From: Undaria pinnatifida
Taxonomy: Eukaryota; Sar; Phaeophyceae; Laminariales; Alariaceae
Direction of reading: 5' to 3'
Assembly (NCBI GenBank): GCA_012845835.1
Contig: JABAKD010000023.1
Span: 21,608,203-21,672,202 of the forward strand
DNA length: 64,000 nucleotides
A model generated the notes under the pieces. The model was not told the DNA's origin. It searched no databases and saw nothing but the letters and a program-made list of their open reading frames with translations. Below, in pieces: positions 1 through 64,000 of the stretch (positions within the stretch are counted from its first letter, which is position 1; every line of letters starts with the position of its first letter). A program made the translations under genes and the position numbers.

Positions 1-640
1 AACTCTTAATCACGTGCAATTTCAACAGCAGCAGCAGCGGCCGCAAGGGCAGCTCGAAAAAGCAAGCAATATCCTGTATAGTATGCAAAAAAACATTAGT
101 TTGACTTTGAGCTGGTAGGCATACAACAAAAATAAAGAAGGAAGAAACAACGAGACACAAAGGAAACTAAATAATATCGGTTACACACCGAGGCTCCGAC
201 CCGAAGGGAAGAAAACCAAAAACATGAAAGAAAAAACTGCTGGAAGAAAAACGAGGGCATCCACCTCAAGATTCGAACAGGCGCATCGCGGTCACAAAAC
301 ATCCGGGCTACCCGTCGACCTGCGGTACAGCAATGGCTTATTTGTTGGACAGGATTTTCGTGCTTTAGTGCGTACGATTACGACGCACTTGACGTTTCGG
401 AACAGGAGCTTGGCAAAAACCGTGATTTGGGAGGGGCCGTCACGACACGAAGTGAGAACCGCCGAGGTCGCCCCCAGAAGTCTAGACGGGTGAGCAAGGT
501 AAGGCACGTCCAGGAAATAGCGTGCCGAGAGGGGGACCTCAGCTCGAACTATTACGAAGACGGCTCGAAGCGTGGTCTTAAACGGACCCATTCGGTCGCT
601 CTTGTGCAACCTCCGTAAAATCCTCCATGTGTTTATGTCA
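1..640. other. No recognisable gene
   Basis: Three short overlapping open frames exist here (largest 105 codons, minus strand), in mutually conflicting directions and without recognisable domain, splice context or codon preference. I see no repeat shared with the rest of the window. Best treated as unannotated sequence. Confidence 0.4.
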
Positions 641-659
641 ACTTCAGCATCTTTTTAAA

Positions 660-1062
660 GTGCGGCGCAACTCAAAATATAAATCAGCGGCAACGTGTTC
701 AAGTTGTGGCGCAATTAGTACACGCCGGTGACTGCAGGAAGATGAAGTTGCCGCTTCATTCAGCACATATATCAACACGGCAGGGGTATGAAGTTAGCGC
801 ACAACTTAATACCTTTCTTGGAACGCCGGGATGCTGGATGATTTAATGTTTTTGAGAATAGCTACCAAACCGACACTCAGCGTGCTGAAGGTTAGTGTGA
901 ATACAATTCAACGAGAGGAAGTCGAAGTTGCGATGCTATCAAAAAGTTTTTAACGAAAATAAATTGAGATCGTCGCTCGATTAAAAAAAACTCTTGTTGG
1001 AACAACTTGCGACCCAACTAGTTGAAGTTGCGGCGCAATCAAAAGTACACGGTGTCACCTGC
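660..1062. repeat. Diverged tandem repeat with GTTGCGGCGCAA core
   Basis: The core GTTGCGGCGCAAT and variants recur around 661-675, 703-716, 749-756, 793-803, 925-935 and 1022-1037. The block near 703-740 (core, then spacer, GTACACG and CTGCAG) is echoed at 1022-1062, so the unit is probably about 300 bp and much decayed. Function is unknown. Confidence 0.45.
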
Positions 1063-1069
1063 AGCGATA

Positions 1070-1375
1070 GCGGGGTGCGACCTCGGCCCCCTCCAGAATG
1101 TCGGTAGACATTCATAAACTTCGACCCTGGCTTGGCTTGGGCTAGCCCGATCAGCTCGTGTAGAACGCAACTCTGCCGGCAAAAGAACGTGTGGAAGGGG
1201 ACGTCGACGCCGTATCAGAGCCGCGCTACGATCGAGGACGTGTTAGTAGGCGTTGTGTCAAGTTTTTGGCGTAAGCCCGACACCTCCTGAATGCCGGGGT
1301 AGACCTCAACAAGAGCCAAGCTCAGCTTCGCCCGGGCTAAACGCAACCGACAGAAATTTCGCCGAGGGGACAGCA
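1070..1375. repeat. Two diverged copies of a GC-rich direct repeat
   Basis: The sequence around 1075-1200 (GGTGCGACCTCGGCCC, AATGTCGGTAGACATTC, GGCTTGGGCTAGCCC, CGCAACTCTGCCGG) is echoed at 1250-1375 in the same order with many substitutions. A weaker third echo lies at 3840-3950 (GTAGACCTTCGCC, TTTGGGCTTACCCGAGTAGCTCG). No coding potential seen. Confidence 0.35.
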
Positions 1376-1511
1376 GGGTGTTTGCTACTTCTAAACTGTT
1401 ATAGATTAGAAAAAATAATAGTAAGAATGAGTTTGCAGCCGACGAACGTCATTTCCCAAAGCCGGCAAACCCACGAACAACTTACGTAAAAAAATCAAGA
1501 AGGGTATACAC

Positions 1512-1800
1512 ACGACACCAAGGACACGGCGGTAGGGGGGTCACGTATCGTTCCTCTTTTTTTTAACGGCAAAGGATCACTCGCGCGAGTGAGCTCCCTG
1601 TTCCTTTGTCGTCTCAATATTTCATGCCTTCGTTTTTAGCGGTTTGTGTGAAACCGCCATGGAATGGTCAGCTATGCCGCCCGAAACCGATGTTCTAAAT
1701 AATTTTTTCAGTGAGGAACAGAGTCTCTCGGGCGAGTGGCTCGAACCCGTTTGAGAAAAATGGGGAACCCTATCGTAGCCTTGGCCACGGTATTGTATAC
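1512..1800 (+). repeat. MITE-like family P, copy 1
   Basis: Reference copy of a family of about 250 bp. It opens with a diverged ACCAAGGCTACGGTAGGGGG end, carries the palindrome ACTCGCGCGAGTGA (about 1570-1583), then a GGAATGGT.AGCTA segment and a CAGTGAGG.ACAGAGT segment, and closes with CCCTATCGTAGCCTTGG, the inverse of the opening. Terminal inversion and dispersal in both orientations suggest a non-autonomous TIR element. No ORF. Confidence 0.6.
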
Positions 1801-1889
1801 CCTGATTTGGTTTCGGGTTGCGTTGGCCATGGACTGTGACTTTCGAAAGTTGACGAATACCACGATAGAGGTGCACCCATGACGGGTGC

Positions 1890-2145
1890 ATCGATACAGG
1901 TAGCACATTTTGCCTCGACTATTTCTGAATGACGGGGCAACTTGACCCAAAATCGTCGGATTTTTCGTTGTTGTTGCCAAAAGTATTGTGTCGTGTACCT
2001 AGGCCATTGGTCTGTATAATGCGATGCATCCGCAGTTTACTCAAAATAGTTATCGTGTGAAGTATAGAGCTCCTGAAGTGAGGGGCCTCAGAAAAATAAC
2101 TGTGCACCCATCGTTTTCTGAGGGTCGGATACTTGCTACGGTGGA
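1890..2145 (+). repeat. MITE-like family A, copy 1
   Basis: Begins with a variant of GTGCTACGATAGAGGTAGCAC (here ATCGATACAGGTAGCAC) and continues with the family core CTGAATGACGGGG, CTTGACCCAAAATCGTCGGA and GTGTACCTAGGCCATTGG. It then has TATAGAGCTCCTGAAGTGAGGGGCC and ends in TGTGCACCCATCG, near an inverse of the start. The terminal inverse complementarity is typical of a TIR element. Confidence 0.55.
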
Positions 2146-2204
2146 GCTGCACCCATCTTTTTTCTGGGACTCCTCACAAAAAGAGCTCTGTTGCTAACCC
2201 ACGA

Positions 2205-2455
2205 CCAATGCTACGGCAGTGGGGGGTAATGCTACGGCAGTGAGGGATGCCCCATTTTGTCTACCGGGTTTTCACCACTAGCACGAGTACCCCTCTACCT
2301 CACCGTCTAAACGAGTGCAAACGGTTGTTTGAGCGCAGCGTAGCTTACCATTCCGGTGCAGACTCAACTCGTTAACTTAAAACACCACGGAGCTGAACAC
2401 CGCAAAATGACAGGGGGGTTACCCGCGCGAGTGACTCCGAGCCACGGCGAATACA
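2205..2455 (-). repeat. MITE-like family P, copy 2 (inverted)
   Basis: Read on the minus strand it aligns with copy 1: CCGCGCGAGTGA palindrome remnant, CCCCCTGTCATTTTGCGG, GGAATGGTAAGCTACGCTGCGC, GGTGAGGTAGAGGGG and a GCTACGGCAGTG end. The left end is duplicated (GCTACGGCAGTG twice, near 2210-2240). Confidence 0.6.
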
Positions 2456-2504
2456 AATCCCAATAACCGTGAGCAAACGAGAAAAACGTCAACCACTAGA
2501 TAAA

Positions 2505-2655
2505 CACTCTCATGGCCTAGGTAGAATACATAAACATTTGAAAAAACAAAAATGCGAAAATATAATTAAATTCCCGACGATTTTGAGTTAAGGAGCCCTG
2601 ACATTCAGAAAGAAAAAACGATAAAAAGTTGTATACCTCTATTATAGAATGCACG
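2505..2655 (-). repeat. MITE-like family A, partial copy 2
   Basis: Contains CATGGCCTAGGTA, CCCGACGATTTTGAGTTAAGGAGCCC and TATACCTCTATTATAGAATGCACGCG, the family A core and end in inverted orientation. The other half is missing. Confidence 0.5.
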
Positions 2656-2949
2656 CGTCAATTTCAGTACTCTACTGTGTGCGTTCCTGTCCAAGTCGTA
2701 CCCAACTAGGGTTGGAATCTTTGCAAGCACGCTACCGATACGGTAGATCGGCCATTGAAGCAAATCGAGGGTTCACTCTTATAAAATTTTGCAACAAAGA
2801 CTACACAAGTCGGACAGATAATCGAATCCCACTGGATGATCTAGATATTTGGTGGAAGATTTGTATGGTCTAGCTCATGCCCTCTGGTAGAAGCCACATG
2901 ATCTACGCGATCTAACAACTGTGACACATGCCACGGAAATTAGAGGTGT

Positions 2950-3210
2950 GTGCACCATTATTTTTCTGAGGCTCCTAACCACTTGAGGACCTCTCTATTA
3001 CGAGTATTTGCCTTCTAGGTCATACACTTGATTTGAGACACAAACACAACGTGAAACCCGATGAACAAGCCCCATGGCCTAGGTATATATACCCAATAAA
3101 AAGTCTGAACAAAAGTGTGATGTTGGGGCGGTTAAGGGGTTAAGGATCCCTGCCATCCAGAAACTCTTTGTGCCTAAAACATATACGTCTATCGCAGCAT
3201 CCGCCTTGCA
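2950..3210 (-). repeat. MITE-like family A, copy 3
   Basis: Inverted family A copy: GAGGTGTGTGCACC at the left, CTTCTAGGTCATACAC and CATGGCCTAGGTATATA in the middle, then GGGTTAAGGATCCCTGCCATCCAG and an ATACGTCTATCGCAGCATCCGCC end. Diverged but collinear with copy 1. Confidence 0.5.
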
Positions 3211-3295
3211 TGTGGAGATCCTGCGCACTATCTCATAAAGGCAGAGGATGGTTGACCAAGGCTATGGTACGTTAGGTCATGTTTGAGGCTTTTTC

Positions 3296-3415
3296 TGTGG
3301 TTGCTCGGGTTTACTCGCGCGAGTGAGCCCCATGTTATTTTGCAGTATTCAGCGTTCGCGCGCTCCCGCGAGTAACTCCCCTGTTATTTTGCAGTCGTCA
3401 AGCTTTCCCACAGAA
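3296..3415 (+). repeat. Family P fragment with two palindrome boxes
   Basis: Shows TTACTCGCGCGAGTGAGCCCC followed about 50 bp later by GCGCTCCCGCGAGTAACTCCCC, each leading into a TGTTATTTTGCAG segment. This is a short direct duplication of the palindromic end of family P; the remainder is absent. Confidence 0.5.
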
Positions 3416-3554
3416 CATTCCATGACGACAAACACAGTATCTACTGTATACTCCGGAGTATAATCTAAAGGATCTGAATGATCTACATCGTGATATACCT
3501 GTCCGAGGGGTGTCAAACAGCACACACTAAATCCAAGGTATTTTTATTGTGCGA

Positions 3555-3790
3555 ATGTTTAAGTGCAGTTCTATACAGATTAAAAAAGCTGACCATTTAG
3601 GGACACCAACCGCCGAGGGCGCTTTATAGCGTGGGTAAGCAGTGTTCGACGCGAGTCGACGAGGGAAGAACGCGCGGAATTATTCTCACGAAAGTAAATG
3701 AGGGCGCATATCGCGATGAAGACGGGGGAGAAAAGCCTGCTTAGTGACCCCCGGCCTGAATTACAGCTGGGGAGGAAGACGGAGAACATA
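3555..3790 (-). repeat. Dispersed repeat D, copy 1 (inverted)
   Basis: Minus-strand copy of a repeat of about 220 bp shared with 8325-8545 and 11540-11790. Shared landmarks are a GAGAATAATTC box, CCTCGTTGACTCGCGTC (here CTCGTCGACTCGCGTCG), a CCCACGCT box and a CGGGGGTCAC box. Landmark order is conserved and spacing similar. Confidence 0.55.
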
Positions 3791-4114
3791 ACATTGCAAA
3801 GATGATAAACTCAATGAGCCATAAATATGTGTTCATCAACCCAAAGCCGAACTTGTAGACCTTCGCCTAGTTTGGGCTTACCCGAGTAGCTCGCGCGGCA
3901 CGTAGCTCTGATTTAGATATGAGAACATGTAGACTAGACCTCGATCGATACCGGGTCAACGTTGTGCTTTGTATATACGGACGTTTCACGGGTCGGATCA
4001 TTTCTCACGGGACGGGCCGGGACAGAGTGGCCCGACCCGACCTGAGAGCATTGAATACCTCTTGTCTCGACCCGTGAAATTTAGAAAGTTTTCTTTGATC
4101 CGCTCCTACTCGAC

Positions 4115-4355
4115 CCATTGACCCACGCTGCGGTAGGGGGGTACACCCTTTTTCACTACCGGGTTTGAACCACTCGCACGTGTGACTCTGCCCCGCTATA
4201 ACAAAAAGACCTTTGGCGATTAGTTTGGCGCAGCGTAGCTAATCACTATATCTAGTAAAGGTTCGTATCGCAAAAAGAAAATAGCTCAAAAATGAAGACC
4301 ACACGAAACAGGTCGGTCATTCGCGTGAGAGACACCGAGCCACTGCGAAAATAAT
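4115..4355 (-). repeat. MITE-like family P, copy 4 (inverted)
   Basis: Begins GCTGCGGTAGGGGGGTACACCC, continues TTTTTCACTACCGGGTTTGAACCACTCGCACG and GGCGCAGCGTAGCTAA, and ends with a decayed palindrome (CATTCGCGTGAGAGACACC). Collinear with the other P copies on the opposite strand. Confidence 0.6.
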
Positions 4356-4555
4356 ATCACCGTCTGCATTGTGACTCGCCCAGATTCGACCCACTTGAGT
4401 TATTAAAAACTCCTGACCTGACCCACGGGCCAGACCATAATCAGCGAAGAGGCCTGGTATATACGTCCTTCGGGTATATACTGTGGATATTTTTCAGATG
4501 TCCCAAGAAACCCTTTGGGAATTATATGTAGTATACATATATATTGCGTTCTAGG

Positions 4556-4790
4556 CGCGTGCTACGGTAGAGGTATATAGCACGTTTTTTCTTTTATTGA
4601 CGAGCCTCCTTAACCCAAAAGCATTCGGAATGCCAATCGTTTCTTTGGGTTAGACCTAGGACATGATATTGTTCATCGGCTTGGACTTTCCTTGTTGTTC
4701 AAATATTTTTCTAGGGAGAGATGTGGAGTTCTCTTCACAAGTTAGGAACCCCAGGAGGAAAAAGTGGTGAGCCTCTATCGTCGGACGGTG
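4556..4790 (+). repeat. MITE-like family A, copy 4
   Basis: Starts GTGCTACGGTAGAGGTATATAGCACG, a near-perfect terminal motif, followed by GACGAGCCTCCTTAACCCAAAAGC, ACCTAGGACATG and GGAGAGATGTGGAGTTCTC. It ends GAGCCTCTATCGTCGGACGG. This copy shows the family start most clearly. Confidence 0.55.
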
Positions 4791-5139
4791 TTATTGAGTG
4801 CCCTCCGTAGACGGATAGTCTATAGATTCGACGTGAAACCGTGTCATGAGTGGGGTGAAACCACATGACATTTGATGCCACGGTCACATCAAGCCCATCA
4901 TAGATGGGCGACAATGTAAGTGACGGCAAGAGATCAAGCAGGACACCCTTCATTGTCACCGCCCAACTCCGCTCTGTTTGTCGTTTACCGATATTTTAAC
5001 TTAGTGTAAAGCTTGCGTCTAGACAGCGATCCTTGGGAGAGATGATTAAAGATACCGGAACTATGAGGAGAGCGCTTCCCGGCACGGACAACCTTGCATC
5101 GCTTCGGGGATCACCACTTCACAACGCGTCGTCAGTTGG

Positions 5140-5620
5140 TACGATATAGGTATCACAATTTGGCCACTTCATTTTATTGAATGGCGAGGCTCCTCGGGGC
5201 CCTAATTTGTCGGAGCGTCATTCTTGTTGAGAAGGCTCATTCTACGACAAACCCCCCAGCTTTTATTTAACGAAGTGGCCAGCTTTGACACCAGCTACAG
5301 GTCGTATCTTCTGAAGTACGGTGCCCCTTGCCTGCCACCCCGACGTCATCGTGTGATGGCTCTTTTGCAATCAAAAAAATACTTGGAGATAGTTTTTTCA
5401 TAACATCCTTCCTCGTGTTGAGAAGCCGTGAAACGTTCGTCAACGCAAATCGCTGGTTTCGGGGTGGGGCTATGGTAGAATCAGTCTGCAATATGTACAT
5501 TTGTGTATCTAAACCACGGCATTGGCTATCGGGTAGCATTTTTTGTTTTCTCAGAATACACTTTTCGGCGAACTATGGAACTCCGTAAGTGAGGAGTCCC
5601 AGAAACAACGCGATTAGCCG
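5140..5620 (+). repeat. Family A copy 5, split by a family B insertion
   Basis: The left half (GGTACGATATAGGTATCACAATT, GAATGGCGAGGCTCC, ATTTGTCGGAGCG) and right half (GGCATTGGCTATCGGGTAGC, GGCGAACTATGGAACTCCGTAAGTGAGG) are family A. About 240 bp of family B lies between them (5245-5490), showing B inserted after A. Confidence 0.5.
5245..5490 (+). repeat. MITE-like family B, copy 1 (nested)
   Basis: Shares CCAGCT..GGCCGTATCTCCTGAAATACGGT, CACCCTGACGTCATCGT and TGAAACGTTCGT.AA...GCTGGTTT with copies at 7008 and 12845. Ends are roughly inverse (CATTCTACGACAAACCCCCC and GGGGTGGGGCTATGGTAGAATC), consistent with a TIR element. Confidence 0.55.
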
Positions 5621-5624
5621 TTAC

Positions 5625-5885
5625 TGACCAAGACGGTCACCTTTTGTTTCCCATTTTTCATAGGCTAGAGGTCCCTCGCGCGAGTGACCCCCCTGTCCCT
5701 TCGGAATCTTACGATTCCATGCCGTCTTTTAGCGGGTATGATACCGACACGGAATGTTAGCTGCGCTGCGCCAAATATATGGCGTAAAACGTTTTTTGGG
5801 TGAAGTATGGAGTCATTCCAGTGAGTACCCCAAACCTGGCAGTGAACCAGGAGGTACCCCCCCTACCGTAGTTTTGGTATGGCCG
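5625..5885 (+). repeat. MITE-like family P, copy 5
   Basis: Begins ACCAAGACGGTCACC, carries CCTCGCGCGAGTGACCCCCCTGTCCCTT, GGAATGTTAGCTGCGCTGCGCC and GGGTGAAGTATGGAGTCA, and ends CCCCCTACCGTAGTTTTGG. Full length with a good palindrome. Confidence 0.6.
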
Positions 5886-5889
5886 TGAC

Positions 5890-6820
5890 AAAAAGTCTCC
5901 AAGGCAACCGCGCCAAGCATCCGTACAACTCGCGGAATTCAAGGCAATCCCTACACACGTATAGTATCAAAAGTCTCTAGTGCCCATTAAAACGCGATGC
6001 AGGAGGTCCCGATGTATGTTGTATCGAGACTTCTACACTGCTCAATGCAAAGTCATTCAGTCTCCCACCTCGTAAGAGTTGTTGAGGTCGAGGTCGAAGG
6101 AGATAAGTGGAGGGGGGTAGCTCCGATCAAACAGGATGTTGGTGTCCTCCTGTAGGGTTGGAGGTAGGGGGAGGTGGCGCGCAGGGAGGGGTGGAGACGT
6201 TTGATGGTTGAAAGCATTCGTTAAACACCTCGCCACATCTCATGCTCATCGAAAGTTCGAACAATTATTATCGTACCACGGGCCCATCAAGCTGTCGCGC
6301 AGCGCGCAAGCAACAAACAGCGCGTGCACCTCCATATGATATCACATGAAACACTAGATTGGCTAGCCCAATTAAAGAGCATCCAATTTCAGAGCATTCG
6401 GGGATTGAGAGTGGTCAACTCGGCATATTCAACTCGGCATATCCTGCCCCACTTAAAACGCTATGTATTGCACACTACATGTACGAGAGCTTTTTAGTTT
6501 AAGAGGGCACGTTTTCGGCTTGTCACGCGGCGCTCTTAAATAGAGGTACCTACTCGCGATTACAGGTACGTAAACCTGGTGTAGCCCGCGACGAAGGCCG
6601 TAGGGGTGACGGGAGGATGGCGGTGCAGGCGGGTGAGGAGTGGAGACGCCTGCCAAGCCACACTTCGATTATTTTTGCTGTCAGATCGATTAGCTTTTAA
6701 ATAAAAACTCACCTTTGCGAGCTGCGTTACGTGGTGTGTACTGTATACCGTGGTGAGGATACAGGTCGGAAAGATAACATACAGTCTAGGGAGGTAAGTT
6801 AATTGTGTAAATTAACAAGT
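5890..6820. other. Unassigned interval with a local direct repeat
   Basis: No gene recognised. A purine-rich segment at 6150-6200 (GGAGGTGGCGCGCAGGGAGGGGTGGAGACG) is echoed at 6590-6655 (GGAGGATGGCGGTGCAGGCGGGTGAGGAGTGGAGACGCC), a diverged direct repeat. Short minus-strand frames here look fortuitous. Confidence 0.35.
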
Positions 6821-6908
6821 CAAGTGTGGCTTGGCAGAGTTCCACGATACAGACTTTTTGTTCGGATGAATATGCTTTCAGTATCACGTCTTGAAAGCTT
6901 AATCCGGT

Positions 6909-6944
6909 GGGCGGGGGGCGGGGGGGGGGGGGGGGGGGGGGGGA
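6909..6944 (+). repeat. Poly(G) tract
   Basis: A near-pure G run of about 35 bases broken by a single C, followed by ACGCC. Such a tract is mutation- and assembly-prone and its exact length should be distrusted. Confidence 0.8.
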
Positions 6945-7007
6945 CGCCTCCTACGAATAGAGATGGAACGTTTCCAGTAAAAAAATTATGGTGGAGAATC
7001 GTTTTAC

Positions 7008-7235
7008 GGTAGCCCCCCAAACTTGATTCAACGAAATCACCGGTTTCGATGCCAGCTCCCGGCCGTATCTCCCGAAATACGGTTGACTGCGTCGTTCGAC
7101 TGTATTTTGCAAAAACAAAATAATGAGTGTATTTTTTCATATATACCATCCTTCCTCGTGCCGAGCAGCCATGAAACGTTCGTTAAAGAGCATTGCTGCT
7201 TTTTTGGGTGCAGGGGGATATAGTAGATTCGGTCT
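7008..7235 (+). repeat. MITE-like family B, copy 2
   Basis: Shows the same landmarks as copy 1 in order: CCAGCTCCCGGCCGTATCTCCCGAAATACGGTT, TTTTGCAAAAACAAAA, CCATCCTTCCTCGTGCCGAGCAGCCATGAAACGTTCGTT. The flanking GAATCGTTTTACGGTAGCCCCCC and GGGGGATATAGTAGATTC are inverse. Confidence 0.55.
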
Positions 7236-7239
7236 AGAC

Positions 7240-7430
7240 CGGGATCCTTAACCCAAATGACATTTGTTTTTTCGCCATATTGATTTTGGTATACCTAGTC
7301 CTTGAATGTGTTCTTGGGTAGCACGTCCAGTTTCATCAAAAACTGTTTTGGTTAAGGATATGGAGCTTCTGAAGCCACCACCCGCGGAAGAAAAAACAAC
7401 AAAATGTGGTACACCTCTACCGTATCATGT
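7240..7430 (+). repeat. MITE-like family A, partial copy 6
   Basis: Contains GATCCTTAACCCAAATGACATT, TATACCTAGTCCTTGAATGTG, GGTTAAGGATATGGAGCTTCTGAAG and a GTACACCTCTACCGTATCATGTG end. Adjacent to family B copy 2, repeating the A/B association seen at 5.1-5.6 kb. Confidence 0.5.
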
Positions 7431-7639
7431 GTGGCGGGGGGAACGTGGGGGAGACTCCCGGTGGGGTCGGGTCGCCCCCGAGGGTTTTGCGGCACGGTGA
7501 ATAGGTTGCCGTTGGGGTGATTACATCGCCAACGAATACCCGAGCGGTCACGTCCTATCCGAATTGGATTGTGGGTTGCGGTGGAATCGCGTCAAGTGTG
7601 GATGGTAAGGTAGCAACGGACGGCAACCAAGGCTATGGT

Positions 7640-7825
7640 GGGCGGGGGGGGGTGTACCCAGTTTGTGCATGGCCGTAGTCGTATGACCATAGACCCTCGC
7701 GTCCTGACTATGCCGAGAGGGAGCACGTCGGATTTTCACCAACCAGGCAGACAATGTTTGCAACAAGCACCACGCGCCGTGAGGTGTTCGGCAAGTCGCA
7801 TGAAGGGTGAAACGGCATCCTTCCA
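7640..7825 (+). repeat. Dispersed repeat C, copy 1
   Basis: About 175 bp shared with 13065-13245. Common landmarks are GTTTGTGCATGGCCGTAGT, CATGACCATAGA.CCTCGC, TTTTCACCAACCAGGCAG, GGTGTTCGGCAA and CATGAAGGGTGAA..CATCCTTCCA. Non-coding. Confidence 0.6.
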
Positions 7826-8092
7826 AGGCTATGGTAGGGGGGGTACCACCGTTCTCATTACCGGGATATCACCAATCGCACGAATGGCGCTGTGCCTCGC
7901 GGGCAAAAATAATTAAGGTTGTGTTCACGGCTCGGCGTAGCGTATCATTCAAATTCGGACTCACGTTTCGAATCGCAACAGCACGAAATCCTAAGACGCA
8001 AACAAATCGCAGGGTAACTTGCCAGAGTGACACCGGGCCACTTAAAAACCAACCCCCAAGAGTAACCCCTCCCCTACCCTAGCATTGGTCCG
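7823..8092 (-). repeat. MITE-like family P, copy 6 (inverted)
   Basis: Begins CCAAGGCTATGGTAGGGGGGGTACC and ends CCCCTCCCCTACCCTAGCATTGGTC, clearly inverse ends. The inside carries ACCGGGATATCACCAATCGCACGA and CTCGGCGTAGCGTATCATTC. The palindrome box near 8020-8035 is decayed. Confidence 0.6.
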
Positions 8093-8324
8093 GTGAAGAG
8101 TTATGGGGCTGTGCGAATTGCGCCATGATGAGCGAGCTGTGCGAACGGCGGATTGACCGCGTCCAATGTCTACTTTCGGGGTGACCAGCTTACGTTTCGA
8201 ATTGCGGCGAGATCAGTACACGTGCTAAGGGTAACGTGCACCGTTGTTTTTGCTAAGGGTCTTAATTTTTGGCATTGTTTTCCCTCTGAGGGCGGTTTAT
8301 TGAGGAGCTCTCTTTTATTATATC

Positions 8325-8545
8325 CCACTTATTATCCTCGCACTACACTCTCCCTCCCTGTAGTAACTCAGACCCCGGGTCAAATAGCGGGCTCACTCCC
8401 CCCCCCTCCCCACTACGGTACGTTCCCTCATTTTTATCGCGAGAATAATTCAGAATTTTCTTCCCTCGTTGACTCGCGTCAAATTGTACCTACCCACGCT
8501 GCTAGGCGTTTTCAGCAGTTAATACTATATATTTCATTTTTGAAA
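8325..8545 (+). repeat. Dispersed repeat D, copy 2
   Basis: Plus-strand copy: CGCACTACACTCTCCCTCCCTGTAGTA, GACCCCGGGTC, CGAGAATAATTCAGAATTTTCTTCCCTCGTTGACTCGCGTC, CCCACGCTGCTAGGCG, then an AT-rich tail (ATATATTTCATTTTTGAAAA). Confidence 0.55.
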
Positions 8546-8649
8546 ATACAGTCAAAATCTGACCACGGTGAGAATCGAAACAATGATTAACGCTAGTAGT
8601 TCTCAAGTCTAACCACTAGACCACCGGGGCGACCGGCAATACACATCAC

Positions 8650-8885
8650 CCTAGCGCTACGATAGGGGGGATGTTAGTGCCCCCATTTTTACTACTGGAT
8701 TTGAGCCACTCGCAGGAGCGACTCAGTACCTCTGTGACTCAGTACCTCACTGACGAAAATGCTTTCGACGACTATCTTGGCCCAGTGTAGCCGACCATTC
8801 CATAGCGGATTCATATCGCAATATAAAAACAGCACGAAAGCTGAGGCCGCAAAGGAACCCTAACTACTGCAAACAAATACCTGAA
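8650..8885 (-). repeat. MITE-like family P, copy 7 (inverted)
   Basis: GCGCTACGATAGGGGGGATG, CCCATTTTTACTACTGGATTTGAGCCACTCGCAGG, TACCTCACTGACG and CCCAGTGTAGCCGACCATTCC follow the P layout. The palindromic end is missing. A short internal duplication (GTGACTCAGTACCTC) occurs. Confidence 0.55.
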
Positions 8886-9439
8886 AAGCGACCCTTTGAT
8901 CCTAAAACAACTTATTTCGACTATACAGAAAGTGCCACACGACGTCCAAAACCAACGGCCTACGTTAAAGAACAAATGTTGACATGGCAAAAAAGCAACG
9001 ATGAAATTCCGACGAAGATTGTCGTTCAGAAAAAACAAAAAAGGCGAAACAATTTTTACCCCCATCGCGCACAGTGCTAAATGCGGGGTGATCAGCGGTT
9101 ATAGGAAAGTAATTTACCATGGTTGATGGCTCTTTAGAGTTGTTTCGAGGCGGAGCTTCTCGGCGACTAGGAAACCATTTCGGGACTCGACCAAGGCTAC
9201 GGTTTGTTTTCAGTGGATCGGGGAGTTATCCCACGATAGGGGTGCAGCAGATTATTTTTTGTTTCTAACATGAGGAGCTCGATATCTCACCCGATGGCAT
9301 GTTTTCGAAGACATTCGTTTGCGCAATCCGACCAACGTTTCAAGGTGCTAGTCCTAAGCAAATTATACATACAAAAATATCATACTAACCAAACCTTCCA
9401 CACTCCCGAAGCTCAATCGGCCAGAAAAACGTTTGGCCC

Positions 9440-9680
9440 AAAACGTGCAACCCCTACCGTGGAATGACTCCGGGAGTCACTCGCGCGAGTGACTCCCTGT
9501 TCTCTTGTGGTTTTGAGCTTCCGTGGGGATATTCTACTGCTTGATATGAATCCGCAATGGGACATTTAGCCAGGCTGCGCGAAGCAAATCGGCTAAAACC
9601 GTTTACCCAGTGAGGTACAGAGTCACTTATGTTAGTGGTTCAGACTCAGTAAAGACAACGGTGTAGCCTTGGTCACTCAC
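9440..9680 (+). repeat. MITE-like family P, copy 8
   Basis: Palindrome CACTCGCGCGAGTGACTCCCTGTT at about 9479-9502, then GGACATTTAGCCAGGCTGCGCGAAGC, CCCAGTGAGGTACAGAGTCACT and an end in GTGTAGCCTTGGTCAC. Well preserved. Confidence 0.6.
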
Positions 9681-10135
9681 TCACCAAGAACGAGCATCCT
9701 CTGAGCGTGACATCGCACTCCGACTCGCCCAACAACGACCTGCAAGAGATGGTGAATGACACGAGCAATGATTCGCGGTCACGCTCCAAGCACCAGAAAC
9801 AATTTGAACAGGCAATGATAACCGCGCAAAACAGCAGCCTCTATAGTACTGCTCTGTTGCCACTAAAGGCATGCCAGCGCATCCTCCGGGCTCCTGCTGG
9901 TGTCACGGTGTTCATTTGGTGATACCCGAACCGAAAAATATAAAAACGATATAGACATCTCGAACCGCTATCAACTACATCTTGCGCAAATGATATCCCT
10001 CTGCGTGCCTCTCAGGTATCGACCGGAGTCCGTCTACCGAGCCAAGAGTGCGACAATGCTGGCGCCGGGCACCTGCCAAAATTCCGAGGTGGAAGTATGG
10101 AGGCGTATAGGGCTTGCATAATTGCGATGACACAG

Positions 10136-10392
10136 ACCGAGGCTACTCTAGGGGGTTCACGTTTTTTCCCTCTTCTCGCAATGGCTAGGGGTCACGCCCC
10201 CCTGTTCCGCCGCCATCTCAACATTATGTGCCGTCGTTTCTATCGGTCCTAAAACGTCATGTAAAGGTCAGGTGTGCTGCCCCAAACGTATTTCCTGAAT
10301 GATTTGTTTCAGTGGGGTAGAGAGTCCCCCGCTGGAGTAGCTCAAACCCGGTCGCGAAAAACGGGGTAAGACCCCGCCCTATCGTTGCGTCA
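10136..10392 (+). repeat. MITE-like family P, copy 9
   Basis: Opens GACCGAGGCTACTCTAGGGGG, with a decayed palindrome (GGGGTCACGCCCCCCTGTTCC), GGTGTGCTGCCCCAAACG, CAGTGGGGTAGAGAGTCCCC and GCTCAAACCCGGTCGCGAAAAACGGGG. Closes with CCGCCCTATCGTTGCGTC. Confidence 0.55.
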
Positions 10393-10526
10393 GTCCACAG
10401 CAGGTTGCTGTCCTTGGGTCCTTAAAAGGCTTATACATGTCACTCCGGAAATCGTTAAGCTCGCCTTGTTTGATCGGCCTACCTCGGACAGAAGACCAAG
10501 GCTACGGTGCGCGCACCATCATGTGT

Positions 10527-10750
10527 CGAACGCGGGCTACGATATAGGTGTTAAGACATACCACGTTCAGGCAGATTTTTTTCTGAGTGACGTGGTTCCT
10601 TAACCAAAAATCGTCGGCATTTCGCCTTTATGTTTGCAGCATTTTTTGTTGAACTACTAGGGAAAGGGACCGTTCATCGTGGGTAGCACATTTGTTTTTC
10701 AAAATCAATTTTTGGGGAAGGTTTAGAGATCCTACAGGAAGGCACGTACT
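10527..10750 (+). repeat. MITE-like family A, copy 8
   Basis: GCGGGCTACGATATAGGTG start, CTGAGTGACGTGGTTCCTTAACCAAAAATCGTCGGCATTTCG core, CATCGTGGGTAGCAC, and GGGGAAGGTTTAGAGATCC. Its end abuts the next family A copy, making a tandem pair. Confidence 0.5.
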
Positions 10751-10975
10751 ACGATAAGAGTAGCACTTTTCTTCTGAATTTTTTTTGTGAATGACGGGGC
10801 TCCTTAACCCCAAATCGTCGGAATTAGGCATGATTCTCGTTGTATACGTGGGCCATGGGATTTTCATCCGGGAGCAGTTTAATCTTCACCGAAACGTTTA
10901 TTGGGGGAGGTCGTCAGCTCCTAAAGTCAATAGCCCCAAATACACATGGTGTACCTCTATCGTAGCACGCGTCGG
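10745..10975 (+). repeat. MITE-like family A, copy 7
   Basis: Starts CGTACTACGATAAGAGTAGCAC, core GAATGACGGGGCTCCTTAACCCCAAATCGTCGGAATT, GTATACGTGGGCCATGGG, GGAGGTCGTCAGCTCC, and ends GTGTACCTCTATCGTAGCACGCGTCG. This is the most complete A copy; start and end are inverse complements over about 18 bp. Confidence 0.6.
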
Positions 10976-10982
10976 AAAGAGG

Positions 10983-11160
10983 ACTAAGGCTACGGTACGG
11001 GCGTGCCCACTTTTTCACTGCTTGGTTTGGGCCACTCGCCTGGGTTTGCTCTGTACCTCACTGTGAGTAGTTTTCACATTGGTTTGCTCGGCGCACCGTA
11101 GCTAACCATTCCCTGGCGGTATCATACCGCAAGCAAAACCACCAGAAAACAAATTATCTG
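10983..11160 (-). repeat. MITE-like family P, copy 10 (partial, inverted)
   Basis: CTAAGGCTACGGTACGGGCG, TTTTTCACTGCTTGGTTTGGGCCACTCGCC, GTACCTCACTGTGAG, GGCGCACCGTAGCTAACCATTCC follow the P order on the minus strand. The palindromic end is lost. Confidence 0.55.
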
Positions 11161-11540
11161 TATGATCTCAAGTAGATCGTGACCTACAGTAGATCGTGTT
11201 CTGTTGGAGGAGTGAAAGTTTGAGGCTCACCTGATGATTGACCTGCCCCCTGCCTCGGTCAACATGTTCCCACCGAGGTCCAGGTTTCTGAGGCTCGTGT
11301 TCCAGCACAGCATTCGCGACAGCGCCAGGCTGGCCTTACCCCCAACGCGGTTCCATGATAGTCCCAGCGATGTCAGCTACCGAACACAGACCAGAGAGAA
11401 ACCATCGGTCAATGCGTCGTGCTACGTACCGCGGAAGCGTGTTGCGAAAGGGGTGCAAGCCGATCGCCCCGGTGATTTAGTCTGTACCCTCGAATACTTA
11501 TAGCATTGGTCTTTGAGTCCGATTTCCATCGTGGTGATAT
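11160..11540. other. Unassigned interval
   Basis: An 89-codon plus-strand frame (11234-11503) has no recognisable domain, and it sits between repeat copies. I would not call it a gene on present evidence. Confidence 0.3.
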
Positions 11541-11790
11541 TTTGACTATATATATTTGCAAAAATGCACAAAAAAAAATGAACGGCTGAGAGCGCCTCGA
11601 GCAGCGTGAACAGATGTAATTTGACGGCAGTCGATGAGGGAATAAAATGCTGAACTATTCTCGGGAAAAAAACGAAGGCGCGTACCGTAGTAGAGATGGG
11701 GGGGAGGGCCCACTTTGTGAGGAGGGCCCACTACGTGACCCCGGATCTGAGATACTACTAGGAGGGACGGCGACAGTCGTGCAAGGAAAA
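11540..11790 (-). repeat. Dispersed repeat D, copy 3 (inverted)
   Basis: Minus-strand copy: GTAATTTGACGGCAGTCGATGAGGGAATAAAATGCTGAACTATTCTCG, GTACCGTAGTAGAGATGGG, GTGACCCCGGATCTGAG. A 15-bp segment GGAGGGCCCACT..GTGA is tandemly duplicated near 11703-11740. Confidence 0.55.
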
Positions 11791-12084
11791 AAAATTGGAT
11801 GAAGATATGTATATATATATAGCTTTGGATCGATCGGATTATTTCTGACAGAAGGATAGTCATCCGACCGTAGGGGTTGCAACTATCGGGCCTAAATGTT
11901 CCTTAAGCGTTGAACGTTCGGCTAGCATGATCCCTTCACGAGTTTCTTTGTTTTTTATTATCACAGCATGGAATACTGGTCGGGTTGCGCATAGTCCGGA
12001 AGCATGTTTTAAAAGATTGAGCTGCTCACGTTACGATCTCAAACGATTCCGCGGCGCCGCTAGCTTGGGAAGACTCTATAATCG

Positions 12085-12345
12085 TTTGGGGACGATGGCT
12101 GCGGCAGGAGGGGGGGTACCCCCTTTTTCACAGGTGTTTTTTCGCCCCTGCTCGCTCGAGTGACGATTTATCTCAATGTGAAACATCTTTTAGGGGGTTT
12201 GATTTCGCTCGGCATGGCTAATGAATGCATGGCGGCGGTTTCATATGACCAGCTGCAAAACGCACGGAAGCTTAAGGACGCCAAGGAATGGGGGGGGGCG
12301 CTCGCGCGAGTGACCCCTGGGCCACTTCAACATTTAGGCCTCACA
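12085..12345 (-). repeat. MITE-like family P, copy 11 (inverted)
   Basis: GACGATGGCTGCGGCAGGAGGGGGGGTACCCCC start, GCTCGCTCGAGTGACG, CTCGGCATGGCTAATGAATGC and the palindrome GCGCTCGCGCGAGTGACCCC at about 12299-12318, then GGGCCACTTCAAC. Good full-length example. Confidence 0.6.
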
Positions 12346-12639
12346 AATGACCCCCCTACGGATAAGCAACAGTTTTCTGAAATATATGGGAAAGGCGTGT
12401 TGAGCGCCCAAACGTTGGGGGTGTCTCTATTTGAAGAAGGGACGGTGCTCCGTCTCGACAGGGGTGCGTGGTCAATGATCAAGTGACTAAGGCAAGCAAA
12501 AAATGAGCACGCTCCTGCCACCCCCGACTTTAGCCAAGGTCTTGGATTGGTTGGATCATTTCGAACCGGAAATGGGTTCGCCAACCTGAGAACTACGTAA
12601 TATATTTAGAATACAGGTAGAGATGCATGCCACTGAAAC

Positions 12640-12800
12640 CTGGTACGTGCTACGATACAGGTGCTTTGGCTTTTTTTTGTCTTCTATGGGTTTTGCTTAA
12701 CGCCTTTACAACTGGAAATCCGTTTTGGAGACAGAACTACTTGGGAATTAGTATAGGGAGAGATTTTGGGACTCTAAAGGGGTTAAGGAGCTCTATAAAC
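12640..12800 (+). repeat. MITE-like family A, partial copy 10
   Basis: ACGTGCTACGATACAGGTGC start followed by decayed core and GGGAGAGATTTTGGGACTC, GGGGTTAAGGAGCTC. Diverged more than other copies. Confidence 0.4.
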
Positions 12801-12844
12801 CTTACTCAATAACCTGATTTGGAGTAAACTTGAGTCGTCTACGA

Positions 12845-13067
12845 CGGTAACCGCCCCCAACCTGTTATTTGAGAAATGATCGTTTTGAAACCAGCTCCAT
12901 TGGCCGTATCTCCTGAAACACGGTGCCCCCTGCCACCCTGACGTCATCGTTTGATAGTCCTTTGCAAAACAAGAAAATGTACGACGTACGGATATTTTTT
13001 TCCTAGCACCATTTCTCGGGCCGAGCAGTCATGAAACGTTCGTTCAAGAAAAGCGCTGGTTTTCGGG
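12845..13067 (+). repeat. MITE-like family B, copy 3
   Basis: CCAGCTCCATTGGCCGTATCTCCTGAAACACGGTGCCCCCTGCCACCCTGACGTCATCG, TTTGCAAAACAAGAAAA and GGGCCGAGCAGTCATGAAACGTTCGTTCAAG match copies 1 and 2. It abuts repeat C directly. Confidence 0.6.
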
Positions 13068-13247
13068 GGGTGTACTCAATTTGTGCATGACAGTAGTTGC
13101 ATGACCATAGAGCCTCGCATTCCTACTAGGCCGGGACGGAGCACGACGGGTTTTCACCAACCAGACAGGCATTGCTTGCACCAAGCGCGAAGCGCCGTGT
13201 AAGGTGTTCGGCAATTTGCATGAAGGGTGAACTGCATCCTTCCAGGA
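13065..13247 (+). repeat. Dispersed repeat C, copy 2
   Basis: Collinear with copy 1 (7640-7825) at clearly recognisable identity, for example CATGACCATAGAGCCTCGC, GGTTTTCACCAACCAGACAGGC and GAAGGGTGAACTGCATCCTTCCA. Confidence 0.6.
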
Positions 13248-13589
13248 ACCGCTCGTAAGACGGACTTCGTCACCTTGTGCCTAGTTTCTATATTATGGAT
13301 GGCAGCGCCAATAGTACATACTTTGTTTTCTGGTGTGGCAACTCCTGAGACAGCAATGGGTATTTCTATGTAGCTTCCTCGTGGGTGCAATACCATACTA
13401 ACACTACGTGATGCGAGCATTCCCCTTGTGCGGAGTTACGATTATCCATCCACCCACAGTATGGTCTAACTCGGCAACCATCATGGTGACCTGGTCTTGG
13501 GGGGGGAAATAATCGTAGATTCAGACACTTGAAAGTGCAAGCCGATGAACGAACCCGAGGCCTAGGTATTCAAAACGAAAAGGCTTGCA

Positions 13590-13852
13590 AACGACGCTTG
13601 CTACGATAAAGGTAGCAGTTGTTGGCTGAATTTTTTCCTTGTTGTGAGGAGTTTCCTTAACCTAAAATCGTCGGAACTCCGTCTCATTTGGGCAAACGTG
13701 AGGCTTTTATTCTTAGCCCTTGAGTCTGCTCATTGGGCAGATTTTTGTTTAGTTCCTCAATATCAGTTTTTGACTCAGAACGCTATAGAGGTTCTCAAGT
13801 AAACACCCACGAAAGGAAAGTGAACGGCTCACCTATACCGTAACTTGCGTCA
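13590..13852 (+). repeat. MITE-like family A, copy 9
   Basis: Starts CGCTTGCTACGATAAAGGTAGCAG, core GAGTTTCCTTAACCTAAAATCGTCGGAACTCCG, then TTGGGCAGATTTTTG, AACGCTATAGAGGTTCTCAAGT, and ends GGCTCACCTATACCGTAACTTGCGTC. Full length, moderately diverged. Confidence 0.5.
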
Positions 13853-13859
13853 AAAAAAA

Positions 13860-14300
13860 TAATCGCGGTCCGACGCTTTTGGGTTAAGGCTCCCCGTCCT
13901 TGAGCAAAATCCCAACGTGCTGCTCTATCGTACCACGCGTCTAACGTTTAGCACGTAGGGGTGACCCTGGTTTATTGCTGGGGTTCCTCGCTAAACTCCT
14001 TTGTTGGTTTATGCCCGAAGACAAGCCTTACTATATAGTATTTTGGTGTGTGTGGTGGTAGGATCTTCGGAGATGCGGCGGATCTCATTGTTTCCCGAAA
14101 GGGTACGACAAATTGGTGTACGACCGCCACTTTGGGGTATCGTATACCATACACTTGATATGATCAGCAGGCGACGCCCCATTTGGTCAGAATTTTAAAT
14201 TGTGTTTTCTACTTTATCTCTTCTCCACCTCATATTCCCTCGTCCGGTACCAAGCAATGTTCCCGCAAACAATCCTACGCCAGGCATACAGATGGTAGAT
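13860..14300. other. Unassigned interval
   Basis: Contains family A-like scraps near 13870-13945 (GGGTTAAGGCTCCCCGTC, GTGCTGCTCTATCGTACCACGCGTC). Otherwise no gene or repeat identified. Frames of 60-65 codons on both strands overlap and are probably fortuitous. Confidence 0.35.
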
Positions 14301-14301
14301 T

Positions 14302-14646
14302 ATGCTTATTTCCGAGTATAAGGATCGATCCAGATATCTCGTGCATAGGGTGAGCGCAAGGATGGAGACGTCATTCGTCGGCCTTACGATCGAGGCGCAA
14401 AAGGGCTACACCAAGAAAGCCATTATGGAAGCTCCTTTGGAACTCGACATTACCAAATTCCGCAGAACAGCAGCAAGGAGCTTGAGGCCTTGGAAAGCCC
14501 AGAGAGATGAATATCACACCAAGGCAAGATCCCATGATGTCCAAGGATCAGCGCCAGGACAGGAATACCTAGGACCCGCGCGTACCAGACCCAGGGGCGT
14601 CTTGAGAGCATGGATGCGCTCGGGAATTTTGTTTATGGCTGAATGA
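14302..14646 (+). CDS. Hypothetical ORF, 114 codons, basic
   Basis: I do not recognise this product. The frame is basic (many Arg/Lys) and unusually free of repeats compared with the preceding 14 kb. Its third codon positions look mildly non-random. No signal peptide, membrane segment or known motif is evident. It is followed within 100 bp by the Pro-rich frame at 14737 and could be an upstream exon of the same transcription unit. It could equally be an old repeat. Confidence 0.25.
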   Translation: MLISEYKDRSRYLVHRVSARMETSFVGLTIEAQKGYTKKAIMEAPLELDITKFRRTAARSLRPWKAQRDEYHTKARSHDVQGSAPGQEYLGPARTRPRGVLRAWMRSGILFMAE

Positions 14647-14736
14647 GCCGAAGCTTGCGAAACAGATTTTTCGGACTGCGCAATTATTGGATGAAGTCAA
14701 GGGAGACATGCTGGGAGCGGCAACCATTGCTTTGCT

Positions 14737-15024
14737 GTGGGTTATATTCATGGGCGGGAAGAGCGCGATAAAGGGGAGGCAGCGGTGGTAGAACAGGAGT
14801 GTCTACCGCCACGGCCACCGCCGCCACCGTCCCTATCGACACCGCGGCCGCTGTTGCTGCCACCCGTGCCAGAAGCGAAGAAGCTGCCGCCTGAGCAAGT
14901 CGAGGTAGAAGGGAACCAGAAAAAACGCAAGACTAGGTGGGAATATTTTGCTTTTTGGTGGGTGCGGTGTCAGATTGCGGGAACGGAGCACTGGGGGAAG
15001 GAGGCGAGTTGCTTTCTGGGATAA
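14737..15024 (+). CDS. Proline-rich ORF with UHM-ligand-like motif (possible exon)
   Basis: Residues 22-45 are proline-rich; residues 62-69 read KKRKTRWE, preceded by an acidic stretch. A basic run ending in R-W followed by an acidic residue resembles the U2AF-ligand motif (ULM) of splicing factors SF1 and SF3b155 (family knowledge). Immediately downstream, ACTAG|GTGGGA at about 14933-14942 could act as a splice donor, after which the frame loses coding character (YFAFWWV). No KH domain is visible nearby, so SF1 itself is not supported. The ATG is simply the first in frame. Confidence 0.3.
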   Translation: MGYIHGREERDKGEAAVVEQECLPPRPPPPPSLSTPRPLLLPPVPEAKKLPPEQVEVEGNQKKRKTRWEYFAFWWVRCQIAGTEHWGKEASCFLG

Positions 15025-15063
15025 ATGGACGACTACGAACAGCAGCGGTAGAACGAGCTGGTC

Positions 15064-15747
15064 TTGGCGGAGTCGAGTGTGGAAGAGCTACTGCAGCAGC
15101 AGCCACACCGGCAGCAGCCACAGCTACCTGGTGCTGCCGCCCCAAACCCTTGGCCACCCCCGAAGGCGCCGCTACCGCCGCAGCAGTCGGTGGCAGCGCA
15201 GCCGCTTCCCCGGCGGGTGGCAGCGCAGCCGCTTCCCCGGCTGTCGCCACCGGAGGAAGTTGACGGAGATGAGCTCAAAGACGTGGTTGTAGCTGAGAAA
15301 ATAGTCGAAATGGTGGGAAAAGGGAAAGCGTTTGACGGGGGAGAAGGAACGGTGGAGTTTGAGACGAGCAAAGCCAATCAGGAAGAGCAGGAGGAGCAAT
15401 GGCCGTCGCCAACGCAGCAGCAGCAGCAGGAGGATCAGCAGCAGTCGCAGCTGCAGTCGCCGGGTCCAGCACCGCCTGCTTGGTCGCCGGCAGCCCCCGC
15501 TGAATTCGAAAACATTTATTCCGTCGGCTTGGGGAGACTTCGGGGGGAGAAGCGATGGCACGACGGTTTGGTTGTGAAACTGAACTGCGAGTCGAACCTA
15601 TCGTCCTCGATGAGAGCGTCGGGTGCTGAACCCATTGACGTCTGGGCCAGAGCTGGGATCGGTACGAGGTGGCTGGTTGCGATGGAGGGCGCCCGGAATC
15701 ACGGACACCCCGCCGGCAAAGCTTTTCCGCCTTTCGGACCGGACTAG
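15064..15747 (+). CDS. Gln/Pro-rich low-complexity ORF, 227 codons
   Basis: CAG-rich frame with poly-Gln runs (residues 10-20 and about 118-131), Pro-rich spacers and an acidic middle segment (about residues 61-112). A perfect-period 27-bp duplication (starts 15190 and 15217) makes the nine-residue repeat VAAQPLPR(R/L). No enzyme domain. It may be a regulatory or disordered protein or a downstream exon of 14737-15024. Other frames are also open across the CAG tract (minus 15033-15377, 15275-15763), so the reading frame is not certain. Confidence 0.35.
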   Translation: MAESSVEELLQQQPHRQQPQLPGAAAPNPWPPPKAPLPPQQSVAAQPLPRRVAAQPLPRLSPPEEVDGDELKDVVVAEKIVEMVGKGKAFDGGEGTVEFETSKANQEEQEEQWPSPTQQQQQEDQQQSQLQSPGPAPPAWSPAAPAEFENIYSVGLGRLRGEKRWHDGLVVKLNCESNLSSSMRASGAEPIDVWARAGIGTRWLVAMEGARNHGHPAGKAFPPFGPD

Positions 15748-15760
15748 GTAACCAAACGTT

Positions 15761-15834
15761 CATGTAGACTGCATTTATTTCCAGCCTGGGTTTTGTTCAT
15801 GTAGACTGCATTTATTTCCAGCCTGGGTTTTGTT
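15761..15834 (+). repeat. Perfect 37-bp tandem duplication
   Basis: Unit starting CATGTAGACTGCATTTATTT occurs twice without mismatch (15761-15797, 15798-15834), just 3' of the Gln-rich ORF stop. Probably a recent replication-slippage or end-joining duplication, possibly inside a 3' UTR. Confidence 0.9.
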
Positions 15835-17100
15835 TTCATTTCAACAGCAATACAGTAGGATACTGTTAGTGGTGTTGGTGTAATCGAGACGATATACTGC
15901 TATAATTGCGGCAGCGATGTTTGGCGTAGCATCATATCATTGACTTGCTTTTCTTTGCGGTGACTACTTTGCTTTTAGTGTGGAATGGTAGCTATTATAG
16001 GGCAGAGGGCTATGCAACTGTGTAGGATAAGTGCTTGTGCCGGTCACCCTGCACTTTTTCCCCCCTCCTCCCCAGCAACTGCTTATGCTTGCTCTCTGCT
16101 GATCAAGCCCAAATACCAAAATGCTGGATTGTGGAGGGATGAGTGACTGTTAGAAATGTTTGCGGAGCATATGATAGCGCTTGCCTGTTGTAGCCGAATT
16201 TTCTGCCGCATATGATATGAGTTGGCCTTCTGGTTTATTTTCAATCAACCATTTTCCCTCAGTGCAAAAGGGTTTCAGGAAATATGGTCATCGCTGAAAA
16301 CATAACTTTTTATTTCGGTCTTGCGGAAAGATGACGGTGTTGATTGGTATGATAGCGGTTTATCTTACTAATAGCTGGTACCTGGTACCTGGTGGTATGA
16401 GTGTGGCTTTGGTAGATCGGGAAAAGGTCACATATTGTTGTAGTTGTTGTCCTCACATAAACTCGCATAATCAAGTCCGTGGTCACGGGACAGGTTTCAG
16501 TCACTCTGGAGAGGAAGAATACTCCAGGGAAAAAATATAGAAGCCACAAAAGTTATACACGCATATATCATAGCTGGCGCAATTCATGCCTCCGCCAGAA
16601 AAAAAAAAAAAAAATCGGAAGTTAGCCTACGATGTGCTAGGTCCATATTGGTCCATATGTCGCACTATTCGCGCCTGGAAAAAGAAACCGACTACACCGC
16701 TTGCCACCCAGAAAAGACTACCACGTATACGTTACACGTGGTACCTATCACTACGTATACGCATGTCAGACTCAAGTCAATAGGAAAATAGAAAAGAAAA
16801 GAAAAGGCAGAAAAGAAAACAAAGAAAAATAATGCGATAAAAGAAGGGAAAATGAAAAGAAAAGAAAAGAAAATTTAAGAAGACGAAGCAAGGAAAGGAA
16901 AGGAAAGCCCACCACACGTACTAGCAGATCCTATGAACTTATTAACGACGGCATTGGGCTCATAGAGGGTATCAAGTGCATCAATGGCACTGGGGGGAGA
17001 ATGCAGCCAGGCGAAAAATTCAGGACGGCGTTACGCTAACCTGTGACGGCCATTGGAAGGCCCACAAGCTTCAAGACCATGACGGCCGGACCCAGACCTC
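15835..17100. other. Non-coding interval with purine-rich tract
   Basis: No gene recognised. 16378-16395 has two abutting GGTACCT units; 16595-16615 is a poly(A) run. From 16785 to 16910 the plus strand is an A/G-rich (GAAAA)n-like low-complexity tract. Confidence 0.4.
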
Positions 17101-17123
17101 AGTCGCTTGAGAATGACGCCCTT

Positions 17124-17252
17124 CCTGCCCCCCCCCCCCCCCTTCCTCTCCCTTTCCCCCCTCCTCCCTCCCCCCTTCCCCCCTTCCCCCCTTCCCCCCT
17201 TCCCCCCTCCCTCCTCTCCCTCTCCCTATCCGCCCCCCTCCCCCTTGCCGCT
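17124..17252 (-). repeat. G/A-rich simple repeat at LINE 3' end
   Basis: On the plus strand this is a C/T tract with a CCCCCCTT-type period. On the minus strand it is (GGGGGGAA)n and lies about 120 bp beyond the last LINE codons. Its position fits a LINE 3' tail made of short tandem repeats, as in some RTE-type elements (family knowledge); it could also be an unrelated microsatellite. Confidence 0.6.
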
Positions 17253-17370
17253 TAGAGATGCCGACGGCGGATGGCGCTGCCGCGGTCTTTGCGTGTCGAT
17301 CTGCAGCTCTGAATGTCTCCGTGTCATGCAAGTTCCGCATAAATGACTCTGCTCCCTTCTCTACGCGTCC

Positions 17371-17826
17371 AAACTATCTGCCGGCCTTCTGTGCATCCTT
17401 TTGCCGCCCTCCGAACTCCGTTCCAAAGACCGACATAACCTCTTTCAGGTGCACCTCCCAGTCCTTATCTTGCCACCCTGAGCAGCCCTTACCCCCAACA
17501 AGCTCCCCAAACATCACCCTCCGTGGCAGACGCTCCTCCCCCATACGTGCTACGAATCCCGCAAACAATATCCTCCGTTTGCGCACTATCGCCTCAATGC
17601 TCTCGGAAGCTGTCTTGGCAAGCGCATCGGCGTACGATAGGGTGTGGTCGTCGCGCTTTGGTTTCCGCCATCTGGGGCATCGGAGGAGCATGGAGTGGTG
17701 AGCCCATCGTAGCCTGTCATAGTCAGGCTTTTTCGGGCTCCACGTCATGCAACCGTAGAGTAGTGATTCTGTCGGCAAGCGCACCTTCAACCGTAAGCGC
17801 ACACCCGGGAGATCATAGATTTCCAT
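17371..17826 (-). pseudogene. LINE pol C-terminal region
   Basis: The 150-codon frame carries LLYGCMTWSP at residues 24-33 and a (R)RRILFAGFVARM..ERLPRRVMFGEL block. This is the conserved region between RT and the C-terminus of RTE/CR1-like LINE proteins. In place relative to the RT segments upstream; ends before the G/A-rich tail. Confidence 0.8.
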
Positions 17827-17912
17827 CTTTTACCCCTGGAAGCACGCCCAGGATGTCTGAAGACGCCGCATTACCTCGGTGCTGAGGTTACTGTTCACGC
17901 TGATGGCCCCGC

Positions 17913-18338
17913 TCAAGTACACAAACTCGATCGTTTGTATACCTTGCCGGCTGCAATGATGGCGAACGACACCTTCCCGCCACCGTTAGTCTGCGGGCAC
18001 ATGATCTCCTTTTTGGCCTGGAGGACCGTAAACACGATCGCCAAGCACGCAGTCACGATTACCGTCATCATCTTTTCCAGCCCTTTTGATGTTCGCGATA
18101 CGGTGCCCGCATCGTCAGCGTACAGCATACCCCACAACCTCTGCACCTCCTCCTCCTGCGTCCCCCCCCGCCCGTCTACTTTGCCTGTGCGTGGTGTGCC
18201 CTTCATCTCCCCTGTCTCCTTGTTTCGATGGAGCTGCACCATGTTGTCCGTGACGGCTGCATCAGAGAATAAGCGTTTCTCGGCCACACGCAGTACCGCC
18301 GTGAAAAACATGTTGAAAGCGGTGGTTCGAGCACGCAC
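17913..18338 (-). pseudogene. LINE reverse transcriptase, YADD segment
   Basis: Residues 73-76 are YADD, encoded at 18111-18122, the catalytic metal-binding pair of the RT palm. It is followed by a helix-like segment (SKGLEKMMTVIVTAC). It is in a different frame from the palm segment 18203-18826, so at least one frameshift separates motif B from motif C. Confidence 0.85.
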
Positions 18339-18826
18339 CCGTGCGCAAGACTTTGATCCACGTGGAACTTATCCGAGCACTCTCCATCATCCAACCGCAC
18401 GCATGCTTGCATGCCGTCATGGAATTGGCGGATGACGGCGAGCATTCCCGGTGGCACGCCAAAACGGGCGAGGACATCCCACAGAAGGGTTCGGTCGACG
18501 GAGTCATGTGCTTTGGTGGGGTCGATAAAGCACAAGTACAAGGGAGTGTCTTCCTCCCTCGCCAGTTCCTGCAATCGTCGTACAACGAACATCATGGTAA
18601 CCGTCGAGCGTTGGGGCCTGAACCCACACTCTTCCTCCGGCAGAATGTTCTCATGTTCGCAGTAGTCACTAAGGCGACTCGCGATGACTTCGAGGAATAC
18701 TTTGCCGGCGTGAGCCAAGATGGGGATGCGACGATAGTTGACACATTCTGTTCGATTTTTCTTCTTCTGCAGCACCTTAATCGTTGCATCTTTCCATTGT
18801 TGCGGCACGCCACCTGCCCTCCACAC
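18203..18826 (-). pseudogene. LINE reverse transcriptase, finger/palm segment
   Basis: Contains [16 protein letters not shown], the NYR block, GFRPQRST, and motif A as [13 protein letters not shown], with both acidic residues of the FID..KA.DS pattern kept. The motif B region is decayed ([14 protein letters not shown] instead of the usual G.RQGC.L.P.LF). The N-terminal half continues from 18863-19084 in another frame. Confidence 0.85.
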
Positions 18827-18862
18827 AGTGACGATGGTATCGTGGAACGTTCCGAGCGTGTC

Positions 18863-19311
18863 TCATCCTCCTTCAATAGCCAAGACCTTCAGGAGCTCGG
18901 CCGGGAGGCCATCAGGCCCTACAGCCTTTCGGTTCGCCAACGCACGAATCACTTCCTCTACTTCGTACCTAGACGGGGCATCGTCCAGTGGTCTGCATGG
19001 GGGCCACTGCTTAAGCTCGTCCACAATGTTCGCATCAAGGGTCGGCGACTTGTTGCTAAGCAATTTATGAAACACCTCACCCACCGCTCCCGGATTTGGG
19101 CATTGTCCCGCAGCGATCGACCTTCCTCGCCCTTGACGTACTGCGAGTTGAACGCCCTCTTCCCTTCTACGCCCATCCCCTTTAGATGTTTGTAGAAGCC
19201 AAACTGATCACCTTCTCGGATACCCCCTTCGAGTTGGCTGACGTATTCTTCGAAGAACCTCTGTACAGCTTCCGCCCGCGTACGTTTCAGCTGTTTGCTG
19301 GTCGCCTTCAT
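18863..19311 (-). pseudogene. LINE pol, region upstream of RT palm
   Basis: Two overlapping frames. 18958-19311 holds a basic linker (FFEEYVSQLEGG, FYKHLKGM). 18863-19084 holds the RT finger motif SRYEVEEVIRALANRKAVG followed by PDGLPAELLK. The frame switch lies near 19000. Confidence 0.75.
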
Positions 19312-19429
19312 TGCTCGCCGTAGACCACATCATTTGGAGCAGAACGAAGCCGATTCCTCGCGTCTTCCCTATCCTGCCATTGTACACCCAACTCCGCTTT
19401 CGTCTCCTCCGTCGCACACCAACCCTTCG

Positions 19430-19768
19430 CTACTTGATTGCACCGAGTAGGGGTGCTATATCGGCCGCATTCGACAGTAGAGCCTTTGCTAATACCGAGG
19501 TCATGTCATCAACGCTTCCCGTATTAGGACCGGGTATCGGGGAGGAAAACTTGGCGGCTCTCGTTTCTTGGAGATTCACCCGGAGATGCCGGTCCGCCAT
19601 TAACCCTTTTTGGTAGATCAACAGCCCCCCGACTCTCTTTGGATGATTTGGTGCGATGCAATGCAAAAGGTGAATATTGCCGAACACGAGAGTGTGGTCC
19701 GACACAGCATTCTCCTTGGGTGGGGTCATCCGTGTCTTAATTTGTGTTGCAAACATGAAAGGGTCCAA
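19430..19768 (-). pseudogene. LINE endonuclease C-terminal remnant
   Basis: The frame includes SDHTLVFGNI, matching the last catalytic block (SDH) of APE-like endonuclease/exonuclease/phosphatase domains found at LINE N-termini. Most of the domain (its first catalytic residues) is absent. Confidence 0.55.
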
Positions 19769-19789
19769 ACTTCACTACTACGAACGAGT

Positions 19790-20128
19790 ACTGCTGCTGT
19801 CGTGCGCCAAGCTTTCTGACAAAGAAACTGGCACGCAGAAAATCAGTAGTCTATACGCATGTATTACAAGGCGGACGCTGGAAAGTTGGATGGAATGCTT
19901 TGCGTTTTATCACAAAACTGAAAATTCCACCCTGCCTGATGGTATGCGTGCATCAACATATCACCTGTGGCACCTGGTATGAGAATCGTAGTTTAGCGAC
20001 GTATTTTATAACTAATTTTCAAGGACGTCAGCCGTGAGTTTGACGAATTTCCGGTCAATACTCATCTTTGCAAGCTGCGTTGTTGGTACTCGTAATATAC
20101 TATATGAGTGAGTTTTAATTGGGAGGTG
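19790..20128. other. Unassigned interval between LINE and chromovirus LTR
   Basis: No gene or repeat identified. A 101-codon plus-strand frame spans 19677-19982 but overlaps the LINE endonuclease remnant and has no recognisable motif. Confidence 0.35.
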
Positions 20129-20560
20129 TAAGGGTTGGTTCTCGAGAACACCGCAGGGAGGTGCGAATCTCCAACGCTTTTGTGTACAAGCGTCCCTCTC
20201 AGGCAACGGTCGCAGAATGTGGGCGGTGTTGACGATCACCAGACGAATAGACGTGCTCGGTAAAGAGACAGAATCTCAGGTTGAGATGGGGACAGTAGGA
20301 AGCGTGAGAGGTGTGCGAGGGCGCACCCTCGCGCTCCTCTCGGACGCAAGCAAGGGGCAACGAGCTGAGGAAGCGTCTGGAAAGACGTCTTGAGGTTCCT
20401 CGGGATGTTGTACCCTTCCTTGTGGCTCGGAGCGTTGGCGATAACGACATCGCTCCGAGAGACGATCTTTCGAGGAGAACGTGCGGAACGTTCCCGAAGG
20501 TTCTAGAATTTGTGTTCAGACGCAAGTAGGCAGGTTGGGTTCAGAGTATTGTGAGCCACA
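20129..20560 (-). repeat. Chromovirus 3' LTR (solo-like copy 1)
   Basis: About 432 bp, at roughly 95% identity or better to 45798-46230 by eye. On the minus strand it starts TGTGGCTCACAATAC and ends CCAACCCTTA. The internal side (20561-20575) reads AACTGGGGGGTAA on the minus strand immediately before TGTGG, the position of a polypurine tract. This assigns it as the 3' LTR of the chromovirus lying at 21.8-26 kb on the same strand. It contains a perfect heat-shock element. Confidence 0.65.
20485..20509. promoter_or_regulatory. Perfect five-unit heat-shock element in LTR
   Basis: Five contiguous alternating pentamers: GGAAC, GTTCC, CGAAG, GTTCT, AGAAT, each fitting nGAAn/nTTCn in phase. This is the canonical binding pattern for trimeric heat-shock factor (established). 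It lies 51-75 bp inside the LTR 5' end, which would be the U3 promoter region. Confidence 0.65.
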
Positions 20561-20574
20561 TTACCCCCCAGTTT
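20561..20574 (-). other. Polypurine tract of chromovirus
   Basis: Minus strand reads AACTGGGGGGTAA directly followed by the LTR start TGTGG. The G-rich stretch abutting the 3' LTR fits the plus-strand priming site of LTR retrotransposons. Confidence 0.55.
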
Positions 20575-21768
20575 TGATGGTGTTAGAGCGCTCACTCCAT
20601 CAAAATTACAGAGCAATGGAAACACAGGCTCTGGTAATCCAACCTTCCTAAGACACTATTTCGAAGAGTCTCCTCAAAATCTTCGAAAGTATGAACGACG
20701 TAGTACCGAAAAGGTTCCGGAAATACGTGTAGTAAACCAGAGTATTGTTCAGGATCGAATAACGGAGGAGTAATGACAATTGTGCTCAGCCAAACACAGC
20801 ATTGCTGCGGCCTGCAGGACAAGTGGCTAGCACGGAAAATATATGCAAAGCGTATTGAAAGCGTCGCGCGAAAGACGTTTTGACGGATCCTGAGTGTGCT
20901 ATGCAACATTGGCCAGATAAAATTGATGCGATCGGAAGCACTGACGAACGAAAATTCATGGCGAAAAGCAAAGCAGCCATATGAGCAGGCCGATGCTAGG
21001 TGACGGCATGTATGTAGCCAGAAGTCAGACCGAAGTTTGTTGCCTTTCTGGAGGTTGAAAGAAAACTAAACCTCGCAGAAAAATGCACCCTGCAACAAAC
21101 ATGCGTCTCATATCCAATAACCCGGCTATTAAAAGCATTCCGGTGGAAAGAGACTGGGCGTGTGATGTCCGAGGAGCCAGTAGACAAGAAATGGTGTTTG
21201 CTCGTTTATTATGAATGTCCTCTCGACTAACTCGGATCTTGTTCGACCCCCCTGCGGCTGAAAGCCACTCCGAAAAAAAAAAAACGAGTAGTCGACTAAT
21301 AATCTGGGTCTCGTGGAGACGAAGTGCCAACAGGCGACGTACACGATGCAGCACAAAGACGACTAATAGGCTATTCAACTCGGATTTCTGGCAAAGCAAA
21401 GCTCCATATTGCTTAGAGTACACAAATTGATACCGGTTCCAAAGGTCGTGCGAGGACACAAGGGCGCGTAACGACGCGGGGAGTCAACTGGCGTACGACA
21501 GACGCTATTGTACCTCACTAAGAAGCCAATAGAAAAAAAACATACATGATCAGTGGTCATGCTTCGAAAACAAGATAACCACGGGCACGCGTGCGCGGTA
21601 CTTCGCACGGAGGACGAAAGACAAAAGAAAATCAAAGGAAGCCATGAAGGGCTGCCGGCTACAGGAAATACTAAAACACGTGGGCGCCGGGCATCGGTTG
21701 TCGCAAAACCGACGCGATCAAATCACAAAGAAAATATATATATATATGACAACGCACGTATACATGCC
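20575..21768 (-). other. Chromovirus 3' internal region without recognised gene
   Basis: Lies between the chromodomain ORF end and the polypurine tract. Minus-strand frames up to 144 codons (21025-21459) have no recognisable domain. A 12-A run at about 21275 and an (AT)n stretch near 21735 occur. It may be 3' UTR, a decayed accessory ORF, or an unrecognised nested insertion. Confidence 0.35.
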
Positions 21769-22326
21769 CTACGTGTTACCTTCGTCGCGATCCGATCTAG
21801 GATAGGTTCGCTTTTTCTTCCCGGGAGGGGCGAAAGCCGAAGGATTTTGTGACAGAATTACAGCACGGTAAGATTCGATCATCTCCTTGCATTGAGGAAG
21901 AGTGCTGTAGTGACGCCATACACCACATTGTGGTGGTTGACCTTTAAGTTTGAGGTGGTATTGGAAATTCTCCACCGACGCTGCACCTACCCCCCGCTTA
22001 TGACCATCGATTGCTTCGATGACATACGGGCCGATAGTGACGGTGTGCACTGAGCCATCAAGATCAGGGACGGGTAGGGTGGTTCCGAGGAACATGTTAT
22101 CGAGTGCCTCAAAGTCAGGGGCAGGTGATAACTCGGGTTTGACGAATTGTTTCATCCGACCTAAGTGGACCGTAACTTCGGCCGGTTCGTTCGGTTTTGA
22201 CACACGATAAATAACAGGGGAGAGCTGAGCTCTGACGGTATACGGGCCATGCCAAGGGCTAACGAGCTTGGGGTTTGGTCCGTCAGTTTCGTGGTACGGG
22301 CGATGCAGTAATACTTTGTCGCCCAC
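21769..22326 (-). pseudogene. Chromovirus integrase C-terminus: GPY/F module and chromodomain
   Basis: Starts MGDKVLLHRPY; W-H-G-P-Y at residues 25-29 is the GPY/F module, and HLGRMKQF (54-61) is the following basic block. Residues about 101-153 (YVIEAIDGHK ... YHLKLKG ... W ... CKEMIESY) have the spacing of a chromodomain, which targets integration to modified histone H3 in chromoviruses. The usual V-K-W-K-G core reads LKLKG, so aromatic-cage quality is doubtful. It is out of frame with the upstream integrase, at an A-run near 22336-22350. Confidence 0.8.
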
Positions 22327-22327
22327 T

Positions 22328-22612
22328 TTAAAACTGGGGAAATACTTTTTTTTGGTTTTCGACGGCTTGCGTGTCCTCTCGTTCTTGTAGATTGCGACGG
22401 GCTAACTCGTACGCGAGCTGCAAGTTTTCTACTGTGCGACGTGAGTAGTCGAATTTATTTTGTGGTGCATCAGTAGAAGGAGCTCCGAGAATGAGTTCGA
22501 CGGGGAGAGTAGCCGTACGCCCAAACACAAGATAGTGTGGGGAGTCTCCTCCAAAGTTTTGGAGTATGCCGTGTTGTGCGCGAGCTGAACAAACGGTAGT
22601 AGTTCCGCCCAA
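22328..22612 (-). pseudogene. Chromovirus integrase, post-catalytic segment (shifted frame)
   Basis: Continues the integrase after a frameshift near 22565: SPHYLVFGRTATLPVELILG is the typical conserved segment after the catalytic core, followed by a helical ARRNLQERE region. It runs out of frame again in an A-rich run before the GPY/F module. Confidence 0.75.
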
Positions 22613-23301
22613 TTATCGCAAGCCAAGCTGCTGTACATGGCAAGCATATTATGAACGGTGCTGTGGACACGCTCGAGAACAGACTTCCCTTGCGGACGAT
22701 AGGCGGCGGTACGTGTTTTTTTGTACCCAAAGACAGACTGCAATTCTCTCACGGGTTGGTTTTGAAATTCCTTCCCTTGATCGGAATGCAGGGTTTCCGG
22801 TGGGCCGAATACCGAAAAGACGCGGTCAATAAGATGACGAACCACCACCGCAGCTTCCTTAGATTTGATAGGTATCAGAATGTGGAAACGCGTGAGGTGA
22901 TCGATGACAGACAGGATAAATCGATTTCCTTCCGACTTAGATTTGTATTCGACGAGATCCACCGCAACAACTTGAAACGGTCTGATGACCGGTCGGTGGC
23001 CGGTAGGCAGCGTAGGTGATCGGTGAGACGTTTTGCGGCGTTGCCAAGGAAGACAGCTTTCAACATGTTTGGCAACGCCAGAGTGCATCGTGGGCCACCA
23101 ATAACGATCCCGAACTTTGTCGAAGGTACCTTTAAAGGTTAGGTGACCGCCTGACGAGAGGAGGCCATGGCAAGCGTTGATTACAAGTGTTCTCAACGAT
23201 TTCGGCAACACCAGCTGGTCACGAAAGGTGTCCCGCCTACGTAGGTGGGCAGGGGCGTAAGACCGGCAAAGCAAACCTTCGTGGATGAAGAATTTACTCA
23301 T
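22429..23301 (-). pseudogene. Chromovirus integrase, zinc-binding and catalytic core
   Basis: Residues H45, H53 and C83 belong to the HHCC zinc module, but the fourth ligand position is W86 (codon TGG where TGC/TGT is expected). The DDE triad is present as D115, D174 and E210, with exactly 35 residues between the last two. Catalyses integration of retroelement cDNA in intact relatives. The C-terminal 40 residues after about 250 are out of frame. Confidence 0.85.
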
Positions 23302-23382
23302 GCTGGACTTTGATTGCTGGTGTGGGACGCGAGTCTTGGTCGGATTGGCTAGATAGTCAAAGTATTGACGAAATTCTTTCCT

Positions 23383-23845
23383 CTAATGATCAAGCAACTT
23401 TGCAGCATCGACGACGGGGAAGACAGACACGGCACTAGCCAATAATTCGCGATCGCTTTCGACGAGTACGATCTCGTCTAAGCTTCTAGCGGACAGTTCG
23501 TATTCACGAGAGTTGGGGGGATGAAACGGCTGATCATCGGAGACGTTACGACAGATAGCTACAGATAGCTGCAAGTTGCGGCTCGGACCGAAGTGGTTTT
23601 CCGTCCACCTCACTAAAAATACGCGACAGCGTATCCGGTACAACGTCAAGTTATCCCGGAACGTGTTTGACGGTAAAATCGTAATATTGAAGACAAATTG
23701 CCCAACGGGTGAGCATATTGGACGTGTCTTGCATGTGGTACAAGTACGTGAGAGCTTGGTGGTCGGTACAACACGTAAAGTGTCGACCCCATAGGTACGG
23801 ACGCCAATGGGTCAGAGCCCATACGACAGCAAGGCATTGTTTCAT
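23383..23845 (-). pseudogene. Chromovirus RNase H and connector
   Basis: 23651-23845 carries CLAVVWALTHWRPYLWG then TCCTDHQALTYL (D28 is a catalytic acidic residue) and RWAICLQYYDFTVKHVPG, the conserved end of Ty3-type RNase H. A frame change at about 23650 leads into 23383-23649, the linker before integrase. Confidence 0.8.
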
Positions 23846-23955
23846 CGTAGGGCTATAGTGGCTTTGACTACGAGAAAAACGCTTGCTATATTACGCGACA
23901 ATATCCAGCTCCTTGCCGTCGGTGCTGCCCTTGGACGGTTGGGCTAGGAAAGCAC

Positions 23956-24240
23956 CTACACCTTGCTTGGAAGCGTCGGTGTGAACGACGAAATCTCTCG
24001 AAAAATCGGTAAAGTGTAGGACAGGGGCTTCGGGTAAAGCATCTTTGAGTTCTGGAATGCGGCATCTTGTGCCGGACCCCAGGCCTTTTTTAAACTCGTG
24101 CGTTTGACGAAGCTCTTTCGAGTCAGTTCCACAAGCGGTGCCGTAAGGTCGGAATAATTTTTGACAAACTGACGGACGAAGTTCGCCATACCCAGAACAG
24201 AACGCAAGTCTTCAATGGATTTTGGCGTGGGCAGGACCTG
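23956..24240 (-). pseudogene. Chromovirus RT/RNase H connection
   Basis: LRSVLGMANFVRQFVKNYSDLTAPL is the conserved connection (F(V/I)R.F...A.PL) after the RT thumb, followed by WGPAQDAAFQ. Frame decays after about residue 55. Confidence 0.75.
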
Positions 24241-24287
24241 AGGTCGTGAATCGCATTGATGCGGTCGGTGCTGACGGAAATACCTTT

Positions 24288-24545
24288 TTTTTTTTTTTTT
24301 TTTTTTTTTATCCTCCGGCGGATGGGGAAAAATAAAGCTTTAGCTCACCACACTTCCGCGTATTTTCATACGCGTCGTGTGTCGATTTAACTCAGTTGCT
24401 TTCGCAGCCCAACGCTAGCTGGCGCACCCTTCGAGTCCCATTGTAGGTATAGCGTAAGCTGTCCCTATCATTGGTCCTCGTTACAACCCCGGCAGCGCAA
24501 GCTGCCGTTGTATACGGGTGCGTGTGTATGTCGACCCGGCCTGTC
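24288..24545 (-). mobile_element. Poly(A)-tailed retroposed insertion inside chromovirus
   Basis: About 258 bp flanked by CCTTT on both sides (24283-24287 and 24546-24550), a probable target-site duplication. On the minus strand it ends in about 22-25 A residues after CCGGAGGAT. Removing the insert and one duplicate leaves the chromovirus frame uninterrupted across the junction, which supports a true insertion. Its 5' part has no clear tRNA-type A box in sense orientation. Likely a SINE or a short retrocopy mobilised by a LINE. Confidence 0.7.
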
Positions 24546-24550
24546 CCTTT

Positions 24551-25050
24551 CACGGAAATGACATGACCGAGATAGTAGACTTCTTTCTGCCCAAATTGAA
24601 TTTTGGACGGTTTGAGTGTCAAGCCTGCCACATGCAACGCTGGGAAACTTTCTCGAGAGAGACGAAGTGGCTTTCGAACGTGTGATTGATACAAATCAAA
24701 TCGTCCATGTACGAAAGGACACCGGAGTCAGGGCCAAGGTGGCCTAGAGCTAAAGACATGACGTGTTGAACCAGCCATGGTGCATTCGCTACTCCAAAAG
24801 GCATGCGCTTAAAACAGCGCTTGCCTCTCGGTGTCACGAAGGCGGTGCGGTCGACGTGCCCCTCGGCCACGGGTAGCTGCCAGAACGCGCTGAGAATGTC
24901 GCCCGCTGAAATGTAGAGGACCCCGACGGCATCCAGGCAGGACTCGAGATCGGGCATAGGCCAGCTCTTGCGGATGATGTGGCGGTTGAGGGTATGGCGG
25001 TAGTCAACACAGAAACGGGGCTGCCGTTGCTCTTGGCGACGATAGTACAA
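24551..25050 (-). pseudogene. Chromovirus reverse transcriptase
   Basis: Contains FCVDYR, motif A as DILSAFWQLPV (D51), TAFVTP.G, RMPFGVANAP and catalytic YMDD (residues 114-117). Thumb residues (AGLTLKPSKIQFGQKEVYYLGHVIS) continue in another frame at 24560-24640 up to the nested insertion. RT function would need several frame repairs. Confidence 0.85.
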
Positions 25051-25228
25051 GGGCTACCCCGCGGACTTGGCCGTTCCTCAATTATTCCCCATTCCAACCT
25101 CTCGTTGACACATTTGTCGATTACTTCAGAGGTGCGGGGGTTGGGACGGTATGGAGGACGATCAACAGGACGGTATTTTGCACAAAACTCCAGAATTGCC
25201 GACTGCTGTTTACCGGTGAAAGTAGAGT

Positions 25229-25981
25229 CTACAAATGCTCTGGATAGTGGCGCAATAATTTTAGCACGTGCTGCGGCAATTTCGGTCGGGGTATATTAGA
25301 TGTTGCGGCTACAGCATGCACATGCAGCTGAGCAGGAGACACGACGGCAATACTCGGCAATTTCCCAATCTCTAATCCTGCATGGAGGGCAAGAGACTCG
25401 GAAGAAGGATTAGCTCTTTGAACGGCAACTGATCCATCTGCTGCTAGCCACGTGGTGAGGGTGCGAGCTACGATAACTCGCTCAAATTCGACCGGACGAT
25501 TGTCGCAAGACACCTCATTTTCCGAGAGTAATAACTTCCGTATCATGGAGTGGTTTCATGTCTGTAAAAACAGTGATCACGGCACTGTGACAGGGGCGTA
25601 AATCGATACGATCGCACAAGTTTACAGCGTGTACCTCGGCATCTTTGTGCACTGCGGCTACGGAGCGCAATACAGTGGATGAGGTCACCTGGGAACGAGC
25701 ATCAGGCGACCTATGGGTAGCTTAAATAGTGACAGTACTATAGACGATAATGTCAAACGCTGATTTTGTTTTCAATCGAGTAGAAGTATAGCCCCAAAAC
25801 GAGACATGATATCATTATCAAGTAATATCTGGTCAGGCCCTAACGATGGGATATCGAGTGCATCAATACCACGTGTGATGTCACCCAGGGTAGGAAATCC
25901 CAAGATCTCGAGTGACGAGCCATTGGCTGCACTCAGAGACATACACGATGGTGGGACGGTTTCAACCCGGGCCTTACACAA
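25229..25981 (-). pseudogene. Chromovirus protease-to-RT region
   Basis: 25772-25981 shows SLSAANGSSLEILGF and SLGPDQILLDNDIMSRFGAIL, resembling the second half of Ty3-type aspartic protease; the catalytic D-S/T-G half is not found in frame. 25229-25546 is a linker with no clear domain. Assignment rests on position and pattern only. Confidence 0.5.
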
Positions 25982-26079
25982 GGTTGGATGTTTAAAAAAT
26001 AACAGCGAAACACATGTAATGTCGCTTGCAGAGGCAACAGTTAAGCCAGAAACAGCAAGACCATTAATTAACTAGATCC

Positions 26080-27088
26080 CGGGGATACGAATCCACCGAG
26101 AGAAAAAAAAGAGGGGGTTGCAGATGGTCTCTCTCGAGACAGCGAAGAACTGAACCACGTTTTTTTTTTTTTTAGTTATTGGTATTGTAAGGGCATCCGC
26201 TATTTATTTACTGCTGAATTACAATCGACCGCACGGCGTTTCGATTTTGCATCAACTGAAACAGCAGTAGTACTATTAGCGGTGTCCCTCTGCTGACCAC
26301 GACGAGGTTCAGAAGGAGAGCTACTATCGGTAATCGTGTTATACCCATCAGACAACTTCTCAGCACTCATGGGGTGTTGTTCAAGGCAAAATAAAATCCG
26401 ACATACTCCTACAATCACTCCGAGCAAACAAAGTCATGGCAGACACGGGTTGCTGTGTTGAGCTACGATCCGATATTCCACTGCTGACGGTATCCTCTTT
26501 CTGGGATGAAAGCGGCGCAATTATTTTTAATACGAAAGAAAAAAAAGTCGAGACGGAATCAGGGTATAGACTATCTACCTGTACAAGTACACGAGTACAC
26601 GAGTTCGCATGATGATAAGTACCTGGTACATGACAACGGTGTAGCAACAGCACCGACGACGGCATGCGGCTCCTACATCATGCTGTTGTATGGCAACATA
26701 TAGTGTGGTGCCGATGGTGTACACGTTTGCCATCTTCAAACTATAACGCGGCTGGTCTCCACGTAGTTTGGTCGCCACCGCCGACTGCCATACTGCTGTT
26801 TTGGCGACGCGTTGAATTTTCTATTTTTATTTTTATTTTACGAAACATACGAGAACACTCTGCTCCTTGCTTGGTGGGGATCCCTGGTACGATACGAGCA
26901 TCCAGACGCCCCACTCAAGACTGCAGAAAGAAAAATGCCATTCCCGGTGCTCTGTCTCGGTACGACCGGTGGGAGAGTGCGACAGCATTAGAAGTACTCA
27001 CGGTAACGAATACAACCAGGGGGCTGCTGCTGCTTGGCAATCTTACGCACAAAACGTTTGGGAAAACTTAAACTCGCATGATAAACTT
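26080..27088. other. Unassigned interval upstream of chromovirus
   Basis: Expected place for gag and 5' LTR, but neither is recognised and no match to the 20129-20560 LTR is visible. It has a T-run at 26160-26175 and a duplicated ACACGAGT near 26590-26605. A 135-codon plus-strand frame (26664-27071) has no motif. Confidence 0.35.
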
Positions 27089-29134
27089 CATTACTTAGTC
27101 CTCGACCCCCTCGGAGGTCTCGCTCGGCATATCCTCCCCCCTCTCAGCCCTTCTCAGCCCGTAATTGCCGAAAAGAAAATTAGTTGCTGGGGAAAAGAAC
27201 CGTCCCGAAGTTCCTTAAGAAAATTAGTTGCTGGGGAAATTACAAATATCTTCGCGCCGAAAGCGCTCGGTTGGTGCTTCCCTGGCATCTCCGAGTTTCG
27301 TCAGCTGAGATCTTGGCTTGGCTCATCAGCTTCGCACCGCCCAGCACCCCACCGCAGCGCTATAGCTCGCAGCAACGCAGCGCCGTGCAGTGCCCTGCGA
27401 TGCCCTGCAGCTCTAGCTTAGCAAAGCGCAGCGTTGTGCTTTGACGTGCTTTGCTGCTTTGCCATGCTGCGTGCTTTGCGGTACTTTTATTAGTTCGTAC
27501 ATGCCAGTAACATTCATTCGCAGTATCATCCCACGTATCCATAATAAGTTTCTACAGAATACGTTGTTGGATCGCATTGCACCCCCAGCTCAGGTCAGCC
27601 CGCCCAGCACCCCACCCCAGCGCTATAGCTCGCAGCAACGCAGCGCCGTGCAGTGCCCTGCGATGCCCTGCAGCTCTAGCTTAGCAAAACGCAGCGTTGT
27701 GCTTTGACGTGTTTTGCTGCTTTGCCATGCTGCGTGCTTTGCGGTACTTTTATTAGTTCGTACATGCAGTAACATTCATTCGCAGTATCATCCCACGTAC
27801 CGGTACTTTGTACATATGTCATACTACGTTGTTGGATCACAACGCACCCCCAGCTCAGGTCAGCCCGGATATATATAGCTCAGCAGTGCAGCGTGGCATA
27901 GTGCGGTGCCGTGTCTTGCCCTTCGTTTTGCGGTGTTGTGCCGTGCGGCGCTGTGCGTTCTTTTGAACATACAGCAAGCAGTAGTAGTACCAGGTATGAT
28001 ACAGGTACCACAGGTACCATTTATTATGTACGTGCCGTGTGCTCATCACACGTACAGCCGTTCGTGACATCAAGCATCTAGCGCAGGGCAATTAGCTATT
28101 GGCGCATTAGCTCCGCACCGCCCAGCACCCCACCGCAGCGCTATAGCTCGCAGCAACGCAGCGCCGTGCAGTGCCCTGCGATGCCCTGCAGCTCTAGCTT
28201 AGCAAAGCGCAGCGCTGTGCTTTGACGTGCTTTGCTGCTTTGCCATGCTGCGTGCTTTGCGGTACTTTTATTAGTTCGTACATGCCAGTAACATTCATTC
28301 GCAGTATCATCCCACGCACCGGTACTTTTAGACTAATAAGTTTGTACATACTACGTTGTTGGATCACAACGCACCCCCAGCTCAGGTCAGCCCGGCTATA
28401 TATAGCTCAGCAGTGCAGCGTGGCATAGTGCGGTGCCGTGCCTTGCCCTTCGTTTTGCGGTGTTGTGTTGAGCGGCGCTGTGCGTTCTTCTGAACATACA
28501 GCAAGCAGTAGTACCAGGTATGATACAGGTACCAGGTACCATTTATTATGTACGTGCCGTGTGCTCATCACACGTACTACTGCCGTTCAGAACGTGACAT
28601 CAACAAGCATCTAGCGCAGGGCAATTAGCTCTGCACAAACACCTCTTGGCAACATTATTTCACCGTTCCAGCTTTTCTTTGCTTTCTTTCACACTTTATT
28701 GGTTCTGCCATTTCGTCAATTGTTGCATTTTTTTCGTTTTTTATTTTTTTCTTCGTTCATTTCCTACTATCTCCGTTAAATTTGATTTGTTCGAACTCGT
28801 TTTTCATGTTTTTTTTTTACCCTTTTTTTCCAAGTAACTTTTGTTTTTGGGAGTTGAACTTGCAACTTTGTTTCTTCGGGAGCTGAATATGCATTTTAAA
28901 GGACGTCCATGCGAGGGAGTTGAACTTGCATTTTAATAGACGTCCATGCGAGCTTTTTTGTGATGCGCCCAAGGGCACACAGCACAAGGCAACAACAGGA
29001 GCAAGCTTAAGCTGTGTACCAGTTATGACAATTATTATTGTATTTTTTTTCGTTTTTCAGTTGTTTCCTAGTTCATTTTCTACTATCTCTATTAAATTTG
29101 ATTCGTTCGAACTCGTTTTTCATCTTCTGAATAT
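27089..29134 (+). repeat. Dispersed repeat G, left arm first part (with 3 tandem units)
   Basis: Inverted counterpart of 58200-59393. Includes TTACTTAGTCCTCGACCCCC at the outer end. Three tandem GC-rich units start near 27331, 27601 and 28113 (CACCGCCCAGCACCCC...CGCAGCGCTATAGC). The TTGTTGGATCACAA...CTATATATAGCTCAGCAG module follows, then T-rich segments with GGGAGTTGAACTTGCA and GACGTCCATGCGAG motifs. Interrupted at 29134 by the large LTR element. Short frames here (e.g. 27441-27707) follow the repeats and are not genes. Confidence 0.75.
29130..29134. other. Target-site duplication, left copy (AATAT)
   Basis: AATAT immediately precedes the 5' LTR and recurs immediately after the 3' LTR at 43909-43913. 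The exact 3' boundary is ambiguous by one A (5-bp AATAT with LTR ending CCAC, or 4-bp ATAT with LTR ending CACA). Confidence 0.6.
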
Positions 29135-29709
29135 TGTTATAGAGTGTCAGTATAGCTGGCAATAGATTCGGTAGGATAGTCCGCAGAGTTATAGTCTATT
29201 GGCCACAAGAAGGTTCTCTTAATTAAACGGAATATTCTGAATGAAGCGGATAACCCGTAGAATATAGCTAGTTTGTACCACAAGAGCGTTCTCGGAAATG
29301 GAACGCTCCTCCTCTGGACAAGATAGATAGAAGTAAGCGCGTTAAGCGCTCATGGGAACATTAGGACATCCAGGAGAACGTTGCTTGTACGTTCCGTAGG
29401 AAAAGGTCCGGAACAGAGCACAGTAGCAATGCTGGGGTGAAGCGAACTCTGTGAGCTTCACCCCACCCCCGTGCTCTCACTACCTGCTCTACCAGCTGTA
29501 CCTGCTATACTTGCTCTGCCCTGCACTACCGTGTGCCAAGGGCCTGTGTTGTCTGTCTTTTAGAGTCCAATGAAGAGGAAATAATGTATAAGTTTTTGAG
29601 TCTATCCAGCGAGCCATGAGGAGAGACCAAACAAGGGCACCGGAACCCATGAGGAGCACACTTCCCAACACCGACCAACCACGCATCCCCCACTCGGAGT
29701 ACCACCACA
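29135..29709 (+). repeat. 5' LTR of large non-coding LTR element
   Basis: 575 bp starting TGTTATAGAGTGTCAG and ending ACCACCACA (TG..CA). Compared with the 3' LTR I count about 8 substitutions and one 4-bp indel, about 98-99% identity. It is followed by ATTGGCGACGTCG, fitting a primer-binding site start (TGG). The 71-93-codon frames inside it (both strands) occur in both LTRs and are not genes. Confidence 0.85.
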
Positions 29710-29710
29710 A

Positions 29711-32700
29711 TTGGCGACGTCGTAGCAGTGAACGTGTCGACCTTGGGCTTCGTGACCTTCTCCCCGGTGCTCTTCTCTCCCCAAGGCAAGCTCTTTTCGG
29801 CTTGCACAGCTTTGCATTTTACTTTTCCCGTTTTTTTTAGGTAGCTTTTCTTTATTTATTTTTTTTCCTCTCGTCTTTTAACATACCAGGTACTCCCTTT
29901 CCTCCAGTAGCGAACTTGGTTATCTATTTGCCTCCCTTTTTATATCGAACCTCCGTGTATCAACCACGTACGAACTGCACCTGGCAGCACATAGATAGGT
30001 CATATACTAAAGACTCGAGTACAAGCAGTTGGGTGCCGTAGGCAGACGTCTCGCCCCCCCCCCCCCCCCTCGTAGGTAGGTATAGCACCGACCGGTATTG
30101 CGCCGGTATTGTGCTACAAACGATCTCCTTTGTTCCCTTTGCTTCGCACCAAGCGTATAGTACATCGTCAATACATACAAGTCCTCCGGTACGGGATATC
30201 TCTGGACGTTTTCGTGTCACCGTACTCCTGCTGTTGTAGTAGTACGTCGTCACCCCAAAAGCGCTATACCATCCCCAAAATACACTTGTATGTACAAGAA
30301 CGACCCAATCCCTGCGACCCCACAAGGACCACGTAACAAAAGGAGAGCTCTCTGTTGTGTTCTCCACTGATTGAGGTATAGGCCCTCATTTGCAGGAGAT
30401 AGACACAAGTGCCAGGGAGGTACCACGCCCGCTTTTCGTAATTATCGTTTCTTTTCTTTTTCTTTTTTCTGCCCGCATACTTAGCCGGTGGTGTCATTTT
30501 TACGGCGTGTGATTGGCATCGGGTACGACGTATTAGTAATATTTTTGCTTGCGTACCTTTGGTGAGACAGCGGCTCATAGATAATTTGCGTACCTCGTAC
30601 ACAGCACAAGAAGTGGTACGTACACACGTATGGGTTGACACGTACCTTTCGGGCGTGGCACACCCCCATAATCGTAGCATACCTACCCCCCCCACCAGGT
30701 ACGGAGTTGTACCGAGTCTGACTCCCAGGGTTTTAGGCCTGTATGCACGGTTGCGTCTTGTCCTGATACTCCCGGTAGTACCCCGTTTCCACCGCCATCC
30801 CAAAGTCGTTTTGGTTTGCCCCTGGTTTGTTTGTTCTTTTGTTTTGATGCATTTCCCTTGTTTGCTTTATTGATAGCTACTTTGTTTTCTTGTTTCTTGC
30901 ATGGTTAACAAGCACGTACGAGTAACTGCTGCTTAAATTTGTCATGGGGAATTTCTACTTGTACTGTTTGTTTGTTTTTTCCTCGTGCAAACTTTCGTTT
31001 GTTTTTATACACTGGTGGTGTCGCACGTACCATCTCTCCACTTAAAGACATATCGTACGCGGACCCTACACTGCTATGGCGAAATTACCGTTGTCCAGTG
31101 TGCATTTCTTACCAGCTTATTATGACGTACGGAGCTCTATGTTGCCGTTTATCACCATGCTGCTGTTTAGCGTACACTTCGTACATTTTGGCCATTGCAT
31201 CGCATCTACGCTGTTAAAATTTGACAAAATACTGCTGTAGTACGTGTATCTCGCCAGCCTTCTGTCATACACGGGCTTTATGCTGCCTTAATTTGTCAGG
31301 ATACTAGTGTCATATATGAATTCCCTCGGTTTTGTCTCACGCACGGCCCCCTATGCTGCTCACATCATCCGAAATGCTGCAGTAACCGTGCCTCTTACCA
31401 GTTTTGAGCCACATCTGGGCTCTATCATGCCCATATGCATCTGCTGCAAGAGCATTTTGCCAGTAAATTTGTCGTGCCCGAGCTCTACGCTGTCTAATAA
31501 TATTGGATTATTCCCCCCCCCCCGCGTTCGGCCAGCTTTTTACGCCATAACAAAAGCAAGCTATACGCTAACATTTTTCATTTTTTGGCGACAAAAAGCA
31601 TCAAAGTCCCTCGCATCTGCCCCTCTCGTATGATGAAGTGGAGTAGACGCTGCTCAGATTTGCCCAATTATTGTCACCCGACCGAGTTTACTTTTCCCCG
31701 TTTCTGGTGATATAGGGTAGATGATGCCCCAATTTCAACGCATTTTCCGCTTCAATTTTACGATAACGCAGGGTATATTCTGCTCAAAATTGTAACGTTG
31801 CTGCGCAAGCTTGAAAGTCAACATCTGTTTCTTTTTTTTTATATTTTATTTTTTTGGTTTAAAGGCATTCATTTCTGCTGTTAGTTGCTTGACAATAATT
31901 TTGCGAGCGACCACGGGAAATGCCCCCCCTCCGTTTCTATGCGGCACGTGTTGCTTTCATCATGCTGGCGCACATCTCGTCTTGCAAAAATGGTCGTGCA
32001 ACCATGATCGTCTTGTCACGAGCATCAACACGCGCTGCACATAATGTTGACTTACACAATTGACAATGATTGTGCTCTGTCACGGTGCATTATTTTTTTT
32101 TAGGGGTTTCAACCCCATAATGCGCGAACGGCGGTATTACATGCCGAACATCCCACTATATCATATTGGTGCTATTTTATAAAATCCTCTCACGGTGCAC
32201 TGTGTTCTATTTGGAAACCTCTGTGAGGGTGGAGACTAATCGTGCCACGAGCCTCGTCAATACGCTCAATACCCCACGCGTGTTTGAGCTATTTTTATGA
32301 GGCTTACGTTTTTGCTGTTACGCACCCCCGACCTGATGCAGCGTTGGAGTGACCCGAACTGTATTAGGATCGTGCCTGAGCAAAAATACGGTTGAGCAAA
32401 ACCGCACCCCGAGTGCGTCGCGCTCCGAATGCCATCTCTGTCCCTTTTTCACGAGTGTCCTACCTGTGTTACACGGAACCCCCCCCGGTATTTTTATAAA
32501 CAGTGCACCCCCGAAGTATACCGTCATTTTTAGGTCCGGATTTTTGCTTCGGAAACCTCAAACATAGCTTAGGCTATCGACGGGTACAAGAGGTACACAT
32601 ATTTTCCGTGTTGTAAGGTCTGATTTTGTTTTGTTTTCGACTGGATAACTCGGTGGTTCTAACCATCTCCCGAGCACCACGCTCCTCCCCCGGGAATATC

Positions 32701-33190
32701 TACAATCATCCATCACCCTCCGGTCTTCTTGGTGACGTTCGAAAACTACTGGTACTGCATCCTACCCCTCTACTCCGGTGCGTGCGATACCTTCCTATCC
32801 ATTCCGGACCAACATGGATCCCCCCCCAACCTTTGCGGTAAGTCCCGCACCAACCAGGACCCAACCCCTAAACCCTCGCAATGAACAGTGAGCTTCGCGT
32901 TTTTCTCCTGCTGTAGCCATGGGTGGTACAGTAGCAGTGAAGGACCTTGTCATTCTGTTCCAATAAAATCGAAATAATGCCCGGAGCGCATTTTTGCGGC
33001 CAGGGTCGTTGACGGTATTTCCACCGCCGCCACTGAACCCGACCCATTTCAGTCAAACCGGATCTCTCGACGTTTGGTACGGCCACCTTACACGCCGAGA
33101 CTAGGAGGACGAATCCCTCTACGGGAGACGCCCACCTGATGCGACTGCGATTTTTGTTTAGCGCCTGAGGGAAAGAGGTTATTTTTTTCC
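29711..33190 (+). other. LARD interior, left segment
   Basis: No gene recognised. Poly-C runs lie at 30054-30069 and 31506-31516. Frames up to 179 codons (minus 30264-30803) lack known motifs. Repeated short pieces such as GTACGT/ACGTACC are frequent but do not form an obvious array. Confidence 0.45.
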
Positions 33191-36100
33191 CGTGGGGGAG
33201 CACAACAACGCCGCAAGTACAGCGACGACTAACACAGCGTGTATCGCCGAAGCGGCACTCATCAGGCCAGTGCCGCGGTGGTTACCGAATATCATGCCAC
33301 CGCGACTGCAGCCCTTTGTGCCCCGCCCCCCCCGTCTGAGCCACGACTACCGTCCCAACCGACACGTTGCTGCTCACATCCCAACCCCGGCTCCCATAGC
33401 CGCCCACCCCACGCGGCCGCGTCTATCACCACAACGGTTCAAAATCGCCCGCTCATCACCGCGCTTAAGCCCCTGCGCCCAATCGCCCCTGCTTTTGTTT
33501 GCTGGTACTTGCTCACAACTGCATCCGGCGCGCCCACGGTCTCGACCGGGCGGCACCCAAAGACACCCCAGTCTGCGGTAAAATATTGTTTCGGTTATCG
33601 GCCACGTCGTACCTACCCAACTACGACTCATGTCAACATCGTTAGACGCTCTGTCTGCGGTAATCTGCGGGTTCGGTCTATTTCCTTGAAATTCCGACCC
33701 CCCTCCCGCCGCTACTAAAGTTGTCGAAACGGCCACAGAACCGCCAAACCAACTTTGTGGCTGCATTGCCCGACACGCTCCCAAGCCCCAGCACCCACCT
33801 CCCGTAAACCCACGGCTTGAAAACGCCGCACACGCCCTCCGCAACCAGCCCCCAAAAACGCCGCACGCACCCCCCCGCATCACCTACCGCTCGGGTCAAG
33901 ACCACCGTTCTTCTCCGACCACCACCTACGACACCTTTCTTCTCCGCCTACCACCTACATCACCGATATTGACCGTTGTAACAGCGACAGCAAGGTCGCC
34001 CAACGACGCAGACGCCATCCTATCCGTAGTGGCCGCGACGGCGGTCGCGACCACCCGAATTGTGACGCCCATGACGCCTGCGTCTGTCTCAAGAACCGCA
34101 AAAAGTGGTGGCTCGCAACCACCACATATTGCGATACGGGACACAACCTACGACGAGCATCATTGTCAACTACCTGGCCATCGAGTACCACTCCGCTGGC
34201 TTTCGGGCGTTCTCCCTGACGTCTGCATCGTGCCGGCGGCACTCTCCCACTGTAGCAACACCGCTACGCCTCTGGTGCGCTCAACCCAGGTATGGGCATA
34301 CTTCAGGATGTTGGTTTTTACTTTAGGTATTTACGGAAACGTGCGGACCATACACCCGGCGCCATCACCCGGCAATAACCAGCGACAACCAACGCCGCTC
34401 GTTGTAAATGCCGTGGCAACTATTTTTTGGGTCGAAAGCGCCATGATCGCCTTTCTTCCGCGGGCAACTACTGCGACAACGACGACAACATCGGCAGCAA
34501 CAGCGTGGCCGGCCGATACCCATTGCGGCAAAAATCCATGGACGCTACACGCTGGTCAACCGATACAGCACTACCAGCACCAGGCCATCTAATTGCGGGA
34601 CGAGGTTCCAGCTTCAACTTTACAAGAACGAGCTCCACCGACGCCCCCGCCCCCCAACAATCTACCTCCCCCGCCCAGCCCCATACATGCGATATCGCTT
34701 GTCCAAGCCTGATCCCCTTGTTCTAGCGATGGTCTTGAGGTGTGGGTACGAGGAGGCCAAGACGTCGAGCCCTACTGGGATGCTCCACTCGACGCCTTCC
34801 ACCGATGAGCAACGCTACTTGCCGAAGACCACGGCAACCAGCGGTTCCGGACTACAGCACGAAACTCCTGCTTCCAACTCCGGGCCATCGCATCCTGAGC
34901 CCGCCTCGCCTATTAATCGGCGGCTCCACCCGCGCTCGTCCTAGGACGTGCGCGTTTTTCAGTGACAACGTTGGGACCGCGAACGACGGATTCCCACTCG
35001 CTGCCACGGTGTTGACAGCACCACTGCCCCTGGGCCCAAGGGACAGTCCCGTCATGACGACGGAAGACTCGCGATCATAGTTGACCAGGACATGCCCTGA
35101 GCCCCCTGCCCCGTCTTCCCCGCAACCCTCGTGGATTGCGTGGACACGGACCACAGGTGCGGCATTTCCTAGCGAGTTCTATCCTGCTCATCCAACGCCG
35201 CTTGGAGACAGGACCCCCAGGGTATCTTCGCCCCGCTCCTTTAAACGCAATCCACGGAGACCCTCCCAGAGCCTCGGTGATACAATACCGAGACTCCCTT
35301 TGCGATCACGTTAACCCAGCCGCGCATGTTCTCTAGATCAGCCAGCTGCACCCTCGCCATCGCCACGCGACAGTCTTACAGACAGCCGCAACTGACCACT
35401 GCTTGGCGGCTCACCGCAGCCAGCCTACACCGAACTACCTCTTCTGGGATGTTCAACCTTTAGCAGTGCCACCCTTCTGGATTCTTCTTCTACGGTTTTT
35501 TCATATCACCGTGTGGAGTAGTTTCCGACATCGCCCGATACCGACATTTTGAGCGACACCACGACCCCTCAGCTTTCCCGGCTTCGACCAAGTATCGGAA
35601 CGGTTCCTACGACAGCCATGGACATTGGTTCCGAGGTCAACAAACGCCGGAGCTCCTTCATTACCTACCTGGGACAATGGTTCCGAGGCCGACAAACGCC
35701 GGAAATTACTCCCGTACCACCACCCATCGACCCTCGTCATCCACCACCGCCCTCCCAGTTCGTATCTCTAGCTTCGGCAACGATACACCCGAGACTGGCA
35801 ATCCCATCCATAGGCAGAAGCAATAACCGCTTTATTCGGTTGGCAGCCGCCTTTTTCCCATAACCCGCCGCGTTGCAAACGAGTCATCCCTTTCCGGTCT
35901 CGGCATTTCTCACCGAACCCTCCTCCTACCGACCTCGTTCCGACCCTTTCCATCGCGACAGAACAACTCTGCCGCCCCCCCCCCTTCAACGCGACCGGTT
36001 TCCACGGAACACCTCTGTCCCGGCCCCCTCCATCACCACCGTGGCGCACCTGCCGAATCCCCCAAGCCGTTCTCCACCCCGACGTGTTACCGCAGAGTCG

Positions 36101-36699
36101 CCCTGCTCCGGTTTCCGCCGACCATCTGGAGGAAGCAACCGCCCTTCTCCTCACGGTCTGGTTAGTTCTCACTTCGACAAACGTTGGACCCCCTACCGCC
36201 CCCCTTTTCACGGCTACCCTGACCCAAACCATCCCACCTATACCAGGCCTACAACGGTACCTCCCGGCCAGCTTTTCCGTTAGCCCACCAGCGTGCCCTG
36301 GTTCCCCCAACCACAACAAACCCGCGGTTTATCGCTCCCGACCCAGCTCTTTAGCTACTCCTTCATTAACCGGATCCTTGCCACCAACGGCCCTTCAGCT
36401 TTCCTCCACGACACAACCACGGACGACCCCGACTGATTCTGCTTCCGTTGCCAGTGAACACCGAACAGTTCCCTTCCAACCCAACGGTCGCGAATCCCCA
36501 TCCGACACCAATACCGCCACCCCCCCTTTTGCCTCAACAACCCTGTAGGTTCACCACCTGAACCTAGGCAACCCCTACCCGTCCCTGAAGGCATATCTGT
36601 GACGCCACTGTCGCCACCCCCCCCCTACCCTAACATTCCTATAGGTTTACCATCTGAACCTGTGGTTTTGTTCCTTTCCGGTTATGACCTCTCCGAGCC

Positions 36700-37185
36700 G
36701 AGCATCGGCTTGGGTGGGCTCGTTCCCCCGTCCCTCCCAACCCACCACTACATCCCGCCGCTCCCATCTTCTGAGTTGGAGCTAATTTTTTTTTTTTCCG
36801 GGTATGAGCGTTTCGAACCGACTATCGGTTTGGGTGGGCTCGCTACCTCTCCTCTACGACCCACCTCTACCATTCCACCGCCCTCTTTTTCCGAGTTTGT
36901 TATTTTTTTTAGCCTCGGGCTCATGAACCTCCCGAGCCTGGTACGTATGGGACCTTTTTAGCCAGAAATCGGGCCCTTCCACGGCCTCTCCGCTGCCCAC
37001 GTCGACCGATGCGAGCATTCCATCCCGGGTATCGTTTTGGGTGGGCTAGTTCCCCCTCCCTTTCGACCCACCATCACTATCCGCCCCCATCCACCGGCGA
37101 CGCGCAAACCGTGCACCCTTCCTGTTAGGCATTGACTTGGGTGGGCTCAAACCCCCTCCCTCCTGCCCCATGCACCACGTTTCGC
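36700..37185 (+). repeat. Tandem repeat, four diverged units of 110-190 bp
   Basis: The motif TTGGGTGGGCTCGTTCCCCC followed by CCC..CCCACCA recurs near 36708, 36828, 37027 and 37137. Units also share an upstream CCGAGC/TATCGG segment. Confidence 0.65.
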
Positions 37186-37574
37186 TGGAAATACTTTCGG
37201 CAAACTCACCGTTGCGGACCATACCAAAACAATCCGTCGACCCCTTCTCCGCGCCAAAACCTCCGTCGGGTCTATTTCGGCCCATTACATCGCCTCCGGT
37301 TCGCTAGCCAGCTCCGAGAAAGGTGCCGAGGACGCTGGCGCTCCTCCTGGATCGGCTTTCAGGCCGTCCTTCGTTCTCCCCAGCGCCCACCATTGGCGCA
37401 TCTCTTTTTGGCCATCCTCATCCTTCGTCGGACCATTATTTTCCCGGAGCCGTCACCGCTCCACAGCCGCCGCTGAAAACTGTGGACTGCCCTTCCGACT
37501 ACGGTTTTTCTCGCCAGTACCTGTGGCTACACTCCCAAGATCATCGACACCCCCCCCACTGCCGCGCGAACACC

Positions 37575-38045
37575 GCGACCAGAGCTCCATCGTCATCTGA
37601 GCTCCGTCGTCACCTGAGCTTTGCCACCAGAGCTCCATCGTCACGTGAGTTTCGTCGTCGCCTGAGCTTAGCCACCAGAGCTCCATTGTCACCTGAACTT
37701 CGCCGTCACCTGAGCTTCGCGACCAGACCTCCACGTTCACCGGGGTTCCACCTTTCACCAGAGCTTCGACGTCACCTGAGCTTCGCCGTCACCTGAGCTT
37801 CGAGACCAGAGCTCCACGCTCACCGGAGTTCCACCTTTCACCAGAGCTACGTCGTCACCCGAGCTTCAAGCCCAGAAATCCACCTTTTCCAGAGCTCCAT
37901 TTTCGATAGAGCTTCGTCGTCACCTGTACTTCGCGACCGCAGCTCCTCCTGCACGGAGATCCGTCGTCACCTGTCGTCACCTGAGCTTCGCGACCAGAGC
38001 TCCACCTTCGTCAGAGCTTCGCCTTCCACCTGAGCTTCACCGCCG
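37575..38045 (+). repeat. Minisatellite with GAGCTCCATCGTCACCT core
   Basis: At least a dozen copies of a 21-24-bp core (AGAGCTCCATCGTCACCTGAGCTTCG and variants), arranged in higher-order units of about 48-72 bp containing CGACCAGAGCTCCAC. Read in frame it gives SPELRRHLSFATRAP repeats, but no start, domain or splice context supports a protein. Confidence 0.75.
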
Positions 38046-38084
38046 TCTTCCGCGACTTCTTCATTCGATGTCTGTCTCCTTCAA

Positions 38085-38400
38085 GCCACTACCAACGTCA
38101 AGGCAACCTTTCTTCTTTTGGCCACTACCGCCGGCCCCGACGTCGTCGCCACCATTTACTCCGACAATCTGGGAATTATTTCACCGACTTCTGCAGCCAT
38201 GCACCGATGGGCCTGCCGCTTCAAACCGCTACCAGCGGCGAGGCGCCCTCTCCCTGGCCACTACCACCGACTCCGGCGTCATCGCATCGTCAGTGCCGAC
38301 CAGCGGGGACATATTTCGCCGACTCCTGCAGCCACCGCGCCGGTAGGTTTGCTCCTTCAGTCCGCTACTAACCGCCCCGGCGTCACAGCCACCGCCGGCT
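38085..38400 (+). repeat. Tandem repeat of about 128 bp, 2.5 units
   Basis: Units share CTTCAAACCGCTACCA, GGCCACTACCACCGACTCCGGCGTC, CCGACC..GGGGACATATTTCGCCGACTCCTGCAGCCA. The third unit is partial. Confidence 0.65.
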
Positions 38401-38589
38401 ACTTCGGGTCTTCTCTACCGCCTATTCCGACAACCACGCCGTTATCCTCGCCGCGTACAAAGCGAACTCCACCACCGCGAGAACCGCAGGCATCTCCACA
38501 GGACCACCTCAAAGGACTACTACAGCGTCAACGCTCGCGCCTACATGTACGCTGCGGAACACGCACATTCCACCACCGCGTACGCTATC

Positions 38590-38815
38590 CGCCACCGTCT
38601 TCAACCTACCATATTGAGCTACTACAGCCTCGTCTTCTTCCGTCACAAGAGCTTCTACCGTATCTTCCGCGAACACCCCACCCTCACTGGTTCGTGCTCG
38701 GAGCTCTTCAACGCGTTTTACTGGACCGTCATCCGTCTCCAGCGCTCCTACCACATCTTCCGCGAACACCACGACGTCACTGTCTCGCGATCGGAGCGCT
38801 GCAGCACACCCTAGT
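38590..38815 (+). repeat. Tandem repeat of about 120 bp, two units
   Basis: Shared: CTTCTACCGTATCTTCCGCGAACACC/CTCCTACCACATCTTCCGCGAACACC followed by CGTCACTG and a TCGGAGC segment. Confidence 0.55.
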
Positions 38816-39124
38816 ACGACCACCAGCCGCGTTCCATCGGATCTTTCTTCAAACCCTACACCACCCGGTTTCAGGATCAACCTACGGCGTCTCTACTGCA
38901 TATCTTCGCGGAGCACCATCTACGGACCGGCGTGCCTACAACGCCACGCGACAGGGATATCTGCAGCCAGGGTATTATCGCGTTGAGTCGCACTTACCCG
39001 TTTGTCTTGTTGTCCCTCCCCCTTACCATGTTTCTTGAGTTCCTTCTTGAGTTTTTTTTTCATGGGATTTGTTTTGTGCGCATTGGCTTCTTGATTTTCT
39101 CTTTTGGGTTTGATTTTGTTGTTC

Positions 39125-39295
39125 AGTTAGTTTCAAGGTGCCCCTTCTTTGCCTTGACTCTTCGGGTAGTCACACTTTTGAACAGCACATATGTTCGCGT
39201 GCTTGTGTCGGTGTGATACCCTGACTTTTCGGGCTGTTCCACTTTTGACGAGCACATATGTTTGCGTGCTTGCGTCGGTGTGCTACCCTGGCCTT
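39125..39295 (+). repeat. Tandem repeat of about 68-75 bp, two units
   Basis: CACTTTTGA.CAGCACATATGTTCGCGTGCTTGTGTCGGTGTG is repeated with few changes (about 39172 and 39240). The boundary between C-rich and T-rich LARD interior lies just before this. Confidence 0.65.
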
Positions 39296-39579
39296 CCAGC
39301 CACTGATTTAGCTGGCCCCATTTTCGTAACCAGGCCGAAAAGTTTTGGTGGTTCTGTCTTCCTGTTTGCGCCGGTTTAACCTGCCCCGTTTTCGTAACTT
39401 GGCCCAAACCTGCCGTGTTTTCGTTTCCTCTCGTCGGTTTAGCGTACCCTTGTTTCGCTGTCCGCGAATCCGCTGTAGTATTTTTTTTTCGTTGGCCTTC
39501 CCCTTGATTTCTGCAATACGTACGAAATAGGTGCATATTGGGCATCGTATATGTCTCCAAAACCGCTGTGGCATGCCCA

Positions 39580-39830
39580 TCTTGGCTCTTCCGCTTTTTG
39601 CACTACGTACGTCATTGGTACTTAATGAGGCGTCATATTTGGCTTCTTACCGCTTTGGCATATATGTCTTAGCCCTTCCCCAAACATTTGCACTCCGTAC
39701 GTCATAGGTGCTTATTGAGGCGTCGTATTTGTTCTGTTACCACTGTGGTATACGTGGTATGTGCTCTGGCCCTTCCTCTATTTTTTGCACTGCGCACGCC
39801 GTAGGTGCTTATTGAGGCGTGTTGTCCCCC
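39580..39830 (+). repeat. Tandem repeat of about 105-115 bp, three units
   Basis: TTTTTGCACTACGTACGTCATTGGTACTTAATGAGGCGTC and variants at about 39593, 39687 and 39783, each preceded by GCCCTTCC/GCTCTTCC. Confidence 0.65.
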
Positions 39831-42800
39831 TTGTTTGCGTCATATCGCCCTGCACAAGTCCCCTCTTCTCGATTGGAGATCCAAGTGCTTTCGCGTATGT
39901 TTTCCCCGATTTTTCGTCGCTTAGTTTCGAGTAGGAATGGCTCTATAGTAGGCCACATTTTCAGAGTTTCACGACATCAACTGCTAGTATTTTCGGGTCC
40001 GTCGTTTGTTCGCGACCCCCCCCCCCCTCTAGGCTTCTTTATAGTATCAACCCCCGAAGCCATGGTAGTTTCGCTAGGTCCTTATTAGCCTGAACTTCGC
40101 TTGCACGCTGTGCATGCGCCCCGCTAGCATTTTTAGAATTGTACGTGGTTTGCCCCCTCCCTCTGTCCGGCTTACGGTATCAGCCCGCGACATCGTAATA
40201 GTTTCGCCTGATTCCTTCTCAGCCGAGATATCGTCTGCACCGTGTGCGTGCTCTTTCGCAGAGTTTCTGAGCCCTCCGTTGTGTTCAGACCCCGTTTTTA
40301 CCGCCCTCACGGTATGAGTTGAAATTAATATCGTGTTAGCATGGTTTTTCTATCTTGGTTTCCCCCCCCCCTGCACTATGTGCCGGATAAGAACGTACAC
40401 CCCCTCCTCTCTGCAGTGTGTGCGTTTTCGGAACGTATTTCCTCCCGACTCTGGCGTTGGTGAATTTTCGGAACCGATACCTTCCGCTTTCGCGTCCATG
40501 CAACGCGGGTATTATTTGATTTTTTTTTCTTGTTATTTCTTGTCACGCTTGCTCCTTAGTGGTTATCGCTGTGCGCAGTTAGCGGCCGACCGTAGTAGTA
40601 CTCTCTCCTTTCTTCTGGGAGTGAACGCTTAGTGCGCGTATTAGCTTTGGACCCTACTGTCTCAGTACAATTTTACCTGGTAGTTACCAGTATCGTCAGT
40701 GTTATCGCCTTGTGGCCCCCCAAAGTATCCCCTTTCAGTCTCAGTATCATTGAGCCCCCAACAACGTTTGAACGTAGTAGTATGCCTTCTGTCTTATTTG
40801 CCGCGTTCAAAGTATGGCATTTGTTCGTTTTTTTTCAGTGATCTTCATGGGCGCTTTGATCTTGAACTTTTGCCCAAGTCGTTCCACCTTTCTACAGTAC
40901 GACGAGTGTTTGCCTTTGTAGTTTTGCTTCCGCCTTCTACCGCCGATGTAGCCTGCCCACGTTTTGTGCACAACGACGAACCATGGCGTTTCCGAACCAT
41001 GTTGAGGTTTTCTATCGTGTCGTTTCCACCTCGCCTTATGCGATTGGTGACAACATGGATGCTTTCCGCGTTATTTCTCTTCGTTTTTCGCGAGGCATTA
41101 CCTCCTTTCTTGTTGTTGCTGTTGGACTTCTCCTTGCCCCTTGGCATACGTCCCTTTCGTTGTTGGACCTTTCTTTGTTCTTGCCGTACTTCTTCCCACG
41201 ACTGACGTCGCTGCACTTTAGCCTCAGCCACTTGGTATTACGGCATTTCAGCTATTGCTACTGTCTATGGTCCCATGTTGTCGACCACTGGCTTCACATT
41301 GAGAGCCCCCCTTAGGTTCCATATTAGCGGTCCCGTGCTGACTCTTCAGCCCATCTGTCGGTTCTCTTTGGCCTCTGCCTTTTGTTTGGTCGTACCTGCC
41401 GCCAAGAGCCCCTTGCTGTCGGGCTCCGTTCTTGCTTCGTAGCCAGCGGATCTATTCCCCTGGACCAATATTTCTTACCTTTTTCTCTCGGCACCGCTGC
41501 CCCTACGGTCCAACGACACTGACCCCCGTCCTGGCTTTGCAGCCAACAGGTCTTGTTTCTCTCGACCTCTTTTTCTTGATTCTTTTCGGCATACCTGCCC
41601 ATAGGGTTCAACTACACCGGCCTTAATCATGGGTTTACAGCCCGTCCTGACTGTGCAGTCCACAGGCCCTCCCCTCTTGGCCCCCGTTTTGCTCTTGGCT
41701 TGTTGGCGTACTTGTCGCATCGGGCCCACGTTTTGACTCCAGTTTGGCTTCGCAGCCCATATAGGTCGTTCCCTGTTGACCCTCTTTCGTGTTGTTTTTT
41801 TTTTTCGGCGAAATCGCTTTCGGAGGTATGCCTTCGCTGCGTACCTAGTGTTGCTCGTTTTCTGAAAGTAGCCTTTCAAGGTCCTTTGCTATGGACCCTT
41901 CTTTTTGTCAGGCTGCAGCACGTTGCTAGGACACGATTTGCCTATTTCCTGTTTTTCCGTGCATTTTTCTCGGTTACCTTTTTAGGGTTGCTCCACGTTA
42001 GCGACCCCGCGTTCCCGACGTATGGTACCCAGCTGCGGCTTTTCTTCATATTGTCTTCTCTGTTCCCTGCATTCTTTCTGGATCTAGACACTTTCAGCGC
42101 TGCTTCGAGCTGAACGAGTATCCTCTTGTTGACCCCATTTTTGGCTTGCTTTGTTATGGTTGAATAGCCTCGCTACGTTTGCTGGCATTGTTCCCATTAT
42201 TAGTTAGCCTCTCAAGGTGTCATATGTCGACTCTCTTTCTGGCTTCCGATAGTGCCTTCCGTCTTTCTGGTGTCTACGTTTCAGTTTTGTCCTTGTTTGC
42301 GTATAGCTTTGGCTAGGTGACTTCACCACATATTTCTTCCCGTTTTCATGGCACTGTACCCAGATAGCTTTCAAGGGTACTCCACTGTTGCCCCCCGGCT
42401 AAGCTTTCCGGCGTATCACACACGCCTCCAGTACCAACATTTTGGTGTTGCCTGTGCCACTGTTTAGGTATTGTATTTCACTGCGGTGTTGTCTTTCACT
42501 GCGTTTTCGCGATTTGTTTTGGTAGCCTCGGTTTCCCGTTCTACAGTTCGACCAAGGGCCTTATGCTAGCCTCCTCGGTCCCACATTACGGCCCCTATGC
42601 TTCCGTTACACATCAGCGTACTGGTTATTGATAGTTTTGCCTTTCGACCAATGGTCCCACGTCAGCCTCCCAGGTCCAACCTTGCTGACCCTGACATTAT
42701 TGTAGGCACTGTTTTTTGTTTTCTCTTGCTTCAGGCTCTTTCTCTTCTGCCTTTCGATTAATGGCCCGACGCTTGCGTACTTCTTCGCGTCTTGGTTGTT

Positions 42801-43338
42801 TCTCTTTCTCCGTCCAACCGATGGCCCCACGTCAGCTGTCAGTGTCCAACGTAGCGGACTCTGACGTTCTTTAGGCAGTGCTTCTTGATTTCTCTAGGCC
42901 TTCCGGCAAATGGACCGACCGCCCGCCCCTTCGGCATTACGCTTCAGGCCGTAAACTCGTTTGGCCTTCACAGCGTGACACGTGTTCCCTTATTCTCTTC
43001 TGACTTGGTTTCCGCGTCTATACCTTCTTCTTTGGCCCCCTTCGCATCCTTGCGCTCAGTGGCCGCGCCCTTCGTGTTATCGTAGGCCGATTGCTACTGG
43101 TATACCGTAGGTACATACCCTTTCTCGAGCTCTCACGGTTGTGAGCTCCATCATAGGGTTGTATATCTTACAATGAGGCGTTTAAGCCTCATTATTACGA
43201 GGTGTGGGGGAATCTATAGCCTCATTTTCGTTTGTTTCGAATAGCCGCATCTTCGATCCCCCTCCCAATTTTTGATGTTTTGTTGACATCATTTAATGGG
43301 CAGGTGATCTGCATCTACGACTATTCAGGGTGGGCTAA

Positions 43339-43909
43339 TGTCATAGAGTGTCAGTATAGCTGGCAATAGATTCGGTAGGATAGTCCGCAGAGTTATAGTC
43401 TATTGGCCACAAGAAGGTTCTCTTAAACGGAATATTCTGAGTGAAGCGGATAACCCGTAGAATATAGCTAGTTTGTACCACAAGAGCGTTCTCGGAAATG
43501 GAACGCTCCTCCTCTGGACAAGATAGATAGAAGTAAGCGCGTTAAGCGCTCATGGGAACATTAAGACATCCAGGAGAACGTTCCTTGTACGTTCCATAGG
43601 AAAAGGTCCGGAACAGAGCACAGTAGCAATGCTGGGGTGAAGCGAACTCTGTGAGCTTCACCCCACCCCCGTGCTCTCACTACCTGCTCTACCAGCTGTA
43701 CCTGCTATACTTGCTCTGCCCTGCACTACCGTGTGCCAAGGGCCTGTGTTGTCTGTCTTTTAGAGTCCAATGAAGAGGAAATAGTGTATAAGTTATTGAG
43801 TCTATCCAGCGAGCCATGAGGAGAGACCAAACAAGGGCACCGGAACCCATGAGGAGCACGCTTCCCAACACCGACCAACCACGCATCCCCCACTCGGAGT
43901 ACCACCACA
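43339..43909 (+). repeat. 3' LTR of large non-coding LTR element
   Basis: 571 bp starting TGTCATAGAGTGTCAG, near-identical to 29135-29709; the length difference is one 4-bp indel (TTAATTAAAC versus TTAAAC). Followed by the AATAT duplication and then by repeat G sequence. Confidence 0.85.
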
Positions 43910-44043
43910 ATATTTACAATTGGTCCAGCTTTTCTTTGGTTTCTTGCTTTGAGTTTCAACCATTCAACCGGTCGTACTCACAGCTGACGTTTTTCAATTT
44001 TTATATAAAATATATCGATTATTTTAATAGGATATTTTTTTTC

Positions 44044-44115
44044 CCCGATGACGCCTGGATTCAACTAACGAAAACCAGGCTTATAAGCGGACAGTCTATC
44101 TACTAGACCACAAAG
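44044..44115 (-). other. tRNA-like Pol III promoter unit 1 (degenerate)
   Basis: Minus strand: A-box match TGGTCTAGTAG (44110-44100) and B-box-like AGTTGAATCC 43 nt downstream (from about 44067), the spacing found in tRNA genes. Acceptor ends do not pair and no T-run terminator follows, so it is probably a tRNA-derived SINE head, not a tRNA gene. Confidence 0.45.
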
Positions 44116-44187
44116 TCACATTGCTATCTAATATTTTTTTTGACAAATAGATATCGATTTTTCATGAGGATCATTTTTTTTTCGATG

Positions 44188-44262
44188 ACACCCGGATTCG
44201 AACCAGCGAAGGCCACCAGGATCAACGCGGACATTCTATGTACTAGACCACAATAATATGTC
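44188..44262 (-). other. tRNA-like Pol III promoter unit 2 (best preserved)
   Basis: Minus strand: TGGTCTAGTAC at 44250-44240 and an exact B box GGTTCGAATCC at 44204-44194, 46 nt apart. The 3' part CCGGGTGTCATCG resembles a tRNA 3' half. The acceptor stem is not complementary (5' side ATTATTG), so a functional tRNA is unlikely. Confidence 0.5.
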
Positions 44263-44357
44263 ACAGCAGCAGTGGTGTATCTACCAGTACTACCATTTTT
44301 TACCAAAAAGTAAAGATCATTTTTTTCATAAGGATCATTTTTTTTCTCATATTATAT

Positions 44358-44432
44358 GACCCCTGGATTCAACCAAAGAACACCAGGCTTATAAGTGGAC
44401 AGTCTATCTACTAGAAGGCCACAAAGTCACGT
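44358..44432 (-). other. tRNA-like unit 3 (degenerate)
   Basis: Same layout as unit 1 with a few extra bases before the A box (CTTCTAGTAGATAGACTG) and GGTTGAATCC as B-box relative. A fourth, 3'-half-only unit with exact GGTTCGAATCCCGGTGTCAT lies at 44477-44505. Confidence 0.4.
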
Positions 44433-45094
44433 TGATATCTATTTTTTTTTATGAGGATCATTTTCTTTCCCCGATGACACCGGGATTCGAACCTACGAGA
44501 AGACCTTGAGGCTCATAGTAGTACATACCGGTACTACTACACCAGGTTTGTACATACTATCAGGTACTACACTGTTGGATCACAATACACGCCCAGCTCA
44601 GATCAGTCCGGCTTTATACAGCCCAGCAGCGCAGCGTAGCGCCGTGCGGAGCCGTGCGGTGCGGTGCCGTGTGCCCTTCGCTGCGGTGCTGTGTCGTGCT
44701 GCGCTGTGTCCTTTCTGTCGAACATAGACTAGAGCAGTACCGGGTATAATACGTGTTGTTGTTGTGTACTACAGTCTATACTTTTATTTATTTATTTTTT
44801 CTACATGTATTCGATCTTGCACGGCCCCCTGTTTTTTCCCCCACGCGAAGTACCCCCGTACCGCCGATCAGAACGTAAGAACCCGTACCAAAAGCACACA
44901 ACACAGCTGAGCATAACAACAAGGCAATTTGCTTTGCACAAGCAGCTCTTGGCATTATCAAATCACTGTCCGCACCAAACCGTGGGCCCCTTCTTTCTGC
45001 CCCCTTCACATGTTTTTAGTTGCATTCTTCCTTGCCTTGCGCGAGCGTAGCGGGCGGCGTCCAGCCGCCCGCAAGCGAAGCCCTTGTATGCTTT

Positions 45095-45475
45095 ACGTTT
45101 GTGTTCCTTTGACCGTGATACGATGGGCGGAGGACATGAACACCCCGCGACTTACAGCAAGTACCAGTTTCACGAGTCCGTCAAATCAATGGTACTCTGG
45201 ATACGATCCGAGCGCTAGATCGATGGATGAACTTTGAACGATTTGTTTTGTCGAGGGTTGTACAACGATTCAACGCTTGAACTACGTATGTATCGTAAGC
45301 GTTCTAGGTGGTTACCCACACGATGCTGGGCTCACACACCTCGACAACACGGAAATCGTCTACTCATACTCACAGGTCGACAGCAAATAATATATTAGTT
45401 TGAATGGCCCATAAAATGGCAGACACCGTGCGGTATTATAGGTATAGGCTCGCCCCCCGAGGATACTACGCTTAC
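45095..45475. other. Unassigned interval
   Basis: Between repeat G and the chromovirus-type gag/LTR fragment. No gene recognised. Confidence 0.35.
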
Positions 45476-45479
45476 CGAC

Positions 45480-45743
45480 GCGGCTTAAGCAAACCATATC
45501 AGAGAAGGAATAGGACCAGCCCACAGCGATTGGAGAGCATCCTTTGCTTGTAAACGATGAGAGTGTTGAAAAGCGTCCTTCGTTGATCGCAACGTCGCTG
45601 GTTCCGGCAGCGCCGTCGCCATCAGGCTCAGCGGGGTTGGGGTTGGCACCAGCGGCGCCGTTGGTGGTGACCACAGTCCCGTCGGCAGGGGAAGCGGGCT
45701 GTTGGTCCAGGTTGTCCACATTTCCTCCATAGTTGTCGGACAT
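45480..45743 (-). pseudogene. Truncated gag N-terminus of LTR element
   Basis: Minus-strand frame starting MSDNYGGNVDNL, 55 nt after the end of the adjacent LTR. Ala/Pro/Gly-rich N-terminus, then loss of coherent sequence after about 80 codons (formal stop at 45360). Position directly behind LTR and primer-binding site supports gag. Confidence 0.5.
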
Positions 45744-45797
45744 GGCTGAGATGAACTCGAGAAAGGCTCAATGAAAAGACTGCCGTCTGAACGCCAA

Positions 45798-46230
45798 TAA
45801 GGGTTGGTGCTCGAGAACACCGCAGGGAGGTGCGAATCTCCAACGCTTTTGTGTACAAGCGTCCCTCTCAGGCAACGGTCGCAGAATGTGGGCGGTGTTG
45901 ACGATCACCGGACGAATAGCCGTGCTCGGTAAAGAGACAGAATCTCAGGTTGAGATGGGGACAGTAGGAAGTGTGAGAGGTGTGCGAGGGCGCACCCTCG
46001 CACTCCTCTCGGACGAAAGCAAGGGGCAACGAGCTGAGGAAGCGTCTGGGAAGACGTCTTGAGGTTCCTCGGGATGTTGTACCCTTCCTTGTGGCTCGGA
46101 GTGTGGGCGAGAACGACATCGCTCCGAGAGACGATCTTTCTAGGAGAACGTACGTGCGGAACGTTCCCGAAGGTTCTAGAATTTGTGTTCAGACGCAAGG
46201 CAGGTTGGGTTCAGAGCATTGTGACCCACA
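45798..46230 (-). repeat. Orphan 5' LTR of chromovirus family (copy 2)
   Basis: Near-identical to 20129-20560. On the minus strand it starts TGTGGGTCACAATGC, ends CCAACCCTTA and is followed by TTGGCGTTCAGACGGCAG, a plausible primer-binding site, then the gag start. Hence it is a 5' LTR fragment. No flanking duplication found. Confidence 0.65.
46158..46182. promoter_or_regulatory. Perfect five-unit heat-shock element in LTR copy 2
   Basis: The same 25-bp array GGAAC GTTCC CGAAG GTTCT AGAAT as at 20485-20509, unchanged although neighbouring LTR positions differ (for example an extra TACG just upstream). Confidence 0.65.
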
Positions 46231-46499
46231 GGTGTCATATTTTTTGTCCACTACAATGGTAAGTGTTGGTATTTATACTTTAGGTGGGGAATTTTGAGCT
46301 AGGTAAAACATCACATCTATTTTATAAATTTATTACTGTAGTTTCCACTATACTGCTTTATCATATGTATGGTATTTAATGGGCAATAGTGGATGATATG
46401 ATTATTATCACCCTCCCTCCCCCCCCCCCAATGCCGTACATAGTTGAGTGATCAGGGGGAAACGATAGATAGATATAAACTTACTTCCCTGGTATGAAT

Positions 46500-47625
46500 A
46501 TCTTTGTGTGAAAGCCCTCGGTTGGTGCTTCCCTGGCATCTATCTCCGAGGTCGGATGGTCCAGGTTATTACTTGCGGAACGGTCCAGATTTTCTTTCAT
46601 TTCTTGATTTCTTTCATTTCTTGATTTTTTTATTTATTGATTTCTTGATTTCTCGCTTTTCTAGATTTTCTTGATTTCTTGCTTTTTTTTTTATTCTGCT
46701 CTTTTTGCCAGTTGGTTGTTGACTTTTCAGCGGCTTCTTGCGATTTGTTTTATCTGCCAAACACGATTTTGAACCTTTTCGCGGTTTTTTCTTCTTTTTC
46801 CCGCTTATTTGCCGCCTGTGCATTACTTGCGGAACGTTTCAGCTTTAGCTTTTCTTTGATTTCTACCATTTGTTTTGTACTTGACGCTGTTTCATCAACT
46901 GAGGTCTGGGTTTGGCTCATCAGCTTCGCGCCGCCCAGCACCCCACCGCAGCGCTATAGCTCGCAGCTACGGAGCGCCGTGCAGTGCCCTACGATGCCCT
47001 GTACCTTACATTTGTTGCGGAACGAAGTTTCATCAGCTGACATCTGGGCTTGGCTCATCAGCGGAACGAAGTTTCATCAGCTGACATCTGGGCTTGGCTC
47101 ATCAGGTCCGCACCGCCCAGCACCCCTCCGCAGCGCTATAGCTCGCTGCAACGCAGCGTTGATGTGCTTTGCTGCTTTGCCATGCTGCGTGCTTTGCGGT
47201 AGTTTGTACATGCCAGTAGTAACATTCGCAGTATCATCCTACGTACCGGAGTTTGTACCAGTACATACTACGTTGTTGGATCACAATGCACCCCGAGCTA
47301 AGGTCAGCCCGGCTATATATAGCTCAGCAGTGCAGCGCGGCATAGTGCGGTGCCGTGTGCTGCCCTTCGTTTTGCGGTGTTGTGTCGTGCGGCGCTGTGC
47401 GTTTTTTTGAACATACAGCAGTAGTACCAGGTATAATACAGGTACCAGGTACCACTATGTAGGTGTTGCGTTCTCATCACACGTACTGCCGTTCAGAACG
47501 TGACATCAAAGCATCTAGCGCAGGACAATTAGCTCTGCACAAGCACCTCTTGGCAACATTATTTTACGGTTGCAGCTTTTCTTTGCTTTCTTCCACAATT
47601 TATTGGTTCTTCCATTTCGTCAATT
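46500..47625 (+). repeat. Dispersed repeat G, second plus-strand copy, first part
   Basis: CTCGGTTGGTGCTTCCCTGGCATCT, the CGCCCAGCACCCC..CAGCGCTATAGC units (46935, 47115) and a 52-bp duplication (GGAACGAAGTTTCATCAGCTGACATCTGGGC, at 47020 and 47063). Then the GTTGGATCACAATGC..CTATATATAGC module. It is interrupted after GTCAATT (47625) by the DIRS-like element and resumes at about 55295. Confidence 0.7.
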
Positions 47626-47926
47626 ATGTAAGAATGTCGGAACAGTCTGGAGTTTGGCGGAACGAAGAGGAAATATCGGAGATCCGGGTAACATAGGAGG
47701 GGGGGGGTGGTTCCAGGGGGAGGGATAGCAAAAATAGGAGGACCTCAGCAGCAACAACGTAGCACAGCAGCAGCACACCAGCAGCGAGTATCTGGCACAA
47801 CACACTGTAGAGAAAGAAGGGAGTAGCGCCCACGCAGCAGCGACAGCAGCAGCAGTAGCGGTAGGGAGAAGACGTCGGCAGGAGTATAGGGGAGAGAGGT
47901 GGCACGGGGAGACACCAATCGCAATC
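47626..47926 (+). repeat. DIRS-like element, split direct repeat A1
   Basis: 301 bp starting ATGTAAGAATGTCGGAACAG, about 98% identical to A2 (54681-54980). It ends CACCAATCGCAATC, seven bases before the gag-like ATG at 47933. Confidence 0.85.
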
Positions 47927-47932
47927 CGAATC

Positions 47933-48922
47933 ATGGCTGGGAGGGAGGTGTACGAGGACATGTTATCGTCACAGGAACGGGAAGCAGGTTTCCAGGCGAA
48001 GATCAGGAAGCTGCGGAAGGAGCTGGAAGAGACGGAGCGCATGCGGAAAGAAGAGCTGGAGAGGAGGGAGGAAGCAAGGATATCGAAGGGGAGCGACGAG
48101 GACGTGCGGGAGATACGGAAGCCGGGGGACCAAACAGCAGGCTCCGACAAGGAGGGTAACGGTGAGAACCAACGTCAGGAAGAACTGGGAAGGGAGAGAG
48201 ATGAGAGTGAGCGTAGAAGGGCGGAAGAGAGGTGGAAGGCAATATTTGAGAGCGAGGTCGAAAAGGAGGTTGGCAGACGGATGCGCGCGAGAGACACGAG
48301 TAAGGACATGACCGAAATGGATGAACCTGCGAGTAACCCACAACAGCAGGAGCAGCACAAAGAGCCGAGGAGGCAAGACCAGCACCACCAGCCGGAGGGA
48401 CGGAGAAACATGGGCCAACCCTGCGAACGCAGGGGGGTTTCACATGACACGGAGGCCGGGGAGGTTAGGGAAAGAACGAGACAAATGTTACTCTCAAAGA
48501 ATGCCACCGAACGACGAAGCCAAAGCCAAGAGGTCGGGAGATGGGAAGCAGGAGGCAGGGGCCCGCAAATAGAACCCACAACTGAGGACGGCTACTGGAG
48601 GCAGATGGGACAGGAACACGGAGAAGGGTGGGAAGGAAGGGGTGGAGTTCCGATCACAGAACCTTCAGCCGAGGGCGGATATTGGGGAGGCAGGAGGGGA
48701 GGACCGGAACAGGGAGGGTGGATACAGGGGGGAAAAGGGAAACGCCAGCACAGGGATACGGCAGCAGAAGAAGATTGGTGGTTTAGTGACGAAATGGGTA
48801 GAGGAGCATGGACGAGGCAAATGGCCGAAGACGGCTACTGGGGGACGACGAGAGGAAGGGCTAATGAGAAGAGAGGATGGGAAGACAAGGAGGTGGCACC
48901 GGGGTGGGGAAGGCGAGAATGA
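47933..48922 (+). CDS. DIRS-like ORF1a, charged coiled-coil gag-like protein
   Basis: 329 codons. Residues about 12-55 and 80-115 are Glu/Arg/Lys-rich heptad-like helices; the C-terminal half has degenerate repeats of (E)DGYW...G (around residues 226, 254, 299). No nucleic-acid-binding motif in this piece. Directly follows A1 as gag does in this order. The reading frame appears to continue at 49022 after a frameshift. Confidence 0.6.
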   Translation: MAGREVYEDMLSSQEREAGFQAKIRKLRKELEETERMRKEELERREEARISKGSDEDVREIRKPGDQTAGSDKEGNGENQRQEELGRERDESERRRAEERWKAIFESEVEKEVGRRMRARDTSKDMTEMDEPASNPQQQEQHKEPRRQDQHHQPEGRRNMGQPCERRGVSHDTEAGEVRERTRQMLLSKNATERRSQSQEVGRWEAGGRGPQIEPTTEDGYWRQMGQEHGEGWEGRGGVPITEPSAEGGYWGGRRGGPEQGGWIQGGKGKRQHRDTAAEEDWWFSDEMGRGAWTRQMAEDGYWGTTRGRANEKRGWEDKEVAPGWGRRE

Positions 48923-49021
48923 TTTGGGGGTGAAGGGTGAAAGCGGGGCGAAACGGGAGCGGACAGGGGCTCAGGGCCCAGCAGTTACTTCAGGGAGCCG
49001 GAACCGTCATCATGGGCGCAC

Positions 49022-49729
49022 GTGATGGACATGGGGATGGTTATGTGGGGGGTAATCAGGGCAGACGGGGGAGTACCGCCATGGGGTTCGGTGAAGGAAC
49101 GGGCGATGTCTTCGTTGTGTAGTGAGCGGTTCTTTATGAACCGGAAAGGAGAGGGGGGCCTGATGCGTTTTTCCGACCTAGACATGACCATGTATTCGAG
49201 GACAGAGAAGTCGGGGAAGCGCCGGAGTGAGGGGGGGACAGCCTTGCCAGACAGGGTGGAGGCTACTCTGGGGGTGACTCTGTACATGGCGAGGTTAGCG
49301 ACGGACGTGCACACGAAGATGGGGCGGGAAGCGTTGGGAAGGGTGGAGAGTCGATTGGGGAAACCATTCCACAGCGTAAAGGAAGGGGTAAATCATATTT
49401 TCGTGACGAACAGGAGGGTGGTAGAGTCGGAGTGCTTCCAGGATGAGTTCGTGACGCGATTCAATATGGACCTAGCGGAGTTGGGGGAAGAGGTGTGGAC
49501 GCAAGCGCTGAGGCTGAAGCGGAGGGGGAACACGTGGCCGACGGCAGAAGAGGCCGGGCCCCTACCAGTCCCGGAGTTTAAAGCAACGCGGGCGTGGCTG
49601 GATGTGGCGCCGCTACACATGAGGGGGGGGGGTGAGTGGAGGGTTGGGGGAGGGAGAAAAGGGGGGAGGGGGGGGGGTACGAAGAGGGACACCGGCGGGG
49701 GGAAGCGGGGCGGGGCGAGAGGGGCGTAG
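49022..49729 (+). CDS. DIRS-like ORF1b, gag-like middle region
   Basis: 235 codons. Residues 40-200 look globular (RFSDLDMTMYSRTEKSGK; VTLYMARLATDVHTKMGREAL; FQDEFVTRFNMDLAELGEEV) and helical, consistent with a capsid-like domain, though no family can be named. The last 30 residues are Gly/Arg-rich. Continues into the zinc-finger frame via a -1 or +1 shift near 49700. Confidence 0.5.
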   Translation: MMDMGMVMWGVIRADGGVPPWGSVKERAMSSLCSERFFMNRKGEGGLMRFSDLDMTMYSRTEKSGKRRSEGGTALPDRVEATLGVTLYMARLATDVHTKMGREALGRVESRLGKPFHSVKEGVNHIFVTNRRVVESECFQDEFVTRFNMDLAELGEEVWTQALRLKRRGNTWPTAEEAGPLPVPEFKATRAWLDVAPLHMRGGGEWRVGGGRKGGRGGGTKRDTGGGKRGGARGA

Positions 49730-49744
49730 GGGCAGAACGCAAGG

Positions 49745-49959
49745 GTGAAGAAAGGAAGGAGGGGGGGGAGAGCAGGGAGTGTTTCTTCTCTAAGTGCGGC
49801 AAGCCCTGTCCGTACATGGAAAAGTGGGGAGACTGCAAGTTCGAGCACAAGGTCGAGAAGGGTGGAAAAGACGAGCGAGTGGGGGGGGGAAGGGGCGAGA
49901 AGCGAGCAGCCCCGGGGGGGGAGGGGGCGGGGGAGAAGAAGGGTAAGAAGGACGAATGA
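49745..49959 (+). CDS. DIRS-like gag zinc finger (CCCH-like)
   Basis: In the frame opened at 49636 the segment CFFSKCGKPCPYMEKWGDCK ends in FEH. It places Cys at 49, 54, 58 and 67 and His at 71 (C-x8-C-x8-C-x3-H counting C49). This resembles a CCCH zinc finger rather than the CCHC knuckle of LTR-element gag. Flanks are Gly/Lys/Arg-rich, suitable for RNA binding. The true start is not defined. Confidence 0.5.
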
Positions 49960-50414
49960 AGGTACGGGCCCTGCCAGATCGCAGGGCCAGCCAAGGAAGA
50001 ACGAGGACCGGGGGGCGAATGCAAGCACAGAGAGCGCCACCGGGCGGACCAGAAAGGCTGGGAGACCAACATCGCGGGGGGGCCGACACCGGGGTCGGTC
50101 AGACCAATCAATTCAGGTGAAAAAAATAAGGGGCTCGAAGGAGGGGAGGAGGTAGTGGGGGGGAACCAGAGGGAAACAGGAACAGAAAGGGGAAAAATAC
50201 GGAAAGGAAAGGGAAAGGCAGTAGGTGACGAAGGGGATAAAGAAACACGGGAGATAGGGCGCGCGAGAGGAAGGGGGGAAGGAGGGTACGGGGAAAGAAC
50301 CGGACAGGTACAGGAAGGAGAAGCTAGTGGTATCGGGGCGGGAAGGTCGCGAATAAGAAATATCGAACTGGGAAAAGGGGGGAGCGACGGCGGCCAGGCC
50401 GCGAGCTCGAACAA

Positions 50415-51055
50415 ACGGGGGGTGCGCGGAGAAGGGGCCGTGAAAAGGGGGGGGGGGGGGGGGGGTGTACGGCAAGGAGACCGTACACGACCCGGCCGGG
50501 GGGGAGCACGGCAACGGGGCCGCGCAAAGAAAACGGGGGGGGGTGTGCGGCAACGGGGCCGCACACAATCAGGTCGGGAACGAACGTGGCGACGGGGCCG
50601 CGCAGGGCGATGGCGGCCAGGCCGCGAGTTCTAACAAATGGGGGGTGTGAGGCAAAGGGGCCACGCAAAAGGTGTGTGGGGTGTGTGCGGTAACGGGACC
50701 GTACACGACCCGGCCTGGGGGAAGCGCGGCAACGGGGCCGCGCAAATAAAAGGGGTGCGTGTGCAGCAACGGGGCTGCACACGGCCAGGCCGGGGGGGTA
50801 CGCGGCAACGGGGCCGCGAAAAGAAAGGGGGCGGGAGTGGGCGGCGATGGGGCCGTACACGACCATGGGGGGGGGGAACGTGGCAACGGGGCCGCGCGAG
50901 GAAAAGGGGGGGGGAGGGGGGGCAACGGGGCCGTACAAAACCAGGCGGGAGGGGAGCGCGGCGACGGGGCTGCGAAAAGGAAAAGGGGGGGAGCGGGCGA
51001 CAAGGGGGCCGTACACGCTCAGGAACGGGGAGCCTTCGGCAACGGGGCCGGAGGA
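50415..51055 (+). repeat. Array of covarying hairpins with CAACGGGG loop
   Basis: About 15 copies of N5-8-GG-CAACGGGG-CC-N5-8 where the flanks pair. Good examples: 50465-50488 (GTGTACGG/CCGTACAC, loop CAAGGAGA), 50543-50566 (GTGTGCGG/CCGCACAC), 50683-50706 (GTGTGCGG/CCGTACAC, one G-T), 50724-50743 (GCGCGG/CCGCGC), 50759-50782 (GTGTGCAG/CTGCACAC), 51034-51053 (CTTCGG/CCGGAG, one G-T). Stems vary with compensating changes while the loop is almost constant. Between ORF1 and the RT ORF of the DIRS-like element. Long Gly/Arg or antisense Pro/Arg frames (e.g. minus 50324-51169) are by-products of the repeat. Confidence 0.75.
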
Positions 51056-51168
51056 GCGGGGCGTAGGGAAGGAGCTACCCACGGGAAGGAGGGACAGAGC
51101 GTAGCCACGGGGCGGCGCACGAGTACAAGGGCGAGGAACGGGAGACGGTCCTAAGGTGGAGGAGCGCA

Positions 51169-52815
51169 ATGGAGTGCCTGGGGAAGACAGGGGAAGACGC
51201 AGTCGAAAGAGATCGCCTGCTGGAGGTCGTGGCTAGGTTGGGAGAGGAGATGCTACTAAGGAAAGGAGGGGACGTAGGGAAGGTGGTGTGGGCGTTAGGT
51301 GGAGAGCTGCTCGCGCCACATATTGACGTAGAGCGCGTGAAGAAATTATTCGGGGAACGACACAAGGTCGACCAGTTTGCACTGCTGGAACAGATAGCGA
51401 GGGTAGGCGTGCCGGTGGATGTGGGACCCGGAGGTAATCTCGAGCGGGAACTGGCATACGGGAACCATAGCAGCGCCAGAAACCACGTGGCCGACGTGTG
51501 GGAGAATGCAGTGGGAGACGTCAAGAAAGGGAAAGCGATCGTGATGCCGGTGAGAGTAGCGCGGAGCGTGCGAGGTTCGCGGATTAATCCCGTGGGGGTA
51601 GTGGAAGAAGAAGGTAAGAGGAGGATAGTCCATATTTCGACGTTCAGCAGCGAACCGGAGCAACCCGGGGGGGGGGGGCGGCCGGTTAACGAGACGACGT
51701 ACTGGGACCAGATTTCAGAATGCCACCTGGCGAGCGTGATGGGCCAAATTATCAAGAGGGTGCTGGGGCTGCGGAACAAATTCGGGACAGGTAAAAGGAT
51801 CCTGATACAAAAAATGGACGTGAAGAGTGCCTTTCGACAGGTGGGAGTGGATCCAGCAGGGGCAGCAAACTTCGGGTACGTGCTGGGAGGGTATTTGTTT
51901 ATCGACTTGCGGTTGCATTTCGGATGGAGGGGGAGCCCAGGGTGGTGGGGTGTGATCGCCAGCGCGATCCAGCAGGCACAGAGGCAGACGACACAAGCAT
52001 CGGCGACGATCCTAGCTGCTGGCAAGGAGGCCACAGCGCATGTCCAAGTCGCGGGGCATACGGGAGTAGCGGTGGAGCCGCTGCCGCGGGGCTGCATAGT
52101 CGCGGAAGCGGAAGGGGGAGGGGAGGAGGACCCAGCGTGGGTGGTTTTTTTCATGGATGATGCGGTTTCGGTGGAGGTGCAGTGGGAAGCAGGCGGGGGA
52201 AGGTGCTTAGTGCTGCCGCAGGCACTGGCGTCGAATCACCACCAAGCGATGGGGGAGAGGGCAGTGGGTGAGGAGCCTCTGCTGTCACATAAAAAGGTGA
52301 CGGATTGGGCCCCTCGGCAGGAGGTACTGGGTTTTGACTCAGACACGGAGAGAATGACGATATCCTTGCCGGGAAGGAAGGTCACGGAGCTACGGGAGAT
52401 GCTCCAGGAGTGGCCCGAGGAGAGGAGCAAGGCGACGGTACGGGAGGTCCTCGTGCTGGCAGGCAAACTGCACCACGTGACGCACGTGATTAGACCAGGG
52501 CGGTATTTCGTGCGGCGGCTTCTGCAGCTGAGCAAGCTTCATCTGAATGGGCAGGAGAAAAGGGGGGGGGGGAGGGGGGCATGGGGAAAGGACAGGAAGA
52601 AGGCAGAGGCAGGGAGGGTGGTATATCTGACGGAAGAGTTCATGGCGGACGTGGAGTGGTGGAGATGGTGCATGACGGAGGGCTTGGCCGGGCGGGGGGA
52701 AGAGTTGGCGGCACCGTTCTTCCGGTTCGTGAAACAGCCTCATAAAAGAACCTGGTTTTCCGACGCATCATTCGAGGCAGTAGGGGGGCTATGCCTGGAG
52801 ACGGGGGTGTATTGA
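51169..52815 (+). CDS. DIRS-like reverse transcriptase
   Basis: 548 codons. RT motif A at KMDVKSAFRQV (D217), motif B region FGWRGSPGWWGV (251-262), catalytic MDD at 329-331 (52153-52161), then VLGFDSDTERMTISLP, the LAGKLHHVTHVIRPGRYFVRRLL region and the RNase H start TWFSDAS. This set is characteristic of DIRS-type RT. An insertion-like low-complexity stretch (about 272-322) lies between motifs B and C. The stop after GLCLETGVY cuts the RNase H domain at its first strand. Confidence 0.85.
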   Translation: MECLGKTGEDAVERDRLLEVVARLGEEMLLRKGGDVGKVVWALGGELLAPHIDVERVKKLFGERHKVDQFALLEQIARVGVPVDVGPGGNLERELAYGNHSSARNHVADVWENAVGDVKKGKAIVMPVRVARSVRGSRINPVGVVEEEGKRRIVHISTFSSEPEQPGGGGRPVNETTYWDQISECHLASVMGQIIKRVLGLRNKFGTGKRILIQKMDVKSAFRQVGVDPAGAANFGYVLGGYLFIDLRLHFGWRGSPGWWGVIASAIQQAQRQTTQASATILAAGKEATAHVQVAGHTGVAVEPLPRGCIVAEAEGGGEEDPAWVVFFMDDAVSVEVQWEAGGGRCLVLPQALASNHHQAMGERAVGEEPLLSHKKVTDWAPRQEVLGFDSDTERMTISLPGRKVTELREMLQEWPEERSKATVREVLVLAGKLHHVTHVIRPGRYFVRRLLQLSKLHLNGQEKRGGGRGAWGKDRKKAEAGRVVYLTEEFMADVEWWRWCMTEGLAGRGEELAAPFFRFVKQPHKRTWFSDASFEAVGGLCLETGVY

Positions 52816-53160
52816 AGGTACAACCTGACCGAGGAAGAGAGAGCGAGGACAGTCAGGAGCAGGAGAAGGGAGCACGTGAACAGGCTGTCCATCAATGTTC
52901 TGGAGCTGCTCGGGATGGTGATGACGGCCTTCGGGATGATTGTGATCAGGAAGGATAGGCCGGGGAGGGTGGGAGAGCCAGTACTGATGAGGGGGGAATA
53001 GCTCGTCGGCGGTTCAGTGGGTGAAGAATTGCAAGGGGGGAAAAGGGGATGTGAGATCGGAGGGATGATGAGAATTTTGGGGGTGTTGGAGCAGATAGGG
53101 GGGTGGTGCTTCCAGGCGAAGCACGTGCGGGGGGTGGAGAACGGGTTAGCAGACGGGATA
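52740..53160 (+). pseudogene. DIRS-like RNase H (broken)
   Basis: Begins WFSDAS at the end of the RT ORF. After the TGA at 52813 the same phase resumes with INVLELLGMVMTAF (catalytic Glu region) and PGRVGEPVLMRG. A one-base loss near 52993-53002 then removes the expected Asp of the R-G-D-N block. The continuation SSAVQWVKNCKGG is in another frame, and AKHVRGVENGLADG..RW (final catalytic Asp) in a third. Confidence 0.75.
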
Positions 53161-53239
53161 ACGAGGTGGAAGGAAGACGAAATCCAATCGAGGCTGACCA
53201 AAGAATGCCCTGCCGTCCCGTGGCAGGCCCAGGAGCTTG

Positions 53240-54433
53240 GACCGGAAGGAGAGGAGATGTGTTCGGAGATTTTGCACGCAGCTACGGACTTGGGCGGGTT
53301 GCGAAGTCGACTGGAAAGACTTATGCGCAAGGGTGGAGAATGTGGGTGAGTTGGAGGATGATGAGGGGAAAAGGGAACTGGTTAGGGAAGGACATGGACG
53401 AGTGGGAGCTGGTGGAGGAGCTGACAGAGTTCATGGCCTACTGCTGCGCGGAAAGGAAGAATAAGGAGGCGACCGTGGCAGGGAAGCTGATGGCGGTTAA
53501 CTTTTATCACGAGCAGTGGGGGGGGCTGTCTCTGCCGCTGCAGCACTTCAGGATTCAGGCAGTGAAGAAGGGAATCAGGAGGGCGCATGCGGAGGCGGGG
53601 AACCAGGCACGGGTAAGGAGGCCGCTGACGTGGGAGATGATCAGAGTGATGGAGGAGGGTATCGGCGCGTGGGGGTAGGGGGGAGGATCGTGTGGATCGG
53701 GCTGGCACTGACGTATCAGCTGCTGCTGTGGGCTTCGGAACTATTCGCGGAGGAAGGAAGAAAGGCGCATGAGGTTTACTGCTTGAGGAGGGGGGATGTG
53801 GCTTTCTTCGAGAAAGGGGTGCAGCTGGGACCGGGAGGGAAGGAAGCCGCGGATATGGTGGAGATCCGTTTCAAGGGGGGGAAAGGAGACCAGGGGAGAA
53901 AAGGCGCGGTAGCCGTGAGAACAAAAGGTTCGGGGGGGGTCGGGGGGGGGGTGGAAGGGAACGTAGTGGACCTGATGGCGGAGCTAGTAGGCTACTACGG
54001 GGAGACGGTTCCGGGGGGGGGAAACGCCCCGCTGATGATCTACAGGAGCGGGGGAAGATGGAAGGTATGGACGAAAGGGCAAGCGACGTTTTGCTTAAGG
54101 AGCGGGCTGGAGAGAGTGGCGAGGAAATGGAAGAAGCAAGGGAAGGGGGCAGTGGGAGAGCTGGTTCCAGAGGAATTCGAGCTGCATTCCGGAAGAATAG
54201 GGGGAGCGACAAGGCTGGCGGAGATGGGAGCACAGCCGTGGGTGATCCAGAGAGAAGGAAGGTGGGCGTCGCAGGCATTCATGGGGTACGTGAGATCGAA
54301 TATGGAAGACCCCCTTTGGGTGTCAAGAATTTTGGTAGGGAGGTCAGGAGCGCCGGGCAGACAGCCGGGGCAAGGGACGAGATGGGGGGGGGGAAGGGGG
54401 GGGGGGAGGGGGGGGGGGCGGGGGCGAGGGTAG
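53240..54433 (+). pseudogene. DIRS-like tyrosine recombinase (frameshifted)
   Basis: N-terminal core-binding part in 53103-53678 (STGKTYAQGWRMWVSW ... FMAYC ... VKKGIRRAHAE). The catalytic part is in the frame of 53516-54433: box I LLLWASELF, box II HSGR (H224, R227), GRW (W250) and nucleophile Y258 in FMGYVR. The box I arginine position is tryptophan (W72, codon TGG at 53729-53731, one C-to-T step from CGG). The frame changes at about 53676. In intact relatives it integrates a circular cDNA. Confidence 0.8.
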
Positions 54434-54471
54434 AATAGGGTAGGCGCGGGCGTAGAACGCGGCTTCCGAAT

Positions 54472-54680
54472 GGGCTTCTGGTTGTTGAGGTGATCTGTCG
54501 GGAAGGGCGCAGGTCAGCCGCGTACAATAGCTGGGAGAGGGAGCGGGGGAGGGAGAGGGGGGCAAGGAAAACCGGACGAGGGTGAGCCGTCAGTTTCCAC
54601 CCCCCCCACCCTCCCCCGCGGGCGGGGGGAAACGCCATGATATTAATGAACACGCATATTTTCTTGAAGAAGAGACCAAA
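54472..54680 (+). repeat. DIRS-like element, split direct repeat B1
   Basis: About 209 bp starting GGGCTTCTGGTTGTTGAGG and ending AGAGACCAAA, directly joined to A2. Matches B2 (55091-55294) with a few substitutions and a short indel. Confidence 0.85.
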
Positions 54681-54980
54681 ATGTAAGAATGTCGGAACAG
54701 TCTGGAGTTTGGCGGAACGAAGAGGAAATATCGGAGATCCGGGTAGCATAGGAGGGGGGGGTGGTTCCAGGGGGAGGGATAGCAAAAATAGGAGGACCTC
54801 AGCAGCAACAACGTAGCACAGCAGCAGCACACCAGCAGCGAGTATCTGACACAACGCACGGTAGAGGAAGAAGGGAGTAGCGCCCACGCAGCAGCGACAG
54901 CAGCAGCAGTAGCAGTAGGGAGAAGACGTCGGCAGGAGTATAGGGGAGAGAGGTGGCACGGGGAGACACCAATCGCAATC
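54681..54980 (+). repeat. DIRS-like element, split direct repeat A2
   Basis: 300 bp, near-identical to A1. The B1-A2 junction CCAAA|ATGTAAG represents the circle junction sequence expected for this class. Confidence 0.85.
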
Positions 54981-55090
54981 TCCCACCCTCCCACCCGATT
55001 GCTTCACGAGCAGGAGGGCTAAAGGGGAGGGTGGGGGAGGGAGGCGAGAGGAAGGAAGGAAGGAAGGGCAGGGATTGATTCCGGGGGGGG

Positions 55091-55294
55091 GGGCTTCTGG
55101 TTGTTGAGGTGATCTGTAGGGGGGCAAGTCAGCCGCGTACAATAGCTGGGAGAGGGAGCGGGGGAGGGAGAGGGGGGCAAGGAAAACCGGACGAGGGTGA
55201 GCCGTCAGTTTCCACCCACCCCACCCTCCCCCGCGGGCGGGGGGAACGCCATGATATTAATGAACACGCATATTTTCGTGAAGAGGAGACCAAA
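55091..55294 (+). repeat. DIRS-like element, split direct repeat B2
   Basis: Matches B1 and ends GGAGACCAAA at the element border, after which repeat G resumes (ATTGCATGTTTTTCG). The 110-bp spacer 54981-55090 is G-rich with (GGAA)n and a poly-G run. Confidence 0.85.
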
Positions 55295-55905
55295 ATTGCA
55301 TGTTTTTCGTTGTTCAGTTGTTTCTTCGTTCATTTTCTACCATGATTCGTTCGAACTCGTTTTTCATGTCCTGAACAATTTTTTTAACCTTTACTTTATT
55401 TTATTTTTTTATTTTTTTACTCTCTTTTTCCAAGATTTGTTTTTGGGAGTTGAACTTTGCAACTTTGCTTTTTTTATGAATTGAACTTGCATTGACGTCC
55501 ATGCTAGGGAGTTGAATTTGCATTTTATTAGACGCCCATGCGAGCTTTTATGTAATGCGCCCAAGGGCACACAACTCGAGGCAACATGAGCAAGCTGAAG
55601 CTGTGGGCCAGTTATGACAACAACTGTATTTTTTTCCTTTTTCAGTTGTTTCCTCGCTCATTTTCTGCTATCTCCTTTAAATTTGATTTGTGCGAACTCG
55701 TTTTTCATCTTCTGAACCTTTTTTTCAACCTTTTTTTACTTTTTTACTCCTTTTTTCCAAGATTTGTTTTTGTGAGTTGAACTTGCAACTTCGCTTATCC
55801 GGGAGTTGAACTTGCACTTTCATAGACGTCCATGTGAGCTTTTTTGCAATGCGCCCAAGGGCACACAACACAAGACAAGAGAAGCAAGCGGGCGCTCTGG
55901 GACAA
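55295..55905 (+). repeat. Dispersed repeat G, second plus-strand copy, continuation
   Basis: T-rich segments with TCGTTCGAACTCGTTTTTCAT and GGGAGTTGAACTTGCA, GACGTCCATGCGAGC, GCGCCCAAGGGCACACAAC, present twice (about 55310-55620 and 55640-55880). Same modules as 28640-29130 and inverted 58230-58640. Confidence 0.7.
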
Positions 55906-56146
55906 TTATGACCTCTATATACCGCACTTCACCCTCCAAACGGTCGAAGTCGGTGGGTGCCGGGACAGGTGGCGGTGGTGGGGGAGGGGCGGGCTCGTGG
56001 ACAGTCGTCGGTGACCACAATACCGGCAGTCCGAAATGGGTGTGTCCCAGACACAAAACTTGCGGGGGGCATATCCTCGCCAGGACCCGAAATGGTTCCA
56101 GCTCGCAGTACGGGGTCTGCGACACTCGCCGCCCAGATATCCCTGA

Positions 56147-56288
56147 AACGTGCCAAACTTTCTTCAACATCAACCGAAAACACTGGGGCTCGGGGGAAAA
56201 CCCCGTGTGTGCGAGTGGTGTGGGGGGGACACAGGCGGATCTCCCTCGATCGGGGTGCTCAACGATGGCGTGGACAGCACCACAAATC
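56147..56288 (+). pseudogene. Possible exon with CxxC motif, ending at a GTGAGT donor
   Basis: The frame ending at 56287 plus one base includes PRVCEWCGGDTGGSP and GVLNDGVDSTTN with good codon character, and is followed at 56289 by GTGAGTC, a strong splice donor. The phase left over (one base) matches the exon at 57127. A different frame is open upstream (55806-56441, 211 codons, with CPRHKTCGGH). Either a frame disruption or misjudged exon structure is involved. Confidence 0.3.
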
Positions 56289-56417
56289 GTGAGTCGTACT
56301 TTTTATGTGTTGGCATGTGTCTTTGAACAATCAGTTCAGCCACAACAGTGTATGCTGCGCGCCGTGAGAGAGTGGTCGGCGCAGACAATCACATGCTTGC
56401 CAGGCGTCATGTTTGCC

Positions 56418-57172
56418 CTTTTAGTTCGTGTTCGATACTAGGGAAGCATCGCGCCGCCTTTGCTCTCGAGTTCTCCCCAGTTGTGTACGGCCAATTTTCT
56501 TTTTGCATGCAATCTTCTTGCTCGAGCTTTCTTCCTTCGTGTGTTGTCTATTCGTAGGGTGCCAAAAAGATTTTGTGTGCAACCTTTTTCTTTTCCAAAC
56601 CGTAACTTTCGTGTGAACTCCGCCCCTGTGTCTGCTGTTCCGCGTCTGCGACACCAGCTTGGTCAAACTTCTACGTCGTGTGGAAGGAGTGCTTGGGCAC
56701 GTAGCCTTTTAGTTCCTGTTCGATACTAGGGAAGCGTCGCGCCGCCTTTGCTCTCGAGTTCTCCCCAGCTTCTTCTTTTCCAAACCGTAACTTTCGTGTA
56801 AACTCCGCCCCTGTGTCTGCTGTTCCGCGTCTGCGACACCAGCTTGGTCAAACTTCTACGTGTGGAAGGAGTGCTTAGGCACGTAGCCTTGTAGTTCCTG
56901 TTCGATACTAGGGAAGCCTCGCGCCGCCTTTGCTCTCGAGTTCTCCGCAGTTGTGTACGACCAATTCTTTTTTGGATGCAATATTTTTGCTCGAGCTTTC
57001 CTCCTTCGTGTGTTGTCTACTCGTAGGGTGCCAAAACGTTTTTGCGTGCAACCTTTTTCTATCCCAAACCGTAACTTTCGTGTAAACTCCACCCCTGTGT
57101 CTGCTGTTCCGCGTCTGCGACACCAGCTTGGTCAACCTTCCACGTCGTGCGGAAGGAGTGCTTGGGCACGCG
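56418..57172 (+). repeat. Threefold tandem duplication including an exon start
   Basis: Units start at about 56418, 56705 and 56887 with TTTTAGTTCCTGTTCGATACTAGGG and include CTCTCGAGTTCTCCCCAG and AAACCGTAACTTTCGTG. Each ends in TCTGCGACACCAGCTTGGTCAA..TTC.ACGTCGTG.GGAAGGAGTGCTT. The middle unit lacks about 105 bp. Each unit ends with the same acceptor-like ACCAG and the first 40-45 nt of the exon at 57127. Confidence 0.7.
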
Positions 57173-57230
57173 TTGCCTGGGGAAGCTCAAGTTCGCCTGG
57201 GTCGTCCCGGAGGAGAGTCCCGTAATCGGG
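57127..57230 (+). pseudogene. Possible exon between acceptor ACCAG and donor GTGAGT
   Basis: 104 nt read as two leftover bases plus 34 codons: WSTFHVVRKECLG, then TRCLGKLKFAWVVPEESPVIG, with C/G-rich third positions and no stop. Flanked by CACCAG and GTGAGTTC. Cysteines at ECLGTRC could pair with the upstream CEWC as a zinc site. No family recognised. Partial copies of its 5' end sit in the tandem units upstream, where a TAG follows CLGT. Confidence 0.35.
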
Positions 57231-57361
57231 GTGAGTTCACTACTGCTGTCGTTTCCTTTTTGAAGTCTACGCGTACATGTAGACACTTTTTATGGAGGGA
57301 AAAAAAACCGGCTACAGAGCTACCTACAACTGAAATTCAACCAACTGCTGATTATTATGAT

Positions 57362-59393
57362 AATACAAGGGCTCCGCTCCGCGGGCGGCTGACGCCGCCC
57401 TCTACGCTCGCGCAAGGCAAGGAAGAATGCAACAAAAAACATGTAAAGGGGACAGAAAGAAGGAGGCCCATGATTTGGTGCAAACAGCGATTTGATAATG
57501 CCAAAAGCTGCTTGTGCAAAGCAAGTTGCCCTGTTGGGCTCAGCTGTGCTGTGTGCTTTTGTTACCGGTGTTACGTTTTGATCGGCAGTAGGGGGGTAAT
57601 TTGCGTGGGGGAAAAAACAGGGGCCCGTGAAAGATCAAATACATGTAGAAAAAGAAAAAAGAATAAAAGTAGCACATCACAACAACACGTATTACAACCG
57701 GTACTGCTCTATGTTCGAAAGAAAGCACACAGCGCAGCACGACACAGCACCACAGCGAAGGGCACGGCAGCGCACCGTACGGCTCCCCACGGCTCCGCAC
57801 GGCGCTACGCTGCGCTGCTGGGCTGTATATAGCCGGACTGATCTGAGCTGGGCGTGCATTGTGATCCAACAGCGTAGTACCTGATGGTATGTACAAACCT
57901 GGTGTAGTAGTACCGGTATGTACTATAAGCCTCAAGGTCTTCTCGTTGGTTCGAATCTCGGTGTCATCGGGGGGAAACAAATGATCCTCATGAAAAATAA
58001 TAGATATTAATTTGACTTTGTGATCTTCTAGTAGATAGACTGTTCGCTTATAAGCCTGGTTTTCGTTGGTTGAATCCACGGGTCATGAAAAACAAATGAT
58101 CCTCGTAAAAAAATGGATATACAGTCTAATGGTAAAATAATAGTACTGGTAGATACACCACTGCTGTTGTGACACATTGTGGTAACAACTGAAAAACAAA
58201 AAAAAATACCAGGTACTCCGGAGTACAATAATTGTCATAACTGGCCCACAGCTTCAGCTTGCTCCTGTTGCCTTGTGTTGTGTGCCCTTGAGCGCATTAC
58301 AAAAAAGCTCGCATGACGTCTATTAAAATGCAAGTTCAACTCCCTCGCGTGGACGTCCATTAAAATGCAAGTTCAATTCCGAAAAAAGCAAAGTTGCAAG
58401 TTCAACTCCCAAAAACAAATCTTGGAAAAAAAGAGTAAACAAATATAAAAAATGTTAAAAAAATGTTCAGAACTTGAAAAACGAGTTCGAACGAATCAAA
58501 TTTAAAGGAGATAGTAGTAGAAAATGAACGAAGAAACAACTGAAAAACGAAAAAAAAGCAATAATAATTGACGAAATGGAAGAACCAATAAAGTGTGGAA
58601 GAAAGCAACGAAGAGCTGGAACGGTGAAAAAATGTTGCCAAGAGGTGCTTGTGCAGAGCTAATTGCTCTGCGCTAGATGCTTGTCGATGTCACGTTCTGA
58701 ACGGCAGTACGTGCGACGAGAACACGACACGTACATAATAAATGGTACCTGGTACCTGTATCATACCTGGTACTACTACTACTACTGCTGTATGTTCAAA
58801 AGAACGCACAGTGCCGCACGACACAACACCGCAAAACGAAGGGCAAGACACGGCACCACAATATGCCGCGCTGCACTGCTGAGCTATATATAGCCGGGCT
58901 GACCGGTGCTGGGGGTGCGTTGTGATCCAACAACGTAGTACGTATGTACAAACTTGTTAGTCTAGACTAATAGTACCTGTACGTGGGATGATACTGCGAA
59001 TGAATGTTACTGGCATGTAGGACTAATAAAAGTACCGCAAAGCACGCAGCACGGCAAAGCAGCAAAACACGTCAAAGCACAGCGCTGCGCTCTGCTAAGC
59101 TAGAGCTGCAGGGCATCGCAGGGCATTGCACGGCGCTGCGTTGCTGCGAGCTATAGCGCTGCGGTGGGGTGCTGGGCGGTGCGGAGCTGATGAGCCACCG
59201 GAGATGCCAGGGATGACCAACCGAGCGCTTTCAGCACAAATATATTTTTCCCCAGCAACTTATTTTCAGGAACTTCGGGGCGGTTCTTATCCACCGGAAC
59301 TAATTTTCTTTTTTACAATTACGGGCTGAGAAGGGCTGAGAGGGGGGAGGATATGCCGAGCGAGACCTCCGAGGGGGTCGAGAACTAAGTAAT
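57362..59393 (-). repeat. Dispersed repeat G, right arm (inverted)
   Basis: Read on the minus strand it follows the left arm in order: outer end TTACTTAGTTCTCGACCCCC, one GC-rich unit, TTGTTGGATCACAACGC..CTATATATAGC, T-rich motifs, tRNA-like units (plus-strand 57935-57970 and 58018-58085), the second TATA module and CGGGCGGC inner end. No LARD is present, so it shows the pre-insertion state approximately. Confidence 0.75.
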
Positions 59394-61225
59394 TAAGCCG
59401 ATGTACGGATCATCGGTGCGAAACCAACGTAGCAATTACCAATACTACAGCAGTAGTACATACCCTTTCACCTTCCCCACAGCAGTGCAGCGGTAGTCTA
59501 CATCAGGTGCCTACGTCAGTGGTGGACGCATTCGGGCATTTTGTGTACAGCTGTTGTGTACCAGTTCGTACAGCGGGAGTGACCACGTTCAGACAGTTTG
59601 GCTGCCGACAAAAAAATTAACGTGCCGGCTTTATTTATTGAGCAACCTTCAACCTGTATCACAGGTGCGTCAGCCTACGTAGCAACTACCAACCTACGTA
59701 GCGACTACTAACCAACGAAGCAACTACCAATACTATATACACCAGTTGTCTACAGCAGTGGTGGGCGCGTTCAGGCAGTTTATGTACAGCTATTGTCTAC
59801 CAGTTCGTTCAGAGGAGTTATCATATTTAGACACGTTGTCTGCTGAAAAAATCAGAATTTATGCCGGCTTTATTCATTGAGCAACCTTCAGCCTTCAACC
59901 ACATTCTGTCATTTAATGTGTCATACAATATGTATTCATGTAATGTAGGTATTAATAGGAGGACAGGGAGCCGGCCCACAGAGCAACCTTCAACTGATTC
60001 AAATTACCCGTGTATGGAATGTTTAACGTTGGTGCGTCGACACATCCAGCATCCACCAATCTATGTGCCCAACTACTGCTGTAGGTAGCTGTGGGCTACA
60101 GCAGTACGTAGTGTGTACGTTTACGCTGTTATTAGCTGTGTCGTATTATAAGGCGCATTTTTTTATGGTCCCCCTGTTTCTACAGGAGCGCCCTCAGACA
60201 TGCTGAGGGCCCAGCCAGCGTTTCCTTCCTCTACCACTTCTGCATTACGCGTAGTAAACAAACGCCAACCCATGGACCCTGCCAGGTTTTCCTTTCTCTG
60301 TTACTGCTGCTGTACACACGATACAAATGCGTCTACCCTACCTCCCTTCCACCTGTACCTTCAGCCAGTTTTCTACAGATATTGACTACCAATATGTACA
60401 GCAGTTTTGAGCACGTTGAAGCGAAGGCTACTGCTGTACACATGATACGATTGCGTCGACCCTCCCTCCCTCCCACCTGTACGTTCAGCCAGTTTGTCTA
60501 CAGCTGTTGTCTACCAGTACGTACTGCAGTAATGAGCATACTCAACCAGTTTGTCCCCGACGAAAAAAAAATGTGTAAACGTGTCCGCTTTATATAGACT
60601 ATTGACCTGTCTTCGACTGAATGAACCAAAGGCATATTACGTGACATACCATCTGTGTTGACGTACAGCAGTAGTTACCATCAATAGAGGGAAAGTCAAT
60701 TCAGTCAAATTACACCTATGTGTGATATTATTCCCGTTGGTGCGCCGACACACCCAGCTTACAACAATCTATGTGCCCACCAGTAACACAGCTGTAGGCT
60801 GCAGCAGTACGTAGTGAGGACCTTCACGCGGTTATTGGCTGTGTGGTTTTGGGAGTAGCATATTTTTTATGATCCCGCTTTACCTACAGCAGCGACCAAA
60901 GCCAACTCGAGGACCCTGCCAGGTGTTCCTTCTGCTACTATTGCTGCAGTACGCATGGTAAAAAGGCATCGACAGCACCCTTATATCAACGTATCCGCTA
61001 GAAGCACAGCTGTTGTCTGCAGCTGTAGTGCGTACAATCAGGCGGAATTTCGTTGTGCCGATTTGGGAGTTGCCTTTTTTTGGGGGGGTGGGAGTGCTGC
61101 CGGATGTTCGTTCAAGGAGGGTGTCTTTGTTACCATGCATACGCTTTCTTTCCGTTACTTTTTCTTGTCTGTAGTGTCGGCGATGTGCAACACGTACGGG
61201 AAATACATACGTATATTGTTCAATA
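59394..61225 (+). repeat. Region of diverged tandem repeats
   Basis: The block TACAGC.GTTGTCTACCAGTTCGT..TCAG..GAGT...ACACGTT..CTGC.GA.AAAAA..GCCGGCTTTAT..ATTGAGCAACCTTCA recurs at about 59550, 59775 and 60495. Another block (CGTTGGTGCGTCGACACATCCAGC..CAATCTATGTGCCCA..GCAGTACGTAGTG) recurs at 60027 and 60740, giving a higher-order period of about 715 bp. Sub-100-codon frames here are not supported as genes. Confidence 0.6.
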
Positions 61226-61307
61226 GTTTATGACCAGCTTTAGCCGTTCGGATTTGTCCACATTCTTCGACAAACCGTCAGCTTCACCCCTTTGTCGTCG
61301 TTCGCAG

Positions 61308-61478
61308 AAGCCCTGCGAAGCTGCCAGCAAGGGTGATCAGGTTGGCAAGGATATCAGCGTCCAGTGCACCGGTGCCGTGAAGGCAGGCGATCTTCTTTTA
61401 AAGAAGACCGGCGATTACCTCCTCAAGTCACCTCCCGCGCTGCACTACCATTGCGCCAAGCGCCTCTTCGACAACGAG
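61308..61478 (+). CDS. Candidate internal exon of a host gene
   Basis: 171 nt (57 codons, phase 0 at both ends), preceded by TCGTCGTTCGCAG and followed by GAG|GTACGAG. It reads KPCEAASKGDQVGKDISVQC and continues TGAVKAGDLLLKKTGDY.. HYHCAKRLFDNE, with strongly C/G-biased third positions unlike its surroundings. Cys/His positions (PCE, VQC, HYHC) could bind metal, but no family is recognised. No adjacent exon was found; the Copia LTR begins 209 bp downstream. Confidence 0.5.
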
Positions 61479-61686
61479 GTACGAGCTACTTTATTGTATG
61501 TTATTACTAGGTCTCGTTTTCGTGATTTACGACCTTTACCATCTGCCTTTTCCACCATCTCATCGAGTTTGTTGCCCGTTTATTAGAGCTTTGGTATGGT
61601 ACATTTTATCAACCTTCCACATTATAGTTTACCAGCTACTTATTTTGCTGTCATTGTTGGTAAACTCGTGGCTTCTGGGGAAAATA

Positions 61687-62074
61687 TGTTGTATTATTGA
61701 GCTATTGCCCTTCTGAGACAGGTAAGCAAGATGGAGTGAGCAGGGTGGGGGCGCTCGTGGGCGCGCACAACCTCACCCTCCGTACCACAAACAATACCCC
61801 TAACATGACAATAGCCTGATAGTCAGACCTACAGCAACAATGCCTGAACCTTCCTACAGGATAAGTGTCCAATGTACCACATACCAATGTACCGACACAC
61901 ACACCTACGGTCCATTGTATAGCTCGTACTTGTGTACAACCTACCGAAGTACCACAAAGAATATTCCCAGAATATCCAGCATCAACTTACTACAATTGAA
62001 AATTCAATATTCAAACTATCCGATCAGATGATCTACAGGAGCTCGGCCGATACACACTGCCGCTATCACCAACA
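61687..62074 (-). repeat. Copia 3' LTR
   Basis: 388 bp. On the minus strand it starts TGTTGGTGATAGCGGC and ends TAATACAACA, giving the TGTTG/CAACA terminal inversion usual for Copia LTRs. Immediately upstream (62075-62085, minus strand) is CCTAGGGAGGG, a polypurine tract. The other LTR lies beyond the window end, so identity and target duplication (candidate AAATA at 61682-61686) cannot be checked. Confidence 0.75.
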
Positions 62075-62181
62075 CCCTCCCTAGGGGCTGTTGTATCTAC
62101 CAGACCCACAACATGCAGTATGACAAACAAAAAAATTCAGAATCCTACTTCCTAGAGCCCAATGCAAAGTCACGGTGAACT

Positions 62182-62601
62182 TCAAAAATACTTCTCGGCA
62201 GAGCCTTCGTGAGGATGTCCGCATGTAGTTTTTCGCTGGGAACATGCGTGATCTCGATCACTCAGATTTCTAAGAAAGTGGTGCCTCACGTCGATGTGCT
62301 TACTCCTGCTCGAGCTAAGCGGATTCTCTGCAAGCGCAATCGCTCCCTCGTTGTCCTCAAGGACGTCAATTTTACGAGGCTCTACACTAGGCCTCAAGAA
62401 CTGAAGCATTCCGTTCACAAACAGAGACTCCTTCACACCATCGCCCATCGCAAGATACTCTGCCTCAGAAGTCGACTGCGAAACGCATTTCTGCGTCCAA
62501 GAAAGCCAAGCTACAAGACAGGCAGCCACAATAATTAGTGCTCCCGAAACTGATCTACGGTCAGTGGCCTTGCTGGCAAAGTCTGCATCTGCATACACCA
62601 A
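62182..62601 (-). pseudogene. Copia RNase H
   Basis: YADADFASKATDRRSVSG (D5/D7), STSEAEYLA (E46/E48), DNEGAIAL (D83) and RSKHIDVRHHFLR (D104) cover the RNase H acidic residues in order. Start is cut by a frame change before residue 1; the C-terminus ends shortly before the polypurine tract as usual. Confidence 0.85.
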
Positions 62602-62694
62602 CGTGCCTACGTCATCAACCGTACTGTCTCTCTTGTACTTCAGAGTTAGATGTGCCGTTTCCAGAAGATAGTTCAGAATCTTCTGAGCTGCCTT

Positions 62695-63267
62695 TCAGTC
62701 TCTCTTCTTTGGCTCATGAGAGTGCCTCGCCACCGCCCGCACAGCATTCGAGATGTCGGGCCTCGTCCCGTTGGCGACCCACATCAGGCACCCCACCACC
62801 TCTCGGAACGGCACATCTCCTGCCTCCTCATCCTCCATCACGGACCTGTTATCGTTAGCAGGGGAAGCAGGGATCGGGCTGGTGCGACAAATTTTGAATC
62901 TCTCAAGCACACTCCTGATGTAACTCTCCTGAGAAATCTCAATCGTGCCAGCCTCGCGGTCGCGAATAAATGCGCAACCAAGAAAGAACTTGACCTCACC
63001 CAAATTCTTCGTAGGAAGAGAATCGCCTCGAGCTTCTACAACCACCTTGGCAAGACTCTTAGTTCCTGCATACAGAATGTCATCCACGTGAATCGCGACC
63101 ATCCCTATCACCTCGTCTCCCATCATGAAACGCAGCACACAGAGGTCACACAGAGCCTGCTCGAAACCACTCCTCTTTAGATCCGATACTAGCCTCTTGT
63201 AAAATGTTCTAGATGCCTGCTTCAATCCGTACAAACTCTTGTTCAGACGGACAACCTTTCCTGCCAT
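62695..63267 (-). pseudogene. Copia reverse transcriptase, second half
   Basis: LNKSLYGLKQASRTFYKRL, then catalytic HVDDILYAG (V61-D62-D63), LGEVKFFLG, SQESYI and the YREVVGCLMW-type block (PFREVVGCLMWVANGTRPDI). It is joined to the first half by a frame shift near 63262 and to RNase H by another near 62690. Confidence 0.85.
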
Positions 63268-63796
63268 CGAACCACAAACCAGGAGGCAACTTCATGAACA
63301 CCTCGTGATCCAACTTCGACTGAACAAACGCCTGCTCAATGTCCCAGTGGAGTAATTCCAAATCATACTTGCACGCCAATGTTACCAACAATCGAATTGA
63401 TGCAGGATTTGCAGTAGGCGAGAAAGTCTCAAGATAGTCTATACCATACTTCTGCCTGAAGCCCTTCGCGACAAGCCTAGCCTTGGCCTTCAATATATTT
63501 CCTGTTTCGTCTGCTTTCCATTTGAAAACCCATCTAGCATCTGTCACGTTACATCCTATTGGGATCTTTACCGCTAACGTGAACGTTCCTGCCCCTATCA
63601 AGCCTTCAACTTCCGCAGACATAGCTCCATCCCAAATCGTGGCGTACTTCGATTGCCGGGCTTCTTGATAGCTATCAGGCTCAGACTCTACGTCCTGCAC
63701 TAGTTCTTTCGGCAATTCCACTGCGTCACCTGCTCTCTGCTCCGCCAACAGCGCATATATAATCTCTGTTGCGTAGACGGGCCCTAAAGTGGCCAC
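63209..63796 (-). pseudogene. Copia reverse transcriptase, first half
   Basis: DARWVFKWKADETGNILKAK, ARLVAKGFRQKYGIDYLETF(SP), then motif A as LHWDIEQAFVQSKL (D152) and EVFMKLPPG. The frame leaves the true one after PPGLWFDG. An acidic/Pro linker continues upstream to the window end (63800-64000). Confidence 0.85.
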
Positions 63797-64000
63797 AAGG
63801 CCAGATACATTCTGCTGGTTAACTGCACGGGTTTGCGCACGAGTTCTACCTTCTCTTACTTCATCATTCTCACGCGCAGGGTTGTTGAAATCAGCTAGCT
63901 CAGCTACATGCCGCGGACGACGAGCAACTGGAGGAGATGCCTCTGCCTCTGTCTCCTGCCCTCCCGGCCCTACAGACTCTGTATCCTGCTCTTCAGGACC

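Follow-up and report, generated by a model that had tools for sequence, protein, structure and literature searches.

Split direct repeats have been described for the PAT-like retroelements (PMC3266345), and, as far as the consulted part of that paper goes, PAT-like, TOC, and Kangaroo elements share with the element described here repeats in the order A1 ... B1A2 ... B2 together with gag, reverse transcriptase (RT), and recombinase-like genes. The brown alga Ectocarpus harbors PAT-like DIRS elements of five families, according to the accessible portion of PMC12477816. In Ogre/Tat LTR retrotransposons, such as soybean Gmr9/GmOgre, internal minisatellites lie downstream of the coding region; as in the locus described below, tandem units are interleaved within a retrotransposon, vary in number, and have expanded in some copies (PMC3305785 and PMC7004042, in the sections available). 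In Candida Tca2, one UGA stands between gag and pol, as it does here (PMC2194720, from an excerpt).

The window, which is the whole stretch of DNA that was analyzed, comprises 64,000 nucleotides of Undaria pinnatifida (contig JABAKD010000023.1, positions 21,608,203 to 21,672,202 of the forward strand). It contains a retroelement with an array of hairpin-capable units between the gag and RT genes, and this array is probably an in-frame coding minisatellite that grew in the Gag–RT linker of a PAT-like tyrosine-recombinase retroelement with a Gag–UGA–Pol ORF and that is palindromic by descent.

The host element and its array

The element comprises the following features:

47626–47926, plus strand, left terminal repeat A1 (repeated at 54681–54980, 93–98%)
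47738–49959, plus strand, gag region, fragmented in the window copy (open frames 47738–48922, 48941–49729, and 49636–49959)
49957–49975, plus strand, gag stop UGA with conserved 3' context TGARGNYACGGGCCCTKCC (comparison among families)
49960–50420, plus strand, G/A-rich linker from the gag stop to the array (sequence and open frames)
50420–51055, plus strand, array of about 16 palindromic units with 39-nt spacing and two unit types (motif scan and Tandem Repeats Finder)
51067–52815, plus strand, reverse transcriptase ORF (nearly invariant DD at residues 364–365)
53501–54433, plus strand, tyrosine recombinase-like ORF (motif by eye; Phage_integrase E 0.41, below the cut-off)
54498–54680, plus strand, repeat B1 (repeat comparison)
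54681–54980, plus strand, repeat A2 (repeat comparison)
55113–55296, plus strand, repeat B2, right end (repeat comparison)

The split direct repeats A1 ... B1A2 ... B2 surround gag, the linker, the array, the RT, and the recombinase-like gene, which is the PAT-like arrangement. Judging from these repeats, the nearly invariant DD, the sub-threshold Phage_integrase match, motifs read by eye, and a low-confidence RT model, the host of the array is a split-direct-repeat (PAT-like, DIRS-order) retroelement. The RT structure model has a mean pLDDT of 51.9, and every one of its 22 best PDB matches is a retroviral RT, the best with an E value of 2.3e-3 and none at or below 0.001. A Pfam search of the RT ORF returned no RVT_1 match and nothing at the cut-off in the window protein, a Pfam search of the window gag gave zero matches, and a sequence search against solved structures gave one chance match only; a CCCH-like finger was read by eye in gag near 49790–49840. 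The window copy is decayed, with a fragmented gag, two in-frame stops between the gag stop and the RT, and a 1-nt phase error past the array; other copies of the element contain long open gag frames. The plus strand of the element (window 48000–54000) has a strong purine bias, with a GC skew of about 0.4 and an AT skew of up to 0.4, and long open frames are therefore cheap on both strands. Elsewhere in the window, a cluster of 90–200 bp direct repeats with 72–98% identity lies just to the right of the element (56389–57170), and tandem arrays with units of 48/83 bp, 67 bp, and 90 bp occupy 37578–37899 and 39155–39820.

Within the array, GGCAACGGGGCC occurs 14 times at 50510–51049 with at most two mismatches (seven exact copies, two with one mismatch, and five with two), and two degenerate units start at 50427 and 50471, in agreement with the first-pass annotation, which had counted about 15 recurrences of the core. 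The whole window holds 17 such matches, against a mean of 7.39 (sd 2.57, largest 13) in 100 shuffles. Most of the 14 units start 39 nt after the preceding one, the exceptions being distances of 63, 38, and 37 nt, and a 78-nt period of two units is detected by Tandem Repeats Finder; the array is a tandem repeat, an interpretation that the annotation had argued out. Two unit types are common, GTGTRC-core-GYACAC and GCGC-core-GCGC. The loop had been described as invariant, but five other loop sequences occur among the units (CGACGGGG, CAAAGGGG, TAACGGGA, CGATGGGG, and CAAGGGGG). The stems had been said to change together, and the stem pairs quoted in support are indeed present; however, only 6 of the 16 units reach at least six contiguous standard pairs, even with wobble and the inner GG/CC counted, and pairing fails sooner in the other 10, so that the description is true of a minority of units.

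The array could alternatively act in cis, its RNA or single-stranded DNA hairpins serving as binding sites for Gag or a host protein in packaging, reverse transcription, or the control of translation, a reading that we consider unlikely. It is favored by the strong folding of the array, which beats all of 20 dinucleotide shuffles (z −12.86 on the plus strand and −9.00 on the minus strand), although a strand made of repeated palindromes must fold strongly. Membership in a known RNA family was rejected, as an Rfam search of 49700–51400 gave zero family matches up to E 1.

Copies and derivatives in the genome

A genome-wide search of 511 Mb in 68 contigs with a 15-mer of the unit yielded 537 exact matches (307 + 230), with none for the reversed control. 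Fifteen array places sampled from the match list (L044–L058) were all tied to the element family, either by element flanks, by sequence common with the dissected derivatives described below, or by nearby recombinase or terminal-repeat hits. The proposal of a hairpin-capable array that lies between the gag and RT genes of a DIRS-like element and is repeated in the genome is thus upheld, and a generic satellite outside the element is ruled out for these 15 places. An RT search of the genome found at least 92 matches, a lower bound because 75 of 2318 candidates were scored, and the best 15 have 90–100% identity and cover at least 498 of 582 residues. Among the 17 loci with an RT match from codon 10 or earlier, 11 have 23 cores each upstream of the RT, with spacings near 39, 63, 78, and 81, and the others have 12 to 26, including 14 in the window. 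Tandem units within element copies, in numbers that differ from copy to copy, correspond to what is understood by a retrotransposon-internal minisatellite.

A non-autonomous derivative class has lost nearly all of the RT and most of gag, while the terminal repeats and the recombinase gene are kept and the array is enlarged. The two dissected derivatives contain 63 (L059) and 53 (L060) cores, and related stretches contain 82 (L044), 60 (L050), 59 (L049), and 50 (L045); what is left of gag and RT in this lineage is fragments that are out of order. Sixteen stretches upstream of recombinase hits (L061–L076), picked from 41 recombinase matches, were fetched, and 13 of them have the derivative layout. 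Two others (L072 and L073) are RT-bearing and coreless within the stretch, L073 apparently because a deletion removed the array and most of the RT, and L074 contains three cores and no protein match. Twelve of the 13 derivative-layout stretches carry 7–17 cores within the fetched 1.5–1.6 kb, the exception being L062 with zero. This retention of units beside the recombinase gene, along with the much enlarged arrays of L059 and L060, speaks for cis-acting hairpins; however, the derivatives, which hold higher-order repeats of 110–479 bp, look like a single lineage, and the retention would therefore count as one event.

The distribution among related families also weighs against cis-acting hairpins, as the four loci examined from families at 41–57% RT identity contain no such array. 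In sister families at 56–57% RT identity (L033 and L035), G/A-rich tandem repeats occupy the same place, but hairpins are not in excess (3 and 3 versus shuffle means of 2.8 and 2.3). The array is absent from one locus each of the families at 43% and 41% RT identity (L042 and L043), which display a mild scattered hairpin excess (19 and 15, where shuffles average 8.3 and reach at most 17 and 13). A hairpin array conserved in sister families was accordingly rejected.

Reading frame across the array

In the window copy, L040, L042, and L043, the stop codon of gag is a UGA, the sequence after it is conserved (window 49957–49995), and this context is common to the family of the window and the families at 43% and 41% RT identity. 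Exact copies of TGARGNYACGGGCCCTKCC are found at 142 places in the genome (86 + 56), and the reversed control is found at none. Six loci were read across the UGA (L077–L082): in L080 and L082, which belong to distant families, 494 and 459 open codons precede the UGA and at least 505 follow in the same frame, and in the other four, 59–500 open codons precede it and 45–186 follow. The conserved gag UGA context is likely a readthrough signal, as deduced from these comparisons, and the linker, with the array within it, would therefore be translated.

The 20 RT-bearing loci keep a reading frame through the array, in that 385 of their 421 spacings are divisible by 3. Counted frame by frame, beginning with the one that reads Gly-Asn-Gly-Ala, the stops number 5, 20, and 29 in about 2,300 codons each, a depletion with an odds ratio of 0.20 and a p value of 6e-5 that is optimistic because the units, although unique, are related; the frame with the fewest stops is the one that continues into the RT. 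L016 alone has 0, 3, and 5 stops. Both features are lost in nine derivative arrays, eight of them without an RT match in the fetched stretch and one (L054) with a 53-residue RT fragment: 134 of 383 spacings are multiples of 3, and the stops number 28, 30, and 50 (odds ratio 0.67, p 0.08). Six older RT-bearing copies have 55 of 82 spacings in threes and 9, 19, and 24 stops, and ten further loci of various kinds, including four that overlap, have 86 of 158 spacings in threes and 19, 16, and 20 stops, with no depletion. The window array taken alone has 11 of 13 spacings in threes and 1, 1, and 2 stops. The frame is thus kept and the stops are depleted in the RT-bearing copies, as in an in-frame coding repeat, with the reservation that these copies are related and independent spacing events are therefore few.

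The array is also joined to the RT in phase. Phase between the last core and RT codon 6 is kept in 15 of the 17 countable loci, with a distance of 45 nt in 14 loci and 39 nt in one; the exceptions are the window and L023, with 44 nt. An open frame runs from the array through to the RT in L016 and L022, as checked in the plus-strand loci and L041. In L039 and L040, the frame past the gag stop shifts by one near a poly-G run at the array start, and L041 shifts differently. The 36 of 421 spacings in RT-bearing copies that are not multiples of 3 could stem from poly-G assembly error.

The variation within the array carries no codon-position bias in 18 copies, in a comparison of low power (52, 41, and 47 variable sites by position), and the RT itself has little bias at this divergence (25, 14, and 30 in 13 copies). 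On the same 13 copies, 124 of 1080 sites are variable in the array and 69 of 1090 in the RT. From the sequence comparisons, the pattern agrees with a linker in which the reading frame is important and the identity of the residues barely so.

The array could also be a neutral minisatellite that lies in a spacer outside translation and has no RNA, DNA, or protein role; this explanation is unlikely, if slightly less so than cis-acting hairpins. The greater variability of the array than of the RT would suit it, as would the differing core number among copies and the higher-order repeats of the derivatives. Against it stand the frame-preserving spacing and the clear stop depletion, both of which occur in RT-bearing copies and not in derivatives, and the finding that, in distant families, a single stop separates gag from an RT in the same frame.

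According to the coding interpretation, which we favor, the 39-nt unit, which is 13 codons long, would be read with GGC-AAC-GGG-GCC and the flanking codons giving Gly-Asn-Gly-Ala, and readthrough of the gag UGA would allow the unit to be translated as a tolerant repetitive spacer. The founder unit may have been an imperfect palindrome by chance, which slippage or unequal exchange would then have multiplied, and the hairpins would be inherited rather than maintained. In the derivative class, which has lost nearly all of the RT, the spacing in threes is lost as well, and six fetched copies have 50–82 cores. The largely negative tests for stem selection described below and the hairpin-poor G/A-rich repeats at the same place in the sister families also favor coding. 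Two observations on the derivative arrays count against the coding interpretation: the core is still recognizable though translation need not occur, and stops are somewhat, not significantly, fewer in the Gly-Asn-Gly-Ala frame. The lack of codon-position bias in the array, the frame changes in L039, L040, and L041, the spacings of RT-bearing copies that are not in threes, and the undepleted stops of the ten mixed loci weigh against it as well. On the frame and stop pattern, coding is favored over selection for structure.

Stem pairing and comparison with known elements

The pairing of the stems was examined with units located by the core motif with at most 2 or 3 mismatches, a search that biases core conservation upward. 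The set of 903 unique units was reduced to 657 with at most two core mismatches, 643 past a homology filter, and 290 representatives; sister-pair tests were performed on the 657 units, the tree-null test and the clustered register comparison on the 290, and an initial within-cluster permutation on both.

The first-pass annotation had proposed selection for structure and suggested a search for significant stem covariation; neither such selection nor significant covariation is supported by the tree-null G-test, the sister contrasts, or the close copies. The best p value in the G-test is 0.12 (pair 3), with 0.37–0.995 at 13 other pairs, against a null that is rough because of tree saturation (length 68 on 44 columns). 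The co-change odds ratio in 273 matched sister pairs is 1.66 at the stem versus 1.48–2.10 at five slid registers, and of 41 double changes, 3 leave both sisters paired; when matching is looser, the stem value stays inside the range of the controls (1.80 versus 1.47–2.18; 2.11 versus 1.68–2.69). The sister contrasts, which are not clearly above the slid controls, argue against cis-acting hairpins. Among 19 close copies, from which L009, L024, and L030 were excluded, as they were from the family-wide count of array variation, wobble-keeping C>T and wobble-breaking G>A changes at G-C pairs are equally frequent (7 and 7), and double changes at stem pairs are absent. A comparison of 11 corresponding units in the RT-bearing and derivative lineages gives differences of 6–8% in the core, 5% in the next six bases, and 12–14% in the spacers, and the hairpin divergence of 5–8% equals that of the adjoining unique linker (7–8%).

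Several weaker signals point the other way. The stem arms of the close copies are less variable (13 and 20 of 179 sites each) than the spacers (162 of 653), which are rich in poly-G and hard to align, and the loops (21 of 168) come close to the stems. When the inner pairs alone are taken, the co-change odds ratio is 2.79 versus 1.43–2.97 in six slid registers, and the double changes that leave both sisters paired number 4 of 19 versus 6 of 75 in the pooled slid registers (8 of 32 versus 14 of 144 at the looser limit). Of eight stem-pair differences read from L025 to L049, an order that implies no direction of change, three go from unpaired to paired, three are unpaired throughout, two are paired throughout, including one double change from G-C to A-T, and none loses pairing. 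At inner pairs −1, 0, 1, 2, and 4, the paired fraction is above the tree null (p 0.005–0.037), which drifts far from the observed composition; at pair 2, when wobble is included, 0 of 400 simulations reach the observed value. Within-cluster permutation, which leaves the relatedness of units in place, gives a Watson–Crick excess at the stem register of z 5.0 with 40 clusters, but the register slid by 2 still gives 4.3; the corresponding values are 5.8 versus 3.9 with 20 clusters and 3.5 versus 3.0 with 80. This excess is driven mainly by pair 2, at which the largest cluster of one unit type (61 units) contains GT 26, AT 16, GC 14, and AC 0 times, and AC is present in other units (11 of 290). 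Two founder changes suffice to explain the pair-2 pattern in this cluster, a point in favor of the neutral minisatellite. Taken together, the stem covariation in these alignments appears weak at best and is not established.

A further reading combines the two roles, with a coding array doubling as a multivalent RNA hairpin array recognized in cis, which RT-less derivatives would keep and enlarge to compete for the machinery of the autonomous element; we regard it as distinctly improbable.

Under the favored interpretation, a coding minisatellite palindromic by descent, the locus is an example of a tyrosine-recombinase retroelement with a minisatellite in its interior, at a position between gag and RT at which the frame is important. 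It offers a natural contrast, in which spacing in threes and few stops accompany the presence of the RT, and both are lost in the RT-less derivative class, where the array is enlarged. It also calls for caution, since palindromic tandem repeats can mimic covarying hairpins. In the open-licence literature, as far as its consulted passages extend, no minisatellite between the gag and RT of a DIRS-order element was found described, and nothing pertinent was found on packaging hairpin arrays in retrotransposons. TOC1 of Chlamydomonas is said to contain tandem 76-bp repeats.

In comparison with PAT-like, TOC, and Kangaroo elements, the window element differs in having its recombinase on the same strand and in its hairpin-bearing minisatellite between gag and RT, of which the available text of PMC3266345 makes no mention. 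The PAT-like elements of Ectocarpus belong to the same group, and the consulted part of PMC12477816 is likewise silent on an internal array. The minisatellites of Ogre/Tat elements, in the portions of the two papers cited above, are situated after the coding region and before the 3' LTR, whereas the array of the window separates gag from RT, probably in frame, and belongs to an element of another order. Unlike Tca2, the window element has the conserved TGARGNYACGGGCCCTKCC context after its UGA and is a tyrosine-recombinase element, with a readthrough that is here inferred from sequence; shared by several families, this gag-stop context represents a directly testable candidate recoding signal.
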